Positions 1-64,000 of a stretch of DNA of 64,000 bases are shown here, one piece after another; the first letter of the stretch is position 1; each line of letters opens with the position of its first letter. This stretch comes from Chitinophagaceae bacterium (lineage in GTDB: Bacteria; Bacteroidota; Bacteroidia; Chitinophagales; Chitinophagaceae): NCBI GenBank assembly GCA_022843585.1, contig JALHNJ010000001.1:1426001-1490000 (forward strand). The letters run 5' to 3'. A program made the position numbers and the translations under genes. The notes under the pieces were generated by a model. It worked only from the letters and a program-made list of their open reading frames with translations, ran no database searches and was not told the origin of the DNA.

Positions 1-1343
1 AATTTTTGCAGAAGGCCAGGCATAAATAAACCGGGGGTCATAGGCTTTGCCACACATAGCATAATTACCGGCACCATACGAATTGCCGACAACAATAGTA
101 ATTTTTGGTACCACAGAATTTGCAACCGCATTCACCATCTTAGCACCATCTTTTATAATGCCGGAATGTTCGCTGCGACTACCTACCATAAAACCTGTAA
201 CATCCTGTAAAAAAACTAATGGTATTTTTTTCTGGTTGCAATTCAAAATAAAACGGGCAGCTTTATCGGCACTGTCATTATAAATTACACCACCCATTTG
301 CATTTCACCTTTTTTGCTCTTTACAATTTTGCGTTGGTTGGCTACAATACCAATCGCCCATCCATCTACACGGCCATAGCCGCAAACAATTGTTTTGCCA
401 TAATCTTCTTTGAATTGTTCAAATTCACTATCATCAACAATTCTTTCAATTACATCAACAATATCATAGGGCTTTCCATCCTGCGGAAATAAACCGTATA
501 ACTCTTCTACATTTTTTGCAGGAGCTTTTGCTTTCACCCTGTCAAAACCTGCTTTGGGTTTCTCACCCAGCATGGAAAACATTTTTTTAATGTGATCCAT
601 GCATTCCTGCTCGGTCTTGAATTTATAATCAGCAATACCGCTTATTTCTGTATGTGTGACGGCGCCTCCAAGGGTTTCATTATCGATGTCTTCACCAATA
701 GCTGCTTTTACCAAATAGGGTCCGGCTAAATAAATAGAACCATTACCTTCTACCATTAATGTTTCATCACTCATAATTGGTAAGTAAGCACCACCTGCTA
801 CGCAGGGTCCCATTACTGCTGCAATTTGTGTAACGCCCATACCACTCATGCGGGCATTGTTGCGAAAGATGCGGCCAAAATGTTCTTTGTCGGGAAATAT
901 TTCATCCTGCATCGGCAGAAAAACACCGGCACTATCCACTAAATAAATTACCGGCAAATGATTTTCCATTGCTATCTCCTGCAACCGTAAATTCTTTTTT
1001 CCTGTAATGGGAAACCAGGCGCCAGCTTTTACTGTTTGGTCGTTGGCCAGTATCACACATTGCCTGCCGCTTACATAACCAACACCGGCAACGGTACCAC
1101 CTGCAGGGCAACCACCTTGTTCTGCATACATTTCATAACCTGCAAATGCACCTATTTCTATAAACGGTTTATCGCTGTCAATTAAATAAGCGATCCGTTC
1201 ACGGGGAGTGAGTTTGTTTTTTTCTTTTTGTTTTTCGCTGGCTTTTTTCCCACCGCCTTCATATATCTTATCCAGCCTGCGGCGCATTTCACTGAGGCTT
1301 TGTTTGGCAATGTCTTCGTTTTTGTTGAATTCAAGATTCATGT
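1..1343 (-). CDS. acyl-CoA carboxylase, carboxyltransferase (beta) subunit, C-terminus cut by window edge
   Basis: Biotin-dependent carboxyltransferase that passes CO2 from carboxybiotin to an acyl-CoA, most likely 3-methylcrotonyl-CoA (leucine breakdown) or propionyl-CoA; acts in the cytoplasm with a biotin-carrying alpha subunit not seen here. From the ATG at 1343, 447 residues are visible; the family is about 540, so the last 90 or so lie outside. Landmarks: GGCPAGGTVAGVGY from residue 76, GPCVAGGAYLP at 178-188, FLQDVTGFMVG at 377-387, and the oxyanion-type GNSYGAGNYAMCG at 419-431. The second half resembles methylcrotonyl-CoA carboxylase more than acetyl-CoA carboxylase. Substrate choice is inference. 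No competing start: in-frame ATG directly follows a hairpin. Confidence 0.9.
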
Positions 1344-1365
1344 CTTATGTTTCGTTATAAGACAA
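1344..1365 (-). promoter_or_regulatory. perfect inverted repeat abutting the carboxylase start codon
   Basis: Arms GTCTTAT (1344-1350) and ATAAGAC (1359-1365) are perfectly complementary with an 8-base loop. On the minus-strand mRNA the hairpin ends exactly where the ATG begins. It could be an operator for a repressor of the carboxylase or a translation-limiting hairpin; nothing in the sequence separates these. Confidence 0.4.
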
Positions 1366-1429
1366 AGATAGGACTTGCCCGTGTTAGCTTTAGCAAGTAC
1401 GGGAAGCACATTTTATTTTATCGCCGGTA

Positions 1430-1705
1430 TTAGCTATTGGTTTTATTATCACTAACATCAATAGCTTCTATTTTTTTCTTAATCATATTGAGCAGCTCTT
1501 TCTTTTCGCCGGGCTCAATACTTTTTTCAGAGAATATTCTGCCAATAAACTCCATCATGTCGGCACGGGGTCCCCGTTCTTTTCCTCCTTCAAACGGCTT
1601 TTTGGCATCTTCCTGCATTTCTTTAAAGGTAGCAAGTATAAAAACCAGGAATAGAATTACAACAATCGTTGTTAGTATAATGAGATCTAAATTTTCCATG
1701 TTCAT
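1430..1705 (-). CDS. small single-pass membrane protein, unknown function
   Basis: 91 residues from the ATG at 1705. A hydrophobic helix spans about residues 8-26 (LIILTTIVVILFLVFILAT), followed by a charged cytoplasmic-looking tail rich in Lys and Glu. A longer reading exists upstream (ATG at 1762) but would overlap the preceding small gene, so 1705 is preferred: it lies two bases after that gene's stop, a typical translational-coupling arrangement. Family not recognised; the layout (one helix, acidic/basic tail) resembles small accessory subunits, but no function is assigned. Confidence 0.6.
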   Translation of the reverse strand: MNMENLDLIILTTIVVILFLVFILATFKEMQEDAKKPFEGGKERGPRADMMEFIGRIFSEKSIEPGEKKELLNMIKKKIEAIDVSDNKTNS

Positions 1706-1707
1706 GC

Positions 1708-1884
1708 TTATTTTCTTTTTAAGTTGAAAAAGATGAGTAAGCCCAGGATGGTGGGTGGCCATAACCCAATAAATATTGCTCTCATCGGATCTTTAAGAAT
1801 TACATAGTAATATTCGGAGACAAATATTAATACAATCACCAGCACAAGTATTAATAATTCTGACACTTTAAATTTGGAGAGCAT
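1708..1884 (-). CDS. 58-residue membrane protein, unknown function
   Basis: ATG at 1884, TAA at 1708-1710. Two hydrophobic stretches, about residues 9-30 and 36-55, separated by a short KDP segment and ending in NLKRK. The stop codon is separated from the next gene's ATG by only GC, so the two small membrane proteins are almost certainly co-translated. Too short for ordinary gene calling. The support is the continuous open frame, two plausible transmembrane helices with a positive tail, and the tight coupling. Confidence 0.55.
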   Translation of the reverse strand: MLSKFKVSELLILVLVIVLIFVSEYYYVILKDPMRAIFIGLWPPTILGLLIFFNLKRK

Positions 1885-2025
1885 AGCTTATTTTTTATTT
1901 ATCGATTAATTTATTGCAGCACCAAAAAAATCAGGAATGGCTTTAAGGTCATTCGCATAAAACAATCCAGGTTAGTAGAACATTTCATTCTTGTTTTTGT
2001 TTAAAGTTTATAATAATATCTTCTC

Positions 2026-2670
2026 ATGCAATTTTACAATCAGCCAGTAATTGAATCCTGGGAACGTTTCTACCGGGCTAACTTTATCAATAGCCTTACC
2101 GGCTTTAAATCAGTTAGCCTTATTGGAACCGTTAACGAGGATAAACAAACCAACCTTGGAGTTTTCAGTAGTATTGTTCATATAGGTTCTGATCCGGCTT
2201 TGGTTGGATATATTAACCGGCCCCGGGCGGCAGCCCCGCATACGTTGACGAATATTGAGTCAACGGGTGTTTATACCATTAATCATATTCTTCCTTCTTT
2301 TGTAGAAAAAGCACACCAGGCCAGTGCTAAATATCCTGATGGTGTTTCAGAATTTGAAGAAGTGCAACTAGCACCACAATATATAGGCGATTTTCCTGCT
2401 CCATTTGTAGGAGAGAGCCTGGTGAAGTATGGCTTAACATTGCAGGAGATAATTCCTTTAACAATCAACAATACTTTTTTGGTGATTGGAAAAATTCAAT
2501 GTGTAATAATGGAGAATGATCTGTTACAACCAGATGGATTTATTGATCTGCATAAAGCCGGAACGGTTTGTAGTAACGGAATTGATAGTTATTATAGCAC
2601 CCAGCCAATAGGCCGGTTGAGCTATGCAAAGCCCGGACAAAAGCTAGTATTAAAATCTCACCATGAGTAA
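2026..2670 (+). CDS. flavin reductase family protein (FMN-binding split barrel)
   Basis: 214 residues. The N-terminal half carries the flavin-reductase-like pattern (RANFINSLTGFKSVSLIGT, then NLGVFSSIVHIGSDPALVGYINRP), typical of FMN-binding reductases that supply reduced flavin or act as standalone NAD(P)H:flavin oxidoreductases. Cytoplasmic, no signal peptide. It overlaps the following DUF2071 gene by 8 bases, so the two are expressed together. Substrate and electron acceptor cannot be told from the sequence. Confidence 0.85.
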   Translation: MQFYNQPVIESWERFYRANFINSLTGFKSVSLIGTVNEDKQTNLGVFSSIVHIGSDPALVGYINRPRAAAPHTLTNIESTGVYTINHILPSFVEKAHQASAKYPDGVSEFEEVQLAPQYIGDFPAPFVGESLVKYGLTLQEIIPLTINNTFLVIGKIQCVIMENDLLQPDGFIDLHKAGTVCSNGIDSYYSTQPIGRLSYAKPGQKLVLKSHHE

Positions 2671-3403
2671 TAAAATATTTTTATCGGCCCGTTGGGAATA
2701 CCTGACGATGTTCAACTACGAGGTAGATCCACAAATTTTACAGAAGCATATACCGCCGGGAACTGAGATCGATTATTTTGATGGTAAGGCGCTGGTAAGT
2801 ATTGTTGGTTTTCTGTTTAATAATACCAAAGTGTTAGGTGTACGTTGGCCTTTTCATGCAAATTTTGAAGAAGCGAATTTGCGGTATTATATTAAACGTT
2901 TTGATGGCAGGGAATGGAAAAGGGGAGTAGGCTTTGTTTCGGAGATTGTGCCCAAACCTCTTGTATCTACCATGGCTAATTTGTTCTATAACGAACATTA
3001 CAGTACGGCAAAAATGAATCACCAGGTAGTGGAGAAACCGGGTAACTTGTTGGTAGAGTATAGCTGGCAAAAAAGAAATCAACACCGCAATGTGATCCGT
3101 GTTAATGCCACACCGGAAATGCAGGAAATAGAAAATGGTTCAGCAGCAGAATTTATCTTCGAACATTATTTTGGATACAATCAATACAATTCCACCAGCA
3201 CTATTGAGTATGCGGTGCAACATCCACGTTGGCAAATTTATCCCGTAACCAGTTACTCCATTGATTGTGATATTGAACAGCTCTACGGAAAGGAGTTTGT
3301 TCCCTTTATTTCCAACCAACAGCCTCATTCAGTTTTCCTGGCAAGGGGATCTGCTGTAACAGTAAAGATGCCGGTAAAAATAAAAGGATTAAAAAAGGTG
3401 TAG
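2663..3403 (+). CDS. DUF2071 (YqjF-like) family protein
   Basis: 246 residues with the DUF2071 pattern: an N-terminal LSARWEYLTMFNYEVDP stretch, DYFDGKALVSIVGFLF, then the ANLRYYIKRFDGREWKRGVGF core. The family is a cytoplasmic acetoacetate-decarboxylase-like fold with no established reaction. Translation is coupled to the flavin reductase (ATG inside its last codons). A strong convergent terminator follows 28 bases after the stop. Confidence 0.8.
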   Translation: MSNKIFLSARWEYLTMFNYEVDPQILQKHIPPGTEIDYFDGKALVSIVGFLFNNTKVLGVRWPFHANFEEANLRYYIKRFDGREWKRGVGFVSEIVPKPLVSTMANLFYNEHYSTAKMNHQVVEKPGNLLVEYSWQKRNQHRNVIRVNATPEMQEIENGSAAEFIFEHYFGYNQYNSTSTIEYAVQHPRWQIYPVTSYSIDCDIEQLYGKEFVPFISNQQPHSVFLARGSAVTVKMPVKIKGLKKV

Positions 3404-3430
3404 CTGAATTTTTAAGAATTTAAGTATACA

Positions 3431-3465
3431 ATAATAAAGGCTCCTTCATCAGGAGCCTTTATTAT
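3431..3465. terminator. bidirectional terminator between DUF2071 and fasciclin genes
   Basis: Perfect 15-bp stem (3431-3445 with 3451-3465) around the loop TCATC, with the GC-rich core GGCTCCT flanked by A/T tracts on both sides, so it can serve both convergent genes. Confidence 0.85.
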
Positions 3466-3479
3466 AAATATGTTATTTA

Positions 3480-3995
3480 TTATTTTGGAAGAACAACTGT
3501 ATCAATAACATGTATGATGCCGTTGCTGCCTTTTAGATCGGTAGCAGTAACAAATGCCACGCCGCCTTTTTCATCTGTTAATTTCACTTTGCCATTATCT
3601 ATGGTAGCAGTAAGTGTATTGCCACTAACCGTTGTTAAAACAGCCTTTCCTTTTCCGGATTTAATAGCTGCAATAACTGCATTAGCATCCAAATTGCCAG
3701 CTACTACATGGTACGTAAGAACTTTTACCAGTGCAGCTTTGTTTTCTGGTTTCAGTAAGAAATCAACAGTACCTGCCGGTAGTTTTGCAAACGCATCATT
3801 TACCGGTGCAAAAACAGTAAAGGGGCCCGCACTTTTTAATGTTTCAACAAGACCTGCTGCTTTTACAGCTGCTACCAGTGTTGAATGTGCCTCAGAACCC
3901 ACGGCGATATCAACGATATCTTTTTCCTGTGCAGTAGCAACATTCGATAACAGAACAGCCACAGCCATTAAGGCTGATTGCAATAATTTTTTCAT
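3480..3995 (-). CDS. secreted fasciclin (FAS1) domain protein
   Basis: 171 residues: signal peptide of about 22 residues ending ATAQ, then one FAS1 domain (about 27-170). The two conserved FAS1 boxes are visible: [17 protein letters not shown] with [10 protein letters not shown] following, and [16 protein letters not shown] at the C-terminus. FAS1 domains mediate adhesion or matrix interactions; here it is a single-domain periplasmic or secreted protein. Monocistronic, facing the terminator at 3431. Confidence 0.9.
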
Positions 3996-4212
3996 TGATT
4001 AAATTTTAATTTTTTAGTTGAGTATTTTATTTGAATGCATGAATAACCATTTTGCTGCAGGTTGGTTCGTAATGTGAATAAAAGTTGGAGAATACTTTTA
4101 TTTGTTTATTTTATTTTGCAATACATTTCAAATCTTTAAACAATCAGGCAATAGCATTCCATATTATCAATGGGAGTCGGGGTTCTAAAAACTTCAATAA
4201 CTTTACTGTATT

Positions 4213-4890
4213 ATGAAAAAACTTCATCTCAGCATTTTCGCTTTGTTAGTTACAACGGTTCTTTCGGCACAACAGTTAGAACAAGTAAGTTTTGCGAATG
4301 CATCTACCCTTACTTCCTTTGGTTTTATTGCAGACCGCAATGTGCTGATCCGCATTAGCCCCGAAGGAAAAATAATGGAGTGGGGGATTGAAGTAAAAGC
4401 CGACCGTGCCGAATATTATGCGCCGCAACTGCAACCCTATATGGGCCGGGTAGAATATTTTACAGACGATATTGATCCGGCTATTAAAGGCAAGGTGAAA
4501 AGTATTGGCACCTGCAATTTTACTTATTACGGTTCTTCGGAGATTGCCAGTAAGGCTGGAAAAATAAGAACCATTGGCTACCAGGCGGTAGATTATTTTA
4601 CCAATTTTGATAATGCGGCGCAAGATGGTAAAATAAAATTAGTTGGTTCCACCACCTTCGATTACTATTCTTCCTTTGAAAACGAAATGTTCAAAGGCAA
4701 ATTAAAATCCGTGGCTAATAATGCTATTACTTATCATTCTTCTTTTGATGATAAATTGATACGGGGCAGATTAAAATCTATCGGCTCTACCAATTTTCAA
4801 TGGTACACTTCTTTGGATATTGGAAGGTCTGGGTTAAAATCCGGCAGCTACCGCCAGCGCATCGGTAGCATCACTTACATATTATTATAA
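4213..4890 (+). CDS. secreted protein with five degenerate ~25-residue repeats, unknown function
   Basis: 225 residues. Signal peptide MKKLHLSIFALLVTTVLSAQ. From about residue 75 to 215 the chain is built of repeats of the form GKxKSIGxxxFxYYSSFE (GKVKSIGTCNFTYYGSSE, GKIKLVGSTTFDYYSSFE, GKLKSVANNAITYHSSFD and others), alternating basic and aromatic positions as expected of a small beta-repeat or solenoid. No family recognised. The start is the first ATG before the signal peptide. A terminator follows at 4928. Confidence 0.65.
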   Translation: MKKLHLSIFALLVTTVLSAQQLEQVSFANASTLTSFGFIADRNVLIRISPEGKIMEWGIEVKADRAEYYAPQLQPYMGRVEYFTDDIDPAIKGKVKSIGTCNFTYYGSSEIASKAGKIRTIGYQAVDYFTNFDNAAQDGKIKLVGSTTFDYYSSFENEMFKGKLKSVANNAITYHSSFDDKLIRGRLKSIGSTNFQWYTSLDIGRSGLKSGSYRQRIGSITYILL

Positions 4891-4927
4891 CTACTTTGTA
4901 TATAAAGAATTTCATTTTCACTAGTAT

Positions 4928-4951
4928 GCCGGGCTTTTGTCCGGCTTTTTT
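4928..4951 (+). terminator. intrinsic terminator after the repeat protein
   Basis: GCCGGG (4928-4933) pairs with TCCGGC (4940-4945), including one G-T pair, followed by six T. Placed 37 bases after the stop at 4890. Confidence 0.7.
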
Positions 4952-5037
4952 GTGGGTGTTAGATTTTTTGCAAAAAATTATTTTTTGTATTGATAGGTGT
5001 TTCCTTTCATCAACCGAATTGCTGTAAGTACAACACA

Positions 5038-5577
5038 TTATTCAAAAGTGTTTATGGTAAAGTGGTTGTTGAAAATACTAACAGCAACCAAGGCGTAGGT
5101 TGGTTTTTCTTTGGATGGAGCATTATTTTCAGGTAAAAGAGTTGCCCAAATTTGTGTTGCAGATGGCTTTCCAACTGCTGTAGATGGTCTTCCAACCCGT
5201 GGAAGAAGGCTTCCAACTGCTGTAGATGGTCTTCCAACCCGTGGAAGAAGGCTTCCAACTGCTGTAAGTGGTCTTCCAACTGTTGTAAGTGGTCTTCCAA
5301 CTCGTGTAAGAGGGCTTCCAATTGCTGTAAGTGGCCTTTCAACTCGTGTAAGAGGGCTTCCAACTGCTGTAAGTGGCCTTCCAACTCATGTAAGTTGGCT
5401 TCCAACTGCTGTAAGCTGCCATTCTGTTACTGTAAGAAGCCTTCCAACTGATGTAAGAAGGCTTCCAACTGCTGTTTTGCTTACTTCAAATTGCCCGCAA
5501 TGACGAGATACTATTGTAATTGCTTGTTCCTGAACCGGAAGTGATAAAACTGCTGATTTGACAGATTGTACCTTCAT
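5038..5577 (-). pseudogene. repeat-built reading frame interrupted by one nonsense codon
   Basis: From the ATG at 5577 a frame of 180 codons runs to the TAA at 5038-5040, broken only by a TGA at 5386-5388. The non-repeat N-terminus (residues 1-36; contains LSLPVQEQ and CGQFEVSKTAVGS) leads into about 15 seven-residue repeats of the type PLTAVGR/PLTRVGS, and a unique tail follows. At the TGA the neighbouring repeat units have CGA (Arg), so a single C-to-T change explains the stop. The repeat DNA also leaves other frames open, so coding is not proven. An inverted repeat (5570-5576 with 5584-5590) covers the start codon. Confidence 0.4.
5168..5482. repeat. 21-bp tandem repeat array, about 15 units
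   Basis: Fifteen consecutive 21-base units with no spacers, starting at 5168, 5189, 5210 and so on; consensus CTTCCAACTGCTGTAAGTGG plus one variable base. Two unit subtypes alternate (GCTGTAAGTGG and TCGTGTAAGAGG, or CCGTGGAAGAAGG at the left end), showing growth by 42-bp steps. A further diverged unit precedes 5168. Because 21 is a multiple of three, every frame gives 7-residue repeats; one minus frame reads LEALLHELEGHLQQ, a perfect leucine heptad. Confidence 0.9.
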
Positions 5578-5665
5578 GGAAAGTGAAGGTAAAATGGAAG
5601 CAACTACAAAGAATCCTACGTTAGTAGTACTTATAAAAGGTAACCTTTAGGACTTAAAGGATTTG

Positions 5666-5807
5666 ATATACCCCATTAGTGGTATTTTATTTAGTTGTTA
5701 GTGATAACACTAACAACGGCTTACTTGCGGAGACATTAAAATTCCTTTGCGTAGAGCGACATCGGGGCAATTATTTATTGGACACGAACCAAGGTGAAGG
5801 GGTATAT
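5666..5807. other. 142-bp segment bounded by 9-bp inverted repeats, with a central hairpin
   Basis: ATATACCCC (5666-5674) and GGGGTATAT (5799-5807) are perfect inverted repeats. Inside, GTTGTTAGTG (5694-5703) and CACTAACAAC (5708-5717) form a perfect 10-bp hairpin with loop ATAA. There is no supported gene between 5578 and 5976; this is the only structure seen. It may be a small non-autonomous element remnant or the control region of the TIR gene. Confidence 0.4.
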
Positions 5808-5976
5808 TCTGGTGGATTGTCATAACGACAACATAATATGTATAACATCAAAGCATTGATTTTCATTGCTTACTTTTCTTGGACTAGTACGTCTTATATC
5901 ATAAATTTAATTGTTGTAAGCAACCCCAAAAAAGACCCTGCTGCATTTAGGAGATAATACTAAAGCAAAAGTTTTA

Positions 5977-6513
5977 ATGATTATAAACGAAAGCAAATTT
6001 TTTAGAGATACAAAAAGTCACGAAGGACTAAAATTTATTTTAGAGAATTTTTCTGATCAGCTAAAGTCTACAGATAATCCAATTTTTATCTCCCACAAAC
6101 ATGGTGAAGCACAATATGTATATCGTCTGAAAGAATTATTAAAAAAATATGGATTTACGGGGTATGTGGATTGGGAAGACGATTCAATGCCAAAAGAAAC
6201 CTCAGGAGAGACTGCGATGAAAATAAAGAAAAAAATTATTGAAGCCAGTAAATTTATATTGATAGCCACAAATGCTGCTATTGAGTCAAAATGGTGTAAT
6301 TGGGAAATCGGATTTGCAGATAGTCACAAATATTTAAATCACATTGCATTATTAGCTTTAAAGCCTGATAACAATAATTATGAAGGAGAAGAGTATTTAC
6401 AGATCTATCCATCAATCCAGACGAGTAGTAATGTAAATGAAAATGCAAATTATTATGTTATTTATCCTGATGGAACTAAAAAAGGTATTCTTGAATGGTT
6501 GAAACTTAAATAA
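5977..6513 (+). CDS. TIR-domain protein, putative NAD-cleaving immune effector
   Basis: 178 residues; TIR fold from about 33 to 150. Beta-A strand NPIFISHKHGE (34-44), GYVDWEDDSMP (62-72), and SKWCNWEIGF (104-113) with the catalytic-type Glu at 110 seen in bacterial and plant TIR NADases. No signal peptide or other domain. Established: bacterial TIRs of this kind act in anti-phage systems such as Thoeris and TIR-STING, cleaving NAD+ or making cyclic ADP-ribose signals. No ThsA or other receptor is present nearby. Six bases downstream lies a truncated membrane-protein reading frame, its likely former partner. A defence role is inferred. Confidence 0.85.
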   Translation: MIINESKFFRDTKSHEGLKFILENFSDQLKSTDNPIFISHKHGEAQYVYRLKELLKKYGFTGYVDWEDDSMPKETSGETAMKIKKKIIEASKFILIATNAAIESKWCNWEIGFADSHKYLNHIALLALKPDNNNYEGEEYLQIYPSIQTSSNVNENANYYVIYPDGTKKGILEWLKLK

Positions 6514-6519
6514 GTCAAA

Positions 6520-6633
6520 ATGAACAATAGTAATGACAATAAAATAAAGCATCTTGAATTTATTCAGTTGACAATAACTAGAATGAATGTAAACTCGTTT
6601 TTAGTCAAAGGTTGGTGTCTTGTCCTGAAATAG
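6520..6633 (+). pseudogene. truncated membrane-protein partner of the TIR gene (37 codons left)
   Basis: ATG at 6520, six bases after the TIR stop; reads KIKHLEFIQLTITRMNVNSF, then LVKGWCLVLK and TAG. I recall this KxKHLEFIQ-x-IxRM-x-xNSFxxKGW start from a widespread uncharacterised bacterial family of about 150 residues with several transmembrane helices. Here the frame ends just as the first helix begins, exactly where a foreign-looking sequence (TGTCCTGAAATAGGTTGACA at 6621) starts, so the rest of the gene has been lost. Family identification is from memory. Confidence 0.55.
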
Positions 6634-6665
6634 GTTGACAGTAAATCAACCAAAATGAACATTAG

Positions 6666-6872
6666 AAAAGAAGCGGCAAGAGAGTATTTAAGCGTTTGCT
6701 ATGGAAAGATAAAATTAACTCTGTGCTGAATGGATGAAATATTTTTAAGAGCAAAAATCTATTGCGAACAGCATACAAAAAGAATTAAGCGAAACCGATA
6801 AGATCGGTTTATGAGTTGTATGAGTTGTATGAGTTGAAAGAGGAGGAAATAGACATCATAGAAAACAATTAA
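6666..6872 (+). pseudogene. decayed C-terminus of a type IIG-like restriction-modification enzyme
   Basis: Three frames carry consecutive fragments: WKDKINSVLN (from 6702), then WMKYF-stop-EQKSIANSIQ and KELSETDKI, then VYELYELYELKEEEIDII ending ENN and TAA at 6870-6872. Joined, they match the recalled C-terminal signature of Eco57I/TaqI-type combined methylase-nucleases (NEWMxYFEEQK ... ETDKxID-x-LVYELYGLTEEEI). At least two frameshifts and one stop (TAA within MKYF-EQK) are present, and TATGAGTTG is repeated three times (6810-6836) where the family has one VYELYGL. The remaining 800 or more residues are gone. Confidence 0.5.
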
Positions 6873-6895
6873 ACTCAACCATTGAAACAAAAGAA

Positions 6896-7372
6896 ATGAA
6901 ACAACTATTTACTCTCCTATCCCTCGGTGTTTTTGCCTGCAACCAACCAACCAATAAAGAAACCGCAGAAGGTGACTGGATAAAAGGAACGGACACTGAG
7001 CAAATAAAAACTATTGAAAAACATTTTCGTGGTTTTGACAATACCATGGTTGAGACTGGCTATCGCTACCAGGAACTTTACTGGGCAGGGCTAGACCAGA
7101 ATTGGGAGTATGCCGACTATCAAATTGCAAAAATCAAGCTTGCCATTGAAACCGGTTTAGAACGCAGGCCAAAAAGGGCACCCTCTTCGCAGCATTTTTT
7201 GAATTATGTTTTGCCCGACATGAAAAAATCGGTGGAGAGCAAAGACACAGCGAACTTCAATAAAAGTTTTCTGACTTTAACAACCAACTGCAACAGTTGC
7301 CATGCAATGGAAAAAGTACCTTTTTTTAATGTGCAAATTCCCAGCGAAAGAAATTCTTCCATAAAAAAATAA
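6896..7372 (+). CDS. lipoprotein with a c-type haem motif (monohaem cytochrome-like)
   Basis: 158 residues. Lipoprotein signal MKQLFTLLSLGVFAC (Cys 15), so anchored on the periplasmic side. One haem-binding CNSCH at 132-136 near the C-terminus, after a helical domain; this fits small cytochrome c'-like or single-haem proteins. First gene of a three-gene operon with DoxX and ChrA (next start two bases after this stop). Electron partner unknown; association with DoxX suggests a redox role. Confidence 0.75.
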   Translation: MKQLFTLLSLGVFACNQPTNKETAEGDWIKGTDTEQIKTIEKHFRGFDNTMVETGYRYQELYWAGLDQNWEYADYQIAKIKLAIETGLERRPKRAPSSQHFLNYVLPDMKKSVESKDTANFNKSFLTLTTNCNSCHAMEKVPFFNVQIPSERNSSIKK

Positions 7373-7373
7373 G

Positions 7374-7805
7374 ATGCTGAAAAAAATAATTCATACCGAC
7401 AATGCTAAAACCACCATCTTAATCCGTATGATTGTGGGAGCCGTTTTTTTATCTGAAGGCATACAGAAATTTTTATTCCCTGCCATTAGAGGTGCCGGAA
7501 GGTTTGAGAAAATAGGTTTGCCTTCACCTGAGTTTTTAGGAAACCTCGTAGGAGGTTTTGAAATTGTTTGCGGAGTAATGATATTACTTGGTTTATTTAC
7601 CCGATTGGCAAGTATTCCGCTAATTATAATTATGCTTGTGGCATTTGCTACCACCAAATCAGCAGTATATATAGAAAAAGGTTTTTGGGAACTGCTTCAC
7701 GGAAGCAGAACCGATTGGGCCATGCTGCTGGGCTGTATTTTTTTATTGATAAAAGGCGGTGGGTATTGGTCTGTAGATAAAATATTGATGAAAAATGGAA
7801 GATAA
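7374..7805 (+). CDS. DoxX family inner-membrane protein
   Basis: 143 residues with four transmembrane helices and the DoxX pattern: IRMIVGAVFLSEGIQKFLFP near the N-terminus, GLPSPEFLGNLVGGFEIVCG, then LGLFTRLASIPLIIIM. DoxX-like proteins are membrane subunits linked to quinone or thiol redox chemistry, but this subgroup has no defined reaction. Begins two bases after the cytochrome gene and overlaps chrA by 11 bases. Confidence 0.85.
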   Translation: MLKKIIHTDNAKTTILIRMIVGAVFLSEGIQKFLFPAIRGAGRFEKIGLPSPEFLGNLVGGFEIVCGVMILLGLFTRLASIPLIIIMLVAFATTKSAVYIEKGFWELLHGSRTDWAMLLGCIFLLIKGGGYWSVDKILMKNGR

Positions 7806-8925
7806 AGCAGACTTAAAAGATATAGCCAAACTTTTTTTAAAGCTTGGCATAATTGGTTTTGGTGGCCCTGCTGTTCATATTGCTATGATGCAGGAAGAAG
7901 TGGTAACAAAAAGAAAATGGCTGAGCGAACAACATTTTCTTGACTTAGTAGGTGCTACGAATTTGATACCCGGCCCAAACAGCACTGAAATGGCCATACA
8001 CATTGGCCACGAAAAAGGAGGTTGGAAAGGTTTAATTCTGGCAGGTCTTTGTTTTATTCTTCCCGCCGTTTTAATTACGGGAATTTTTGCGTGGCTGTAT
8101 AAAGAATACGGACAAGTTCCGGAAGTGCAACCATTTATTTATGGAATAAAGCCTGCCATCATCGCCATCATACTTGCTGCTATTTTTCCATTAGCAAAAA
8201 AATCGTTGAAAACAATTGAATTAGCTGTGATTGGAATTTTAGTATTAGTATGTTCATTACTCAACTTCAATGAAATTTATCTGCTTTTTGGAGCAGGTTT
8301 TCTTGCTTTATCCCTGGCATTTATACGAAGTAAGAAACTCAATAGCACTCATAGCATTTTCCCTTTTACATTTTTACAAATAACAAACACCAGCATCCTC
8401 ACTGCTACAAACTCCAATCTATTTTGGATATTTCTAAAAATCGGAGCCATCCTTTACGGAAGTGGTTATGTTTTATTTGCTTTCCTTGATACGGAACTGG
8501 TATCAACAGGTCTTTTATCAAGACAACAACTTATTGATGCTATTGCAGTGGGGCAGTTTACACCCGGGCCTGTTTTTTCATCGGTAACTTTTATCGGCTA
8601 TCAAATTAACGGCCTGCATGGTGCAATTGTTTCTACTGTAGGTATATTTCTTCCCTCTTTTTTATTTGTGGCACTGCTTAACCCGTTAGTTAAGAAAATG
8701 CGGAACTCAACGTTGTTCTCCTCTTTTTTGGATGCTGTAAATGTTGCTTCGGTAGCAATTATAGTTTCTGTATGTATTGCAATGGGGCAAGACAGCATTA
8801 CAGACTGGCGTACCATTTTGATTGCTGTTTTAAGTATTGCGTTGACATTTGGTTACCGAAAAATAAATAGTGCCTTTATAGTGTTAGGTGGTTCGTTACT
8901 TGGTTACTTATTGACGCTTATATGA
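7795..8925 (+). CDS. chrA: chromate transporter ChrA (two-domain CHR family)
   Basis: 376 residues, about ten to twelve hydrophobic segments in two homologous halves. Each half starts with the CHR signature: FLKLGIIGFGGPAVHIAMM with LVGATNLIPGPNSTEM (17-70), and FLKIGAILYGSGYVLFAFL with IAVGQFTPGPVFSS (about 215-262). Exports chromate, usually by antiport; many environmental homologues are sulfate/chromate transporters of unclear substrate. Overlaps doxX by 11 bases, so translated as one unit with the cytochrome. Confidence 0.9.
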   Translation: MEDKADLKDIAKLFLKLGIIGFGGPAVHIAMMQEEVVTKRKWLSEQHFLDLVGATNLIPGPNSTEMAIHIGHEKGGWKGLILAGLCFILPAVLITGIFAWLYKEYGQVPEVQPFIYGIKPAIIAIILAAIFPLAKKSLKTIELAVIGILVLVCSLLNFNEIYLLFGAGFLALSLAFIRSKKLNSTHSIFPFTFLQITNTSILTATNSNLFWIFLKIGAILYGSGYVLFAFLDTELVSTGLLSRQQLIDAIAVGQFTPGPVFSSVTFIGYQINGLHGAIVSTVGIFLPSFLFVALLNPLVKKMRNSTLFSSFLDAVNVASVAIIVSVCIAMGQDSITDWRTILIAVLSIALTFGYRKINSAFIVLGGSLLGYLLTLI

Positions 8926-9061
8926 AATCGGACAAAAAAAACTTTGCACCCAGTAATGAGGCTGATCCGACCAATGTTCATCTGTGTTACTGCAGTACAA
9001 GAGTGCGACGCAAGGGACGATGCCCAGTGAACGGGACGCCTGCTACAAAATATAATCTTAC

Positions 9062-9640
9062 CTATTCAGCAAGCACCCTGGTGATTTTTACAAACCTTTT
9101 TTTATAATGTTCGTTCAACGAACTAATGGTTACGCCATTCGCTTTGCCGGAGGAAGAATGAATGAACTTTAATGTATCTGTATTTTGAGTTACAATTCCC
9201 ATATGCCCAACAATGCGGATGGTGTCCACCGTGCCGGTAAATAAAATAAGATCGCCTTCTTTGGCAGCTTGCAGGTTTACCTCTTTGCCAACATTGGTAA
9301 AATCTACAGAAGATCTTGGCACCGAAATATTAAAGTGGTTGAAAACATGGGTGATGAAACCTGAACAATCAAATCCTACCGACGGATCAGTAGACGCATA
9401 CAAGTAGGGAACGCCTAATAAGGTTTGGGCATACGCTACCAGCTCATAGCCAGTGAGGCCCTTTATTTCATCTTGTAATGTATGTTCTGATTTTTTTTGT
9501 GGGAGGTTGGTTGTTGTTGAAGGTTGAATAGAATCTATCCTTACTAATTCTGTAGTTGGCTCATCCGTACTGTTGCCAGTTGGGTTATTACATGCCAGGC
9601 TGATGAATAGAAGAAGCAAACAAGGGGCACACTTTATCAT
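9062..9640 (-). CDS. NlpC/P60 family lipoprotein, cell-wall peptidase
   Basis: 192 residues. Lipobox at SLAC (Cys 17). NlpC/P60 domain about 65-190 with catalytic Cys 92 (GFDCSGF), His 146 (VGHMG) and a third polar residue at His 161 (FIHSSS). Such enzymes cut D-Glu-dipeptide bonds in peptidoglycan stem peptides. The linker (20-55) is Thr/Ser/Pro-rich. No partner gene; convergent with chrA. Confidence 0.88.
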   Translation of the reverse strand: MIKCAPCLLLLFISLACNNPTGNSTDEPTTELVRIDSIQPSTTTNLPQKKSEHTLQDEIKGLTGYELVAYAQTLLGVPYLYASTDPSVGFDCSGFITHVFNHFNISVPRSSVDFTNVGKEVNLQAAKEGDLILFTGTVDTIRIVGHMGIVTQNTDTLKFIHSSSGKANGVTISSLNEHYKKRFVKITRVLAE

Positions 9641-9708
9641 TTCAATTGAAAGTAAACAATTTTAGCCTACTGCCCATCAAAGAATGGAAGGCTGACTACA
9701 CAAGATCA

Positions 9709-10695
9709 TTACACTTTCACCATTGCCTCTTTATAATATTTTCCTTTATACTCCAGCGGCGACATACCGGTAATTTTTCTAAATACTTCCCGGAATGCTT
9801 TTACATCGGCATAGCCAACATCATACATTACTTCATTAATTGTTTTCCGGTTTGTTTCAAAGGCTTTTTTGGCGGCTTCTATTTTTACCCGTTGTGCATA
9901 TTCTATAGGTGTGTTGCCGGTGGCTTTAATAAACCGGCGGTCAAAATTTCTTCTGCCTACATTGAAGCGGGAGGATAAGGCATCAATCGTCAATTTTTCT
10001 TCTACATGCTGTTCTATATAGGCCTGTGCCTGCTGTATCATTTCATCATTATGTTTTTTTTGCCCGGTAAAAATGGCAAACTCAGACTGTGTGTTCCGGT
10101 CCATTTCTATTTGAAATACTTTGGAACAATAGATAGCTGTGCTGCGGTCATAATATTTCTCGATCAGGTAGATCATCAGGTTTAAAAATGAATAGGCACC
10201 ACCATTGGTATAAATCCCATTTTCATCGGTGATCAATGCGTCGATCTGCAAATTCACTTTTGGAAATAGTTGCCGGAAATTTTCTGCAACCGACCAATGG
10301 GTAGAACAGCTTTTTCCATCCAGCAAACCGGAAGCCGCCAGCATAAATGCGCCGGTACAAATAGTGGCGATGGCTGCACCTTTTTTGTATTGTTTATCCA
10401 GCCAGTGTATCAACGGTTCATTTCCGGCCAATGCCAAATTATAATTATGGTTTAATGAGGGAATAATGATAAGGTCTGTTTTAGTAATGGCCGACAGCGT
10501 AGTGTGTGGTGTTACCGTAAATAATCCATCATTAAAATGTACTTTTTTAGAAAGGCCGGCCAATTGGATTTTAAACATTTCCTTTTTAGTATGTTGTTTC
10601 CAATAGGCATTTGCTTTGCTGAATATTTCGTAAGTGCCGGTAATGCTGCTGAGATTATTTTCACCTTCCGGAATAATAATGGTTAGCTGTTTCAT
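9709..10695 (-). CDS. GlxA-type AraC family regulator (DJ-1/PfpI plus AraC HTH)
   Basis: 328 residues from the ATG at 10695 (MKQLTIIIPEGENN); the upstream ATG at 10734 adds 13 unlikely residues. Residues 1-175 form a DJ-1/PfpI-like domain with the nucleophile-elbow segment IATICTGAFMLAASGLLDG; residues 220-320 are a double helix-turn-helix ending RKITGMSPLEYKGKYYK. Such regulators act on adjacent genes; the divergent DinB/SRPBCC pair starts 122 bases away and is the natural candidate target. Ligand unknown. Confidence 0.88.
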   Translation of the reverse strand: MKQLTIIIPEGENNLSSITGTYEIFSKANAYWKQHTKKEMFKIQLAGLSKKVHFNDGLFTVTPHTTLSAITKTDLIIIPSLNHNYNLALAGNEPLIHWLDKQYKKGAAIATICTGAFMLAASGLLDGKSCSTHWSVAENFRQLFPKVNLQIDALITDENGIYTNGGAYSFLNLMIYLIEKYYDRSTAIYCSKVFQIEMDRNTQSEFAIFTGQKKHNDEMIQQAQAYIEQHVEEKLTIDALSSRFNVGRRNFDRRFIKATGNTPIEYAQRVKIEAAKKAFETNRKTINEVMYDVGYADVKAFREVFRKITGMSPLEYKGKYYKEAMVKV

Positions 10696-10817
10696 TGCTT
10701 TGTTTGAACAAAGGTAATTATCAGGCTTGTCCAAATCAACCCGTCAGAATGTCTATTTTGCCCCACATATAAATAAGGAGAAGGCAATATTTTTACGCTA
10801 CTAAAAGTTAAACTACC

Positions 10818-11297
10818 ATGACAACTACAGAAATAGCCGTTAAAATGATTTTTGACCGGTGGAATGCTTCCCTAAAGAACTGCAACGACTTACTCAATTC
10901 ATTAAGTGATGAAACCTTGCAAAAAGAAATTGCCCCTGGCAAAAACAGGGGCATTTATTTATTAGGACATCTTGTGGCCGTGCATGATGATATGCTGATA
11001 TTATTGGATATGGGTGAGAAAATGTACCCGGAATTGTATGAACCATTTTTGAAAGCTGCGGATAAAGCAACCGATCAATTACCAACTGTTGCAGCATTAA
11101 GAGATTGCTGGAATAAGCAATGTGAAGTATTGAAGCAAAAGTTTGATAGCCTGCAACCAACAGATTGGTTTCAAAAACATACAGCCGTTTCTGCCGAAGA
11201 CTTTGCTAACGAACCGCATCGTAATAAATTAAACATAATTATTACCAGAACAACTCATTTGCAATATCATCTGGGGCAAATGCAATTATTAAAATAA
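10818..11297 (+). CDS. DinB family protein
   Basis: 159 residues, four-helix-bundle DinB type with spaced His residues (LLGHLVAVHDDML at about 50-62 and THLQYHLGQMQLL at the C-terminus), the usual metal-binding triad of this superfamily. Likely a metal-dependent thiol-S-transferase-like or unknown activity. Followed 12 bases later by the double SRPBCC gene; divergent from the GlxA-type regulator. Confidence 0.8.
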   Translation: MTTTEIAVKMIFDRWNASLKNCNDLLNSLSDETLQKEIAPGKNRGIYLLGHLVAVHDDMLILLDMGEKMYPELYEPFLKAADKATDQLPTVAALRDCWNKQCEVLKQKFDSLQPTDWFQKHTAVSAEDFANEPHRNKLNIIITRTTHLQYHLGQMQLLK

Positions 11298-11309
11298 AAA
11301 CTTGCAACA

Positions 11310-12218
11310 ATGTCATCAAATTTTACAACAACTATTGTAGTTGATAATTCAGCCAACGAAGTTTTTGAGGCCATCAATAATGTTAGAGGTTGGTGGAGTG
11401 AAGAAATTGAAGGGACAACAGACAAGTTAAATGAAGAATGGAATTATCATTACCAGGATGTGCATCGCTGCCAAATGAAAATTATAGAATTAGTTCCTAA
11501 CCAGAAAGTAGTATGGCAGGTGCTGGACAACTATTTTAGTTTTACCAACAACAAAGAAGAATGGAAAGGCGATACCATTGTTTTTGAAATAACGGAGACG
11601 AATAGCAAAACACAACTCCGGGTAACTCAAATCGGGTTGACACCTGAGAATGAATGCTATGATATTTGTCATAATGCCTGGACTACCTATATCCAAAAAA
11701 GTTTGTATAGTTTGATAACAACAGGAGTGGGGCAGCCGAATAGCAAAGACAATCCACAAACGGAAGATGAAAAGAAATTGACAGCAAATTTTACTACTAC
11801 TTTTTTTGTAAACCAAAATCCGACAGAAGTTTTTGCTGCCATTACCAATGTGCGGGGCTGGTGGCAGGGAGAAATTGAAGGCAGCACAGATAAACTACAT
11901 GATGAGTTTACTTATCAAATGGCTGATATGCATTTCTCCAAACAAAAAGTAGTGGAGTTGGTTCCGAATGAAAAATTAGTTTGGCTTGTTACGGAAAGTA
12001 AACTGAATTTTATAAGCGATAAAACAGAATGGACCGGAACAAAAATTGTTTTTGAGATCAATTCCATAAACAACAAAACACAGGTTAGGTTTACACATAT
12101 TGGTTTAGTGCCATCGGTGGAATGTTATGGTGGTTGCTCGGGTGCATGGGAGCAGCTCATCCAGAAAAGTTTATTTAGTTTGATAACAACAGGTAAGGGA
12201 ACAAAGGTGTTTGGATAG
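11310..12218 (+). CDS. tandem double SRPBCC (AHSA1-like) domain protein
   Basis: 302 residues made of two copies of the same START/AHSA1 fold: residues 1-145 and about 155-302. Both copies show FTTT-x-x-VxxxxxEVFxAIxNVRGWW, EGxTDKL, the VELVPNxKxVW strand, and a C-terminal IQKSLxSLITTG. The copies differ at many positions, so the duplication is not recent. Single-domain homologues bind hydrophobic ligands. Co-transcribed with the DinB gene. Confidence 0.85.
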   Translation: MSSNFTTTIVVDNSANEVFEAINNVRGWWSEEIEGTTDKLNEEWNYHYQDVHRCQMKIIELVPNQKVVWQVLDNYFSFTNNKEEWKGDTIVFEITETNSKTQLRVTQIGLTPENECYDICHNAWTTYIQKSLYSLITTGVGQPNSKDNPQTEDEKKLTANFTTTFFVNQNPTEVFAAITNVRGWWQGEIEGSTDKLHDEFTYQMADMHFSKQKVVELVPNEKLVWLVTESKLNFISDKTEWTGTKIVFEINSINNKTQVRFTHIGLVPSVECYGGCSGAWEQLIQKSLFSLITTGKGTKVFG

Positions 12219-12255
12219 ATGATGGCTTCAGAAAACAGGCAATTTACTATTTATA

Positions 12256-12669
12256 CTACATCTGACCCGATGCAGTCATCTCATTAAGCTTATACACTGC
12301 AAATAGAATGAACAAGAATAAGATGATGCTAAAAATAAGGATCATTAAATAACCACCCTTGGTATCTATCGCATATTTAGCAGGCTGATCGGGTAAATAA
12401 ATTACCTCAAACGCATCGCCAATTCTATATTTTCCAGGAGATACGGTTGCTTTTGCAGTATAGGATTTGCTTGTTGTGCGGTCTTTATACTCAATTCTAA
12501 TAACGTCAACTGATCCGCCTCTTGGCATACGTATATTCCTGATATGTTGGATAGTGCCGTTTGTATGTATGCCTTCTTTTTTAATTTTGGCCGCTTTCCT
12601 CATTCTAATTGCAGTAAGCACAAGCGGAAATGCACCAAGAAGAATTAGAAGAATATAGAGGAGTATCAT
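12256..12669 (-). CDS. DUF3592-like membrane protein
   Basis: 137 residues. Transmembrane helices at about 2-20 and 108-128 enclose a soluble beta domain (VIRIEYKDRTTSKSYTAKAT, GDAFEVIYLPDQPAKYAID) typical of DUF3592. Function not established. Its stop lies 37 bases from the stop of the convergent SRPBCC gene. Confidence 0.7.
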   Translation of the reverse strand: MILLYILLILLGAFPLVLTAIRMRKAAKIKKEGIHTNGTIQHIRNIRMPRGGSVDVIRIEYKDRTTSKSYTAKATVSPGKYRIGDAFEVIYLPDQPAKYAIDTKGGYLMILIFSIILFLFILFAVYKLNEMTASGQM

Positions 12670-12809
12670 AGTAAAGGTTTTGGTATAGTGAATGCTGTGC
12701 TTTTAAAAGTACAAAAAAATCGATTTAAGTGTAGTTGCATAGCTGGCACGGGCCAGAAAGTGGTAGGGTATTTGTAATATTGCTTTCTTTCACATTTAAT
12801 TATTTAACA

Positions 12810-13451
12810 ATGAAAAATTATAGTAACATTTTCCCCGTTCTGTGCATTTTGTTAGCTGGTGGTATTATTTTTTCCTGCAACACTGCAGAAGATAAAGCAA
12901 CAGGACCCGGATCAACTGATAGCATTACTAAATTAATTGATACTGCTATGCATGACAACAATACTATGCATGATACAATGCCAACGCCTATCGTTACTGC
13001 TGCTGTTGCTACGATCAGCAGTACCTATGCAGATACCCTTGTAAATGGAATGGCTACATTTGAAACCATAGCAGATGGAAAAGTAAAAATGACATTGGAT
13101 ATTATCGTGCCTGAAAAAGCAAGTAAATCTGTGGCAGTTCATCTTCATGAGCATGGAGACTGTGGAGATAATGGGAAAGCATCACATGGTCATTGGAACC
13201 CTACTAATGTTCAACATGGTAAATGGGGAACCGGCAGTTTTCATACAGGTGATATTGGCAATGTAAAACTGGATGCAAAAGGAAAAGGGACTTTTACAAT
13301 TACTACTGACCTTTGGACATTGGGAGGAAGTTTCAATAAAAATATTGTTGGTAAAGCGATCATTGTACACAGTGGAGTAGATGATTTTACTACACAGCCT
13401 ACCGGCAATGCAGGTAACAGAATTGGTTGCGGATTGATAGCGGCGAAATAA
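12810..13451 (+). CDS. sodC: Cu/Zn superoxide dismutase lipoprotein
   Basis: 213 residues from the ATG at 12810 (an upstream in-frame ATG at 12735 would bury the signal peptide). Lipobox IIFSC, Cys 23. Catalytic domain about 70-213: copper/zinc ligands in VHLHEHGDCGDNGKASHGHW, then HGKWGTGSFHTGDIGN, a late copper His in IIVHSGVDDF, and the active-site Arg in GNAGNRIGCG. Converts periplasmic superoxide to peroxide. A Thr/Met-rich linker (33-66) tethers it to the membrane. Confidence 0.92.
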   Translation: MKNYSNIFPVLCILLAGGIIFSCNTAEDKATGPGSTDSITKLIDTAMHDNNTMHDTMPTPIVTAAVATISSTYADTLVNGMATFETIADGKVKMTLDIIVPEKASKSVAVHLHEHGDCGDNGKASHGHWNPTNVQHGKWGTGSFHTGDIGNVKLDAKGKGTFTITTDLWTLGGSFNKNIVGKAIIVHSGVDDFTTQPTGNAGNRIGCGLIAAK

Positions 13452-13640
13452 TTTTTATAGATGGGGGATAGCTTCTTTAAGAGCTATTCCTTTATCTCTT
13501 TTGCTTATGCACAGCCCTTTTGTTGCAGTAATCTGTTTCCCCGCAAACTCAATTCATACCCTGAAATATACAACTGGTGCAATTTTACAAAACAGGGGAG
13601 TATTGATATACGGTACCTTTCGGAGCTAAAACCTATCAGT

Positions 13641-14453
13641 ATGAACCCAAACAAAGCACTCTGGGAAAAAGGTGATTTTACCCGCCTTGCGCAAACGATG
13701 CGTGAAAGTGGTACTGAATTAGTTGCAAAACTTAATATCACCAAGGGTCTTGATGTACTCGACCTGGGTTGTGGTGATGGCACTACTGCTATTCCCGAAG
13801 CAAAGCTGGGTGCTAATGTTCTCGGCGTTGATATTGCCAGCAATTTAGTGGCGGCTGGTAATAAACGAATCCAGGAGGAAGGCATTGCAAATTGCAGCAT
13901 TCAGGAAGGCGATGCAACTGATCTGAAAGATTTAAAAGATCAAAGTTTTGATGTTGTAGTTACCATCTTCGGTGCCATGTTTGCACCAAAGCCAATGGAT
14001 GTAGCCAAAGAAATGGTTCGGGTAACCCGCTCTGGTGGACGAATTATAATGGGGAATTGGATACCCGGCGACCCCACTTTGGTAGCACAAATTTTAAAGA
14101 TCAGTTCTGCATATACACCGCCACCACCAGAAGGTTTTGTAAGCCCGATGTTGTGGGGAGTAGAAGAACATGTTATTGAACGTTTCCGTAATGCTGGTAT
14201 CGCAAAGGAAAATATTTCTTTTATCCGGGATACATTTACTTTCAATGCACCTTATTCACCGGCAGAATTTGTTTCTAATTTCAAGAATTATTATGGCCCT
14301 ACCATGAATGCATTTGAAGCAGCCGAAAAAAATGGAAAAGCGGAGGAGCTGCAACAAGAATTAGAAACTTTGTTCAATGCACAAAACAAAAGTACAGAGC
14401 AGAATAAAACTTCTATACCGGCTACTTTTTTACGGGTAACGGTGCAGTGTTGA
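13641..14453 (+). CDS. class I SAM-dependent methyltransferase
   Basis: 270 residues from the ATG at 13641 (MNPNKALWEKGDF), chosen because the 60 codons upstream look non-coding. Rossmann methyltransferase with motif I VLDLGCGDGTTAIP, motif II LGVDIA and motif IV DVVVTIFGAMFAP. Typical of UbiE/COQ5-like or small-molecule methyltransferases; no substrate can be named. Ends before the terminator at 14482. Confidence 0.85.
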   Translation: MNPNKALWEKGDFTRLAQTMRESGTELVAKLNITKGLDVLDLGCGDGTTAIPEAKLGANVLGVDIASNLVAAGNKRIQEEGIANCSIQEGDATDLKDLKDQSFDVVVTIFGAMFAPKPMDVAKEMVRVTRSGGRIIMGNWIPGDPTLVAQILKISSAYTPPPPEGFVSPMLWGVEEHVIERFRNAGIAKENISFIRDTFTFNAPYSPAEFVSNFKNYYGPTMNAFEAAEKNGKAEELQQELETLFNAQNKSTEQNKTSIPATFLRVTVQC

Positions 14454-14481
14454 GATTGTGTTTGAACAGAAGTCATTTAAA

Positions 14482-14513
14482 AAGCCCGGTGCAATTATAT
14501 CTGCATCGGGCTT
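14482..14513. terminator. terminator between convergent methyltransferase and DUF3667 genes
   Basis: AAGCCCGGTGCA (14482-14493) pairs with TGCATCGGGCTT (14502-14513), one G-T pair, 8-base loop; T-rich on the right and A-rich on the left, so usable in both directions. Confidence 0.75.
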
Positions 14514-14536
14514 CTTATTTATGTGGAGATTATATT

Positions 14537-15331
14537 TTACACCAGTTTACTTAACCACATCAACAGGTAGGCAGATGCAAGCATGAGTGATAATATAATA
14601 AATGCACCAATAGTACAAGTAATACCTACCCGGATCTTATTTTTTGCGGGGTTGATAAACTTATACAACGCAAAACTGGCATACGATACCATCATTACCA
14701 GGTTCACCATTTCCATACTGCGGATAAAGACACCATTGCGTACCCAGCCGGTTAAAAAATAAATTACACTTTGTATCAATACACCTTGTGCAAGGATGAA
14801 CATGATAATAATTGCATTCTCTGCAAAATTGAACCGGTGTTTTAAGATGCGGAAAAAATAATAACAGAAGATGGCGCAAACAGGTATGGCCAACAACATG
14901 TATAAATAGGTATGTTCCAGGAACCACCATTGCGAAGCATCATACTCTTTAATGAATTCTACTTCTTTTGGCGACATGGTTAGTAATTCCTGTTCATCAT
15001 AATAATGCAGGTTGGTGATCTTAACGGCAAATAAGTTAAGCACCAGCATAATAGCCAGGTAAGTAATCGGATTGAAATAACGTTTGCGACGACCTTCCAG
15101 GTATTCCCAGATAGCCGCACCGGGCCGTCGGAATAATTGATGCACATTATAAAAGAAACCACTGTCTATATGAAAAATGGCATGCGGAATATCATGCAAT
15201 AATGATTTCAGGTGGATGCGGTGTTCGTCATGCTTTTGCCCGCAATGGGAGCAATATTTTTTCTGAATATACTCACCACAGTTGTTGCAGGTAGCAATAG
15301 AACTTGTATTGTTAGTAAATTGGCTGGACAT
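14537..15331 (-). CDS. DUF3667 membrane protein with zinc ribbon
   Basis: 264 residues. N-terminal zinc ribbon CNNCGEYIQKKYCSHCGQ (about 15-32), then the DUF3667 hallmark HLKSLLHDIPHAIFHIDSGF and FRRPGAAIWEYLEGRRKRYF, then about five transmembrane helices. Common in Bacteroidota; function unknown. Confidence 0.85.
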   Translation of the reverse strand: MSSQFTNNTSSIATCNNCGEYIQKKYCSHCGQKHDEHRIHLKSLLHDIPHAIFHIDSGFFYNVHQLFRRPGAAIWEYLEGRRKRYFNPITYLAIMLVLNLFAVKITNLHYYDEQELLTMSPKEVEFIKEYDASQWWFLEHTYLYMLLAIPVCAIFCYYFFRILKHRFNFAENAIIIMFILAQGVLIQSVIYFLTGWVRNGVFIRSMEMVNLVMMVSYASFALYKFINPAKNKIRVGITCTIGAFIILSLMLASAYLLMWLSKLV

Positions 15332-15471
15332 ACATTCTTACAACGAGTTGTTTTGCTGAAAACGTAATAATGCCTAAAGCTACGGTTGGTTTGTTTCCGC
15401 CAATGCTGCTGGTTGTATGAATTGAGAATTATTGAAGATGAATTGTGCTATTCTAATCACAATAAAAAATC

Positions 15472-15514
15472 AAATGCCAGATCTACCGGTACAAGTACGG
15501 GTAATCTGGCATTT
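15472..15514. terminator. long palindromic terminator upstream of the DUF3667 gene
   Basis: Perfect 11-bp outer stem (AAATGCCAGAT 15472-15482, ATCTGGCATTT 15504-15514) enclosing an inner near-palindrome (TACC...GGTA), making a 43-base hairpin followed by T on the plus strand and preceded by A. On the minus strand it would terminate the 61-residue membrane gene that ends at 15555. Confidence 0.7.
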
Positions 15515-15554
15515 TGATAGTATAAAAAATATGAGAAAAAATTCTGCTATCAGC

Positions 15555-15740
15555 TTATACCTTAATTCCTTTTATAGAATCCAGTAAGCCAAAAGCTTGT
15601 AATAGCCAAAGCACAATTGCTATAACCACTACAATGTTTAAAATGTTTTTGATTTTACCGTCCATTGGAATGTAGGAGTTGATAAGCCAAAGCAGTACTC
15701 CAGCGACGATAAGTACAATAATGATAGTTACGAGGGACAT
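15555..15740 (-). CDS. 61-residue membrane protein, Thivi_2564-like
   Basis: Two hydrophobic helices, about 4-22 and 33-50, with PMDGKIKNILN between them. This two-helix pattern with a WLINSYIPMDGKIK-type turn is that of the Thivi_2564 family of small membrane proteins. Function unknown. Own terminator at 15472. Confidence 0.7.
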   Translation of the reverse strand: MSLVTIIIVLIVAGVLLWLINSYIPMDGKIKNILNIVVVIAIVLWLLQAFGLLDSIKGIKV

Positions 15741-15947
15741 AATAATTAATTTTGTAAGTATTGTTCAAAGTTGGTGCCATATAATTGTGTTAATGTATGG
15801 CGTTACATAGTCAATAACAATTGCTGTTAAAGCGGGGAAACTGGGAAATATTTCCCGATAATGGGGAATGAACAACCAATACAGCATTATATAAAGGAGT
15901 CTTCTCAGTTAACTGCAGTAATTAAATCGAGAAGAAAGAGGCGAAAT

Positions 15948-16796
15948 CTACCGGTGAATATTTTTTCTCCATTCTTCCCGCCCTACTTTATTATAAAAAA
16001 TAATGGAAAGAAGTCTTCCTGCCTGGTCATAAAGCTTCCATTCTCTGATGGGGAGTCCATTTTTGTAAGCGCCGATATAATAATTGCCAACAGGGCTATT
16101 CCTATGCAGCCATACTGCTTCTTTTAATCCATTTTTATAATAGCCGGAATCTTTGGTGATGGCGCCGGGAAAAAAATTCATATACAAGCCATGATGCAGG
16201 CATTCGTTGAACACCGGTAGATAACTATTTTGATTGGTGCTATTATTTTCAACTACCTGTTGCAATGATTGAAGGGGACGTTGCGTAGCCGAAAATGAAA
16301 AGGAATATGCTGCTGTCAATGCATATATTGCCTGCGACTGGTTGGTCTTATACAAAGCTGTTAATGAATAAAAAGATCTTTTGGGATGTGCCATTCGCAT
16401 TTCTTCTTTTACCTGGTGCAACTTGTCCGCATCATAATTACGGATAGCTAATAAATTGCCCGATGAATCCCATCGTTTCCATTCGCCATCAGGAATACCA
16501 TTGTGCAAAAAGCCAGAATCAAGTTTATTGCTATTCCCATAAAAGCTAGCCCAATCTTCCTGTAGCTTTTGTTTTTTTACCTGCCCTTTAAATAAAAGTT
16601 GTCCGTTAAGATAGGCTGTTATGATGCCATCTGCAGGCAGGTGAATAGAATTAGCAGTTGCAGGTGAAGAACGAAAATGTAATTTTTTGGAATCAGTATG
16701 ATGAATGTTTACTGCGCCAACCTGTAGATGAGGTTGTGCAACAGTTTGTAGTGCTATTAATAAAATAATAGTCGGTATGAAAAAGTATTTTTTCAT
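15948..16796 (-). CDS. secreted YwqK/MORN-like repeat protein
   Basis: 282 residues from the ATG at 16796 (signal peptide MKKYFFIPTIILLIALQTVAQ). The C-terminal half has YwqK-type repeats: SGFLHNGIPDGEWKRWDSSG, SGYYKNGLKEAVWLHRNS and GAYKNGLPIREWKLYDQAG. These beta-hairpin repeats are frequent in Bacteroidota exported proteins and in the antitoxin component YwqK, but no toxin lies nearby. Ends 60 bases after the S9 peptidase start region on the same strand; possible operon. Confidence 0.65.
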   Translation of the reverse strand: MKKYFFIPTIILLIALQTVAQPHLQVGAVNIHHTDSKKLHFRSSPATANSIHLPADGIITAYLNGQLLFKGQVKKQKLQEDWASFYGNSNKLDSGFLHNGIPDGEWKRWDSSGNLLAIRNYDADKLHQVKEEMRMAHPKRSFYSLTALYKTNQSQAIYALTAAYSFSFSATQRPLQSLQQVVENNSTNQNSYLPVFNECLHHGLYMNFFPGAITKDSGYYKNGLKEAVWLHRNSPVGNYYIGAYKNGLPIREWKLYDQAGRLLSIIFYNKVGREEWRKNIHR

Positions 16797-16856
16797 ATAG
16801 CAAGCAATGCAAATTAGACCCAATTTTGCTTGTGACCAAGATAAAATCATTGCTTT

Positions 16857-19112
16857 TTATTGCATCAGCTTAATATCCCATATTGGTTTTAATCCTAATA
16901 AATGTTCTACGAAGTAATTCCATAGCTTTTTTGTGAAATATTCATTGAACTTTCCTGTATATCCATGTCTTTGACTTGGAAAAATGAGCATATCAAATTC
17001 TTTATCGGCTCTAACTAACGCCTCGGCTAATTTGAAAGTAGCCGATGGATTTACATTTTCATCAAGACCGCCATGTACAATTAATAATTTCCCTTTCAGA
17101 TTTTTTGCCATGGTTATATTGGATGCATAATGGTAAGAAGAGTCAACCGGCCAACCCATATACATTTCCGGCCACCAGTCTTTTTCCATTCTAAAATCAT
17201 GATCGGCAGAACTGGCTACCGCTACTTTATAAAAATTGGGGAATTCTAACATAGCATGCCCGGCATCATATCCGCCTGCAGAGTGACCAAAAATACCAAC
17301 CTTTGTTGTATCGATCCAGCTATATCTTTTGCCCAACTCCCGGATGGCTAGTACATGATCCGTTAAGTTCTTTCCCATGTTCTTATACGATACATTATGA
17401 AATGCTTTTGATCGTCCGGCAGTGCCCATTCCATCAATAGTAACTACAATAAAACCTAATTCTGCTATAGCCTGGTTGTTTCTTCCAATGCCGGCAGAAA
17501 AACTACGGGGAAACATGTTGGTATGCGGTCCGGTATAACTTTGATCGATTACCGGGTATTTTTTAGTGTGATCGAAATTGGATGGTTTCCAAATAGCACC
17601 ATAAATAGTGGTTGTGTCATCTCTTCCAATAGCAGTAAATGCCTGCGGAAATTTAAAATTCATTTTCAGCAGATCATCAACAATGGCTTTGCTCAGTTCA
17701 GCTATTATTTTTCCTGTACTTGTTTCCCGCAACACTGTTCTGGTGGGTTGATCGAGTGTAGAAATATTATCTACAAAATACTTTCCATCAGGTGAAACTG
17801 AAATTTCATGATTAGCATTTTCCGGGGTTAGCAAAGTTGTTGCGCTGCCATCTGTATTAATGCTATAAAAATGCTGGTAATAAGGATTGCGGCCATCTTC
17901 CCTTCCTTGTGCTGTAAAAAGAATGTTCTTTGTTTTATCATTCACAAATGATATTCCATTTACATAATAGGAGCCGTTTGTAACAGGTTTTACTGATTTG
18001 TCTTTTGTATCTAGCAGGTATAATTGTTTCCAACCATCTTTTTCTGAAGTAAGGAGCATTTTTCCCCATGTCTCCATTGACCACCAATTAAAATTATCAA
18101 TATTGGTAGTACTCTTTTCGGTGTATAATAGAGTTTGCGTTTTAGTATTCGCATCGTATTGATACATGTCTATTTGCTGGTAACCCCGTTTGCCGTTTTG
18201 TATTAACAGAATGCCGGGCTCTTTTGCCCAAACGCAACGGGCAGTATTTACATTTCTAAATTCATCTTTTCTTATTTCTTCGCCTGTTGCTACATTAAAA
18301 AGAACAGGAGTCATATACACCATATCTGTATCACCCGGTGAGCCACGGTAATAGGAGAGTAGTTTTGGTTTGTATAAAGTATCGATACTCCAGTCGAGCA
18401 AATACATTTTTTGTCCTTTGGTAAGATCGCAGATATAGGTCTGTATCCATTTGGAATCCGGCGACCATTGTACACCGAAATGTGGCGGTCTTTCACCATT
18501 TTCTCCTTCTATTATTTCTCCCCATCCATAATAACTGGCATATTCATAATTCTTTTTCCCGGCAGAGCTCAATTGTTTTGTTTCGCCTGTTGCAACAGAT
18601 TTAATATACAAATTGTATTTGTCTGAGTAAGCGATCCATTTACCATCCGGTGATTTGCTTTCCATCGGGTTTGGTCGGGATTCCTCTTTGGGTGTAAGGT
18701 TGTAATTGTCCAGGTTAAGTATATAATTTTTCCCATCCACTGCAAGACTAAGTTGTGATTTATTGATAGAGCGAACATCAGTAATGGGTAAATCGGCAGC
18801 AGTGCCGGGCTTCTTCAATAGATCGTTAAGTGCTTTTGCCAATTGTGCATGATCGAAGAGCGGAGCAGCCTTCATGGTAGCAAACTCAAACTTAGTAAAG
18901 CGTTTTTCTTTTTTATCCTGCGTTACATATGTAAATCCGGTACTATCTGCATTCCAGTTTACTACAAGATTAAGATTGAATACTTTTTTCCCCGAGTTCA
19001 GGTTCCTCATTTGAAGAGCTGCAGCCCGTTCATAATCCTGTTTGGTAATTTTCTGCGCCAGCAGGGATACCTGCAGCAATACGATGGTGACAAGAAGAAG
19101 ACTCTTTTTCAT
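16857..19112 (-). CDS. S9 family peptidase, dipeptidyl-peptidase IV type
   Basis: 751 residues. Signal peptide MKKSLLLVTIVLLQVSLLAQ, an eight-bladed beta-propeller domain (about 30-500) and a C-terminal alpha/beta-hydrolase domain. Catalytic triad visible: Ser 611 (GHSAGG), Asp 684 (HGGLDENV), His 716 (SQRHGYTG). Releases dipeptides (often X-Pro) from peptides in the periplasm. The YwqK-like gene follows on the same strand. Confidence 0.9.
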   Translation of the reverse strand: MKKSLLLVTIVLLQVSLLAQKITKQDYERAAALQMRNLNSGKKVFNLNLVVNWNADSTGFTYVTQDKKEKRFTKFEFATMKAAPLFDHAQLAKALNDLLKKPGTAADLPITDVRSINKSQLSLAVDGKNYILNLDNYNLTPKEESRPNPMESKSPDGKWIAYSDKYNLYIKSVATGETKQLSSAGKKNYEYASYYGWGEIIEGENGERPPHFGVQWSPDSKWIQTYICDLTKGQKMYLLDWSIDTLYKPKLLSYYRGSPGDTDMVYMTPVLFNVATGEEIRKDEFRNVNTARCVWAKEPGILLIQNGKRGYQQIDMYQYDANTKTQTLLYTEKSTTNIDNFNWWSMETWGKMLLTSEKDGWKQLYLLDTKDKSVKPVTNGSYYVNGISFVNDKTKNILFTAQGREDGRNPYYQHFYSINTDGSATTLLTPENANHEISVSPDGKYFVDNISTLDQPTRTVLRETSTGKIIAELSKAIVDDLLKMNFKFPQAFTAIGRDDTTTIYGAIWKPSNFDHTKKYPVIDQSYTGPHTNMFPRSFSAGIGRNNQAIAELGFIVVTIDGMGTAGRSKAFHNVSYKNMGKNLTDHVLAIRELGKRYSWIDTTKVGIFGHSAGGYDAGHAMLEFPNFYKVAVASSADHDFRMEKDWWPEMYMGWPVDSSYHYASNITMAKNLKGKLLIVHGGLDENVNPSATFKLAEALVRADKEFDMLIFPSQRHGYTGKFNEYFTKKLWNYFVEHLLGLKPIWDIKLMQ

Positions 19113-19172
19113 GCAACAGTTTTTTGGTAAACAAATATATTTCTTACTGGCTCAGCAGTGGGCAATAAATTT

Positions 19173-20462
19173 TTATGTGTCAGCCTGTTTATGTTGCCTT
19201 TTCTTTTGCCATTCTACCAGCCAATAAATTACCAGTCCTACTCCCACGGCAATGGAAACATCCCGTAATTCTTTTAGTTTGGAACTGGTGAGTAACCAGC
19301 AGGCAATCAGTACACCGGCCACTGCAAAGAATTTTCCATACGGGATTTTAAAGAAACCTTTTTGTTCAGGGTTTTTATTGCGCAGCCGTATTAAAGCAAT
19401 ACAAACAATAGCATAGATCATTACCCTGGTAATTGCACTGATGGTAGCTGCATAGATAAATGAGTTGCTGATTGAAATAACGATGGTGACTACCGTAAAT
19501 AAAATCAACGACCAGGTAGGTGTTTTAAATTTAGGATGAACAAAGGAAAAGATTTTGGGAAATTGTTTTTCTTCACTAAAAGCAAAGGGAAGCCGTGAAC
19601 CTACCAGCATAATGGCATTTAAAGTTCCGGTTACAGAAAATAAAGCACCGAGTGCTATTAACGTTGCCCCCGTCTTTCCCATAAAAATACCGGCCGCTTC
19701 TGCCAACGGCTTATCGGATGATGCAAGCGAAGGCAATGTGCCGATACTTACAATTTGTATCAGCATATAAATTACCGCAATAAGCAAGGCGGATGATAAT
19801 AATGCAAACGGAATATTTTTCCCGGGATTTTTTACTTCCCCGGAGTTTACCAATACCGATTCAAAGCCGCCAAATGCAAATACTAATAATAGAACGGTAG
19901 AGGAGAAGGAGGAAAAGCCGGGCATTTGCTTCAGTTCAAAATTGGCCGGTTCAATATGCAGAAACCCGACAATGATAAAAAGCAACAGCGGCAGCAGTTT
20001 GGCAATTGTAAGAAAATTATTTACCCTTGTTGAATTCCTTATGCCGATATGATTTATAAAAGCTAGTAACAAAGTGATTAATAGAATGCTGATGATGCGG
20101 GAATAGGGTAATGCAAACCAATCGGAAAAAACAGAAAGATAGGTGACCAGTAAATTGATCAACGCCGCATAAGTGATAAAACGGGTAAGCAATAGTAACC
20201 AACCGGTAAGAAAGGCGGGTAATTTGCCAAACGATGATAAGGCATAGAGATAAGGCCCGCCGGTTTTATCGAAGCGGCTGCTAACTTCTGCAAAGCATAA
20301 AATGATAACAAAAACGGCTAATGCACAAACAAACAGAGCGGCAATACTGTAAACACCGGCCGCTTTAAATACTTTGGAAGGCAATCCAAAAATTCCGGCG
20401 CCGATAACGCCGTTAATGAATAACAATACAAGAGCCCATTTGCCGATGCTGCGATTTAGCAT
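19173..20462 (-). CDS. APC superfamily amino-acid permease
   Basis: 429 residues, twelve hydrophobic segments. N-terminal APC signature GKWALVLLFINGVIGAGIFG in helix 1 and the helix 6 region VFAFGGFESVLVNSGEVKNPGKNIP identify an amino acid/polyamine/organocation transporter. Substrate unknown. A variant of the shared bipartite promoter motif lies about 100 bases upstream (20563-20599) on the same strand. Confidence 0.88.
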   Translation of the reverse strand: MLNRSIGKWALVLLFINGVIGAGIFGLPSKVFKAAGVYSIAALFVCALAVFVIILCFAEVSSRFDKTGGPYLYALSSFGKLPAFLTGWLLLLTRFITYAALINLLVTYLSVFSDWFALPYSRIISILLITLLLAFINHIGIRNSTRVNNFLTIAKLLPLLLFIIVGFLHIEPANFELKQMPGFSSFSSTVLLLVFAFGGFESVLVNSGEVKNPGKNIPFALLSSALLIAVIYMLIQIVSIGTLPSLASSDKPLAEAAGIFMGKTGATLIALGALFSVTGTLNAIMLVGSRLPFAFSEEKQFPKIFSFVHPKFKTPTWSLILFTVVTIVISISNSFIYAATISAITRVMIYAIVCIALIRLRNKNPEQKGFFKIPYGKFFAVAGVLIACWLLTSSKLKELRDVSIAVGVGLVIYWLVEWQKKRQHKQADT

Positions 20463-20562
20463 TGGGAAAGATAGGAAAAAAAGAATTTGCTACAGTATAA
20501 CAAACAGCAGATTAGAGGGTTTAGGGGATTGTTACAAAGTTGACCAAAACGGTTGTTTTGTT

Positions 20563-20599
20563 CGTTATATGTATCTGCTGAAAGTTTACATTATTCACA
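20563..20599 (-). promoter_or_regulatory. bipartite promoter motif, variant copy, facing the permease
   Basis: Minus-strand box A TGTGAATAATGTAA (20586-20599), 16 bases, box B TATAACG (20563-20569; 5 of 7 match to TGTAACA). Spacing identical to the other copies. About 100 bases upstream of the permease ATG. Confidence 0.5.
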
Positions 20600-20698
20600 C
20601 ATATGCCAGAAGCCCCACAAATTGGCGTAACTTATGTTATAATCGATGCCTGTTGAAATGACATAGGAGAGATTTAAAATCATTCAACAGAACCAACT

Positions 20699-21259
20699 TT
20701 GAAATTGCACATAAAAAATATGGTCTGCATCCGCTGCAAAATAGTAGTGAAGGATGAACTGGACAAACTGGGCTTAAAGTACCGGACCGTAGAACTAGGT
20801 GAAGCAGAATTGGTAGAAAACATAACTCCGGAGATGCGGGAAAAAATCAGGACGGCATTGTTGAGGTCGGGGCTTGAGCTTATGGATGATAAGAAAAGTG
20901 TGCTGATACAAAAGATCAAAAATGTGATCATTGAGTTAGTGCATTATTCTGAAGAGCCACTTACGATTAACTTCTCCGTTTACCTGAGTGAAAAATTACA
21001 CCACGACTATACCTATCTTGCCAATCTTTTTTCCGAGGTACAGGGAACCACTATTGAACAATTCATTATTGCTCATAAAATAGAACGGGTAAAGGAATTG
21101 CTGGTCTATAATGAGCTCAATCTTACCGAAATAGCTTACTTAATGCATTATAGTGGCGTAGCACATCTTTCTGCGCAGTTCAAAAAAGTAACAGGACTTA
21201 CACCTACGCATTTTAAAAAGCTAAAGGAACTACGCCGTAACATGCTGGATGAAGTGTGA
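20699..21259 (+). CDS. AraC-type regulator with an N-terminal HMA-like metal-binding segment
   Basis: 186 residues from a TTG start; the next ATG (20720) would cut off the first strand. Residues 1-70 look like a heavy-metal-associated fold with the MxCxxC motif (MVCIRC, residues 8-13), and residues 85-180 are an AraC-type double helix-turn-helix (YTYLANLFSEVQGTTIEQFI, then GLTPTHFKKLK). I recall close relatives throughout Bacteroidota, many lacking the first Cys. Its stop codon lies inside the promoter motif for the next gene (21255-21291). Confidence 0.75.
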   Translation: MKLHIKNMVCIRCKIVVKDELDKLGLKYRTVELGEAELVENITPEMREKIRTALLRSGLELMDDKKSVLIQKIKNVIIELVHYSEEPLTINFSVYLSEKLHHDYTYLANLFSEVQGTTIEQFIIAHKIERVKELLVYNELNLTEIAYLMHYSGVAHLSAQFKKVTGLTPTHFKKLKELRRNMLDEV

Positions 21260-21291
21260 ATTATATAAGATTCTGTAGGCTTTATGTAACA
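21255..21291 (+). promoter_or_regulatory. bipartite promoter motif, strong copy
   Basis: Box A TGTGAATTATATAA (21255-21268), 16 bases, box B TGTAACA (21285-21291). Ends 32 bases before the GTG of the next gene; box A overlaps the stop codon of the AraC gene. Confidence 0.6.
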
Positions 21292-21323
21292 AAGCAGAAG
21301 ATAGAATTACGGAACTTCATTAG

Positions 21324-21644
21324 GTGTTAAAGCAGGAATTACAAGCTTATTATTTCGAAATTTTGCTGTGCTTAATTCTTTTTGTGCTGCTGGGTCTTTT
21401 CATTCTGATAACCCGTTTTTTTATTCAGCGGGCCATGTTGGTGCCAGACAGGCTTTTTCATGCGGCATTACAAAAAGAGAATGATGGTTGCTTTGAAGAA
21501 GCAGAACTGGGCTATCAATCGGCTTTGCTTGAGGTTAAAAGCAGGCGTTTTCAAAGCAATAAATTAAAGAATGCTATTACAGAAAAACTGAAAGTATTGA
21601 ATACTGTAATTGAATATCGTAAAATGTCAAAAGTAAATAGTTGA
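21324..21644 (+). CDS. conserved single-pass membrane protein, partner of the AraC regulator
   Basis: 106 residues from a GTG start, placed 32 bases after promoter box B, which supports this start. One strong helix (about 12-36) followed by a soluble helical tail (residues 42-100; HAALQKENDGCFEEAELGYQ) that resembles one TPR-like hairpin. I recall the same membrane protein beside the same AraC family in other Bacteroidota. Function unknown. Confidence 0.65.
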   Translation: MLKQELQAYYFEILLCLILFVLLGLFILITRFFIQRAMLVPDRLFHAALQKENDGCFEEAELGYQSALLEVKSRRFQSNKLKNAITEKLKVLNTVIEYRKMSKVNS

Positions 21645-21755
21645 ATAATAAATGTTGTGATGGGACACTGTAAGGGAAAAAGAGTACAAAGAAATTGATA
21701 GCATTAGAGGGCTCTGATTAAAGTATTCATTTTTCTCGCACAGTTGGTTTTGGTT

Positions 21756-21786
21756 ATAGCTCCTGTGACTGCAGGAGCTATTTTTT
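21756..21786 (+). terminator. intrinsic terminator between membrane protein and cupin 1
   Basis: ATAGCTCCTG (21756-21765) pairs perfectly with CAGGAGCTAT (21772-21781), loop TGACTG, followed by T tract to 21786. It lies only 28 bases before the cupin start, so it ends the upstream transcript or acts as an attenuator. Confidence 0.8.
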
Positions 21787-21813
21787 AGTTTATCCTTTAA
21801 AAATCTTACCAGT

Positions 21814-22206
21814 ATGAAAAAAGAGGACTTGCCCGGAAAAGACGGACGGCCAGAGAGTAAAGTAGAAAGCAGCAATGCGGAACTGGAAAAATCAGTCGGG
21901 CATATCATTGTGGAAATAATTGAGTATATGCCAAATTCAGTAGTTATTAAAACGATTATCAGGAAGTCAACCGGTAATATAAGTGTAATGTCGTTTGATA
22001 GTGGCGAAGGGTTAACAGAAAGGAGATCTCCGTTTGACACATTTGCACAGATTATTGAAGGCCAGGCTGAAATTGTAATTGATAAAGTATCGCATTTGCT
22101 TCAATCAGGTCAGGGTATTGTTATACCGGCCCATGCATCCAATCTAATTAAACCTAACGGACGATTTAAAATGATTCAAACAATTATTAAAAGCGGCTAT
22201 GATTAA
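21814..22206 (+). CDS. small cupin-domain protein (paralogue 1 of 3)
   Basis: 130 residues. Hydrophilic N-terminus (1-28), then a cupin barrel: GHIIVEIIEYMPNSVVIKTI, SPFDTFAQIIEGQAEIVIDK, GQGIVIPAHASNLI and KMIQTIIKSGYD. The second cupin motif keeps one His (PAHASN); the first has few metal-ligand residues, so metal binding is doubtful. Close paralogues lie at 49132 and 54182. Followed 35 bases later by a lipoprotein gene, probably one operon. Confidence 0.8.
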   Translation: MKKEDLPGKDGRPESKVESSNAELEKSVGHIIVEIIEYMPNSVVIKTIIRKSTGNISVMSFDSGEGLTERRSPFDTFAQIIEGQAEIVIDKVSHLLQSGQGIVIPAHASNLIKPNGRFKMIQTIIKSGYD

Positions 22207-22241
22207 GCTCTTTTTATACCCAGTTCTTAAAAACTAATACT

Positions 22242-22679
22242 ATGATCAGAAAAATTGTAACACCCAAGTTTCTTTTGTCTCTTATTTTGTTGATTGCTGT
22301 TCTTGTATTATTTAATGCTTGCAGTAAAAAAATTGCATTCCAGGTTTCACCGGTAACGCCGGCAGCGCAAGGTTTTGTAAAAGTAAAACAGGATAATAAT
22401 CAGAACTATGCAATAGATATTGACCTTACTAATTTAGCAGCGCCTGATAGGTTACAACCACCACGTAGAGTTTATATTGTCTGGATGGAAAGTAATGAAG
22501 CTTCAATAAGAAATATTGGTCAAATCAATAGTTCTTCCAATTGGCTTAGCAGTAAACTAAAGGCATCTTTTGAAACGGTATCATCCAACAAGCCCACCCG
22601 TATTTTTATTACGGCAGAAGACGATAGCAATGTTCAATATCCCGGCTCAACAATGGTTTTATCAACTGGTAATTTTTAA
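22242..22679 (+). CDS. lipoprotein, unknown function
   Basis: 145 residues, lipobox LFNAC (Cys 27). The soluble part reads as an all-beta sandwich (VKVKQDNNQNYAIDIDLTNL, RVYIVWMESNE, RIFITAEDDS), like the anti-sigma-factor or Ig-like lipoproteins common in Bacteroidota. Downstream of cupin 1 on the same strand. Confidence 0.6.
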   Translation: MIRKIVTPKFLLSLILLIAVLVLFNACSKKIAFQVSPVTPAAQGFVKVKQDNNQNYAIDIDLTNLAAPDRLQPPRRVYIVWMESNEASIRNIGQINSSSNWLSSKLKASFETVSSNKPTRIFITAEDDSNVQYPGSTMVLSTGNF

Positions 22680-22711
22680 ACTACTGGTATATATAATTTT
22701 AATATGTAAAC

Positions 22712-22748
22712 GATGAACTGTATAATCAATTAGCAGCCAGTTGCAACC
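22712..22748 (+). promoter_or_regulatory. weak copy of the bipartite motif upstream of the histidine kinase
   Basis: GATGAACTGTATAA (10 of 14 match to box A), exactly 16 bases, TGCAACC (5 of 7 match to box B). Ends 72 bases before the kinase ATG. Listed because the spacing is exact; sequence match alone is weak. Confidence 0.3.
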
Positions 22749-22820
22749 ATATAAGAGGATAAAGAGTCCTATGCCGAATAAGTTTTTTAAATAAGTGCTT
22801 TCACAGTTAAAACCAAAAAA

Positions 22821-23543
22821 ATGAAGCCTGATACCACCGAAAAGACGACTGTGTTTACACCAACGATGCCAGAACAGCCGGAAGATGCTCATCATAAAGA
22901 TCCGTCGGTTTTATTTACGGCCGCCCATCTGCATGAGGTGAGAAATCCCCTGACAAATATCAACATGGCAGTTGAAGCATTAAGTTCAATGATTACCGGG
23001 GAAGAGGAAAAAATATATTTTGATATAATACTGCGATCATCCAACAGGATCAATACATTAGTTACGGATCTTATTATTCAACAGCTTAGCACTACAGATA
23101 AGATAGAGGAGTTTTCACTGCATCAACTACTTGATGAGGCACTCAGCACCATAGCTGATCGTATTACCCTTAAACAAATTTCTGTTATTAAAGAGTATGC
23201 GCCCCTCGACTATAAAGCGAAAATGGATATTGAGAAAATGAAGATCGCATTGACTAATATTATTATAAATGCTGTTTATGCAATGCAGGAAAAAACTGGC
23301 CAACTAAAGCTTATTACTACTTTTATTGGCAAGCAATTTACTTTACAGATAAAAGACAATGGTTGTGGTATTAGTCCTGCCAGCCTGGAGCATATTTTTA
23401 AACCTTATTTTACACAGAAAGTTGGTGGACTTGGAGTTGGATTGGCAGCAACCTATTCTATTCTCCAGGTTAATAATATCAAGCTAAAAGTAGAGTCAGA
23501 ACTAAATAAGGGAACTTGTTTCTTTTTGGAGTTTCCTAATTAA
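22821..23543 (+). CDS. soluble sensor histidine kinase lacking a sensor domain
   Basis: 240 residues. H box HLHEVRNPLTNI with phospho-acceptor His 38; N box NIIINAVYAM; G1 IKDNGCGIS; F box HIFKPYFTQK; G2 GGLGVGLAATY. No transmembrane or PAS domain, so the signal must come from a partner protein or cytoplasmic ligand. No response regulator is adjacent. Terminated at 23575. Confidence 0.88.
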   Translation: MKPDTTEKTTVFTPTMPEQPEDAHHKDPSVLFTAAHLHEVRNPLTNINMAVEALSSMITGEEEKIYFDIILRSSNRINTLVTDLIIQQLSTTDKIEEFSLHQLLDEALSTIADRITLKQISVIKEYAPLDYKAKMDIEKMKIALTNIIINAVYAMQEKTGQLKLITTFIGKQFTLQIKDNGCGISPASLEHIFKPYFTQKVGGLGVGLAATYSILQVNNIKLKVESELNKGTCFFLEFPN

Positions 23544-23574
23544 AGATTCACTGGTCTTTACATCCTGTATAAAG

Positions 23575-23608
23575 AAAGCCACCAAATAATACATTTGGTG
23601 GCTTTTTG
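23575..23608 (+). terminator. intrinsic terminator of the histidine kinase gene
   Basis: AAAGCCACCAAAT (23575-23587) pairs perfectly with ATTTGGTGGCTTT (23593-23605), loop AATAC, then T. Confidence 0.85.
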
Positions 23609-23649
23609 TTGCCTGCACTGGGTAAAATTACTACACGGATATTAGGCGT

Positions 23650-23778
23650 TTATATAGAAGGGGGATTAAGGGCTTTTTGTTGTTTCTTCACTTTTACTAT
23701 TTCGGTATGCCTGTAGTATAACGCAATCGTTAACAGCAATACAAATAATACGATGCGGTAAATATCATTCAATGTCAT
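23650..23778 (-). CDS. 42-residue single-pass membrane peptide
   Basis: ATG at 23778: MTLNDIYRIVLFVLLLTIAL then a basic tail (YYRHTEIVKVKKQQK). One transmembrane helix, positive-inside C-terminus. An upstream in-frame ATG (23838) overlaps promoter box B, so the short start is preferred; it is 44 bases downstream of the motif at 23823-23859. Function unknown; small membrane peptides of this size often modulate larger membrane proteins or envelope stress. Confidence 0.5.
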   Translation of the reverse strand: MTLNDIYRIVLFVLLLTIALYYRHTEIVKVKKQQKALNPPSI

Positions 23779-23822
23779 ATCAGAAATCTTTGAACAAAGA
23801 TGAGGCAATGACAATGCCAATT

Positions 23823-23859
23823 TGTTACAGCATTTCAAATATTTTTTATATTATTCACA
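23823..23859 (-). promoter_or_regulatory. bipartite promoter motif facing the 42-residue gene
   Basis: Minus strand: box A TGTGAATAATATAA (23846-23859), 16 bases, box B TGTAACA (23823-23829). Divergent from the copy at 23893; box A edges are 33 bases apart. Confidence 0.6.
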
Positions 23860-23892
23860 TTCCTTCTTTCTTATAATCCTCTATTTAAAATG

Positions 23893-23929
23893 TGTGAATT
23901 ATATAATTTTTTAATAAGTATTTGTAACA
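23893..23929 (+). promoter_or_regulatory. bipartite promoter motif facing the candidate RNA gene
   Basis: Box A TGTGAATTATATAA (23893-23906), 16 bases, box B TGTAACA (23923-23929). The sequence on the plus strand after it contains no long frame but ends in a T-tailed terminator at 24151. Confidence 0.6.
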
Positions 23930-23935
23930 CTTAAA

Positions 23936-24182
23936 AAATAAAATATTTACAATTTTATAAAATCATAACAGTGATAAATATTCTGCCTGTGCAGCATGAT
24001 TCATGGAGGTTATATTCAGTTCTGAGTTAGCTAAAATTGATTGTGCTGCAACAGCAGGCAGATATATAAAAAATTCAAAAATATTTTTATCGTTTTCTGA
24101 TTCAGTAGTACTAAAGTTGGGGACTTGATTTTTCATACACAAAGTCCTGTACCATTCCGGAATTCTCCGGGATGGTTTTTTT
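23936..24182 (+). ncRNA. candidate structured small RNA of about 245 nt
   Basis: Bracketed by a promoter motif (23893-23929) and an intrinsic terminator (24151-24182). Internal pairing: CTGCCTG and TGCAGCA (23983-23996) against TGCTGCA (24044-24050) and CAGGCAG (24055-24061), a 14-bp stem with a 4-base bulge; GGACTT (24121-24126) against AAGTCC (24142-24147); then the terminator hairpin. A 41-codon frame (ATG 24003 to TGA 24128, starting MEVIFSSELAK) lies inside and could make it a small mRNA instead. The 5' end is inferred from the motif. Confidence 0.45.
24151..24182 (+). terminator. orphan intrinsic terminator ending the candidate RNA
   Basis: ACCATTCCGGA (24151-24161) pairs with TCCGGGATGGT (24166-24176), one T-G pair, 4-base loop, followed by a run of T. 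The T tail is only on the plus strand, where no other gene precedes it after 23608. Confidence 0.8.
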
Positions 24183-24215
24183 ATTCTTTAATGATAGCGT
24201 AACGTAAGGGTATAT

Positions 24216-24407
24216 TTATTCCTTTGTTTTTGGCACCGGGTCTTTCTTAATAATTCCTGCCGATTTTTTTTCGGTTGTTGTTTTTGGAGTAATATTTTTT
24301 CTGCTGGCAGGCAGGTGTGGAAAGCCGGGAAAATCCTGGTCAATATGCTGGTCTGGATTCTGCTGTACTTCTTCTTCCTTTGTAATAGCTTTTGTTTTTT
24401 TAGACAT
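24216..24407 (-). CDS. 63-residue hydrophilic protein, unknown function
   Basis: Strongly charged, Lys/Thr/Pro-rich (MSKKTKAITKEEEVQQNPDQ, then HIDQDFPGFPH). No helix long enough for a membrane. A second frame (24188-24433) overlaps on the same strand but is less protein-like. Low-complexity basic proteins of this sort are common beside stress genes in Chitinophagaceae. Existence moderately supported by composition and the acidic/aromatic DQDFPGFP core. Confidence 0.45.
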   Translation of the reverse strand: MSKKTKAITKEEEVQQNPDQHIDQDFPGFPHLPASRKNITPKTTTEKKSAGIIKKDPVPKTKE

Positions 24408-24694
24408 ATATAAATGCTTTTAGTATAGGACATAGTGCAATAATGTTGCCTGCCTGGAGAATCTTGTTTTTAAAGCAAAAATTATTTCATACCGATAGTA
24501 ATTATCTGCAACACTACTAAGTGGTTGTCGCGGCATTATTTAAACTGTGTATTATTTTACCCAATAATAGTAATGAAGAGTTAACATGGGAGTCGATGTT
24601 TACTTAATAGCTTTACCTGTTAGTATCGTTGGCATTAGGTTTGAAACTACTTTCTTACGATCATTTAATTTTCCGTTCATCCGAAATATATTTT

Positions 24695-24985
24695 ATGAGT
24701 AAATCAGGTAAAGAAAAAAGCAAAATCGAAAAAGAGTTGAAGCCAGTGAAACAAAGTTCGGGCAAGTCTGGAAAAAAAGGTAACACTGCAAAGGAGCTGA
24801 TGACCCGGCATATTGTTAATGAAGATGATGTGATCTCAGATGAAGATTTTAAGAATTTGGTTATTGATGTGGAAATTACCAGTGATGTTGCTCATCACCC
24901 AATTGAAATTTCAAGCGACCCGGATAGACCAAAGGATGAGGATAAAGATCCTAAAATTTCTACTCCGTGGGATGTAATTAATTAA
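24695..24985 (+). CDS. 96-residue hydrophilic, acidic-tailed protein
   Basis: ATG at 24695 (MSKSGKEKSKIEKELKPVKQ); the in-frame ATG at 24629 adds an unlikely leader. Basic Lys/Ser-rich first third, then KELMTRHIVNEDDVISDEDF and an acidic, Pro-rich tail. Shares the MSK-rich basic start with the 63-residue protein upstream. Probably disordered; function unknown. Confidence 0.5.
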   Translation: MSKSGKEKSKIEKELKPVKQSSGKSGKKGNTAKELMTRHIVNEDDVISDEDFKNLVIDVEITSDVAHHPIEISSDPDRPKDEDKDPKISTPWDVIN

Positions 24986-25007
24986 TATATTATCGATGGC
25001 GATGGGC

Positions 25008-26333
25008 TTATTTTGCTATCGCCATTTTTACTTTCTTATTTTTTATTTTTTCATCTTTGATCAGCCGGAGTACTTCTCCTACTTTTATTTTCTTTACCGC
25101 TACAAAAGAAAAGAAGTCTTTTACTTCAATAAGGCCAATATCTTCTTTTTTTAAATGGCCTTTATTGGAAAGAAATCCAACAATGTCTATTTTGTTCACT
25201 TTGTCTTTTTTGCCGGCAGCAATAAATAAGGTTGACCATTTTGGTTTTTCGGGAACAATACTTGTTTCCGGTAATTCTATTTCTTCGGTTGCAGTATCAA
25301 TATAAGCAGGTAGTTTCTCTTCCGGCGATAAAATAAGGATAGCCGTACCGCTGGCATCCATACGGGCCGTTCTTCCATTGCGGTGGGTAAAAGAATCTTC
25401 TTTGTCAGGCAAATGATAATGAATGATGTAGCGGATGTTGGCAATATCAAGACCTCTTGCTGCAAGATCCGTTGTTACTAATACGTTGGTTGTTCCATTT
25501 CTAAACTTATTAAGGGCCGCATCTCTTTCCTGTTGTTCTAACGCACCATGATAAAATACATTGAGTATATCTTTGTCTTTTAGAAAATTACTGGTTCGTT
25601 CTACTGACTCCCGGTGATTGCAAAAAATAATTGTTGAACGATCGCCTAACATGCATATCAGCCGGAACAATGTTTCCAATTTATCTTTCCCATCACTTTT
25701 TACTATTTTAATAGTAAGGCCGGTGTCCTCACTGGCATCACCTAAAAATTCCAGTTTCTCAAATTCATCCATTCCCACAAAGGCCGGAATTTCCACTGCT
25801 TCGGTAGCGGATGTTAATACTCTTTTATTAATTGATTTTAATGAACCGATGATGAAAGACATTTCTTCCTGGAAACCGAGTTCCAGCGATTTGTCAAATT
25901 CATCCAGTATCAATGTCTCAATAGAGTCGGTTGTTATATTTCCCCTGCGGATATGATCGGCAAGGCGACCGGGTGTACCTATCAATACTGCAGGAGCTTG
26001 TATTAAATTATTTTCTTCAGTCTCTCTTTTATGACCACCATAGCAGCAGGTAACTTTAAAATTAGTACCCATGCTTTTAAATACGGATTCTATTTGCAAG
26101 GCCAATTCTCTGGAGGGCACAATAATAATAGCCTGTGTTTTTAAATTAGCAGGATCCAGCATCTTTACAATGGGCAGCAGGAATGCAAGTGTTTTACCGG
26201 AACCTGTCGCTGATAAAAGCAATACATTTTTTTGCTGGCTGATAGCTTCAATAGACGCCAGCTGCATTTCATTGAGTGATTTAATGTTTAGCTTGGATAA
26301 AATGCTGTCGGTAGAGGTGCTTTTAATGGACAT
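25008..26333 (-). CDS. DEAD-box RNA helicase, DbpA-like
   Basis: 441 residues. Motif Q region, motif I ATGSGKT, Ia PSRELA, Ib TPGRL, motif II LILDEFD (DEFD instead of DEAD), motif III TSAT, motif V ARGLDI and motif VI HRNGRTAR. The C-terminus (about 372-440) is a DbpA-type RNA-binding domain. DbpA enzymes remodel 23S rRNA during large-subunit assembly; specificity here is inference. Confidence 0.88.
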   Translation of the reverse strand: MSIKSTSTDSILSKLNIKSLNEMQLASIEAISQQKNVLLLSATGSGKTLAFLLPIVKMLDPANLKTQAIIIVPSRELALQIESVFKSMGTNFKVTCCYGGHKRETEENNLIQAPAVLIGTPGRLADHIRRGNITTDSIETLILDEFDKSLELGFQEEMSFIIGSLKSINKRVLTSATEAVEIPAFVGMDEFEKLEFLGDASEDTGLTIKIVKSDGKDKLETLFRLICMLGDRSTIIFCNHRESVERTSNFLKDKDILNVFYHGALEQQERDAALNKFRNGTTNVLVTTDLAARGLDIANIRYIIHYHLPDKEDSFTHRNGRTARMDASGTAILILSPEEKLPAYIDTATEEIELPETSIVPEKPKWSTLFIAAGKKDKVNKIDIVGFLSNKGHLKKEDIGLIEVKDFFSFVAVKKIKVGEVLRLIKDEKIKNKKVKMAIAK

Positions 26334-26366
26334 AGGTGCAAAGGTACCTAAAAAAGCAAGGGCAGC

Positions 26367-27086
26367 TTAGTTATAATCTTTATCAATATCTCTGATTATA
26401 GCAGTAATTTTTTCTATACAATTATCATAGCGTCTTAATATTTCTTCCACCATTACCATGTTGCCAGCAATATTAAAGGATTCATCCTGCGATAGGATAG
26501 CTTTCAGGTTGGTAGTACTGTCAGTTACTCTTTTGCGATTACGTTGTATAAAATCGGATAGTTTTAGTTTTCTTTCAGCATAGGCATTTGTTCCCATCAA
26601 AAGTCCAGGAATGTCTTCCTGGTATAGATCCATGATATTGTTCTGGAGTTCCTTATTTCCAATTGTGCCTATTTTGCCGGATGATTTAAAACCTTCGAAC
26701 CGCCCATTGTTGGGAATAAGACTCGTATTATTTACAAGCCATATATAGTGTTTATTCAAACTATCCTGATTAGCCACTTCATTTCTTTTAAGTTTTAAAA
26801 CATAAGCGGCGGCTGCTTTGCTTAATAAAAAAGATTCTTTGTCTTCTTTCATTTCCTGTACATCCAACAGCAGGTCTTTTTTAAGACCGAGCAAAAACTC
26901 TTTTGTTTCATGGGCCTGGTGTTTTTTTACACTCCGGTCGTGGAGGTAAATTGATAGGGACACTGCAAATACGATAATGAAAATCTCAAGTATAAACTCT
27001 TTTAATTTATGCCAAAATCCTTTGCCGGGTGCAGTCCAAACGGTAAATACTTTTTTGGTATGTTTTATTACTTCCTGATCAGCCAT
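26367..27086 (-). CDS. DUF6090-like membrane protein
   Basis: 239 residues. Cytoplasmic start, one helix at about 30-48 (FILEIFIIVFAVSLSIYLHD), then a long helical, probably coiled periplasmic part beginning with KEFLLGLKKDLLLDVQEMKE. This matches the DUF6090-type family of Bacteroidota. Function unknown. Same strand as the helicase, 33 bases apart. Confidence 0.65.
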   Translation of the reverse strand: MADQEVIKHTKKVFTVWTAPGKGFWHKLKEFILEIFIIVFAVSLSIYLHDRSVKKHQAHETKEFLLGLKKDLLLDVQEMKEDKESFLLSKAAAAYVLKLKRNEVANQDSLNKHYIWLVNNTSLIPNNGRFEGFKSSGKIGTIGNKELQNNIMDLYQEDIPGLLMGTNAYAERKLKLSDFIQRNRKRVTDSTTNLKAILSQDESFNIAGNMVMVEEILRRYDNCIEKITAIIRDIDKDYN

Positions 27087-27205
27087 GGTCTTGGTTTATT
27101 TGTAAATATAATAGGAATTCTTTTTTTTTATAAAGTAGTTTCAAATGATGCTGAATTAAAGCATTTTTCTTCAACGGTAGCATTACAAAAAAGTTACATT
27201 GCAGC

Positions 27206-27649
27206 ATGAATAAAATAATTTTTTATCTGGTTTGTAGTTGCATTTTTTCTAATTGCACCTCTGGAAATAAAATCAACAAACGAAAATCCATAAATAACAT
27301 TCCTGCTGTTATGTTGGGCAATTTCCAGGATGACTATGGTATACGTTATACTATTTCAGATACTACCTGGATACAGCATTCTAACATAAAATATCACTTG
27401 TTGAAATATGATAGTGTGGGAGAATTTTTTATAGCAAGGAATGCAGCCACCAATCCCAGCGACCCCGGATTATATACCCGTATTGATGTAATACGATTTA
27501 CTAATATGGAGCCCTGGCATTGGGGATTTTGCCTGACCACTTATAATGCTAAAACTGTAGAGGAAGCCATCACTAAACAAGTAGCAGAAAGAACAAATCC
27601 CAAAAAGGGCTGTGGGGGTTACCCGTTTTCAAGAATGAAAAAAGAATGA
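27206..27649 (+). CDS. small lipoprotein, unknown function
   Basis: 147 residues. Signal and lipobox IFSNC (Cys 17). The rest is a compact beta-rich domain (NFQDDYGIRYTISDTTWIQ, YDSVGEFFIARN, RIDVIRFTNMEPWHWGFC). No family recognised. The lipoprotein signal and codon regularity support it as real. Confidence 0.6.
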   Translation: MNKIIFYLVCSCIFSNCTSGNKINKRKSINNIPAVMLGNFQDDYGIRYTISDTTWIQHSNIKYHLLKYDSVGEFFIARNAATNPSDPGLYTRIDVIRFTNMEPWHWGFCLTTYNAKTVEEAITKQVAERTNPKKGCGGYPFSRMKKE

Positions 27650-27774
27650 TATTCCCCTGCCTGTTTTAACCAGTCAATAATAATTCCATCTTGCAGAAGA
27701 ATTATATAATTCTCCCGGTAAAAGGATTGTATAATTTCTTACATTCAGTTTTCATTCTGCTAAATTATTCTTGT

Positions 27775-29265
27775 ATGAAAAAACTACTGCTCGCCTTATT
27801 TGCTTTTATGTCTCTTATCAGCAAAGCACAGGAAAAACAAATGATAATAAACCGGATGGTTAAAACGGATACTGCCGTTACTACCAAAGGCCAGGTAACA
27901 ATTAAAGGACAAGTGGTGCCTTATACATCCACTGCAGGTGTGATGCCTGTGTGGGATGAGGATGGAAAAGCTATTGCCGGTGTATTTTATACTTTTTATG
28001 AGAGAACTGATGTAAAAGATAAGACCGCAAGGCCCTTAGTGATTTCTTTTAACGGTGGTCCCGGTACTCCCTCTGTTTGGATGGAGATCGGGTATACCGG
28101 TCCCCGTATTTTGAATATAGATGATGAAGGTTATCCCATTCAACCATATGGCATGCGGGATAATCCATATTCAATTTTAGATGTTGCAGATATATTGTAT
28201 GTAGACCCCGTGAATACTGGATTTTCCCGTATGATCAGTAAAGACATACCTACTGCAAGATTCTTTGGCGTAAATGCAGATATAAAATACCTGGCAGAAT
28301 GGCTGAATACATTTGTAACCAGGAAAAATCGCTGGGCTTCGCCTAAATATTTAATTGGAGAAAGTTATGGAACCAACAGGGTGTCCGGACTGGCACTGGA
28401 ATTACAAAATTCACATTGGATGTATTTGAATGGAGTGGTGTTGGTATCTCCTACAAAACTGGGAATTCTTAGAGATGGCCCGGTAGACCAGGCATTGATG
28501 CTGCCATACTACGCAGCTACCGCCTGGTATCATAAAGTGTTGCCGGCTGACTTACAACAGAAAGATCTTACTGCCATGCTACCCGAAGTAGAAGATTTTA
28601 CCGTGAATCAATTAATTCCTGCATTGGCAAAAGGAAATACTTTGAGCGACGAGCAGAAAAAACAAATAGCAGCAAAAATATCCCGCTATTCTGGCTTATC
28701 TGAAACAGTAATATTGCAACGCAACTTAATTATTGAACCAGCTTTTTTCTGGAAAGAATTACTGCGGGATAAAGGATTCACTGTGGGTCGTTTGGATTCC
28801 CGGTACAAAGGAATTGACCGGCAGGATGCAGGAGAACGGCCTGATTTTAATTCAGAACTTACTTCATGGCTGCATGCATTTACACCAGCTATTAATATGT
28901 ACCTGCGGGAAGAGTTGAATTATAAAACTGATCTGCGCTATTATATGTTCGGCCCGGTATCTCCATGGGATAGAACCAACGACCGAACAGGGGAGAACCT
29001 GCGACAGGCGATGGCTCAAAATCCATTTCTTCATTTGCTGGTGCAATCAGGTTACTATGATGGCGCCTGCGATTATTTTAATGCAAAGTATAATATGTGG
29101 CAAATGGATCCGGGCGGAAAATTAAAAAGCCGGATGACCTGGACTGGATTTCGCAGCGGCCATATGATGTATCTGCGCCGGGAAGATTTGGCTACTTCCA
29201 ATGAACAATTGCGGGAGTTTATCTATAAGTCAATTCCTAAAACCGGGCAACCAGCCAGGTACTAA
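27775..29265 (+). CDS. S10 family serine carboxypeptidase
   Basis: 496 residues from the ATG at 27775, whose product starts with a signal peptide (MKKLLLALFAFMSLISKAQ); the upstream ATG at 27691 is unlikely. S10 landmarks: oxyanion FNGGPG (92-97), nucleophile GESYG with Ser 197, an Asp in SGYYDGACDY, and His in GFRSGHMMY near the C-terminus. Removes C-terminal residues from peptides in the periplasm. Terminator at 29294. Confidence 0.9.
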   Translation: MKKLLLALFAFMSLISKAQEKQMIINRMVKTDTAVTTKGQVTIKGQVVPYTSTAGVMPVWDEDGKAIAGVFYTFYERTDVKDKTARPLVISFNGGPGTPSVWMEIGYTGPRILNIDDEGYPIQPYGMRDNPYSILDVADILYVDPVNTGFSRMISKDIPTARFFGVNADIKYLAEWLNTFVTRKNRWASPKYLIGESYGTNRVSGLALELQNSHWMYLNGVVLVSPTKLGILRDGPVDQALMLPYYAATAWYHKVLPADLQQKDLTAMLPEVEDFTVNQLIPALAKGNTLSDEQKKQIAAKISRYSGLSETVILQRNLIIEPAFFWKELLRDKGFTVGRLDSRYKGIDRQDAGERPDFNSELTSWLHAFTPAINMYLREELNYKTDLRYYMFGPVSPWDRTNDRTGENLRQAMAQNPFLHLLVQSGYYDGACDYFNAKYNMWQMDPGGKLKSRMTWTGFRSGHMMYLRREDLATSNEQLREFIYKSIPKTGQPARY

Positions 29266-29293
29266 GGCAAGTCTTTAAATTTTAAAATTAAAG

Positions 29294-29333
29294 AAGGGTT
29301 GAAGAAATTGATCGGGCAATTTCTTCAACCCTT
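29294..29333. terminator. bidirectional terminator between S10 peptidase and LEA-like genes
   Basis: Perfect 17-bp stem (29294-29310 with 29317-29333), loop ATCGGG; A-rich left and T-rich right flanks fit both convergent genes. Confidence 0.85.
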
Positions 29334-29340
29334 TGTTGTA

Positions 29341-29823
29341 TTATTTACTGCGGGATAAAATACTTCTCAGTTTATCAACACTTTCCAGTTTTTCATATTT
29401 AATTGGAATTTCTTTCGAGAAACCAGATTTCGTTAACCGGGCCACACCGTCAATACGAATCATCACTTCTTTTTTCTTGTAAATTTCGTTTTGATTTTTT
29501 AATGCACCGATATTATCTATTTTCAGAATAGCCGGAATGGTGAACTCAGCTCTTTTTTTAACCGATACCTTGTCTTCCAGTTCAAACCGGCCCATATATT
29601 TATCATCTACATACACATCTCCACGGGCAGAAGAAAGGGTAACCGTAAAACTATTTGGATTATAATAAATTAAATCAGCCCCGGCTTTGGATTCAAGCAG
29701 GCCTACATCAATCAGGCGAACATTTTCAACGTCCCTGAACTCTGGTTCCTGTACATCTTTATAGGCTTTGCAGGAAGCCAGTGTTAAAACGGCAATACTT
29801 AGGGTAAATATTAAAGCTTTCAT
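29341..29823 (-). CDS. LEA14-like (WHy domain) lipoprotein
   Basis: 160 residues. Lipobox TLASC (Cys 18). LEA type 2 beta-sandwich: VENVRLIDVGLLESKAGADL, the YNPNSFTVTLSSARGDVYVD core, and the final GVARLTKSGFSKEIPIKYE. In bacteria these are periplasmic lipoproteins of unknown role, sometimes linked to stress. Confidence 0.8.
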   Translation of the reverse strand: MKALIFTLSIAVLTLASCKAYKDVQEPEFRDVENVRLIDVGLLESKAGADLIYYNPNSFTVTLSSARGDVYVDDKYMGRFELEDKVSVKKRAEFTIPAILKIDNIGALKNQNEIYKKKEVMIRIDGVARLTKSGFSKEIPIKYEKLESVDKLRSILSRSK

Positions 29824-30074
29824 ATTGAATGATTTTAGTTAACAAATAATAGAACAGTTATCTTCTTTAACTATCAGGCCAGTTTGTGTTAAGATCATCT
29901 AAAGATATACCCGGTTTAAAAGGTTGTTAATTATCAACAGCTCTTAATGTTCACCCGGGTAAGTCCGGCTTAGTATACTGCCGGCACACAATTTTTACTG
30001 CCATTCATCAAATTTCAATATATAAATTCTACAACAAAAGCGGCCATTTTTATTAACTTCGCCCAACTTCAACC

Positions 30075-32006
30075 ATGGCCGACCATTCTCATCAACTCGC
30101 TGCAATTCTTTTTGCCGATATTGTCGGCTATACTGCTATGATGCAGGATAACGAAGAGGTAGCCGTTGAAAAAATCAATCGCTTCCGCGAAGTAGTAGAG
30201 TTAATCGCCGAAGAGCTGAATGGTAAAATTATTCAGTACTACGGTGATGGATCTCTGCTATTGTTCAACAGCTCTACTGATGCAGCGGAGTTTGCCAAAT
30301 TATTGCAGGAAGATTTGCAGAATGAACCCCGAATACCAGTTCGGATTGGCATTCACATGGGAGATGTATTAGTACACAGTGGTAATATTTTTGGCGATGT
30401 AGTTAATATTGCATCCCGCATACAATCGCTGGCTCCGGCAGGCGGTATTTATATATCAGAAGTGGTATATCGCAATATTGCCAATAAAAAAGAACTGGAA
30501 TCTGTTTTTGTAAAAGAAGAGAAATTAAAGAATGTAAAAGCCCCGGTTCGTATTTATGAAATACTAACGGAGGGTACGGAGCCTTTTCATCAACCAACAG
30601 TTGGTAATGCGGAAGCAGCAATTCCCACCACCAATGCCAATAGCATAGCAGTATTACCATTTACCAATCTTAGCAGCGACCAGCAACAGGATTATTTTAG
30701 CGACGGACTAACCGAAGATATTATTACACAACTTTCCAAGATAAGAGCTTATAAAGTCATTTCCCGTACATCTGTAATGCAATACAAGAACTCTCCCAAG
30801 CCAGTAAAAGAAATTGGTAAAGAACTTGGCGTTGGGTTGATTTTGGAAGGAAGTGTTCAACGCAGTACCGACCAGGTTCGGATTACTGCACAGCTAATTA
30901 ATGCGATAACAGACGAACATGTATGGGCCGATTCTTATGACAGGCCATTGAATGATATATTTTCAATACAACGGGAAGTAGCGTTGGCAATTGCTGCGGT
31001 GTTAAATACGGCTTTGTCAAAAAAAGAAACCCGTGAGTTGGATTATATTCCAACCAGTGATTTGCAGGCGTATGACTCTTACTTGCGGGGAAAATTATTA
31101 ACGGAGAAAAGAAACAAAGCCGATATTATTTTAGCAAGAGAACATTTTCAGCAGGCAGTTAACAGGGATAAGTCTTTTGCCGCCGCTTATTCAGGATTAG
31201 CAGATACCTACTTGCTTTCCTCCTTCCGTGGGTATGAAGACCCCGTGATGATGTTGTGGCAGGCAAAGAAATATATTGATATAGCTACTGCACTAGATCC
31301 GTTTTCGGGTGAAACGCAGGCATCACTTGGCTATTGGTATTTCCAAACCTTTGACTGGCACGCAGCGGAAATTACCTATAGGAGGGCAATTAGTTTAAAT
31401 GCCAATCAATCCAATGTGTATTTGTGGCTGGCTATTTTATTACAGGCAAAAGGGGAATATGAGGCTGCATTGGGAGTGTATGAGCAGGGTATTGAAATAA
31501 ACCCGATGTGGGAATTTTTGCTGAAGAATAAAGTGATGGTGCTTGCCAATATGAACAACAGGGAAGGAGCTTTGGAAATGCAAAAAAATCTTCTTGCTAA
31601 ATCATCACATGATCCGGTATTACAAAAAAAGAGATACAGCGAACTGGCCCGTTTGCATTGGATGTTTGGCAATAAATCGGAAGCAATATTGGCGGCTAAA
31701 TCATCGCAAGACCAGGGTTTAGTTAAATTTGTTATGGAAGATGATCATTCTATCATGCAAAAAAGAGTAGATGATCATTTTAATAGTTTACGAAGCCGCA
31801 GTGAATATATTTCTCAATTATGGATGGGACTTGAATATGCTCATGCAGGTGCAAGAGAAAAAGCACTGGAATGTTTTAATAATGCCATAGCATTAAAGGA
31901 AGCTGCTATTTCATTGCTATTAATTCCTGATTTTGAATTTTTGAATATCAAGTACCTCAACATGGCGTTGATCACCCGTAAGGTAAAACAACTGATTAAT
32001 TTTTAA
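30075..32006 (+). CDS. class III adenylate/guanylate cyclase fused to a FlgO-like domain and TPRs
   Basis: 643 residues. Cyclase catalytic domain 5-165 with metal-binding Asp 15 (LFADIVGYT) and Asp 58 (YGDGS) and the IGIHMGDVL and FGDVVNIASR motifs; then a TolB/FlgO-like segment (about 192-320, IAVLPFTNLSSDQQQDYFSD and LILEGSVQRS); then tetratricopeptide repeats to the end. Cytoplasmic, no transmembrane helix. Makes cyclic nucleotide, with the repeats presumably sensing a partner. Convergent with dCMP deaminase. Confidence 0.88.
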   Translation: MADHSHQLAAILFADIVGYTAMMQDNEEVAVEKINRFREVVELIAEELNGKIIQYYGDGSLLLFNSSTDAAEFAKLLQEDLQNEPRIPVRIGIHMGDVLVHSGNIFGDVVNIASRIQSLAPAGGIYISEVVYRNIANKKELESVFVKEEKLKNVKAPVRIYEILTEGTEPFHQPTVGNAEAAIPTTNANSIAVLPFTNLSSDQQQDYFSDGLTEDIITQLSKIRAYKVISRTSVMQYKNSPKPVKEIGKELGVGLILEGSVQRSTDQVRITAQLINAITDEHVWADSYDRPLNDIFSIQREVALAIAAVLNTALSKKETRELDYIPTSDLQAYDSYLRGKLLTEKRNKADIILAREHFQQAVNRDKSFAAAYSGLADTYLLSSFRGYEDPVMMLWQAKKYIDIATALDPFSGETQASLGYWYFQTFDWHAAEITYRRAISLNANQSNVYLWLAILLQAKGEYEAALGVYEQGIEINPMWEFLLKNKVMVLANMNNREGALEMQKNLLAKSSHDPVLQKKRYSELARLHWMFGNKSEAILAAKSSQDQGLVKFVMEDDHSIMQKRVDDHFNSLRSRSEYISQLWMGLEYAHAGAREKALECFNNAIALKEAAISLLLIPDFEFLNIKYLNMALITRKVKQLINF

Positions 32007-32017
32007 TAGCTATTTTA

Positions 32018-32515
32018 TCAGACATCTACTTCATTAAACGAAAGAATAAGGTTGTTAATGGTACATGTTACTTTCCGGTATTTTACATTGGCTTTGTCCA
32101 GCATTAATTTTGAGGCTCTGAAAACATCATTGTTGGCATACTTATCAGACAGGTATATAACTTCCGTAATGCCGGACTGAATAATTGCTTTTGCACATTC
32201 GTTGCACGGAAACAACGCCGTATAAATTTTACAATTCCGCAGATCCATACCAATATTATTGAGAATCGCATTCAACTCTGCGTGACAGATATAGGGGTAC
32301 TTGGTATCTAAAAACTCTCCTTCCTTTTCCCAGGGGAATTCATCATCATCGCAGCCAATGGGCAGGCCATTGTATCCTGCACCCACAATTTTATTCTTAT
32401 CGTTTACTATACAGGCACCTACCTGTGTGCTGGGGTCTTTGCTTCGTTTAGCAGATAGCAAGGCAACACCCATAAAATATTCATCCCAGGAAATATAATC
32501 TTGTCGCTTTTTCAC
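32018..32515 (-). CDS. deoxycytidylate (dCMP) deaminase
   Basis: 165 residues from a GTG start, chosen because MKKRQDYISWDEYFMG is the conserved family start and no ATG lies before it. Zinc site: His 78 and Glu 80 (HAELNA) and Cys 104 and Cys 107 (PCNEC). Deaminates dCMP to dUMP for thymidylate synthesis. Ends 11 bases from the cyclase stop; lies 13 bases downstream of DUF1343 on the same strand. Confidence 0.92.
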   Translation of the reverse strand: MKKRQDYISWDEYFMGVALLSAKRSKDPSTQVGACIVNDKNKIVGAGYNGLPIGCDDDEFPWEKEGEFLDTKYPYICHAELNAILNNIGMDLRNCKIYTALFPCNECAKAIIQSGITEVIYLSDKYANNDVFRASKLMLDKANVKYRKVTCTINNLILSFNEVDV

Positions 32516-32528
32516 AACTCAAAATTTA

Positions 32529-33746
32529 TTAAGGATATATCAAATACTTTTTCATCATCACTTTATATTGGCTCAATCCCGGCTCCCAACTAGCCCGTAT
32601 TTCTTCTTCAGACACCCCATCAATGATTTGTTGTCGGATCAAACCATTGCCCACTCTAAATTCAAAGGTTCCCATTTCTTTACTAAGCTTGTGATCAAAA
32701 AATTGTTCTTTATTCGGCGAAGCTTTGTAGAGTTCCATCAGCCATTGTAAATTGATCCTTTTGCTTTTTATTAATTGGTTCACATCATAATTGCGGAGAT
32801 CAAGCCCATAACAAACCTGGTCCATAAATAATGGAGTTTCAGACATGCCTTTGATACCAGTAGGAGTGAAGGAGAAATCGTATTTGCCTTTGAGGTATGG
32901 ACTGCCTAATACTACAAATGGTGAATAAGTGCCACGACCATGGTTTACATATACTCCTTCATACATACAAGTAGAAGGATAAAGCATGATAGCTTGCTGA
33001 GTATTTAAATTCGGCGACGGCTTCACGGGAAGTGTGTAAAGCATTTCATGATTATAGTTAGAAACAGTAATTATTTTGAGCGGACATTTTACTTTGTCTT
33101 TTAACCAACCTTCGCCATTGGCCATTTGTGCAAATTCGGCCACTGTTAATCCATGCGACATTGGTATCGGAAACATTCCAATACCAGATTTATATTTCAT
33201 ATCCAATATAGGCCCATCAATGAGATAGGCGTTGGGATTTGGCCTGTCAAGAATCAGCATTTCTTTTCCATTCTCATAACAGGCTTCCATTAATCTTGAT
33301 AGTGCATTGATGTTGGTATAAAAACGGCAACCTACGTCCTGCAAATCATAAATCAACACATCCACATCGGCCATGTCTTCTTTGCTGGGCTTATTCTTTT
33401 TTCCATACAATGAAATGATGGGGATGCCTGTTGCCTGGTCTATCTCATCTACCACTTTTACACCCGCACTTGCATTACCCCGAAAACCATGTTCAGGACC
33501 AAACACTTTTACAATATTTATCCCGAGGGTTTTTAAGCTGTCTACTAAATGTGTGTTGCCAATAATAGTCGTTTGGTTAGCCATAATGGCCACTCTTTTA
33601 CCTTTCAGATAAGGCAGGTATTTTTCTGTTTGCTCAGCACCCGTTTTTAATTGGCTGTTATTATCAGGAGTACCAGTAGTTGATTTTTTTGAGCTACCGC
33701 AGAAGCTTAACCCTGCTGCGAGGAAGAGAAGTGAAAAAAACTTCAT
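32529..33746 (-). CDS. DUF1343 lipoprotein, NamZ-like exo-N-acetylmuramidase
   Basis: 405 residues from the ATG at 33746; lipobox GLSFC (Cys 16). DUF1343 pattern: KRVAIMANQTT, FGPEHGFRGNASAGV, SLYGKKNKPSKEDM, VLIYDLQDVGCRFYT, LDRPNPN and the GMFPIPMSHGLTVAEFA block. Members release N-acetylmuramic acid from the ends of peptidoglycan glycans during wall recycling. Probably transcribed with dCMP deaminase (13 bases apart). Confidence 0.88.
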   Translation of the reverse strand: MKFFSLLFLAAGLSFCGSSKKSTTGTPDNNSQLKTGAEQTEKYLPYLKGKRVAIMANQTTIIGNTHLVDSLKTLGINIVKVFGPEHGFRGNASAGVKVVDEIDQATGIPIISLYGKKNKPSKEDMADVDVLIYDLQDVGCRFYTNINALSRLMEACYENGKEMLILDRPNPNAYLIDGPILDMKYKSGIGMFPIPMSHGLTVAEFAQMANGEGWLKDKVKCPLKIITVSNYNHEMLYTLPVKPSPNLNTQQAIMLYPSTCMYEGVYVNHGRGTYSPFVVLGSPYLKGKYDFSFTPTGIKGMSETPLFMDQVCYGLDLRNYDVNQLIKSKRINLQWLMELYKASPNKEQFFDHKLSKEMGTFEFRVGNGLIRQQIIDGVSEEEIRASWEPGLSQYKVMMKKYLIYP

Positions 33747-33884
33747 GTTAATTTTATTAAGCAATAAATATAAGTAATTAACAGTCATTAGCTCATCTAC
33801 TCGTTTACTGGCAAAGTCTTTGAATAATGTTTTATAGGCAAGATTTTATCCGCCTTCTTATTAATATTAAAAACTTTTACATTT

Positions 33885-34430
33885 ATGAAATCATCAACCC
33901 GAATTGTAAAGCTCACTCTTCTGTTTGCTACTTTGTTTATCAGTACCATAGCTGTAGCACAAACTTCAAGAAAAGATAAAAGGTTAGCCGAAGATTGTGT
34001 GGAAGCCAAAGCAGATTTTATTGCTACTGACGGGCTCATGAAAAATTTATTTGAGAATGCTTATGGCTATGTCATTTTCCCCAATGTGGGGAAGGGAGGT
34101 ATCGGTATTGGAGGTGCTGCCGGTAATGGAATAGTTTATGAAGGGCGGGCTATAATTGGCAAAGCTAAACTTACACAGTTAAGCATTGGATTCCAGTTTG
34201 GGGGGCAGGCTTACAGGGAGGTAATCTTTTTTGAATCAAAAGCTGACCTCGACCGATTTAAAGAAAATAAAATTGAATTCTCTGCACAGGCATCGGCAGT
34301 AGCTGTTACTGCAGGAGCTTCTGCTAACGTTAAGTATAAAGAAGGCGTAATGATATTTACACAGCAAAAAGGGGGGTTAATGTACGAGGCAAGTATAGGA
34401 GGTCAGAAATTTAATTATAATTCATTTTAA
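33885..34430 (+). CDS. SYLF (YSC84-like) lipid-binding domain protein
   Basis: 181 residues, signal peptide ending TIAVAQ. The SYLF domain (about 40-180) shows NAYGYVIFPNVGKGGIGIGG and the glycine-rich VYEGRAIIGKAKLTQLSIGF followed by FGGQAYREVIFFE. Known SYLF proteins bind phosphoinositides or membranes; in bacteria these are secreted proteins of unknown role. Terminator at 34453. Confidence 0.87.
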   Translation: MKSSTRIVKLTLLFATLFISTIAVAQTSRKDKRLAEDCVEAKADFIATDGLMKNLFENAYGYVIFPNVGKGGIGIGGAAGNGIVYEGRAIIGKAKLTQLSIGFQFGGQAYREVIFFESKADLDRFKENKIEFSAQASAVAVTAGASANVKYKEGVMIFTQQKGGLMYEASIGGQKFNYNSF

Positions 34431-34452
34431 ACCTCCCGTATAAGACTTAGTG

Positions 34453-34496
34453 AAAAGTATTGCTGATTTAATGAGAAATTGGCAATACTTTTTTTT
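34453..34496 (+). terminator. terminator after the SYLF gene
   Basis: AAAAGTATTGC (34453-34463) pairs with GCAATACTTTT (34482-34492), 18-base loop, T run to 34496; overlaps the stop of the convergent gene. Confidence 0.7.
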
Positions 34497-35097
34497 AATC
34501 ATCATCCGTCCACTGTATTCTTACTTTTCGGCGCATTAGCTCGGTTAAAGGTTTGCCGTCCTTATCATATTCTTTTACCGCAACAAAATAGAGATATAGC
34601 GGAGCATCCATATTCCGCATTTTCAACACCTTATTGGTGGGAACATCAAAGAATTGCTTAATAACCTTGGTACAAACATTTCCTCTTTCAGCCATGCCAA
34701 CGGATTTTCTGTTGAAGGAATGCCACTCTGCCGAATCTTTATAGAACCAGTACGACCAACCCGTTTCACTGAGGTTAAGCTCTTTGTTTGAATTGTTTTT
34801 ATCTCCATCCCGAAGCTCTAAAAGGTTGAGATACTCAAAGTCACGTATTGGGCTTGTTTCTGTAAAACGATATACAGAATCCCTGATACTTGCAAAAACA
34901 TAAACACCTTCTACATTATTTAATAGTATCTGGAATTTAAAGCCGCTTCTTTTTAGCAGCAAGTTTGTTTCAAAATTATCAAGTCGGCTCGATTCATCGT
35001 CTTGCACTACTCTGATTATAACATCTTGATCTTGTGCCTGAGTAAGCACAGGTATTAAAAATGAAAGGAAAACAATTTTTTTAAAAATGTTAGACAT
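34495..35097 (-). CDS. secreted protein, unknown function
   Basis: 200 residues, signal peptide MSNIFKKIVFLSFLIPVLTQAQ. The rest is beta-rich and aromatic (VYVFASIRDSVYRFTETSP, GWSYWFYKDSAEWHSFNRKS, APLYLYFVAVKEYD) and ends with an acidic WTDDD. No family recognised. The long frame, signal peptide and single ATG make it convincing as a gene. Confidence 0.6.
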   Translation of the reverse strand: MSNIFKKIVFLSFLIPVLTQAQDQDVIIRVVQDDESSRLDNFETNLLLKRSGFKFQILLNNVEGVYVFASIRDSVYRFTETSPIRDFEYLNLLELRDGDKNNSNKELNLSETGWSYWFYKDSAEWHSFNRKSVGMAERGNVCTKVIKQFFDVPTNKVLKMRNMDAPLYLYFVAVKEYDKDGKPLTELMRRKVRIQWTDDD

Positions 35098-35218
35098 TGT
35101 GGGGTAGTTTTATTATTGGTTGTTTTCGCTCTGCCTTTATTTCTTTTACAAATCTAAACTTAATTGGGAAGAAATTGTAAACAGGTGTTTTTAAGCAGTG
35201 GATAAGTGCTTAAAAAAC

Positions 35219-35243
35219 AAAACCGCCCAGTAAGGACGGTTTT
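35219..35243. terminator. terminator downstream of the T9SS protein
   Basis: AAAACCG (35219-35225) pairs with CGGTTTT (35237-35243), extended by CC-GG with one bulge. Lies 22 bases past the minus-strand stop at 35266. Confidence 0.6.
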
Positions 35244-35265
35244 ATCAGTAGAAAGTTGCGGTAGC

Positions 35266-36255
35266 TTATATTTTAATATAGCGGAGGTTAGTGTTTTCGC
35301 CTGTTATTTTATTAGTAAGGCTGATAACATATAAACCTGGTTTAAGAGTTGGTAATTGAGCCGAATTGCTGGTAAGGTTCGACACGTATAAAGACATACC
35401 CGCTGCATTTCGAACAGTTATCGTTGTATTTTTTAAGTCAGTTATACCTTTAAAGTTTACAGTATTCCCGGTGTTGGGAACAGGGTAAATGTCCACTACT
35501 GCACTTCCTGTATATTTTGCAGTTCTTGTCATTGAATATTCATAGGATCCGTCAATATCGGTTTGTTTTAATCGGTAATAAGCAGTGCCTTTTAAAGGAT
35601 TATCATCAGTGGCTTCATAATTTAATAACACGGATGAGTTACCGCCAGCTTTAATTGTTTTTATCGCTGACCAGCTATTTCCATCTGCAGACCTTTCAAC
35701 AATGAAATTATTACTATTTATTTCAGAAGAAGTTGACCAGGTAAGTCTCACTTTTTCTTTTAAAGATTCGGCATCAAAACTTACTAACTTAACTGGTAAA
35801 GGGCTATTGCTTACAGCAAACGTAACAATGCGGGACGTAATGCCAGGTCCATGAATTTCAATATTGATAATATTGCAATTAAGTGTGGCAAGAGAAGCTG
35901 TACTACAATCGCTAACTCCTCTCCAAACATTTGATTGACTTGTAACAGAGCCAGCAGACTGGTTATTTGGAATGTTGAAAAAGTGTGAGGAAGAACCACA
36001 ACCTAATGTGCCCTGTAAGGTGTACAAAGAGGAAGGAATATTAGTGCCGCTAAAAGTTACAGAATAGTCAAATCTTACATTGTAATTAAATCCATTAACA
36101 CAGGTATTGCTTGTGGGTACTATTGCTTTTGGAATAACAACGATGTTAACTGAATAGCCAGTAGTTGAAACAACAGTAGTTTGGGAAAAAATGGAAGTGT
36201 TACTTAAAAATGCGAACACTAAAATACATGCAAATACGGGTAGATTTTTTTTCAT
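35266..36255 (-). CDS. T9SS-exported protein with C-terminal sorting domain
   Basis: 329 residues from the ATG at 36255 (signal peptide MKKNLPVFACILVFAFLSNT...). Middle: a Cys-bearing beta domain. Residues 165-245 hold the LPVKLVSFDAESLKEKVRLT Ig-like linker typical of T9SS cargo, and the last 80 residues are a type A sorting domain (VDIYPVPNTGNTVNF, then LKPGLYVISL ... RYIKI). Secreted to the cell surface; adhesive or structural role inferred. Confidence 0.82.
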   Translation of the reverse strand: MKKNLPVFACILVFAFLSNTSIFSQTTVVSTTGYSVNIVVIPKAIVPTSNTCVNGFNYNVRFDYSVTFSGTNIPSSLYTLQGTLGCGSSSHFFNIPNNQSAGSVTSQSNVWRGVSDCSTASLATLNCNIINIEIHGPGITSRIVTFAVSNSPLPVKLVSFDAESLKEKVRLTWSTSSEINSNNFIVERSADGNSWSAIKTIKAGGNSSVLLNYEATDDNPLKGTAYYRLKQTDIDGSYEYSMTRTAKYTGSAVVDIYPVPNTGNTVNFKGITDLKNTTITVRNAAGMSLYVSNLTSNSAQLPTLKPGLYVISLTNKITGENTNLRYIKI

Positions 36256-36606
36256 TGGGTTGAATTGAAGTGCAAAGGTGTACGGAAAATACGGTAAAAG
36301 CAATAGTAAAAGTACCTATGGCTCAATATTTATTTTATACCCTTAATATATTAAAAAAGAACCTATTGCAATGGTAGTTAGTAAAACAACGAATATGGAA
36401 TTTTGATAAATTAAGGGTATTTCATTAGACATTCTGTACTTATGGTTATAGTATCATTACATACCAAAAAGGAAAAAGTCTCATTCCTTATTTGAGAAAT
36501 ACGTATTACATCTTGGGTAATTTTCTTATTTAATTTCCCAGGCAAAATGCTTTTTATCTTTTTGTTAGAGCAACTTCTTTTTACATTTATCCTTAAAATT
36601 TCTGAC
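36256..36606. other. intergenic space, 351 bases
   Basis: AT-rich spacer between divergent starts. No frame over about 60 codons reads like protein, and I see no repeats, terminators or motif copies. It must hold promoters for both flanking genes, but none is clear. Confidence 0.6.
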
Positions 36607-36972
36607 ATGAAAAACGTAGTTCTTGCATTCATTATCACTCTAACATCATCAATTGCTTCAGCGCAAGCTGATACTACTAAAATTGAACAGTATTGTACGG
36701 TGGTGGCCACACCCAGGCTACTCAGTTCCCGGGTTACTATTGATATTGATTATGGCGAAAGAAGAAGTATATGGAAAGATAACCGGGTTAAAGATGAAGA
36801 AGGGAGAGCAAAGAAATTTAACTCTATTATCGACGCTTTGAATTTTATGGGCAATAATGGTTGGTCCCTAGTAAATGCATTTCCTGTTACTACGGGTAAC
36901 AATACATTTGTGTATCACTATGTATTCAGAAAATTCTTTTTAAAATCAGAGGCAGTTGATATGGATAATTAA
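36607..36972 (+). CDS. small secreted protein, unknown function
   Basis: 121 residues from the ATG at 36607, which starts a clean signal peptide (MKNVVLAFIITLTSSIASAQ). The remainder (CTVVATPRLLSSRVTIDIDY, ALNFMGNNGWSLVNAFPVTT, YHYVFRKFF) resembles small Bacteroidota periplasmic domains that combine a beta sheet with a GW-x-LV helix. No family named. Lies 90 bases before tRNA-Leu. Confidence 0.6.
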   Translation: MKNVVLAFIITLTSSIASAQADTTKIEQYCTVVATPRLLSSRVTIDIDYGERRSIWKDNRVKDEEGRAKKFNSIIDALNFMGNNGWSLVNAFPVTTGNNTFVYHYVFRKFFLKSEAVDMDN

Positions 36973-37062
36973 TCCTTTTTGTCACCGCTATTTTAAATTT
37001 TATTGTTTACTATTTCCCATTTACATTTGCACCCTCCCGAAGCAATTCGGGACTACCAGGAT

Positions 37063-37146
37063 GCCCGGGTGGCGGAATTGGTAGACGCAGCAGACTCAAA
37101 ATCTGCCGTTCGCAAGGATGTGCTGGTTCGATTCCAGTCCCGGGCA
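37063..37146 (+). tRNA. tRNA-Leu (CAA anticodon)
   Basis: 84-nt tRNA. Acceptor GCCCGGG (37063-37069) pairs with CCCGGGC (37139-37145), discriminator A. D-arm TGGCGGAATTGGTAGACGC; anticodon stem GCAGA/TCTGC with loop CTCAAAA, so anticodon CAA; long variable arm as expected for leucine; T-loop GGTTCGATTCC. CCA is not encoded. No integrase or repeat of its 3' end is nearby. Confidence 0.95.
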
Positions 37147-37150
37147 CTAA

Positions 37151-37180
37151 AAAAACAACTCACTTTGAGTTGTTTTTTTT
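37151..37180 (+). terminator. terminator of tRNA-Leu
   Basis: AAAAACAACTCA (37151-37162) pairs perfectly with TGAGTTGTTTTT (37166-37177), loop CTT, then T to 37180. Confidence 0.85.
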
Positions 37181-37290
37181 GCGGTATATCTATCAATTTG
37201 TGCTTGCTAGTCATTTGGACAATTTCCCGAATGGGTTTATCTTCCGCAGAAGCAATAAAACAGCAACTTTTCAATTGAAATTTTCGAAAC

Positions 37291-38457
37291 ATGTTGATGC
37301 ATCAAACAATGAGATGGTTCGGGCCGAATGACCCGGTAAGTTTATCTGATATACGACAATCCGGTTGTGATGGAGTGGTAACAGCATTGCATCATATCCC
37401 TGTTGGCGAAGTATGGACAGTCGAAGAGGTCAACAAACGAAAAAATGTAATTGAAGAGGCGGGGATGACATGGACAGTGATAGAAAGTTTGCCGGTAAGC
37501 GAAGACATAAAAAAGCAGTTGGGCAAATACCAGGTTCATATTGAAAACTATAAAGAGAGTTTGCGAAACGTTGCCGACTGCGGTTTAAAAGTGGTTACAT
37601 ATAATTTTATGCCGATACTGGATTGGATGAGAACAGATGTATCGTACACCATGCCGGATGGAAGCAAGGCTTTGTATTTTGAACGTTCGGCCTTTATTGC
37701 GTTCGATTTATTTATCTTAAAAAGACCGGGTGCTGAAAATGATTATACAGAAGAAGAAATAAGAAAAGCAAAATTCCGGTTTGATAGAATGACAGACGAA
37801 GAAGAGGAAACATTATACAGAAATGCCTTGCTTGGATTGCCGGGAAGCGAAGAACGTTTTACCGAAGCACAAATATTGGCGGCTTTAAAAACCTACGAAG
37901 GAATAGATGCAGCAAAATTGAAGCAGCACTTGTTTTATTTTTTACAGCAAGTTGTACCAGTGGCAGAAGAATGTGGGTTAAAAATGGCCATTCACCCGGA
38001 CGATCCTCCATATGGTATTTTAGGCTTGCCAAGAATTGTAAGCACTGAACAGGATGCTGCGGATCTATTAAATGCCGTTCCATCTTCAGCCAATGGATTA
38101 TGTTTCTGCACCGGTTCTTATGGTGCCAGGGCAGATAATGATATTATAAAAATGTTACAACGGTTTGGCGATCATGTTCATTTTCTACACCTGCGCAATA
38201 CAAAGAGAGATGCGGAAGGAAATTTTTATGAGGCCGATCATTTAGCTGGTGATACAGACATGTATGAAGTGATAAAGGAAATAGTATTGATACAAAGAAG
38301 AAGAAATGTTTCTATTCCCATGCGACCCGATCATGGTCACCAGATGCTGGATGATCTGAAAAAGAAAACCTATCCGGGTTACTCGGCGATCGGAAGATTA
38401 CGGGGACTTGCAGAATTAAGAGGCGTAGAGTATGCGCTGAATAAAAGTTTATCATAA
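37291..38457 (+). CDS. uxuA: mannonate dehydratase
   Basis: 388 residues. Starts [19 protein letters not shown], the fixed N-terminus of UxuA; further signatures [47 protein letters not shown] and MRPDHGHQ with metal-binding His and Cys. Converts D-mannonate to 2-keto-3-deoxygluconate in hexuronate breakdown. No other uronate genes are adjacent. A second ATG two codons in is equally possible. Confidence 0.93.
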
Positions 38458-38496
38458 GGTTTGATGCACTGATAAGTTCTTCCCCACTGGAATAAT

Positions 38497-38997
38497 TTAT
38501 TTTAATTCCCGCAGAAGCCGGTCGAGGTATTTCTTTTTGTAATAGTATTCTTTTACCTGCAACAACTCTTTTTCGGAACTAACGCCGTCTTTATAATTCT
38601 CAATAATTTCTTTAACAGGAGCATATATTTCGTTTTCAAGATTGGTGATCGAAAATTTTATTTCATCCAGTTGGCCCGGCTCATCTGAGTCCATCAATAG
38701 TTCATTTATTTCCATTACCTCCATCAAAAAAGAAGGAGGGAGGTCGTATTTTTCTTCTTCTTCCAACAAGCCTTTTTGCTGCAATACATATTTAATAGTG
38801 GCATCGGTGCTTTGAAATGTTTTCCAGGCTTTATTTAATAAAGCCGCTTTTTCTAGTGTATCGGTCTGTACTTCGTCCGATTCGTTGGCAAAATAGTCAG
38901 GATGAAATTGTTTGCTTAATGCAAAAAATTTCTTCGACAAGGTAGCGGTGTCCACTTTTAATTGCACCGGTATTTCAAACAATTCAAAATAATTCAT
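38497..38997 (-). CDS. hscB: Fe-S cluster co-chaperone HscB
   Basis: 166 residues: J domain at 1-75 with HPD (32-34) and LFEIPVQLKVD start; C-terminal three-helix HscB domain (about 85-166; FLMEVMEINELLMDSDEPGQ). Stimulates the HscA chaperone for transfer of Fe-S clusters from IscU. No hscA/iscU neighbours here. Convergent with uxuA. Confidence 0.88.
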   Translation of the reverse strand: MNYFELFEIPVQLKVDTATLSKKFFALSKQFHPDYFANESDEVQTDTLEKAALLNKAWKTFQSTDATIKYVLQQKGLLEEEEKYDLPPSFLMEVMEINELLMDSDEPGQLDEIKFSITNLENEIYAPVKEIIENYKDGVSSEKELLQVKEYYYKKKYLDRLLRELK

Positions 38998-39162
38998 GTC
39001 AGCTTTTTACCGCACAAAGCTACGAATTAAGAAGGCAGGCGATCTGAATAGGTCGCCTTTCGAATTCAGTTTGTTTTCAATAGATTTTAACGGCAACTTT
39101 GCCAAATTGGTTGGTGCCAATGCAAAATTTGTACTTCAGAATCGCTAACGATAAATGCTTGC

Positions 39163-40365
39163 ATGATGAAAATTGGATTAATAAGAGAAGGAAAAACTCC
39201 GGCAGATAACAGGGTGGCTCTAACCCCTTCGCAATGTAAATGGATTGAAAAGAATGCTCCGCAAATTGAAGTGGTGGTTCAAACCTCCGATAGCCGTTGT
39301 TTTTCAGATAAAGAATACCTTTCTGCCGGAGCTGAGGTAAAAGAGGATCTTTCAGATTGCGATATATTATTTGGTATAAAAGAAGTGCCGGTTGACCAAC
39401 TCATTCCCGGCAAAACCTATCTGTTTTTCTCACATACCAAAAAGAAACAACCGCATAATCAGAAATTGTTGCGGGCCATTCTCGATAAAAAAATTACACT
39501 TATTGATTATGAGTGCCTGGAGCATGAAGATGGCCAACGCATTATCGGGTTTGGTTTTTTTGCCGGCATTGTAGGGGCACATAATGGTATGATGGCTTAC
39601 GGCGATAGAACCGGACTCTTTAAATTAGACAGGGTTTATAAACAACGCAGTTTCAGGGATTTGATTCATAATTATTTTGGGCTAAGATTGCCAAATGTAA
39701 AGATCGCTGTTACCGGTTCTGGCAGAGTTGCCCATGGTATTTTAGAAATCATGAATCTGATGGGCATACACGAAGTAGAGCCGGATGATTACCTTATTCG
39801 TCGTTTTTCGTACCCGGTTTACACGCAATTGAAAGGAGCAGAATTGTATCGCCACAAAGAAACCGGCAAGTACTCCCGTATGGAATTTCATGAGCATCCC
39901 GAAAAATATGAATGCAAGTTTTTGCCCTATGCCGCTCAAACGGATATATTACTGAACGGTGTTTATTGGGATAAGAATGTGCCCCGCCTGTTTGAAAAGC
40001 CCGATGTAAAGGCCGAGAATTTTATCATTCAAACCATAGCCGATATAACCGATGATGCAGATGGTTCGGTGCCTATCAACGTTGGCGACCAAACTATTGA
40101 AGATCCTGTTTATGGTATTGATAAGACTTCATTAGAAAAAACCGCTGCATATTTGCCCAACTCAATTGATATAATGGCGGTCGGAAATTTGCCCAATGAA
40201 TTACCGAGAGATGCCAGTCGCTATTTTGGTGAGCAATTGATAAAGCATGTGTTAGAAGATTTACTTGGCAAAGGCTCTGATATAATCAACCGGGCTACTA
40301 TGGCAAAAGACGGACAATTAACAAAGGAGTTTGAGTACCTGAAAGATTATGCAGAAGGAAAGTAA
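39163..40365 (+). CDS. alanine/saccharopine dehydrogenase-like NAD(P) oxidoreductase
   Basis: 400 residues. N-terminal AlaDH/PNT domain (IGLIREGKTPADNRVALTPS, YLFFSHTKKKQ, GFGFFAGIVGAHNGMMAYGD) and Rossmann segment VKIAVTGSGRVAHG. The order and motifs resemble fungal-type saccharopine dehydrogenase (lysine-forming, LYS1-like) more than alanine dehydrogenase. Substrate not proven. Convergent with the methyltransferase at 40373. Confidence 0.75.
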   Translation: MMKIGLIREGKTPADNRVALTPSQCKWIEKNAPQIEVVVQTSDSRCFSDKEYLSAGAEVKEDLSDCDILFGIKEVPVDQLIPGKTYLFFSHTKKKQPHNQKLLRAILDKKITLIDYECLEHEDGQRIIGFGFFAGIVGAHNGMMAYGDRTGLFKLDRVYKQRSFRDLIHNYFGLRLPNVKIAVTGSGRVAHGILEIMNLMGIHEVEPDDYLIRRFSYPVYTQLKGAELYRHKETGKYSRMEFHEHPEKYECKFLPYAAQTDILLNGVYWDKNVPRLFEKPDVKAENFIIQTIADITDDADGSVPINVGDQTIEDPVYGIDKTSLEKTAAYLPNSIDIMAVGNLPNELPRDASRYFGEQLIKHVLEDLLGKGSDIINRATMAKDGQLTKEFEYLKDYAEGK

Positions 40366-40372
40366 GTCCTTT

Positions 40373-41104
40373 TTACAAATGCAAATAATAGTCTTTCAAC
40401 AATTCCGTAAAGGCTTGGGTATAGTTGCCATCTTCATCTTTTATTGCTATTTCATCAATTAATGTTTCGGATAGCGAGGTGGCTTGAAGTCTTCCGGTCA
40501 GCATCATCCGAAAATAGCCGTGGTCTACGGACTGTTTTACAAATGTTATTTGCTGAATATGCAGTTCATGTTCAGTAAATAATTTTCTCATTTCTTCATC
40601 CCTTTTGTAGGGAAGTAAAAGGAAAAAAACTCCGTCGGCGGTCAGGTTGTTTTTGATTATCCTGAGCAGCTGCGGAAGTGATAACCCGCTATCATGATGA
40701 GCAATATTTTTGGTTATATCTGTTCCTTTTAATTCGTTTTCATAAAATGGTGGATTGCTGATTATCAATTGATATTGATTTTTATTTAAAAATTCAGTCG
40801 CATCAATATGGTGAATTTTTATTCGGTTCCTCCATGGTGAAGTAGCTACATTTTCCGTTGCCTGTTCTGCTGCATTTGCATCTATTTCCAGAGCATCAAT
40901 AGTGAAATTAGTTTGCTGCGCCAGCATTAATGATAATAAGCCGGTGCCAGTTCCAATATCCAGGCAATTATTAGTTTCAGACTCCAGGCTCCTGGCCCTA
41001 TTTGCTGCCCAGGCCCCAAACAAACAGCTATCTGTGGTCACCTTCATGGCACATTTATCCTGGTGAATAGTAAACTGTTTGAACTGAAAATGAGAATTCG
41101 CCAT
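40373..41104 (-). CDS. tRNA1(Val) (adenine37-N6)-methyltransferase-like
   Basis: 243 residues. MTS-type methyltransferase: starts FQFKQFTIHQDKCAMKVTTD, then motif I LDIGTGTGLLSLMLAQ and motif IV NPPFY (117-121), the signature of N6-adenine methyltransferases of the YfiC/TrmN6 family. Methylates A37 of tRNA-Val in homologues. tsaD, another tRNA A37 enzyme, lies upstream on the same strand. Confidence 0.85.
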   Translation of the reverse strand: MANSHFQFKQFTIHQDKCAMKVTTDSCLFGAWAANRARSLESETNNCLDIGTGTGLLSLMLAQQTNFTIDALEIDANAAEQATENVATSPWRNRIKIHHIDATEFLNKNQYQLIISNPPFYENELKGTDITKNIAHHDSGLSLPQLLRIIKNNLTADGVFFLLLPYKRDEEMRKLFTEHELHIQQITFVKQSVDHGYFRMMLTGRLQATSLSETLIDEIAIKDEDGNYTQAFTELLKDYYLHL

Positions 41105-41183
41105 TATCTGTTTTTAGTTAGAAAACTGAAATTATGAATTGGAATGAAATCTTACAGTTAGTAGCTAAAAGTTTGAAGTGTCT

Positions 41184-42224
41184 CTACCATTCCGCCCTTG
41201 CAGTAGAACTAACAGATAGATCAGCAAATTGGCCAGCCAAAAATTTATAATAGCCGGTGATGGCGATCATACCTGCATTGTCTGTACAATATTGAAAGGC
41301 CGGGATAAAAGTTTGCCAGCCATATTTCTTCCCGGCTTCTTTAAATGCATGTCGTAAACCGCTGTTGGCAGATACACCTCCTGCCAAACAAATATGGGTG
41401 ATACCGGTTTGTAATGATGCCTTTTTTAGTTTATTAATAAGTATGGTTACAATCCGGTGCTGAATAGAAGCGCAGATGTCGGCCAGGTTATTGGTAATAA
41501 AATCTTTTTTCTCTTCTTCGGTGGCGGTAAATTCTTCTTTAAACAAATTGCTTTTTCCCGCATTTTGTAAAAAATAGAGAATAGATGTTTTTAATCCGCT
41601 GAAACTAAAATTGAGGTCAGGTATTTGTGGCTCCGGAAATTTAAATCGGGAAGGATCGCCTTCCTTTGCATACTTATCAATCAACGGTCCGCCGGGATAG
41701 GGAAGTCCCAATAGCTTTGCTGATTTATCAAAGGCTTCGCCTGCGGCATCGTCAATGGTTTCACCAATTACTTTCATGCTAGTTGGCGACTCGCAGACTA
41801 CAATTTGTGTGTGTCCGCCACTTACCGTTAAGCATAAAAAAGGAAAAGAAGGTGTTGGTTCTGCAATTAAATTAGCTAATACATGGGCTTGCATATGATG
41901 TACCGCTATCAATGGTTTATTTAATGATAAGGCCAGCGATTTTGCAAATTGTCCGCCTACCAGGAGAGAGCCAATTAACCCTGGTGCCTGGGTAAAAGCG
42001 ATTGCGTCAATATCTTTCAATTCACAATTGGCTTCTTTAATAGCCGCATCAATTACAGGAACGATATTTTGCATATGTGCTCTGGAGGCCAATTCAGGAA
42101 CAACACCACCAAATTTTTCATGTACCGTTTGGTTGGCAATATAGTTGGAAAGAATTTTTCCGTCTATACAAATAGAAGCCGATGTTTCATCGCAACTTGA
42201 TTCAATTGCAAGAATTACTGGCAT
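41184..42224 (-). CDS. tsaD: tRNA N6-threonylcarbamoyladenosine transferase TsaD
   Basis: 346 residues, ASKHA fold. Metal ligands His 110 and His 114 (HHMQAH), VSGGHTQ nucleotide loop, DDAAGEAFDK, YPGGP and the late CLAGGVSAN and FIPAFQYCTDNAGMIA. Installs t6A at position 37 of ANN-decoding tRNAs; essential in most bacteria. Full length. Confidence 0.95.
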   Translation of the reverse strand: MPVILAIESSCDETSASICIDGKILSNYIANQTVHEKFGGVVPELASRAHMQNIVPVIDAAIKEANCELKDIDAIAFTQAPGLIGSLLVGGQFAKSLALSLNKPLIAVHHMQAHVLANLIAEPTPSFPFLCLTVSGGHTQIVVCESPTSMKVIGETIDDAAGEAFDKSAKLLGLPYPGGPLIDKYAKEGDPSRFKFPEPQIPDLNFSFSGLKTSILYFLQNAGKSNLFKEEFTATEEEKKDFITNNLADICASIQHRIVTILINKLKKASLQTGITHICLAGGVSANSGLRHAFKEAGKKYGWQTFIPAFQYCTDNAGMIAITGYYKFLAGQFADLSVSSTARAEW

Positions 42225-42258
42225 AATTTGTCAATTTGATGATTAGTCAATTAGCAGA

Positions 42259-42609
42259 TTATGCTTTTGAGGTTGCAATAATCTTATTAATTATTTTTTG
42301 TATTGATTTTACCTTGTCCATTAATATGCCGGGTTCAGGATAATCCGTTACACTTTGGCATATCAACAGCCAATATTCAGTTTCTTCTGCTTCTTTGGCG
42401 GCAATTTTAAACTTATGAATAAAATCAATTTTACTTTCTGCATTTTGAGCCTCTCTGACATTTGCGCCAATAGATGTCCCGGATTTTAGTAACTGCCTTG
42501 CGATTACATATTTTCGCTTTTCTTCCAGTAAGTCGCAGTATTTTAAAACTTCAATAGCAAACTGAAGGGTTAGCGTTACAATTAGATTCTCTTTTTTAAT
42601 ATTTTCCAT
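42259..42609 (-). CDS. four-helix-bundle protein (23S rRNA intervening-sequence family)
   Basis: 116 residues from the ATG at 42609; the longer reading begins with TTG. Family pattern: FAIEVLKYCDLL, ARQLLKSGTSIGANVREAQN, FIHKFKIAAKEAEETEYWL. Originally found in 23S rRNA insertions and widespread as standalone genes in Bacteroidota; function unclear. Between tsaD and the ABC permease, all minus strand. Confidence 0.88.
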   Translation of the reverse strand: MENIKKENLIVTLTLQFAIEVLKYCDLLEEKRKYVIARQLLKSGTSIGANVREAQNAESKIDFIHKFKIAAKEAEETEYWLLICQSVTDYPEPGILMDKVKSIQKIINKIIATSKA

Positions 42610-42682
42610 TGATAATTTCAAAAATAAAACTTTTCAAAATACAGGCATCGGCAAATTGGCTAATCATCAAATTATCACATCC

Positions 42683-43936
42683 TCATCTTCTTATTGCTGC
42701 TACAGGATCCATTCTTGCTGCTTGCCTCGCCGGTATAAAACCTGCTACTACTCCAACTACAATGCAAATAACAATTGCCAGTACCATGTTGGTAGTAGAA
42801 ATATAAACGGGAAAATCTAAAGCACCTGTTAGTAATTGAGTGAGTAAAAAAACCAATAATAACCCAATTAGCCCGCCAATAATACAGAGAAAAGCAGATT
42901 CTAATAAAAACTCCGCCAGTATAACCCTGTTTTTTGCACCCACTGCTTTTTTTAATCCAATTTGACCGGTTCGTTCCCGCACCGTTACGAACATAATATT
43001 GGCTACACCAAACATTCCAACAATTAACGACAAGGCAGCAATAGCCCAGCCCCCAATGTTCAAACTAACAAAAGCCGAACTGATGGTGTTGCTGAAATCA
43101 TTAATGTCATTTAATGCAAAATCTTCTTCTTTAACTGGTGTTAATTTATGAATAGCCCGCATGGTTCCTGTTAATTCGTCTTTCAAGGCTTTGCTGGTTA
43201 CATTATCTTGCCCTTGTACCATTATCAAAGGGTCGGCCCTCCTTTCATTCATCACCAAACGGGCAAAGCGATAGGGTAGTATGATACTCTGGTCAAAATC
43301 CCAACCACCAATTAATTGCCGTCCTTGTTTTTTAATTACACCAGCTACCAAAACTTTTTTACCACGAAGTGTAACTGACTTGTCTATTGCCAAAGATGCC
43401 TGCCCGAATAACTTTTCTGCTACATCATAGCCAATAACGGTAATGCTATTTCCATTATCAAACTCTGCTGTTGATAAGTAGCGGCCATACATTATTTCCA
43501 ATGGTTGTATGAGCGAAAAATCTTCACTGATGCCGTACATATTTACTTTTGATAAGATACTTCCTTTGTATTCTACCTGGTCATTCACCCGAATGCGAAA
43601 AGCCGCATATTTAGCACTTGCTGTTCTTTCTTTAATTTGTTTTACCTCCTCATATTTTGGCACTGGTCTGTTGGTGTATTTCCACCACGGATATTCAGAA
43701 CCTGAGCCGGCTGTGTAATCCCATTTATCCAGATAAATAGTATTGGAACCCAGCGATTGTACTTCGTTTTGTATGTTTCGTTCAAGACTGCCCACCACAG
43801 CAAGCACACCAATAATGCAGAAGATGCCAATAGTAATACCAAACAGTGATAGAAAAGTGCGGAGTTTATTCTTCCACAATTCCTGCAATGCCATTTTAAA
43901 GCTGCTGGCTATTATTTCTATTGAACGGCGGAGCAT
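42683..43936 (-). CDS. MacB/FtsX-type ABC transporter permease
   Basis: 417 residues from the ATG at 43936 (MLRRSIEIIASSF); the longer frame starts with TTG. Helix 1 at about 24-46, large periplasmic MacB_PCD domain (50-260), then three helices in the FtsX module (about 285-415), including VRERTGQIGLKKAVGAKN and the final GFIPARQAARMDPVAAIRR. Likely part of a tripartite or lipoprotein-type export system, but no ATPase gene is adjacent. Confidence 0.87.
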   Translation of the reverse strand: MLRRSIEIIASSFKMALQELWKNKLRTFLSLFGITIGIFCIIGVLAVVGSLERNIQNEVQSLGSNTIYLDKWDYTAGSGSEYPWWKYTNRPVPKYEEVKQIKERTASAKYAAFRIRVNDQVEYKGSILSKVNMYGISEDFSLIQPLEIMYGRYLSTAEFDNGNSITVIGYDVAEKLFGQASLAIDKSVTLRGKKVLVAGVIKKQGRQLIGGWDFDQSIILPYRFARLVMNERRADPLIMVQGQDNVTSKALKDELTGTMRAIHKLTPVKEEDFALNDINDFSNTISSAFVSLNIGGWAIAALSLIVGMFGVANIMFVTVRERTGQIGLKKAVGAKNRVILAEFLLESAFLCIIGGLIGLLLVFLLTQLLTGALDFPVYISTTNMVLAIVICIVVGVVAGFIPARQAARMDPVAAIRR

Positions 43937-44027
43937 CTGCAAATGTACTTGTATCGGGAGAAAGAAAGTTGTATCAATATTTCGTTTATTTTCTGTTTAA
44001 ATTAACTTGCCTCTTTATTCTTCTACT

Positions 44028-44663
44028 ATGGAGCAATCGCCACAAATTATTTATCAGGAATCAAAAGGGGATATTCTTTTCAGGAACCGTCATGCCAGTA
44101 CTATTTCTTTTGCAGTGGGCATTTTACTTTTTTTGTTACCATTTGCAGAAGTTAAATGTGGATCCATTACCCTTGTGGGGAATACAGGTATAGGCCTTGT
44201 AATGGGCTCGCCATGGAAAACAGCCCTTGGGCAGGGTAATGAAGAGTACATAGATAAACTAAAGAATCCTACAGAAAAATCTACCAAAAAAATGCTGAGT
44301 GGTGGCCCTGATGTATTTGCAATACTGGCATTGGTATTTGGAGTGGCGGGGTTGGCGGTTTGTATGTCTACTCACAGAACAAGATCTATGGTCGGAATGT
44401 CAACTGGAATACTTGCTGCCTTGATGTTGATTGCATTGATGATTCAGTACAAAGTGGCTATGAGTTCGGCATTGAGTAATAGTAAAGATGTAAAAGATAT
44501 AGACTTGGGTATGGTGCTAAAACTAAAATTCACTACCTGGTATTTCATTTCACTCGCATCATTTGCAGCGGCCGCTTTTTTTAGTTATATGTATAGCCGG
44601 ATTGAATTAGAAGAAGCTTTAGAACGAGGTGTTGATTTTGAGTTTCAGCAAGAAAAAATATAA
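44028..44663 (+). CDS. membrane protein, unknown function
   Basis: 211 residues from the ATG at 44028. Four hydrophobic helices (about 24-42, 103-121, 127-145, 168-192) with a soluble loop (45-95) after the first. No family recognised. Divergent from the ABC permease, 91 bases apart; stop two bases from the convergent PNPOx-like gene. Confidence 0.6.
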   Translation: MEQSPQIIYQESKGDILFRNRHASTISFAVGILLFLLPFAEVKCGSITLVGNTGIGLVMGSPWKTALGQGNEEYIDKLKNPTEKSTKKMLSGGPDVFAILALVFGVAGLAVCMSTHRTRSMVGMSTGILAALMLIALMIQYKVAMSSALSNSKDVKDIDLGMVLKLKFTTWYFISLASFAAAAFFSYMYSRIELEEALERGVDFEFQQEKI

Positions 44664-44665
44664 CA

Positions 44666-45220
44666 TTATTTATGCAAACCTAAATTGGTTGGCAAATCAT
44701 CCAAACTCTTTAAATTATTTTGCTGCACATATTCATGCAATCCATCGGCTCCTTTCTTTTCGGCCCATTCAAAATGGATATCTCTTTCGCCGGCATAATT
44801 ATACAAGGGCACCCCAAAGCCACAAGAAGTTTGCACTAAATCTATATCCGCAATAATCAGTTGCCTGGTACTTGGGTAGATTGTAAAATGAGGAGCATAT
44901 TGTTCCCATTCCGGCGTTTCGGGTAATACAGTAAAACCTTTTCCATACAACCGAAGAATATTGGGAGCCCCTTCAAAAGAGCAAAACATCATGGTGATGC
45001 GACCATTCTCTAATGTATGTGCTGATGTTTCATTGCCACTGCTAATTAAATCCATATAGCCCACCTTGTTTTCGCCCAGCACTTTAAAACAATCCAATCC
45101 TTTTGGCGAAAGGTTTACTCTTCCATCAGCACTTAATGGAGCAGTGCTAACAAAAAAGATATGTTGCTTTTGTATAAATTCTTTATGTGCAGGTTTGATG
45201 GCGTCATGCAATTTTCCCAT
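44666..45220 (-). CDS. pyridoxamine 5'-phosphate oxidase-like flavoprotein
   Basis: 184 residues from the ATG at 45220 (MGKLHDAIKPAHKEFIQKQH); the longer frame starts with TTG. Split-barrel fold: FFVSTAPLSADGRVNLSPKG, DLISSGNETSAHTLENGRIT, MMFCSFEGAPNILRLYGKG. Such proteins bind FMN or F420-like cofactors; the reaction is unknown. Confidence 0.82.
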   Translation of the reverse strand: MGKLHDAIKPAHKEFIQKQHIFFVSTAPLSADGRVNLSPKGLDCFKVLGENKVGYMDLISSGNETSAHTLENGRITMMFCSFEGAPNILRLYGKGFTVLPETPEWEQYAPHFTIYPSTRQLIIADIDLVQTSCGFGVPLYNYAGERDIHFEWAEKKGADGLHEYVQQNNLKSLDDLPTNLGLHK

Positions 45221-45280
45221 ACGAAGCAATTTAAATTGGAAGATAGAAAGGAAAATAGTGCAAACCGCTAATACAGTACA

Positions 45281-47842
45281 TTAATCATCATCATTCCCGT
45301 TATCCCGGTTGCGACGAAGCGAAAAATCAGCTTTGCCGAATTTATAAGAAAGCGTAATGCGGAAGCTTCTTACATTTCTGCGCCAATAGGAATCCTGGTA
45401 AAAGCTTTCCGTATCAAATACATTTCCAAAACGTAAAGTATTAAATACATCGCCAATGCTAAAGGTGAAATTGGCTTTTTTATCTTTTAAAAAATCTTTT
45501 CTCATGGCAAAGTCTACACTGTACTCAGGCCGGCTGCGTCCTTGCGCCTGTATTTCTGCTGATTCATACTCGCCTATCAGCTGCATACTGAAATTTTTGA
45601 ACAAGGATTTTTTTTCAATTCCTGTTTTGTAATTCACAATCAATTTACTTTCCCAGCTAAATCCTTCGTTGCTGAGGTTTAACTCATTTATGATGGCGTT
45701 TACTTTACGGTATTGAAAATCAAAAGTGGGAGTGATGTCAAAGTGATTACCTAATTTTTGTTGAAGTGTAAGTTCCAGTCCAAGCCGGTTGGTGCTTTGC
45801 GCATTGATGAATGTATTAAGAATAGCATTCGGGTCAACGGCAGCATTATTTAATTGCTGAAATTGTTCGGCGGAAATAGTATCACTGTAGCGGGTTATAT
45901 CTCCCGGATTGTTGCGGTAATAAACAACGCCCAAAAAATTATTGCCTTTGCCGTAGCTCTGGCTATAGTTAAACTCAAAGGAGTTCACAAACTCTGGTCG
46001 TAGCTGCGGGTTGCCTTGGCGTAAGTTTACCGGGTCTGTAATATCAACAAATGGATTGAGTTGCCAGAAATTTGGCCGCCTGATACGACGGGAATAGTTA
46101 ACCTGCATTTCAATATTCTCTCCAAATTGCCTGGTAACGAACAGGCTGGGGAAAAGGGCATCCCATATTCTGTCTATTTTATTGGGATACTCATACCCAA
46201 ATTTAAAAGCACTGTCAACCAGCTCCCCATCAAATTTAGAATGTTCTGTACGTAAGCCTAGTTGATAACCCAGGGTTTTCCACTTGTCAGAGTAAGTTAC
46301 ATATGCAGCATTTACAAATTCTCTGTATGCATAGTTATTGCTGATGGGCAGTTTTATTGAACTGCCGTTGCTTAAAATGGCAAATGCATTGTATTGGCTA
46401 CGGTAGTTGTTGATGTAAGAACGAAGCCCGGCTTCAAATTTTTTGTCCTCCGTTTTTGGATTGGTATAATCCAATTGAAATGTCCATTGCTTATTATCAT
46501 TATTTCCATCATTCTTTGCAACATTCTTTGGATTATACTCCGTTCCATCCGGGTTGAAATAAAGATTGGTAATGTCGCTATAATCAGTTCCATTCCCCGC
46601 ATTGTAATTAATATTACCTGTTAACTCTTTTCCCTGCTGTGGAAATTTATGGGTGAAGTTCAGTTGTGTATTGTATCTGTTGAAGCGGGAACCGCTTTCA
46701 GAAAAACGTTCGCCATAGTAGGTAAGAATTTTGTTGATGTCCAGGTTTTCCTGCGCCTGGCTCTCTTCATTAAAATTTTTCCCCCGTACAATATTTTGTG
46801 TAATGGATAACGTATTACGGTTGTCAAGAAAATAATCCAACCCCACCCGAAGGGAGCCAAAGCGCCGTAACCTATCGCCTCTTGAAAATTGGTTGAAATA
46901 ATCTTCCGTCATCCCATTTTCTTTATTTTCTCTTTTTGTTTCACTGGTGGCCCTTCCACCGGATTGATTGTAGTTGCCGCTGATGAAATAATTAAACTTC
47001 CCCTCCCGCATACTTAAATTGATATTGCCATTTAGAATATCCGGGTAGCCTGCACCGGCAGAAACAATCCCATTTAAGCCTATGCGTTTATTTTTCTTTA
47101 AAATGATATTGATAATACCGGCACCACTGGCGGCATCAAATTTTGCAGAAGGGTTGGTGATCAATTCTACCCGTTCAATATTATCAGCCGGAATTTGATC
47201 TAATGTAAGTATGGTGGGACGACCGTCCACAAAAATTTGGGGTGCATTATTACGGAGCAGCACATTGCCTTCTACATCAACCGAAACAGAAGGGATGTTT
47301 TTCATAATATCGAGCCCGGTACCGCCGGTAGCCACCAGGCTTTTTTCAACATTAAATATTTTGCGGTCAATGCCCATTACCAAACCGGGTTTTTGAACAG
47401 TAATTACAACATCATCTAATTCTTTAATAGCTGGCTGCAATGAGATATTGCCAAGATCCTTTTCAAAAGCATCTTTACCTGATCCGGTAAATGAAATAAT
47501 TTTTTCTACTATTTCATAACCGATAGCTGAAATAATAATCCGAAAGCTGTCAGCTGCAGGAAGCTTTTCAAAAACAAAATCGCCATTGGCTTTGCTCAGC
47601 ATGCCTCCGGCCATTTCTTCTTTTTTAGTGCTGGCAGAAAAATTGATACTGAATAATTGTACTGATACAGCTTCAACAGCCTTGCCTGTAAGTGCATCAA
47701 TCACTTTTCCGTAAATCTTACTTTCTTTTACACGCAGAAGCTGACCGTCATTGCCTGTAGGAGGGGGTTCCCTGTCTACCTGGGCAGTAAGTGTAATAGA
47801 CGAGTATAGCAATAAAAGAAATACTGAAATAAAATATTTCAT
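45281..47842 (-). CDS. outer-membrane beta-barrel TonB-dependent receptor family protein
   Basis: 853 residues from the ATG at 47842 (signal peptide MKYFISVFLLLLYSSITLTAQ). Carboxypeptidase-like regulatory domain at about 35-130 (KIYGKVIDALTGKAVEAVSV), plug-like region with DIMKNIPSVSVDVEGNVLLR and VELITNPSAKFDAASGAGII, then an outer-membrane beta-barrel (OMP_b-brl_3 type) to a C-terminal RNRDNGNDDD tail. Exact substrate unknown; this subtype often lacks a SusD partner, and none is here. Confidence 0.85.
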   Translation of the reverse strand: MKYFISVFLLLLYSSITLTAQVDREPPPTGNDGQLLRVKESKIYGKVIDALTGKAVEAVSVQLFSINFSASTKKEEMAGGMLSKANGDFVFEKLPAADSFRIIISAIGYEIVEKIISFTGSGKDAFEKDLGNISLQPAIKELDDVVITVQKPGLVMGIDRKIFNVEKSLVATGGTGLDIMKNIPSVSVDVEGNVLLRNNAPQIFVDGRPTILTLDQIPADNIERVELITNPSAKFDAASGAGIINIILKKNKRIGLNGIVSAGAGYPDILNGNINLSMREGKFNYFISGNYNQSGGRATSETKRENKENGMTEDYFNQFSRGDRLRRFGSLRVGLDYFLDNRNTLSITQNIVRGKNFNEESQAQENLDINKILTYYGERFSESGSRFNRYNTQLNFTHKFPQQGKELTGNINYNAGNGTDYSDITNLYFNPDGTEYNPKNVAKNDGNNDNKQWTFQLDYTNPKTEDKKFEAGLRSYINNYRSQYNAFAILSNGSSIKLPISNNYAYREFVNAAYVTYSDKWKTLGYQLGLRTEHSKFDGELVDSAFKFGYEYPNKIDRIWDALFPSLFVTRQFGENIEMQVNYSRRIRRPNFWQLNPFVDITDPVNLRQGNPQLRPEFVNSFEFNYSQSYGKGNNFLGVVYYRNNPGDITRYSDTISAEQFQQLNNAAVDPNAILNTFINAQSTNRLGLELTLQQKLGNHFDITPTFDFQYRKVNAIINELNLSNEGFSWESKLIVNYKTGIEKKSLFKNFSMQLIGEYESAEIQAQGRSRPEYSVDFAMRKDFLKDKKANFTFSIGDVFNTLRFGNVFDTESFYQDSYWRRNVRSFRITLSYKFGKADFSLRRNRDNGNDDD

Positions 47843-47934
47843 TGATCGGAATTGTTGCAAAACGTTTTTAGATCAGAAGCGAAGTTACCTTTTATCTGAC
47901 GGGGAGGCCATTAAAAACTTGTGAGAATCCATAC

Positions 47935-47963
47935 AAAAAAGCCACTGTTTAAGGCATTGGCTT
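47935..47963 (-). terminator. terminator of the ankyrin gene
   Basis: On the minus strand AAGCCA (47963-47958) pairs with TGGCTT (47944-47939), followed by T to 47935. Located 37 bases after that gene's stop at 48000. Confidence 0.5.
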
Positions 47964-47999
47964 GTAAGTAATATCGTTTATTGAACAGATAATGAAAAA

Positions 48000-48866
48000 T
48001 TATATTCTTATTGCTGTGACCAAAGGATCAGGCTCATGTATGCTGAAGGAAGCAGCTTTGTCACCAGCCATCTTAAAAATAATTTTAACTGATGGCGCAC
48101 CCGTTGGCGAAAAAGTATGTTCATCTATTTTATGAAGCCAACTGTTAGAAAAACCCTTACGGCCTACTTGTAATGATTTGCGGGAATTTAAACTAATCAC
48201 AAATATGTCAGCCTCTCCATCACCAAAGCGATACTCACCTATGTATTTTTGTTTTTCATCTTCTGTAAGCTCAATGCTTTTGGCTTTTATATCTGCATTG
48301 CCCACACTTCCCAGGTAACTTATTACTTTATTTACATTGACTTTATCTTCCGTTGTAATATTCTTATCTGTCAGCCTGTTTTTTGCATGTTGCAATAAAG
48401 TAATGCCGTGTGGTCCTGGTTTACTTTGAATGCCCGGTACCGTTTCAACAATTTCTTGTAAGCTTTTATAAGCACCAAGCATAGCAAACGTAAAAATATC
48501 AGGTCTTGCACCATGGCTCATTAATAGTTCTGCAATGTCTCTTCGCCCAACATGGGAGGCAGCGCCTAATGCAGTTTCCCAATCTCCAAACCCCCAATCC
48601 CAGGCAGCAACGGCTAATTCAGGTCGCTGTCTCAGCAATTCTTTTACTTTATCAATGTCTCGGTGTGATAAACCTACAATGCTGCTTACCATACTATCAT
48701 TCATAGAAGGATAGCGGTAAAATAACGGCTCTTTATCATTATCATTACTATTCTCAGGTTTATGAATTGCATCCTGTGCCGAAACAAAACCAAATGTGCT
48801 GATGCCAATTAATCCGAATGCAGAACTTTTTATAAAGCGGCGGCGTTCAAATGAATTGTTATTCAT
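48000..48866 (-). CDS. Tat-exported ankyrin-repeat protein
   Basis: 288 residues. Twin-arginine-like start RRRFIKSSAFGLIGIS, then ankyrin repeats (about 60-160: DKVKELLRQRPELAVAAWDW, TALGAASHVGRRDIAELLMS, MLGAYKSLQEIV), then a beta domain (210-288). Likely exported folded. Function unknown. A hairpin abuts its ATG (48867-48892). Confidence 0.75.
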   Translation of the reverse strand: MNNNSFERRRFIKSSAFGLIGISTFGFVSAQDAIHKPENSNDNDKEPLFYRYPSMNDSMVSSIVGLSHRDIDKVKELLRQRPELAVAAWDWGFGDWETALGAASHVGRRDIAELLMSHGARPDIFTFAMLGAYKSLQEIVETVPGIQSKPGPHGITLLQHAKNRLTDKNITTEDKVNVNKVISYLGSVGNADIKAKSIELTEDEKQKYIGEYRFGDGEADIFVISLNSRKSLQVGRKGFSNSWLHKIDEHTFSPTGAPSVKIIFKMAGDKAASFSIHEPDPLVTAIRI

Positions 48867-48892
48867 GATAAAGTGCTTTTAATTACTTTATC
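48867..48892 (-). promoter_or_regulatory. perfect inverted repeat abutting the ankyrin gene start
   Basis: GATAAAGT (48867-48874) and ACTTTATC (48885-48892) are perfectly complementary with a 10-base loop; the minus-strand hairpin ends directly at the ATG, as at 1344. Operator or translation-limiting hairpin. Confidence 0.4.
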
Positions 48893-49131
48893 AATTTACG
48901 GAATTCAATGCCTGTATAGGAATAAGTTTGCGATGACTGGTGCCATTTTATTACCGGAGGTAGCGGCAACTAGAAATGTAGCTAATTAACTTTAATAAGG
49001 TTTTTTGCAGCGTAGCCGCTATGTAGGGGAAGATTTTGAAAATAGCAGTAGGTGAAGTAGCGTACACTTAGCATTGTATATATAATAATGGTGCACCCGC
49101 CTTCAAAGGAAAATTAATTAATGGTTGCAGC

Positions 49132-49512
49132 TTAGTTTTCATATCCGCTTTTAATAACAGTAGAAATCATTTTAAACTGTTCATTTGCATGGAAATGGTG
49201 CAAAGAGTGGGCGGGGATTATGATGCCATCTCCAAGCCTAAGTGTATTTACTTTTTCATCAATGGTAATTTGTGCTGCTCCGTGTATAATTTGAATATAG
49301 GTATCAAATGGGCTTGTTTTTTCTGCAAGTTCTTCTCCGCGGTAGAATGACATAGCAGTAATATTACCTGTTGATTTTTTTATAATTGTTTTGCTTACTA
49401 CTGCATTGGGAAGGTATTCAATTATTTCAACGATAATGTGAGCTTCAGATTTTTTTACTTCGCCGTTTTGGGCAATCTCATTTTTATCGTTTGATTTATT
49501 CTTTTCTGTCAT
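49132..49512 (-). CDS. small cupin-domain protein (paralogue 2 of 3)
   Basis: 126 residues, hydrophilic start then the cupin barrel: AHIIVEIIEYLPNAVVSKTI, SPFDTYIQIIHGAAQITIDE, GDGIIIPAHSLHHFHANEQF. Closer to paralogue 1 than to 3 in SPFDTxxQII, but its second motif has several His (HSLHHFH), so metal binding is more plausible than in paralogue 1. Box A of the bipartite motif (12 of 14) is present upstream at 49551-49564, but box B is missing. Confidence 0.8.
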   Translation of the reverse strand: MTEKNKSNDKNEIAQNGEVKKSEAHIIVEIIEYLPNAVVSKTIIKKSTGNITAMSFYRGEELAEKTSPFDTYIQIIHGAAQITIDEKVNTLRLGDGIIIPAHSLHHFHANEQFKMISTVIKSGYEN

Positions 49513-49682
49513 ATTTGAATTTTGATCTATTGGGAAGATAGGTCTTTAATTTGTATAATTCAGTTTTAGTTTATACCCCTTACTATTAATGAGGAGATAA
49601 ATTATTCTGCTCATTAAAATTGTGGAGCTGTAAAAAATTCTGAACCTATCATTGAGTTGATCCTTAGTTTTAGAAATAGCAG

Positions 49683-51308
49683 TCAATCCTCCATTTTTTT
49701 GAACTCCACATTTCTCGCCCTGCCCACATATAATTTCATACTGATGATTTGCCCTTTTTTATTTCGTTCAATAAATACATTTGTACCGGGGGCACTAAAT
49801 CCATCTTTATACAGAGGTGTAAGAATAGTGCTTGATGTAGCACTGCGTTGTGCAATCAATTTACTATCTTTTAGTTTCACTGTGTACCTCGCTTCGGCTT
49901 CGTCCGACCAATATTCACCCAGATATTCCTGTAAACTTTTTTCATCTGTTTGTGCTGAGTCAGCAGCAATATAAATTGTAGTATCAGCCGATGATATTAA
50001 AAGAATTCTTTGTGGAGTTGTTGATTGTATTTCTACTTTTATTGAACCTTGCATGAAAATATTTTCAGCAATGGGCATTAATGCATCACCTGCTTGTGTG
50101 CGGAGTGTGTCATTTCGTAAAATGAGTTTTGTTCCGCTTGCAGTTTTTAAGTCCCTGTACCAGCCTGTGTAGCTCTTTAGTTTTTCTCCAGAAACATTAA
50201 AAGGAGCAGGCGTAATCCTTTTTGGAGTAACAGCAATATTTTTCACCATAATTTCTCTGATAGCATTAGGCATATTGGGGCCGTTGTCAAATTCTGAGCT
50301 ATTACTTAACCAGGCTATGGACAATCCCAGATCAGGGAAATATTGTAATGATGAACGATAGCTTGCTGTAGCACCTGTATGGGCAATGCATTTCCAGCCA
50401 CGAACAGAATCTACCCGCAAACCTGCGGCATATAAATTTGCAGCTCCATTATTGAGTGGGGTAGTCGCTAATTGCTTTTGCAGCAACGATGGATTTCCCA
50501 ATTTACCAGCCAGGTAATAATTATTCCAAAGCAACAGGTCTTCTGCCGTAGTTAATAAACCTCCATTACCATAGGCATACTCGTTGGGCATATCCGTTAA
50601 ATAGGTATTGCCATTCTTTTCATAGGCAATGGCCCTATTGTGTACTATCTTTTTAAAATTGCTTCTCCATTCAGTATGCTTCATACCGGCGGGTTCAAAA
50701 ATATTAATACGGCAAAATTCTGCAAGACTTTTTCCGCTTACTCTTTCTACAATAATGGCAAAAAGATTATAACCTGAATTGCTATAGATATATTCCTCCC
50801 CAGGAATATTATTCAGCGTTTTTTGTTTGGAGATAATATATAACGCATCATTATTGCTATACGTCTTGGTAGTTCGGGGCCAGCCTGCAATGCCCGCAAT
50901 AGCACCCCAATCTTTAAGTCCGCTGGTATGCTGCATCATGTGTCGCAAGGTAATTGTAGCCCCATAGTGTGGTAATTCCGGAATATATTTTCTAACATCA
51001 TCCAAAAGAGAAAGTTTGCCTTGCTGCTCCAGTAATAAAATGGCTGCTGCTGTAAATTGTTTGGAGACTGAGCCAGCTTCAATTAAAGATTCATTAGTTA
51101 GCGGTACGTTATGTTCCATATCTGCTATACCAAATGCCCTGGAAAAAATTACCTGCCCGTTTCTGCTGATAGCTAATTGGGCACCGGGAGTAGTTGGCTT
51201 GTACCGGTCAAAAGCTTTCTCAATAAGGATAACTGTGTCCTGCCATGTTTGTGCTGTAGCCGTAAGATGGAAAGTGATTGGTATGAGTAGAAAAAGTATT
51301 TTTTTCAT
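49683..51308 (-). CDS. beta-lactamase-related serine hydrolase
   Basis: 541 residues from the ATG at 51308 (signal peptide MKKILFLLIPITFHLTATAQ). Class C beta-lactamase fold at about 25-360: nucleophile Ser 80 and Lys 83 (SVSK), YSN (IYSNSGYN) and the HTGATASYRSS box near residue 300. A C-terminal beta domain (400-541) is shared with many Bacteroidota homologues. Periplasmic esterase/peptidase-like, not necessarily a drug-resistance enzyme. Confidence 0.85.
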   Translation of the reverse strand: MKKILFLLIPITFHLTATAQTWQDTVILIEKAFDRYKPTTPGAQLAISRNGQVIFSRAFGIADMEHNVPLTNESLIEAGSVSKQFTAAAILLLEQQGKLSLLDDVRKYIPELPHYGATITLRHMMQHTSGLKDWGAIAGIAGWPRTTKTYSNNDALYIISKQKTLNNIPGEEYIYSNSGYNLFAIIVERVSGKSLAEFCRINIFEPAGMKHTEWRSNFKKIVHNRAIAYEKNGNTYLTDMPNEYAYGNGGLLTTAEDLLLWNNYYLAGKLGNPSLLQKQLATTPLNNGAANLYAAGLRVDSVRGWKCIAHTGATASYRSSLQYFPDLGLSIAWLSNSSEFDNGPNMPNAIREIMVKNIAVTPKRITPAPFNVSGEKLKSYTGWYRDLKTASGTKLILRNDTLRTQAGDALMPIAENIFMQGSIKVEIQSTTPQRILLISSADTTIYIAADSAQTDEKSLQEYLGEYWSDEAEARYTVKLKDSKLIAQRSATSSTILTPLYKDGFSAPGTNVFIERNKKGQIISMKLYVGRARNVEFKKMED

Positions 51309-51351
51309 TGCAGGTGTTAAGTTCATTGTTTGTGTGGAACAGCTATGGTTC

Positions 51352-51855
51352 TTATCTTTCTACTTTTGTTACATCCATTAAAATTTCTGTATGGTGGTGA
51401 CCGGTATGTGCCGAAAAGAAAGTTCCTGTTAGCAGTACAGTGCTTCCGGAGTATTTAGCCATATCAACCGCATCTTTATTATACAGCAATTGGATTTTTG
51501 AAATCTTATATTTTGATTCATTTGAATCGTCTTTTGTAATAACATTGATGGGTTTGTCCAGCACCAGTAAATACTGTTCTTCTTTTTTATCTGTTTCAGG
51601 ATTTTCGCCAAAACCGGGAGGGCCGAAAAATATTTCGGTGGTGATTTTTCCGCTGATCTTTACTTCCGCAGGTTCGTACGGGTAATCGGGCTGATTGCTG
51701 TAAGCAGGAGAGGCATCCTTTTCAGCGGCTTGCTGATTGGATGCTGTATCATCTGATGTTGTAGTATTGGCGGTTTCATTGGTTGAACTGCTATTGCAGC
51801 TGGTAGAAATAGCAACCGCAACTATTATAATAAGGGTTACAAATACGCTTTTCAT
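51352..51855 (-). CDS. DUF4431-like lipoprotein
   Basis: 167 residues, lipobox AISTSC (Cys 20), Ser/Thr-rich linker to residue 50, then FFGPPGFGENPETDKKEEQY, VLDKPINVIT and the final GTFFSAHTGHHHTEILM, the pattern of DUF4431-like domains. Function unknown. Confidence 0.75.
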   Translation of the reverse strand: MKSVFVTLIIIVAVAISTSCNSSSTNETANTTTSDDTASNQQAAEKDASPAYSNQPDYPYEPAEVKISGKITTEIFFGPPGFGENPETDKKEEQYLLVLDKPINVITKDDSNESKYKISKIQLLYNKDAVDMAKYSGSTVLLTGTFFSAHTGHHHTEILMDVTKVER

Positions 51856-51922
51856 TTTATTGTTTTTAATGCTGTTAAATAAACAAAAGATGACAGGGTA
51901 GTTGCGTTTTCAGTAGTGGCAG

Positions 51923-51962
51923 ATTTATTCAAATAGTATTAACTTTTACTATTTGAATAAAT
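51923..51962. promoter_or_regulatory. 16-bp perfect inverted repeat upstream of the DUF4431 gene
   Basis: Arms 51923-51938 (ATTTATTCAAATAGTA) and 51947-51962 are perfectly complementary with the 8-base centre TTAACTTT. Extremely AT-rich with no T tail beyond it, so an operator or DNA-binding site is as likely as a terminator for the CDGSH gene. Confidence 0.5.
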
Positions 51963-52031
51963 ATACAACAGTTACGATATTTTTTTATACTACAAATTAT
52001 GTATACTGTAATAGAGCAGCCAGCAACACGA

Positions 52032-52259
52032 TTAAATAGCTTTTTTAGGTGGCAAATCAAAAGCAACTGCTTCATGTTCGAAATGACCATTGTGTGATCC
52101 ATCGCAAAACGGTTTGTTTTTCGACAAACCACAGCGGCAAAAAGAAACAATTTCTCTTCCCTGTAAATTGTAAACGCCACCATTTCTGTCTACTACCTCA
52201 AAATCGCCTTCTACTTTTAATGAACCGTTGTTATTAACGGTGATTTTTGTTTTTGACAT
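52032..52259 (-). CDS. CDGSH iron-sulfur domain protein
   Basis: 75 residues with the full CDGSH cluster site: Cys 41, Cys 43, Cys 52 and His 56 (CRCGLSKNKPFCDGSH). Binds a [2Fe-2S] cluster; MitoNEET-like proteins act in redox or Fe-S transfer. Cytoplasmic. Confidence 0.93.
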   Translation of the reverse strand: MSKTKITVNNNGSLKVEGDFEVVDRNGGVYNLQGREIVSFCRCGLSKNKPFCDGSHNGHFEHEAVAFDLPPKKAI

Positions 52260-52347
52260 ATTGATTTTATTTAAAAGTACTTACTTAATTCAAACAAGAC
52301 TAAAAAATTATGCAGTAGTTATAGTAGCATTCACCGAATAGTTATAT

Positions 52348-52686
52348 TTATTTCAAAAGCTGATAAACGGTAATGATAATAATTATTACTAAGATGGATG
52401 TGTAAATTGGCTTATTGTATTTCGCCAGCCAATTGGGAAGATAAATATCAAAATTATCTTTTGTGGAATCTGAGTATTTGCGGGCTATAATGGTTAACGG
52501 GCAAAAGAATTTGAATAGCAATAGAACAATTCCTTCAAGAACAAATAAACCGTAGCCGATCCATAGCCATTTGTCCAATTTATTAGTAATTACGGCATAC
52601 AACATATAAAAGATCACCACATTGAAGAATAGCCAAATAAGCGTATGAATAATTTTTATGATGATGAGTTTGGTTTCGCTTTTCAT
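52348..52686 (-). CDS. three-helix membrane protein, unknown function
   Basis: 112 residues. Hydrophobic helices at about 9-30, 41-62 and 92-110 around a hydrophilic KYSDSTKDNFDIYLPNWLAK loop. No family named. Spacing to neighbours suggests its own transcript. Confidence 0.6.
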   Translation of the reverse strand: MKSETKLIIIKIIHTLIWLFFNVVIFYMLYAVITNKLDKWLWIGYGLFVLEGIVLLLFKFFCPLTIIARKYSDSTKDNFDIYLPNWLAKYNKPIYTSILVIIIIITVYQLLK

Positions 52687-52927
52687 TTTCAGTGTTTGAG
52701 CGGTAAGCGATACCTAAGTTACTACTTAATGGTGGTGGTTTGACGAAGCTGTTTCGCTATGGGCTAACTACCAGCACTGATTTTAGTGAACTGTAGTCTG
52801 CAAGAAAATGAGTTATACAAATGAAGCTATCAAACAAGAAGGGCCATCTTACGTATAGAAACGCAGTATAGCCCTTGCTTGCGAAATCGAACCTGGAACA
52901 TGAAAAAAAATTATAGCCGATTTTATA

Positions 52928-53989
52928 TTATCTTAAATACAATTCAAGTTCTACTCTTCTGTTTAATGCCCTTGCTGTTGAATTTCCATTAGAACCTGCA
53001 GGTCTTGTTTTACCATATCCAGTAAGTGCTATTCTGCTTTCAGCTACACCTTTGCCTGTTAAATAAGACATCACTGCATCTGCACGGCTTTGCGAAACCG
53101 TAGTTGGGTTTTTTTCCATGCCATCAGTATGACCGCCAATGCGCAAATTATAATCCGGGTATTCTTTTAAAATATTTGCTACCTCATCCAGCATTGGGTG
53201 AGAAGTGGATTTCACCAATGCATTTCCTGATTCAAACATTACACGACGGGTTGCAAATTGTAAACGCTTTGGCACTTCTTTTTTTACAACCGGACAACCA
53301 TAGTTTGAAATAACACCTATAACACCCGGGCATCTGTCATCTGCATCCAGTACACCATCTCCGTCTGTATCAGCCGGGCATCCCCATGCATCTACTTTTG
53401 TTCCTGCATTAGTAGCAGGGCATTTGTCATCCGCATCAAGCACACCATCTTTATCACTGTCGGCATCACATCCATTCACATCGGTTTTAATTCCTTTATT
53501 GGTATCCGGGCATTTATCGTTGGAGTCTGGCACACCATCACCATCTGTATCCGGGCATCCCTGGAACATATCCAGTCCTGCTGCATTCGGACATTTATCC
53601 TGCGAATCCTGGATGCCATCTGCATCACTATCAGGGCAGCCTTTAAATCTTGCATCACCGGGTACATCAGGACAACTATCGTTTGGATCGCTTACACCAT
53701 CTTTATCTTTATCCTGGCAACCGTTCATGCCAGTAGTACCAACTATAGAAGGGCATTTATCTAAATAGTCAGGCACACCATCCTTATCCGTATCAACAGG
53801 GCAACCAGTTCCATCAACCTGCACACCCGGAGGAGTGGATGGACACTTATCTCTTTTATTTTTAACCCCATCACCATCGCCATCTTTTTTCATTTCAAAT
53901 TTGGAAGGAGTTTCTTGTGCAAATAACGGAGTAGTATCTGTTGCAAATAGAAATACAAAAAATAGCGAAAGAATTTTTCTAAAGAGCAT
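52928..53989 (-). CDS. OmpA family protein with thrombospondin type-3 repeats
   Basis: 353 residues. Signal peptide ends LFAQ; Asp-rich TSP3 repeats (about 40-230: DGDGDGVKNKRDKCPSTPP, DTDKDGVPDYLDKCP and more) bind Ca2+; C-terminal OmpA domain (about 245-353: GHTDGMEKNP, RADAVMSYL, GYGKTRPAGSN, ALNRRVEL) anchors to peptidoglycan. Preceded by a strong bipartite motif (54060-54096), 71 bases before the ATG. Confidence 0.9.
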   Translation of the reverse strand: MLFRKILSLFFVFLFATDTTPLFAQETPSKFEMKKDGDGDGVKNKRDKCPSTPPGVQVDGTGCPVDTDKDGVPDYLDKCPSIVGTTGMNGCQDKDKDGVSDPNDSCPDVPGDARFKGCPDSDADGIQDSQDKCPNAAGLDMFQGCPDTDGDGVPDSNDKCPDTNKGIKTDVNGCDADSDKDGVLDADDKCPATNAGTKVDAWGCPADTDGDGVLDADDRCPGVIGVISNYGCPVVKKEVPKRLQFATRRVMFESGNALVKSTSHPMLDEVANILKEYPDYNLRIGGHTDGMEKNPTTVSQSRADAVMSYLTGKGVAESRIALTGYGKTRPAGSNGNSTARALNRRVELELYLR

Positions 53990-54059
53990 AAAGAGTTTGT
54001 TTGTGTGAAAAATAGTTTTCAGTACGTTAGGTAAAGGTTGCTTTTGTAATGAACTTAAC

Positions 54060-54096
54060 TGTTACACTCTGCGGGTTTGCAGTTATATAATTCGCA
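54060..54096 (-). promoter_or_regulatory. bipartite promoter motif facing the OmpA gene
   Basis: Minus strand: box A TGCGAATTATATAA (54083-54096), 16 bases, box B TGTAACA (54060-54066). One mismatch in box A to the consensus. Confidence 0.6.
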
Positions 54097-54181
54097 CATT
54101 TTTAATTCAGATGGCTTTTGTCAATTAGATTTTGACGGGGAGCTGTAGGTATAGGGCTAAATTGAAATCAAGTGTAGAAGT

Positions 54182-54556
54182 TTATTCTTGCTTAAAGTCT
54201 TTAATGATTGTAGTAATCATTTTAAATTGAGAATCTGCAATAAAGCAATGTGGAATATCGGCTGGAATTATTATTCCCTCGCCTAAATTAAGGTGATGTA
54301 ATTCTCTGCCAATAGTAATGCTTGCTTTGCCGTCAATGACCTGCACATAGATATCATGTTCTATTGTTTTCTCACATAATTTCTCTCCTTCATCGAAAGA
54401 AGTAGCCGTAACATTACCACTGGTTTTATTGACAACTGTTTTACTCACAATGGAATCGGGAACATATTCCACAATTTCAACAACAATATGTTTGTTGGGT
54501 CTGGGAGAATCGCTTTTGCTATTTTTGCAATTTGCGGCTGGGGTATCTGTTTGCAC
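54182..54556 (-). CDS. small cupin-domain protein (paralogue 3 of 3)
   Basis: 124 residues from a GTG start, 41 bases downstream of promoter box B; no ATG gives a comparable product. Cupin barrel: KHIVVEIVEYVPDSIVSKTV, HDIYVQVIDGKASITIGREL, GEGIIIPADIPHCFIADSQF. The most diverged of the three paralogues. Downstream of it lies the motif for the OmpA gene. Confidence 0.78.
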   Translation of the reverse strand: MQTDTPAANCKNSKSDSPRPNKHIVVEIVEYVPDSIVSKTVVNKTSGNVTATSFDEGEKLCEKTIEHDIYVQVIDGKASITIGRELHHLNLGEGIIIPADIPHCFIADSQFKMITTIIKDFKQE

Positions 54557-54596
54557 TTAATTTTTGATGTAAGTTCAGTTATCTTACAATTCTACT

Positions 54597-54633
54597 TGTT
54601 ACATAGTAGCTCAAATCTGTTGTATAATTCACA
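54597..54633 (-). promoter_or_regulatory. bipartite promoter motif facing cupin 3
   Basis: Minus strand: box A TGTGAATTATACAA (54620-54633), 16 bases, box B TGTAACA (54597-54603). Supports the GTG start at 54556. Confidence 0.6.
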
Positions 54634-54699
54634 GACTGGAGGGCCATGTCACATCTTGGAATTTTATTTTACCGATAACATCCTAAAGTTGAGTTATTC

Positions 54700-57147
54700 T
54701 TAAAACTCTATAATAACGCCGATGGTTGGCGTTACAAACGGGTCGTCATTTTTTACCCTTGTGGGTATGGCATTGCTACCATCTGATTTAATGGGCATGC
54801 CATCTGTTGTTTCAAATGCGGTATTATTTGTATTTCTTTTAAAGGTGTATTCTGGTATAGCGGGATTTTTCGCCACATACCAGTTGGTAACATCTAAAAA
54901 CAAATCAATCGTTGTTTTACGAAAGTTCCATTTCTTATCTATGCGTACATCGCTGCTGTTAAATCCTGTAAGTCGATTCGTATTCAGTAGTGTGTAGTTA
55001 AGCGTACCAACACCTTGGGATAAATAATTTAATCTTGACAATGTTTCATCAAACGGTGTATAAGGTGCACCGCCCTGGTAACGAAATTTTAAACCCAACT
55101 CCCAATTGCGGGGAAATTTATAGCCCCATGTTACACTCAGTAAATGCCTGTTGTCCCAACTGCTGACTACAAATTTTTCATCAATGCCAGCATATAGGCT
55201 TCTATAAAAAGTGTAGGAGAGTATACCAAAGAATTTATTGGTCAATTTCTTTTGCACAAAAAATTCAACACCGTAAGCTTTACCTTTTCCATTTGTAGTA
55301 ACGGCTTCATTGCCGAGCAATGTAAAATCGGTACCCAGGTTGGCTAATGAAATGCCATTCCGAACAGATACCGGCACCTGACTGTATTTTTTATAAAATC
55401 CTTCAATGGTAAAACGAAGACCATCATTGGGTAAATATTCAAAGCCGGTAGTATAGTGATTACTGCGCTGGTACTTTGTATTTTTATTTGCCAGTACATT
55501 ATTATTATCGGCAAAACCAAGAATGGTGTACGGAGGAATTTTATAATAGATACCGGCAGATGAATTCCAGGTCCATTTATCGGCCAGCACATAGCTCAAT
55601 GAAATGCGGGGTGATAAAGTTTGTAAACCATTCATCCCATCAGAAGTAAAAGTATTCATGTCTGTTCGGACACCGGCACTAATACCAAGCCTATCGGATG
55701 CAAAACGTTTTCCTGCCTGTAGAAAAGCACCTAAACGTAGAAATGTCTTTAACGGACTATTGAAATTTACACTCACAGCGGGTTGAACAATGTTACCACC
55801 CCCATCCCGGATTTCTTTACGGATGATATTAAAAGTAGTGTTTGTATAATTGGCTATTTGCGTGGAAGCACCATAAGCTATCTTCCAGCCATTGCGGTTT
55901 TTATTTACATCAAAGCGAAGTTTGGTTTCTTTTTCGGCACTTACAATATCTAATGATTTGTTGGCTGCTGATGGATTTTGATTATCCTCATACTTTTCAA
56001 TATCGTTGTTAAAATCAGTTCGGCTCAATGCTAAATTCCAAAACCCATTAGTAATATTTCTTTTTAATGAAGCACCGATAGTATAGTTCCATTGGTTGAC
56101 CAACACATTGGAGTTAATGGAATATAATTTTTCCGGGGTAGCTTCTTTTGGTGCAGCAAAACGAAATTTGTCAATGGCGCCGATACCAAGGAAAGTAAGA
56201 GTGGTTTTTTTATTGATCTGGTGGGTGATCTTTGTTTGAAAATCCCAGTAGTTAGGGCGGATAGGCAGATCAAGTGCCTTGAACAATAACTCCAGGTAAG
56301 AACGACGAGCAGATGCAAGGAAAGTAGTTTTCTTATTTTTTGACAAGGGTCCTTCCAAGGTTAATGCCGCTTCCGTAGCACTCAACCTGAAATTACCCTG
56401 GAACTGATTGGGATTACCATTTTTTTGCTTGAACTGAAAAACAGAGCTTAAGGCATTATCATAACGGGCATCAAAAGCCGATGAACTCAATTTTACATCT
56501 TCAATAAAACTTACATTTAAAATACCCTGCGGCCCGCCGCTGCTGCCCTGTGTTTGAAAGTGGTTGATAACAGGTACTTCAATGCCATCTAAATAAAAAA
56601 CGTTTTCGTTGGGAGCACCGCCACGGATAATGATATCATTTCTAAAACTGCCGCCCTGCTGACCACCACCTACACCGGGAAGTGTTTGTATTACTTTACT
56701 AATGTCGAAATTGCCACCGGGATTGCTTTTGATCTCTTCACTTGTAAGCCGTTGTACACTTAAAGGTGTTTCCAATGTAGCTGCCCTTGCCGTTCTCTTG
56801 TTTATTTTGATTACTACTTCGGTTAATGATGTTGCAGCTTGTTCTAATTCAATGGCGTAGTTATTTTCATTGCCGCTATTAATAACAATATTGTAGAGCA
56901 CAAATGTTTTGTAACCTATTTTACTAATTTCAATATTGTAACTTTTTACCGGAATATTAGCTATTCTGAATTTGCCTAAACTATCTGCAACAGCACCATT
57001 ATTAGTACCGTCTAGTTTTATTGAAGCACCTTCCAGCGGTTGTTGAGTAGATTTATCCACTATAAAACCCGTAATGCTCCCTGTATTTTGGGCATACGAA
57101 ACTTGTTGTATAATTATGCCGAAGAAGAAAAGTATAAAGCGATTCAC
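54700..57147 (-). CDS. TonB-dependent outer-membrane receptor
   Basis: 815 residues from a GTG start that gives a signal peptide (MNRFILFFFGIIIQQVSYAQ). Carboxypeptidase-like domain at 22-110 (GSITGFIVDKSTQQPLEGAS), TonB plug (about 115-230: ISKVIQTLPGVGGGQQGGSF, IIIRGGAPNENVFYLDGIEV), then the beta-barrel ending FVTPTIGVIIEF. No SusD-type partner. Substrate unknown. Confidence 0.88.
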   Translation of the reverse strand: MNRFILFFFGIIIQQVSYAQNTGSITGFIVDKSTQQPLEGASIKLDGTNNGAVADSLGKFRIANIPVKSYNIEISKIGYKTFVLYNIVINSGNENNYAIELEQAATSLTEVVIKINKRTARAATLETPLSVQRLTSEEIKSNPGGNFDISKVIQTLPGVGGGQQGGSFRNDIIIRGGAPNENVFYLDGIEVPVINHFQTQGSSGGPQGILNVSFIEDVKLSSSAFDARYDNALSSVFQFKQKNGNPNQFQGNFRLSATEAALTLEGPLSKNKKTTFLASARRSYLELLFKALDLPIRPNYWDFQTKITHQINKKTTLTFLGIGAIDKFRFAAPKEATPEKLYSINSNVLVNQWNYTIGASLKRNITNGFWNLALSRTDFNNDIEKYEDNQNPSAANKSLDIVSAEKETKLRFDVNKNRNGWKIAYGASTQIANYTNTTFNIIRKEIRDGGGNIVQPAVSVNFNSPLKTFLRLGAFLQAGKRFASDRLGISAGVRTDMNTFTSDGMNGLQTLSPRISLSYVLADKWTWNSSAGIYYKIPPYTILGFADNNNVLANKNTKYQRSNHYTTGFEYLPNDGLRFTIEGFYKKYSQVPVSVRNGISLANLGTDFTLLGNEAVTTNGKGKAYGVEFFVQKKLTNKFFGILSYTFYRSLYAGIDEKFVVSSWDNRHLLSVTWGYKFPRNWELGLKFRYQGGAPYTPFDETLSRLNYLSQGVGTLNYTLLNTNRLTGFNSSDVRIDKKWNFRKTTIDLFLDVTNWYVAKNPAIPEYTFKRNTNNTAFETTDGMPIKSDGSNAIPTRVKNDDPFVTPTIGVIIEF

Positions 57148-57350
57148 TAATTTTTATTTTTGTAGTAGTAAGTAAACAGTTGAACAACACAATTGTTCGG
57201 TGAAAAAAAGAACATCCTATAAATACCTTTATAAAGCTTCTAAACTAAAGCAGGCGTTACTTTTAATCCATCCCGCTGTTGGAGGCAGCATTTTGCTTTT
57301 TTATAGGAGAAGAGACCGGATGAAGGGAATTGTTGCAGTTGAACTTACAT

Positions 57351-57358
57351 TAAATTTG
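57351..57358 (+). promoter_or_regulatory. Bacteroidota -7 promoter element upstream of the HipA gene
   Basis: TAAATTTG matches the Bacteroidota consensus TAnnTTTG exactly and lies 4 bases before the ATG at 57363, implying a leaderless or nearly leaderless mRNA. No convincing -33 element; tentative. Confidence 0.3.
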
Positions 57359-57362
57359 CAAC

Positions 57363-58145
57363 ATGTCACTTCAACCAGAAATAAGAACGATCAATGTAAC
57401 CCGTTACCTGGCTCCCTTGCGGGAAGGCGGCTCACTGCCTGCTATTGCAGAGGGAGATGATGGTTTTTTATATGTATTAAAATTTCGTGGAGCAGGCCAA
57501 GGTATCAAAGCATTGATAGCAGAACTCATAGGAGGAGAGTTGGCTAGACTAGTCGGACTTAAAATTCCTGAAATTGTTTTTGCCAACCTGGATGAAGCAT
57601 TTGGAAGAACAGAAGCCGACGAAGAGATACAAGATCTGTTGAAAGCCAGCACCGGGCTTAACCTGGCGTTGCATTATTTGTCGGGCTCCGTAAGTTTTGA
57701 CGCGGCGGTTACACAACCAGATGCCACATTGGCTTCAAAAATTGTGTGGTTAGATGCATTGTTGTTCAATGTAGACAGAACCGCCAGGAATACCAATATG
57801 TTATTGTGGAATAAAGAACTCTGGTTAATAGATCATGGGGCCGCATTGTATTTTCATCATTCCTGGGAGCAGCGGAAAGAATATATTCTAAAACCATTTG
57901 AGCTTATAAAGAACCATGTGCTGTTGCGCTATGCTACAGCAATTATTGCAGCAGATGAATACATGAAAAAAGTATTAACGCCGGAAGCCATTACAGCCGT
58001 TGTAAATTTATTGCCAGATGAATGGCTGCAATGGGATGATCAAATGAGTTCAAAGGAAATAAAGCAAGCCTATATTCATTTCCTGAACAGCCGCATTGCC
58101 AATTCTTCTATATTCGTAAAACAGATCCAGCATGCAGCAAAATAA
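57363..58145 (+). CDS. HipA-family kinase
   Basis: 260 residues with the HipA-like kinase core: EGDDGFLYVLKFRGAGQGIK (ATP-binding Lys), GELARLVGLKIPEIVFANLD, the catalytic-loop-like WLDALLFNVDRTARNTNMLL and DHGAALYF. No N-terminal toxin-dimerisation domain of classic HipA, and no HipB-type regulator upstream. Overlaps the DUF3037 gene by 14 bases; the pair is a fixed unit in many genomes. Confidence 0.82.
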   Translation: MSLQPEIRTINVTRYLAPLREGGSLPAIAEGDDGFLYVLKFRGAGQGIKALIAELIGGELARLVGLKIPEIVFANLDEAFGRTEADEEIQDLLKASTGLNLALHYLSGSVSFDAAVTQPDATLASKIVWLDALLFNVDRTARNTNMLLWNKELWLIDHGAALYFHHSWEQRKEYILKPFELIKNHVLLRYATAIIAADEYMKKVLTPEAITAVVNLLPDEWLQWDDQMSSKEIKQAYIHFLNSRIANSSIFVKQIQHAAK

Positions 58146-58515
58146 ATTATACGAATACGCCGTTATACGAATTGTGCCTCGGGTGGAACGGGAAGAATTT
58201 ATCAATGCAGGTATTATTGTTTTTTGTAAAAAAGAAAAATACCTTAGCTGCAAGTATGAATTAAACGAAGAAAAATTGTTGAGCCTATATGCAGAGGCAG
58301 ACATTGAATTCATCCGGCAAAACCTCCAGGCTTTTGCCAATATCGCTTTGGGAAAAAAGAGTGATAGTGAAATTGCAGCATTAGATACGCCGGAACGTTT
58401 TCGGTGGTTGACTGCCACCCGCAGCACCGTGATACAAGCAAGTAAAGTTCATCCGGGCTTATGTTTTAATGAAGAGGAAACGCTGGAGAAATTATTTCAG
58501 CAATATGTTAAATGA
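58132..58515 (+). CDS. DUF3037 protein, partner of the HipA kinase
   Basis: 127 residues with the DUF3037 start YEYAVIRIVPRVEREEFINA followed by GIIVFCKKEKYLSCKYE, and the late FRWLTATRSTVIQASKVHPG. Overlaps the kinase gene. Function unknown; co-translation implies a joint role. Confidence 0.85.
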   Translation: MQQNKLYEYAVIRIVPRVEREEFINAGIIVFCKKEKYLSCKYELNEEKLLSLYAEADIEFIRQNLQAFANIALGKKSDSEIAALDTPERFRWLTATRSTVIQASKVHPGLCFNEEETLEKLFQQYVK

Positions 58516-58566
58516 TTTATTGCAGCTAGTATTTTATTTCACACAACAGGTGATCTGACGTTTTAA

Positions 58567-59421
58567 CTACTTCAACTGTTCAATCATATCTGTAATTGCT
58601 TTTATTACAACATCGGGTTGTTCCTTCGCAATATGATGGCCACTGTTGAGTATGCTGTACTGAAGGTTAGGTCGCTTAACCGCCCATTTTTTTAATTCCT
58701 CCACCCACATAAAATTCATCGGGTTATTGGGATCTTTTTCGCCATCACCGGGAATCTTGCCGTATGCAGCTATCAACAAAGTAGTAGGAGTAGTATGTCC
58801 AACGTCTGATAATTTTGCCTGTTGCATACTTGTATCAAAAGCTTTCATTTCTTCCTTTTCACCCGGTCTGCCGGTACTCGTTAATATTTCCTGCATATAA
58901 ATGGAATCTTCTTTCATCAATTCAGGATGTTCTTTTTGCATTCTCGTATAAAAATCTTCCGGGCAGGGATCTATTAAAACTAATCCTGCAACGTCTGCAG
59001 GATACAGGTCGCAAAAAACTTTTGCAAAAGATCCCCCCATCGACCAGCCAACTAAAATGTAGGGTGGGGGATAGCCGCCAGTTGTTAACGCTTCTTTTAA
59101 TTCTTTAGCAATCGTAAGAGCATCTCTTGTTTTATTGCATATCTCTGATTTCAAATAGCCCGGACGATCGTAAGAAATTACACGGGTAATTTTTGACAGT
59201 GCTGTATCAATGGTTCTATAGCATCGGTGGTTAGAAGAGCCACCAGCTTCCAGCACCACGGTATATTTACCGGTGCCGGCAACATACATCCACATTTTAT
59301 GATCATCCACTGTTACCTGCACCGTATCTTTTCTATTACTCTGTTGCGCCTGTAATAGATTTTCCTGTACAGTTGGCAAATAGAAATAAACAGCGATTGA
59401 TAGTATTACTCGGATGTACAT
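58567..59421 (-). CDS. secreted alpha/beta hydrolase
   Basis: 284 residues with an N-terminal signal-like segment. Alpha/beta-hydrolase fold: VLEAGGSSNHRCY (oxyanion), DRPGYLKSE, nucleophile elbow VGWSMGGSFAKV, and the final NSGHHIAKEQPD with catalytic His. Esterase or epoxide-hydrolase-like; substrate unknown. Confidence 0.83.
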   Translation of the reverse strand: MYIRVILSIAVYFYLPTVQENLLQAQQSNRKDTVQVTVDDHKMWMYVAGTGKYTVVLEAGGSSNHRCYRTIDTALSKITRVISYDRPGYLKSEICNKTRDALTIAKELKEALTTGGYPPPYILVGWSMGGSFAKVFCDLYPADVAGLVLIDPCPEDFYTRMQKEHPELMKEDSIYMQEILTSTGRPGEKEEMKAFDTSMQQAKLSDVGHTTPTTLLIAAYGKIPGDGEKDPNNPMNFMWVEELKKWAVKRPNLQYSILNSGHHIAKEQPDVVIKAITDMIEQLK

Positions 59422-59569
59422 AGAAAAGATTGATGCAATTAAAGTTACTTCAATTAGTTTTTAGAGCAATGAGCATTTGCGGTGTCTCTTTTTTATTGGA
59501 TGGAATACGTCTGCAAACATCAGATAAATACCGGTAAGTAATTAATTAAGCCTATACTTACATAAAACT

Positions 59570-60043
59570 ATGTTTCATTTATTTCCCATTTTTCTTTTAA
59601 GTACAAGTATTCTTTTTAGTTGTAACGATAACAGCACTGCGACCAACCAGCTTACAACGCCATCCGCAGAAACAGAAAGTACCAGCAACAAGCCCGGCCC
59701 CCGGCATTTCACCGGAGCATTTTCCAATGGAATGAAAGGCGATAGTATCAGTTTCGACATCAGTGCCGATGGAAAAAAGTTAAGCAACCTTACTTTTAAG
59801 GGCTATTGGCGATGCAGCGGCAAACTGGAGTCTGTACTTACCGGACCGGATGGTGCATTTACAATTACTGATAACAAAGTAAATGACCATATATCCGAAC
59901 CACCCAATGGTGGCTCTACTGCATGGCGTTTCGATTTGGAAGCTGCTATCACAGGCAATACGGCCAACGGATCTTTCAGGATGAATATTAATAACCTTGG
60001 TTGCGATAGCTATAAATTACTGTGGACGGCTAAAGTGCAATAA
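59570..60043 (+). CDS. lipoprotein, unknown function
   Basis: 157 residues, lipobox ILFSC (Cys 18), Thr/Ser-rich linker (19-45), then a single beta domain (HFTGAFSNGMKGDSISFDIS, LKGYWRCSGKLESV-like core, NGSFRMNINNLGCDSYKLLW) with two conserved-looking Cys. No family named. Confidence 0.6.
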   Translation: MFHLFPIFLLSTSILFSCNDNSTATNQLTTPSAETESTSNKPGPRHFTGAFSNGMKGDSISFDISADGKKLSNLTFKGYWRCSGKLESVLTGPDGAFTITDNKVNDHISEPPNGGSTAWRFDLEAAITGNTANGSFRMNINNLGCDSYKLLWTAKVQ

Positions 60044-60247
60044 TATGATTTAATGTCAGCCATACAGTAGGGTTCATAACAATTGGGTTTGGTAAGTACC
60101 TGCGATCTATTCAAATATTTATTCACCAGATTATTCCCAGGCGAATGTCGGATAGCTTTCTGTGTTAGCCGCCGCACTATGGAGTAGCAGTAGAGATTAC
60201 CGCCTGCCTGATGGCGAGGCGAGTCCACTTTAACCAACTCAAAAAAA

Positions 60248-61495
60248 TTAAAACTTATTTATAAGAAGCTTAAGTGTTTCCTTTTTCCTTTCCGGATTTG
60301 TTACTTGCAGAAAATAATAACCCGTGGGTATTTTTTTATCAATTGCAACAGTTCTTGTTGCATCATTTTCAGTATGCAATAGGGTACGGCTCATTACTTT
60401 TATTCCGCTGGCATTATATAGCTCCAGGGTGTATTCACCTTTTAGTTGCCCTTTCAGTTGCAGCAATAGGGTGTGGTTCAGCGTTGGATTGGGATAGATC
60501 GAAATTCCAGTAGTTTGATTCATGCTGATCTTAAGTACAGAACTATATTTATAACCGCCGTTGATATCAATCATTTTGATGCGGTAAAAGTTTTGCAGTA
60601 TAAGCGGAGAGTTATCTGACCAGTTATAGTTTTTAACACCGGGTATTACGGTGGGTAGTATCGTTCCAATAGTAGCGAAATGCTGACCATCTGCTGATCT
60701 TTCCACTTTATAAGCGGCAAAAGAAGATTCATTATCTACTGTCCATAACAGATCAATAGTGGTGTTCTGTTTAGTAACCGTGAAATTGAGTAAGGTTACT
60801 GGTAATGTGGTAAGGCATACCGGCAGGTTCGCAGTTATTCCATCAACTGCAATAGCCCCGGTAGTAGAAAGCAATCGTCCTTCCAGCTGGCTTGAAGCGG
60901 CCATGGAAACTGCACCGGGGTTTGCAATAAAATTTCCTTTCATATCGCCTAGTGTAGCAATAGCAATGGCGCCACCCTCGGCAAGCCAGTATATATTGCA
61001 TGCCTGGGCATCATTTATCAGCAATATCTGCGAAGAGGGGCCGGGAGAAAAAGCACCCTGCACCTTAATAATAAATATTGCATTAGAATTGCCTTGTGCA
61101 TCCATAATAAGCAAGCCTTCTATAGAAGCAGCTTCGGGTATTAAATAAACACCTGGATATAGTATTTCGCCATTTCCCAATATGGCTGCATGATTAGGCA
61201 TCGTTTCCGGTGTAGTGTACATCGCATTATATGCATCCTGCAAATCCGCAGCAGCCTGTGCGGTTACGGTGTTTGCATTTTCTTCCTGCCCGGGTATGGG
61301 GGTAAAGCCGGTTATAGCACCGTCGTTGGTTCCTATTTTATCAATAACTACCGAAACACCTGTATTGCCTACTGCACCGATAGTGGTGAACATTACAAAG
61401 TTTCCTGCTGTACCTAAATTAGGGGCCTGTGCAAAACTTACAATCGGAAAAAAGAAAATAGAAATAATGCAAATAATGTAGAATTGATTTTTCAT
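60248..61495 (-). CDS. ice-binding-like (DUF3494) protein with T9SS sorting domain
   Basis: 415 residues from the ATG at 61495 (signal peptide MKNQFYIICIISIFFFPIVSFAQ). DUF3494 beta-solenoid at about 25-235: APNLGTAGNFVMFTTIGAVG, GEILYPGVYLIPEAASIEGL, IFIIKVQGAFSPGPSSQILL, GRLLSTTGAIAVDGI. Residues 240-330 are the TLLNFTVTKQNTTIDLLWTV linker, and the last 80 are a type A sorting domain (SIYPNPTLNHTLLLQL, then PTGYYFLQVTN). DUF3494 members bind ice or act as adhesins; which applies is unknown. Confidence 0.85.
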   Translation of the reverse strand: MKNQFYIICIISIFFFPIVSFAQAPNLGTAGNFVMFTTIGAVGNTGVSVVIDKIGTNDGAITGFTPIPGQEENANTVTAQAAADLQDAYNAMYTTPETMPNHAAILGNGEILYPGVYLIPEAASIEGLLIMDAQGNSNAIFIIKVQGAFSPGPSSQILLINDAQACNIYWLAEGGAIAIATLGDMKGNFIANPGAVSMAASSQLEGRLLSTTGAIAVDGITANLPVCLTTLPVTLLNFTVTKQNTTIDLLWTVDNESSFAAYKVERSADGQHFATIGTILPTVIPGVKNYNWSDNSPLILQNFYRIKMIDINGGYKYSSVLKISMNQTTGISIYPNPTLNHTLLLQLKGQLKGEYTLELYNASGIKVMSRTLLHTENDATRTVAIDKKIPTGYYFLQVTNPERKKETLKLLINKF

Positions 61496-61905
61496 GGGGT
61501 TTTTATTGTTGAATGAGCAAGGTAATATAAACCTGCACACTTACTATTTTCATTTCCATAAGTAAACACATACTCCAGATTGCAATAAGTATAAACGAAT
61601 AGTTATACTACAATGGGAAAGAATCAGTGAGAGCCACACTTGTACAGTAGTAATATAAATGCGCAAATACAGAACAAAAGCAGAGTTTGTACTACCTATT
61701 CGATAGGATATATTTATGTGTAGGTAAATACACCTACCCAATTCTTGTCTTAACAATTAGTATCTAAAAAAATAAAAAGACAACAATATCGCTTCCTATA
61801 CATTTGTTTTTTTTAAGTCATCTGCTTAAAACCATCCATTCAAATCAATTTTAAGCTGAGTTAATCCAATGTCATCCTTTTTTAAACCATCTAATCCACC
61901 TCGTT
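61496..61905. other. intergenic space between divergent T9SS genes, 410 bases
   Basis: AT-rich, no protein-like frame, no motif copy, no terminator or repeat seen. It presumably holds the promoters for both flanking T9SS-cargo genes. Confidence 0.6.
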
Positions 61906-62934
61906 ATGCAAAGCCTCAAACTAACACACTTTCTCTTCGTTTCTTTTTTGTTTACGTCAATCGATCTTTTTTCTCAAACAGATACACCATGTTCGGCAGG
62001 TGTAGTTTTCGCAACTACAATAACTGTTGGTGGTACTTGTAATTTGCAAGCTGGAACATCTGTTGGTGCCATTCAACAAACTAATTCAGCAAGTGGGGGT
62101 ACACCCAGTTGTGGTAGCATGGGTCCCGATGTATGGTACTCGTTTGTAGCACCGGCTACAGCCACTTATCAAATTAACACGGAGCTGGGTACTATGGGTG
62201 ATGGAGTAATGGCTTTGTATACCGGCATTTGTGGTGCCTGGACACAATTGGATTGTAATGATGATGCTGTAGGTCTGGCCCCGCAAATTACACAGCCCCT
62301 GGCTGCCGGCACCAGGTATTTGATCCGGTTTTGGGGCTACGGTGGAGAAACAGGTACGTTCAGCATTTGTGTGCAACAGCTTACAGCCTTACCACTTAAC
62401 CTGCTTTCTTTCAGCGGGCAAAGAGTGGGTAACAGGCATCAGTTGAATTGGCAAACGTCAATGGAAGAAAATACCAGCCATTTTGAAATAGAGAAAAGTA
62501 GGGATGGTATCAATTTTACTTTTCTTACACAAGTAGCAGCAGCAGGATCGGGTGCTAATAGTTATACTGCCACGGATGCACAGCTGCAAACAGGTGACAA
62601 TTATTACCGGTTAAAATCAGTTGATAAAGATGGCCGTTATACCTACAGTAAAATTATTTTGTTGCAGGTCGTTGCTAATAGTATTGATAAATCGCTGCAA
62701 GTGCATCCAAGTTTGGCCCAAAGGCAAATACAGGTAATAGCCACAGAGGGAACAATTTCCGCCAATGCTGTTATTACTATCTATAATCTGCGAGGGCAAA
62801 AAATGAAAAGCATTATTGCCCGTGGTCAGCAACCAACCCCAATTGATATCAGTAGCTATGCAGCTGGTACGTACATTGTAGAATTAGTAAGCGGTGAGGT
62901 AGTGCTTCGAACAAAATTTATTAAAGTAGATTAA
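61906..62934 (+). CDS. T9SS-exported protein with PPC-like beta domain
   Basis: 342 residues. Signal peptide ends LFSQ. A pre-peptidase-like beta domain (about 30-160: PDVWYSFVAPATATYQINTE, DCNDDAVGLAPQITQPLAAG, IRFWGYGGETGTFSICVQQ), then the LPLNLLSFSGQRVGNRHQLN linker and a C-terminal sorting domain ending TKFIKVD. Secreted, probably surface-bound. Terminator at 62952. Confidence 0.82.
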   Translation: MQSLKLTHFLFVSFLFTSIDLFSQTDTPCSAGVVFATTITVGGTCNLQAGTSVGAIQQTNSASGGTPSCGSMGPDVWYSFVAPATATYQINTELGTMGDGVMALYTGICGAWTQLDCNDDAVGLAPQITQPLAAGTRYLIRFWGYGGETGTFSICVQQLTALPLNLLSFSGQRVGNRHQLNWQTSMEENTSHFEIEKSRDGINFTFLTQVAAAGSGANSYTATDAQLQTGDNYYRLKSVDKDGRYTYSKIILLQVVANSIDKSLQVHPSLAQRQIQVIATEGTISANAVITIYNLRGQKMKSIIARGQQPTPIDISSYAAGTYIVELVSGEVVLRTKFIKVD

Positions 62935-62951
62935 GTCCTTATAATGTTTTT

Positions 62952-62990
62952 GCAGCAAGCCGTTACTACATATGGCTTGCTGCTTTTTTT
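62952..62990 (+). terminator. intrinsic terminator after the T9SS gene
   Basis: GCAGCAAGCC (62952-62961) pairs perfectly with GGCTTGCTGC (62974-62983), 12-base loop, then seven T. Confidence 0.85.
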
Positions 62991-63027
62991 ATAACTTTAC
63001 CAGCCAGCATTTTAAACTGCATGCATA

Positions 63028-63384
63028 ATGACTACAAAACAAGTAGCCGACAAACTGGTGCAAATGTGCCGGGACGGTAAAGTAGAAGAAGCCAAACTGG
63101 AACTATTTACAGAAGACACCGTTAGCCTGGAGCCAGTTGAAGGCCTGCTGCCCAAAGAAACAAAGGGGCTGAAAGCAATACAAAAGAAGGCTGAATTATT
63201 TGTATCTATGGTGGAGGAGTTTTATGGCAGCACTATTACCGAACCATTTGTAGCAGGCGATTATTTTTCTGTGGGCTGGGTTTCGGATCTGCAAATGAAA
63301 GGACAGCAACGGCAAACTAATAGTGAGATCTGTTTGTACAAAGTAAAAGATGGTAAGATAGTTTCAGAGCAATTTTTTTATTAG
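63028..63384 (+). CDS. SnoaL/NTF2-like protein
   Basis: 118 residues with the cone-shaped NTF2-like pattern: QMCRDGKVEEAKLELFTEDT, LKAIQKKAELFVSMVEEFYG, DYFSVGWVSDLQM. Small-molecule-binding or isomerase-like fold; reaction unknown. Cytoplasmic. Confidence 0.8.
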   Translation: MTTKQVADKLVQMCRDGKVEEAKLELFTEDTVSLEPVEGLLPKETKGLKAIQKKAELFVSMVEEFYGSTITEPFVAGDYFSVGWVSDLQMKGQQRQTNSEICLYKVKDGKIVSEQFFY

Positions 63385-63424
63385 GCTCAATAGACGGCTT
63401 TTGCAAAGCTGGTATTTAAAAAGT

Positions 63425-64000
63425 CTACTCAGATAAGATAATTTGTTGCAGTTTTTGTTTGTCATTTTGGTGGACATCAAATTCCTTGATCTTTAATAAC
63501 ACGAAATTTTTTAAGTGTTCGTTTGCTGTTTCGAGGTGATTTGTTTTTTTACTTTTTTTATTTAGTTCAATTGCCTGCACTGTTTTTATAATTCCGGAAG
63601 GAATTCCCCACCAACCCATAATTCTTGTTAATGATAGGGCCGAATCATTTGCCTTGTCCAGGCAAGCGGGGCAAGCAATTTTTATAGTCTTACTCGACAT
63701 TGTAAATATTATAAAACTTAACACGGTGCTGGTAAGTGAGCCATTTAGTTTGGAAGAAGATTTTCCGCAAACCGGGCAATCTAAATTTCGGGCAAGTTCA
63801 TAATAATGAGCAATCTCTTCGTCCGTATAAATTTTATTTTGAAACTGCACATTTTCTATCAAACTCTCATTGAGCTTACGCCTTACAATTTCTTCTTTTA
63901 TTATGTGTTGTGCTTCAGGTGTCATACCTGCAGCATCTTCCGTTGCAATCTTAATAAGATGTTCATTGCTCATTTGTTGATAATGCTCCCGAACTAATTC
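63425..64000 (-). CDS. zinc-ribbon protein, start beyond the window edge
   Basis: 191 residues visible; the frame stays open from the internal ATG at 63973 to base 64000 with ELVREHYQQ upstream, a sequence that matches the continuing helix of this family type, so the true start lies outside. N-terminal helical region (IATEDAAGMTPEAQHIIKEE), then two Cys pairs (CPVCGK and CPACLDK) flanking a hydrophobic segment. Family not named; function unknown. Confidence 0.6.
   Translation of the reverse strand, partial: ELVREHYQQMSNEHLIKIATEDAAGMTPEAQHIIKEEIVRRKLNESLIENVQFQNKIYTDEEIAHYYELARNLDCPVCGKSSSKLNGSLTSTVLSFIIFTMSSKTIKIACPACLDKANDSALSLTRIMGWWGIPSGIIKTVQAIELNKKSKKTNHLETANEHLKNFVLLKIKEFDVHQNDKQKLQQIILSE

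Follow-up and report, generated by a model that had tools for sequence, protein, structure and literature searches.

Small RNAs of the Bacteroidota are little known, and promoter scans of the sigma-70 type are ill-suited to this phylum. Class II AraC-type activator promoters, such as I1-I2 of AraC, consist of a pair of half-sites, the second of which overlaps the -33 region. In a study of Flavobacterium psychrophilum, an RNA termed Rfp18 is described and the TAnnTTTG -7 box is placed at positions -12 to -5 (PMC9723704). The window analyzed here is a stretch of 64,000 nucleotides (G000:C1:1426001-1490000) from a 4.49 Mb Chitinophagaceae genome. At 23962-24182, it probably contains a non-coding RNA gene of an AraC-type regulon, which would be activated by the regulator together with a divergent peptide gene and act in trans without Hfq. 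The gap between a histidine kinase gene and a 63-residue gene is composed of the minus-strand peptide gene and the RNA stretch. The features are as follows, with G062 and G060 denoting two genomes used for comparison.

20699 to 21259, plus strand: AraC-type regulator of 186 aa, candidate activator (Pfam HTH_18, E 2.3e-15; the motif co-occurs with its close orthologues)
22821 to 23543: histidine kinase gene, 5' neighbour of the gap
23650 to 23778, minus strand: 42-residue membrane peptide gene, 93% identical in G062 and 64% in G060
23795 to 23859, minus strand: divergent three-part promoter serving the peptide gene (box 1 at 23846-23859, box 2 at 23823-23829, -7 box at 23795-23802)
23893 to 23906, plus strand: box 1 of the RNA promoter, TGTGAATTATATAA, exact; 0 of 14 positions changed in G062
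23923 to 23929, plus strand: box 2, TGTAACA, at the -33 region; spacing as in the six window copies and relatives; 1 of 7 positions changed in G062
23950 to 23957, plus strand: -7 box CAATTTTA (class consensus CAnCTTTG, general form TAnnTTTG); spacing as in the window copies; 0 of 8 positions changed in G062
23962 to 24182, plus strand: predicted non-coding RNA of about 221 nt, with a predicted start and its end at the T-run; fold z = -6.0, and z = -4.4 for the G062 homologue
23982 to 24062, plus strand: long bulged hairpin of 32 pairs, 31 of them kept in G062
24003 to 24128, plus strand: 41-codon frame, judged not to be a gene; start, frame and stop lost in G062
24120 to 24148, plus strand: small hairpin exposing the 15-nt loop GATTTTTCATACACA, a candidate pairing site; G062 differs at 2 of the 27 positions in 24121-24147
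24151 to 24182, plus strand: intrinsic terminator with T-run; one pair broken in G062
24407 to 24216, minus strand: 63-residue gene, 3' neighbour of the gap, opposite to the RNA strand

The initial annotation had reported a strong plus-strand motif copy at 23893, and the exact sequence is present there; as the whole signal the motif falls short, since it is only the first of three promoter boxes. The promoter class reads TGTGAATnATRTAA, 16 nt, TRTAACA, approximately 20 nt and a Bacteroidota -7 box. The copies, aligned by eye and then by a scan, comprise TGTGAATnATATAA, 16 nt, TGTAACA, 20 nt and mostly (C/G)AnCTTT(G/A), which is a form of the Bacteroidota -7 box TAnnTTTG; the -7 box of the RNA is a weak match to TAnnTTTG. 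Six such promoters are located in the window, at 20599 (-), 21255 (+), 23859 (-), 23893 (+), 54096 (-) and 54633 (-), and those outside the gap are the following.

20535 to 20599, minus strand: three-part promoter directed at a transporter gene, in the interval separating that gene from the regulator
21255 to 21319, plus strand: three-part promoter of a 106-aa membrane protein gene (21324), with the third exact box 1 copy at 21255
54032 to 54096, minus strand: three-part promoter of an OmpA-like protein gene (52928-53989)
54569 to 54633, minus strand: three-part promoter for another cupin-like gene (54182-54556) that seems to be paralogous to the one at 21814

A seventh is found elsewhere in the genome (C1:217130, minus strand), and the gene behind it presumably resembles an acyl-ACP desaturase. 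The motif with at most two mismatches occurs 13 times in the window compared with a mean of 5.97 in shuffled sequences, none of 100 of which reaches 13. Genome-wide, there are five exact copies and none of the pattern read backwards; one exact copy, at C1:1205417, lacks the second box. For the two-box pattern, the genome has 13 sites versus 7 in the backward control at up to three mismatches and 7 versus 3 at up to two, and the sites with at most one mismatch comprise six of the seven named promoters, that at 20599 having two mismatches.

Because the F. psychrophilum box occupies the position given above (PMC9723704), the RNA start is placed at approximately 23962, which is 5 nt past the -7 box. 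With this start, box 2 lies on the -33 region and box 1 begins 30 bp further upstream. The TRTAA half-sites are 21 bp apart with the second at -33, as in the AraC pattern, which suggests class II activation. The product of the gene at 20699, or of a close paralogue, would bind boxes 1 and 2 as direct half-sites, and, from the half-site overlapping the -33 region, would help the housekeeping polymerase at the -7 box. The outcome would be divergent activation of two genes, one for the 42-residue membrane peptide and one for the ~221-nt RNA. The peptide (23778-23653, minus strand, nested in a longer TTG frame) had been proposed to be driven by its own motif copy, and an exact divergent copy, TGTGAATAATATAA, is indeed present at 23846-23859 (-). 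The two-way control node proposed for this intergenic space is supported in this genome and not as a general rule, because G060 (NFUV01000002.1) keeps the peptide and its promoter with no plus-strand promoter, no RNA and less than 100 nt to the next gene.

The claimed T-tailed terminator at 24151 is recovered as a stem at 24151-24176 with 11 pairs, 6 of them G-C, followed by a T-run to 24182, on the plus strand only. A simple scan found 6 terminator-like sites in 6.5 kb compared with a mean of 5.0 in shuffles, so the terminator alone is not significant, although it is one of the two sites with the most pairs. As had been stated, no known gene lies between motif and terminator, and by sequence the stretch has its own promoter and its own intrinsic terminator. 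An inverted repeat past the kinase gene (23575-23605) seems to provide that gene with a terminator of its own, and the one at 24151-24182 therefore need not belong to the kinase. The kinase (240 aa) matched only the HisKA and HATPase families above the cut-off, with no sensor domain found, and it diverges fast, with 80% identity to G062 versus 86–98% for eight other genes. The promoter and terminator might instead delimit a leader or attenuator of a downstream gene, since in relatives the class promoter can precede a terminator and then a gene, e.g., a cupin-like gene approximately 120–160 nt further on. However, the next plus-strand gene starts at 24629 (TTG) or 24698 (ATG), more than 440 nt past the terminator, and 24216-24407 is read in the opposite direction, which makes a leader highly improbable.

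The bracketing by promoter and terminator thus stands, and the predicted RNA measures approximately 221 nt instead of the 240–250 nt originally expected. The region 23935-24182 folds with a minimum free energy of -70.8 kcal/mol compared with -45.2 ± 4.3 kcal/mol for shuffled sequences (z = -6.0; 0 of 200 as good). The 14-bp bulged stem initially drawn from 23983-23996 and 24044-24061 is part of a longer hairpin, with 32 pairs within 23982-24062, and the 6-bp stem at 24121-24147 is retained with a redrawn extent, 24120-24126 pairing with 24142-24148 around a loop at 24127-24141. The long stable hairpin would hold the RNA, which would end at its own terminator. No Rfam family reached its gathering score over the RNA, and the 22 matches of a permissive search were all below the gathering scores. 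A chance arrangement, in which an AT-rich gap has acquired a fortuitous hairpin or preserves the remnant of a mobile element, would suit the near-expected regional count of terminators. It is hard to reconcile with the fold z score and with a three-part promoter whose first two boxes are exact; moreover, the RNA is single-copy in the genome (E <= 0.001) and has no match in phages or plasmids. In viral contigs, a 17-mer of the RNA has seven exact matches, none of which is accompanied by the other hairpin arm in the sequence inspected; they were taken as chance. We regard such an origin as extremely improbable.

The only homologue of the RNA that we found is in G062 (LNFJ01000016.1), a genome of the same genus, in which promoter and terminator are kept. 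The initial annotation had preferred a structured RNA to a peptide and had named loss of pairing in relatives together with protein-level conservation of the 41-codon frame as one finding that would speak against it. G062 displays the opposite: 31 of the 32 hairpin pairs persist under 12 substitutions (P 0.012, simulation), and the frame is gone. The G062 hairpin is also more stable than approximately 99.9% of 4000 equally mutated copies (P 0.001). Among the pairs, one double change is kept (U-A to C-G), three single-side changes are kept and one pair is broken. The covariation analysis that had been called for yielded this one kept double change, which column shuffles match or exceed in 243 of 500 cases, and covariation is thin because only two genomes carry the RNA. 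Paired hairpin columns do not change significantly more slowly than unpaired ones (7 of 64 versus 5 of 23 changed, P 0.29).

If a small peptide were the product, the RNA would be its messenger. The 41-codon frame starts 45 nt past the -7 box, near the usual gene start of the promoter class, and tblastn aligns it to G062 at 67% over 30 residues; in addition, G062 has a 22-codon counterpart of a second frame, which starts with TTG at 24125 and comprises 25 codons. Against this, the ATG has become ATT in G062, an insertion shifts the frame, the stop is lost, and no plus-strand frame of at least 20 codons starts in the G062 hairpin. The frame, in which 21 of 123 positions are changed with 4 gap columns, has no Pfam match, DNA identity of approximately 83% could by itself yield such a tblastn match, and in both genomes the second frame runs past the terminator. 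A reading frame conserved between species, as expected of a small-protein gene, is thus not found between these two genomes, and we consider a peptide gene very unlikely. With the fold kept and the frame not kept, the comparison favours a non-coding RNA gene.

The rate of change bears on whether such an RNA would have a function. Between the two genomes, 27 of 219 positions differ within 23960-24182, compared with 36 of 154 outside the RNA when the promoter boxes are left out (P 0.007) and 23 of 80 in three hand-picked outside stretches (P 0.0014). When the six boxes are counted along with all other outside columns within 23779-24215, the slower change of the RNA is not significant (27 of 219 versus 38 of 212, P 0.11). 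For nine neighbouring genes, the divergence at fourfold sites ranges from 0.07 to 0.60, and in seven of these genes it is 0.17–0.38. A hairpin model (R1) detected the RNA in 2 of 42 genus genomes and in the own genome alone among a family sample of 244; both searches were run with stricter filters, at the cost of weak matches, and G062 is absent from the list of a same-sized (244) family sample. At the DNA level, three others of 58 genomes (own included) match, weakly, over 31–38 nt of the promoter or AU-rich parts. Judged by its distribution, the RNA is young and the promoter class older.

This recent origin, with the RNA seen in two genomes only, would also fit a functionless leftover, in which promoter and terminator are real and what they enclose is either a by-product or a regulon gene in decay. 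G060 manages without the RNA, no target was found among genome-wide loop complements or window start regions, and the comparison with all surrounding columns gives only P 0.11. A leftover, however, would not be expected to change more slowly than the surroundings without promoter boxes (P 0.007), to retain its fold (P 0.012 and 0.001) or to leave boxes 1 and -7 unchanged in G062. We regard it as rather unlikely and favour a functional non-coding RNA gene.

The AraC-type gene at 20699 heads the gene cluster, and the N-terminal part of its product is short and includes a CxxC. When named genomes were searched with this protein, 80 of 135 loci were kept, and a promoter matrix was built from 17 copies and used with a cut-off of 22 bits. 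At or above this cut-off, the matrix matches at 181 places in 61 of the 80 AraC-orthologue loci. There were no matches in the reversed sequence or in 53 other loci (181 kb), and ten column-permuted matrices gave 0 on the first 40 loci versus 124 for the real matrix. Without L063 and L064 (taken as G062:C16 and G060:C2), 173 places in 59 of 78 loci remain; this removal covered these two sources of matrix seeds, the others being G008, G027, G067 and G077. Two-box sites with at most one mismatch occur in 7 of 97 genomes (own included), all of them among the 13 with an AraC match of E <= 1e-70, and in none of the 84 others; the Fisher P of 1e-7 is inflated because of shared descent among the genomes, and the E cut-off was chosen after the table had been seen. 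With at most two mismatches, the sites occur in 25 of 97 genomes, in some of which the backward control matches too. In sequence terms, these data tie the promoter class to the gene family of the regulator, and sites and regulator orthologues are found together, as in a class II AraC-type regulon.

The 198 downstream frames, picked by length, fall into groups of which the largest are a weakly cupin-like protein (20) and a 72-residue protein (18), followed by the AraC protein itself (14), a membrane protein of ~98–106 residues (14) and a histidine kinase (8). Smaller groups contain OmpA-like and small membrane proteins, as well as proteins that we take to be BON-like. For the gene in the window, the match to cupin does not reach the Pfam cut-off. 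At 57 of the 166 sites with a longest downstream frame of at least 90 residues, this frame starts 20–39 nt past the -7 box. The regulon appears to be of the stress type.

The class promoter also precedes other putative RNAs. At 21 of 201 class promoter sites, a terminator follows within 260 nt, compared with 3.0 (sd 1.6) in 20 shuffles, and 6 of the 201 have such a terminator with no frame of at least 30 codons before it among the two longest; the window RNA contains the 41-codon frame, and its site is for that reason not counted among the six. Such sites at L078 7391 (-), L074 1925 (-), L060 7432 (+) and L086 3016 (-) are candidates for additional RNAs or leaders of the regulon. The most striking case, located behind the class promoter in several genera, is a highly conserved RNA of approximately 60 nt, in which a short A/T stretch connects GGTTTTTCATAGGATATTGGA to a terminator. 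With at most one mismatch allowed, the 17-mer of this RNA is present in 163 of the 244 genomes of the family sample, frequently more than once, compared with 15 for the backward control. Among 42 distinct copies inspected, a three-part promoter of >=18 bits precedes 10, and in 33 a -7 box with at most one mismatch is located exactly 15 nt ahead of the 17-mer. In a set of 14 diverse copies, selected by hand, 6 of the 13 predicted pairs are retained even though both partners have changed, and these six all belong to the terminator stem. No Rfam match was found in nine loci, and the RNA looks like an undescribed multi-copy sRNA family. The window genome has three exact copies (C1:719327, C14:18557 and C20:2618), none with a three-part promoter by eye.

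Copies of the ~60-nt RNA are also located at L074 10708, L075 10681, L076 10944, L077 11281, L119 17581 and 7987 and in most of L143-L172, with a tandem arrangement in L148. Four loci have tandem three-part promoters approximately 200 bp apart on the plus strand (L074 10638/10842, L075 10610/10820, L076 10873/11065 and L077 11210/11425), the first before the ~60-nt RNA and the second before a long frame of 356–514 residues, which in L074 and L075 is presumably desaturase-like. A second conserved element, AGTTGGTTTTGGTTA or near it, with a terminator directly after it, lies in the window at 21742-21790 (+) between the 106-aa and cupin-like genes. Similar elements are at L063 11043, L064 11039, L058 10166 and L057 3337. 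In L057, the element follows a three-part promoter, and among the two longest frames the sole one ahead of it has 14 codons.

The ~221-nt RNA would most likely act in trans by base pairing without Hfq. Hfq, whose presence in the genome is expected for an Hfq-dependent sRNA, was not found in 42 of 42 genus genomes, whereas 5 of 14 control genomes were positive; pairing would therefore be unaided or aided by another protein. The likeliest pairing site would be the 15-nt loop at 24127-24141, in which TTTTCATACACA is unchanged in G062. Perfect complements of 12 nt of the loop occur five times in the genome, one being the RNA gene itself, compared with four for the backward control, and at the other four the ATG opens frames of 4–14 residues only. 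Duplex energies of three RNA segments against 21 start regions of the window gave a lowest P of 0.02 in 63 tests, which is nothing beyond chance; the energy calculation covered the start regions of the window, and the genome-wide search covered perfect loop complements. The window RNA does not belong to the ~60-nt CATAGGATATTGG family, as TTTTCATAGGATATTGG followed by a terminator is absent from the window with up to three substitutions. The two RNAs have TTTTCATA in common, which in the window RNA lies in the loop (24130-24137) and would be expected 0.017 times by chance, although the shared sequence was noticed only in retrospect. A broader scheme is conceivable, in which a Bacteroidota-wide, stress-like AraC-type regulon repeatedly recruits non-coding RNAs to serve as its regulatory arm, the ~60-nt CATAGGATATTGG RNA in several genera and a newly arisen ~221-nt RNA taking over its role here. 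Both display UUUUCAUA, the complement of the start-codon region UAUGAAAA, and with the regulon switched on they would accordingly lower the output of envelope or export messages in bacteria that lack Hfq. We consider this scheme distinctly unlikely as a whole.

The motif string was not found in open-access papers, in which we also found nothing on such a regulon, its promoter class or the window RNA. A 13-mer of the ~60-nt RNA had a sole match there, in a paper that, judged by its entry, concerns dragon-fruit storage. The window RNA is thus of an ordinary kind, a regulated intergenic RNA, and belongs to a regulon for which no description was found in open-access papers. What stands out is the well-defined promoter class and regulon with recurring RNA outputs. 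The stretch offers a defined RNA together with its promoter and likely activator, the promoter signature allows a phylum-wide scan for regulon members and RNA outputs, and a multi-copy conserved ~60-nt RNA without an Rfam match makes RNA action without Hfq directly testable.

Like Rfp18 (PMC9723704), the window RNA is an independent intergenic RNA with a strong predicted fold and a pairing site predicted in a stem-loop, in a phylum with the TAnnTTTG -7 box. The likeness is one of description, and Rfp18 has transcript and deletion data, whereas the window RNA is predicted from sequence. The window RNA further differs from Rfp18 in its dedicated three-part promoter, in having no target found and in its occurrence in two genomes (PMC9723704). 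It resembles the ~60-nt RNA, copies of which are behind the three-part promoter, and both hold TTTTCATA ahead of the terminator; the ~60-nt RNA has another length and sequence and occurs in 163 of 244 genomes versus two. The promoter of the window RNA resembles AraC I1-I2 in its TRTAA half-sites 21 bp apart, the second of which overlaps the -33 region; it differs in its -7 box of the Bacteroidota type, in the short, CxxC-containing N-terminal part of its candidate regulator and in that binding by this regulator is a prediction.
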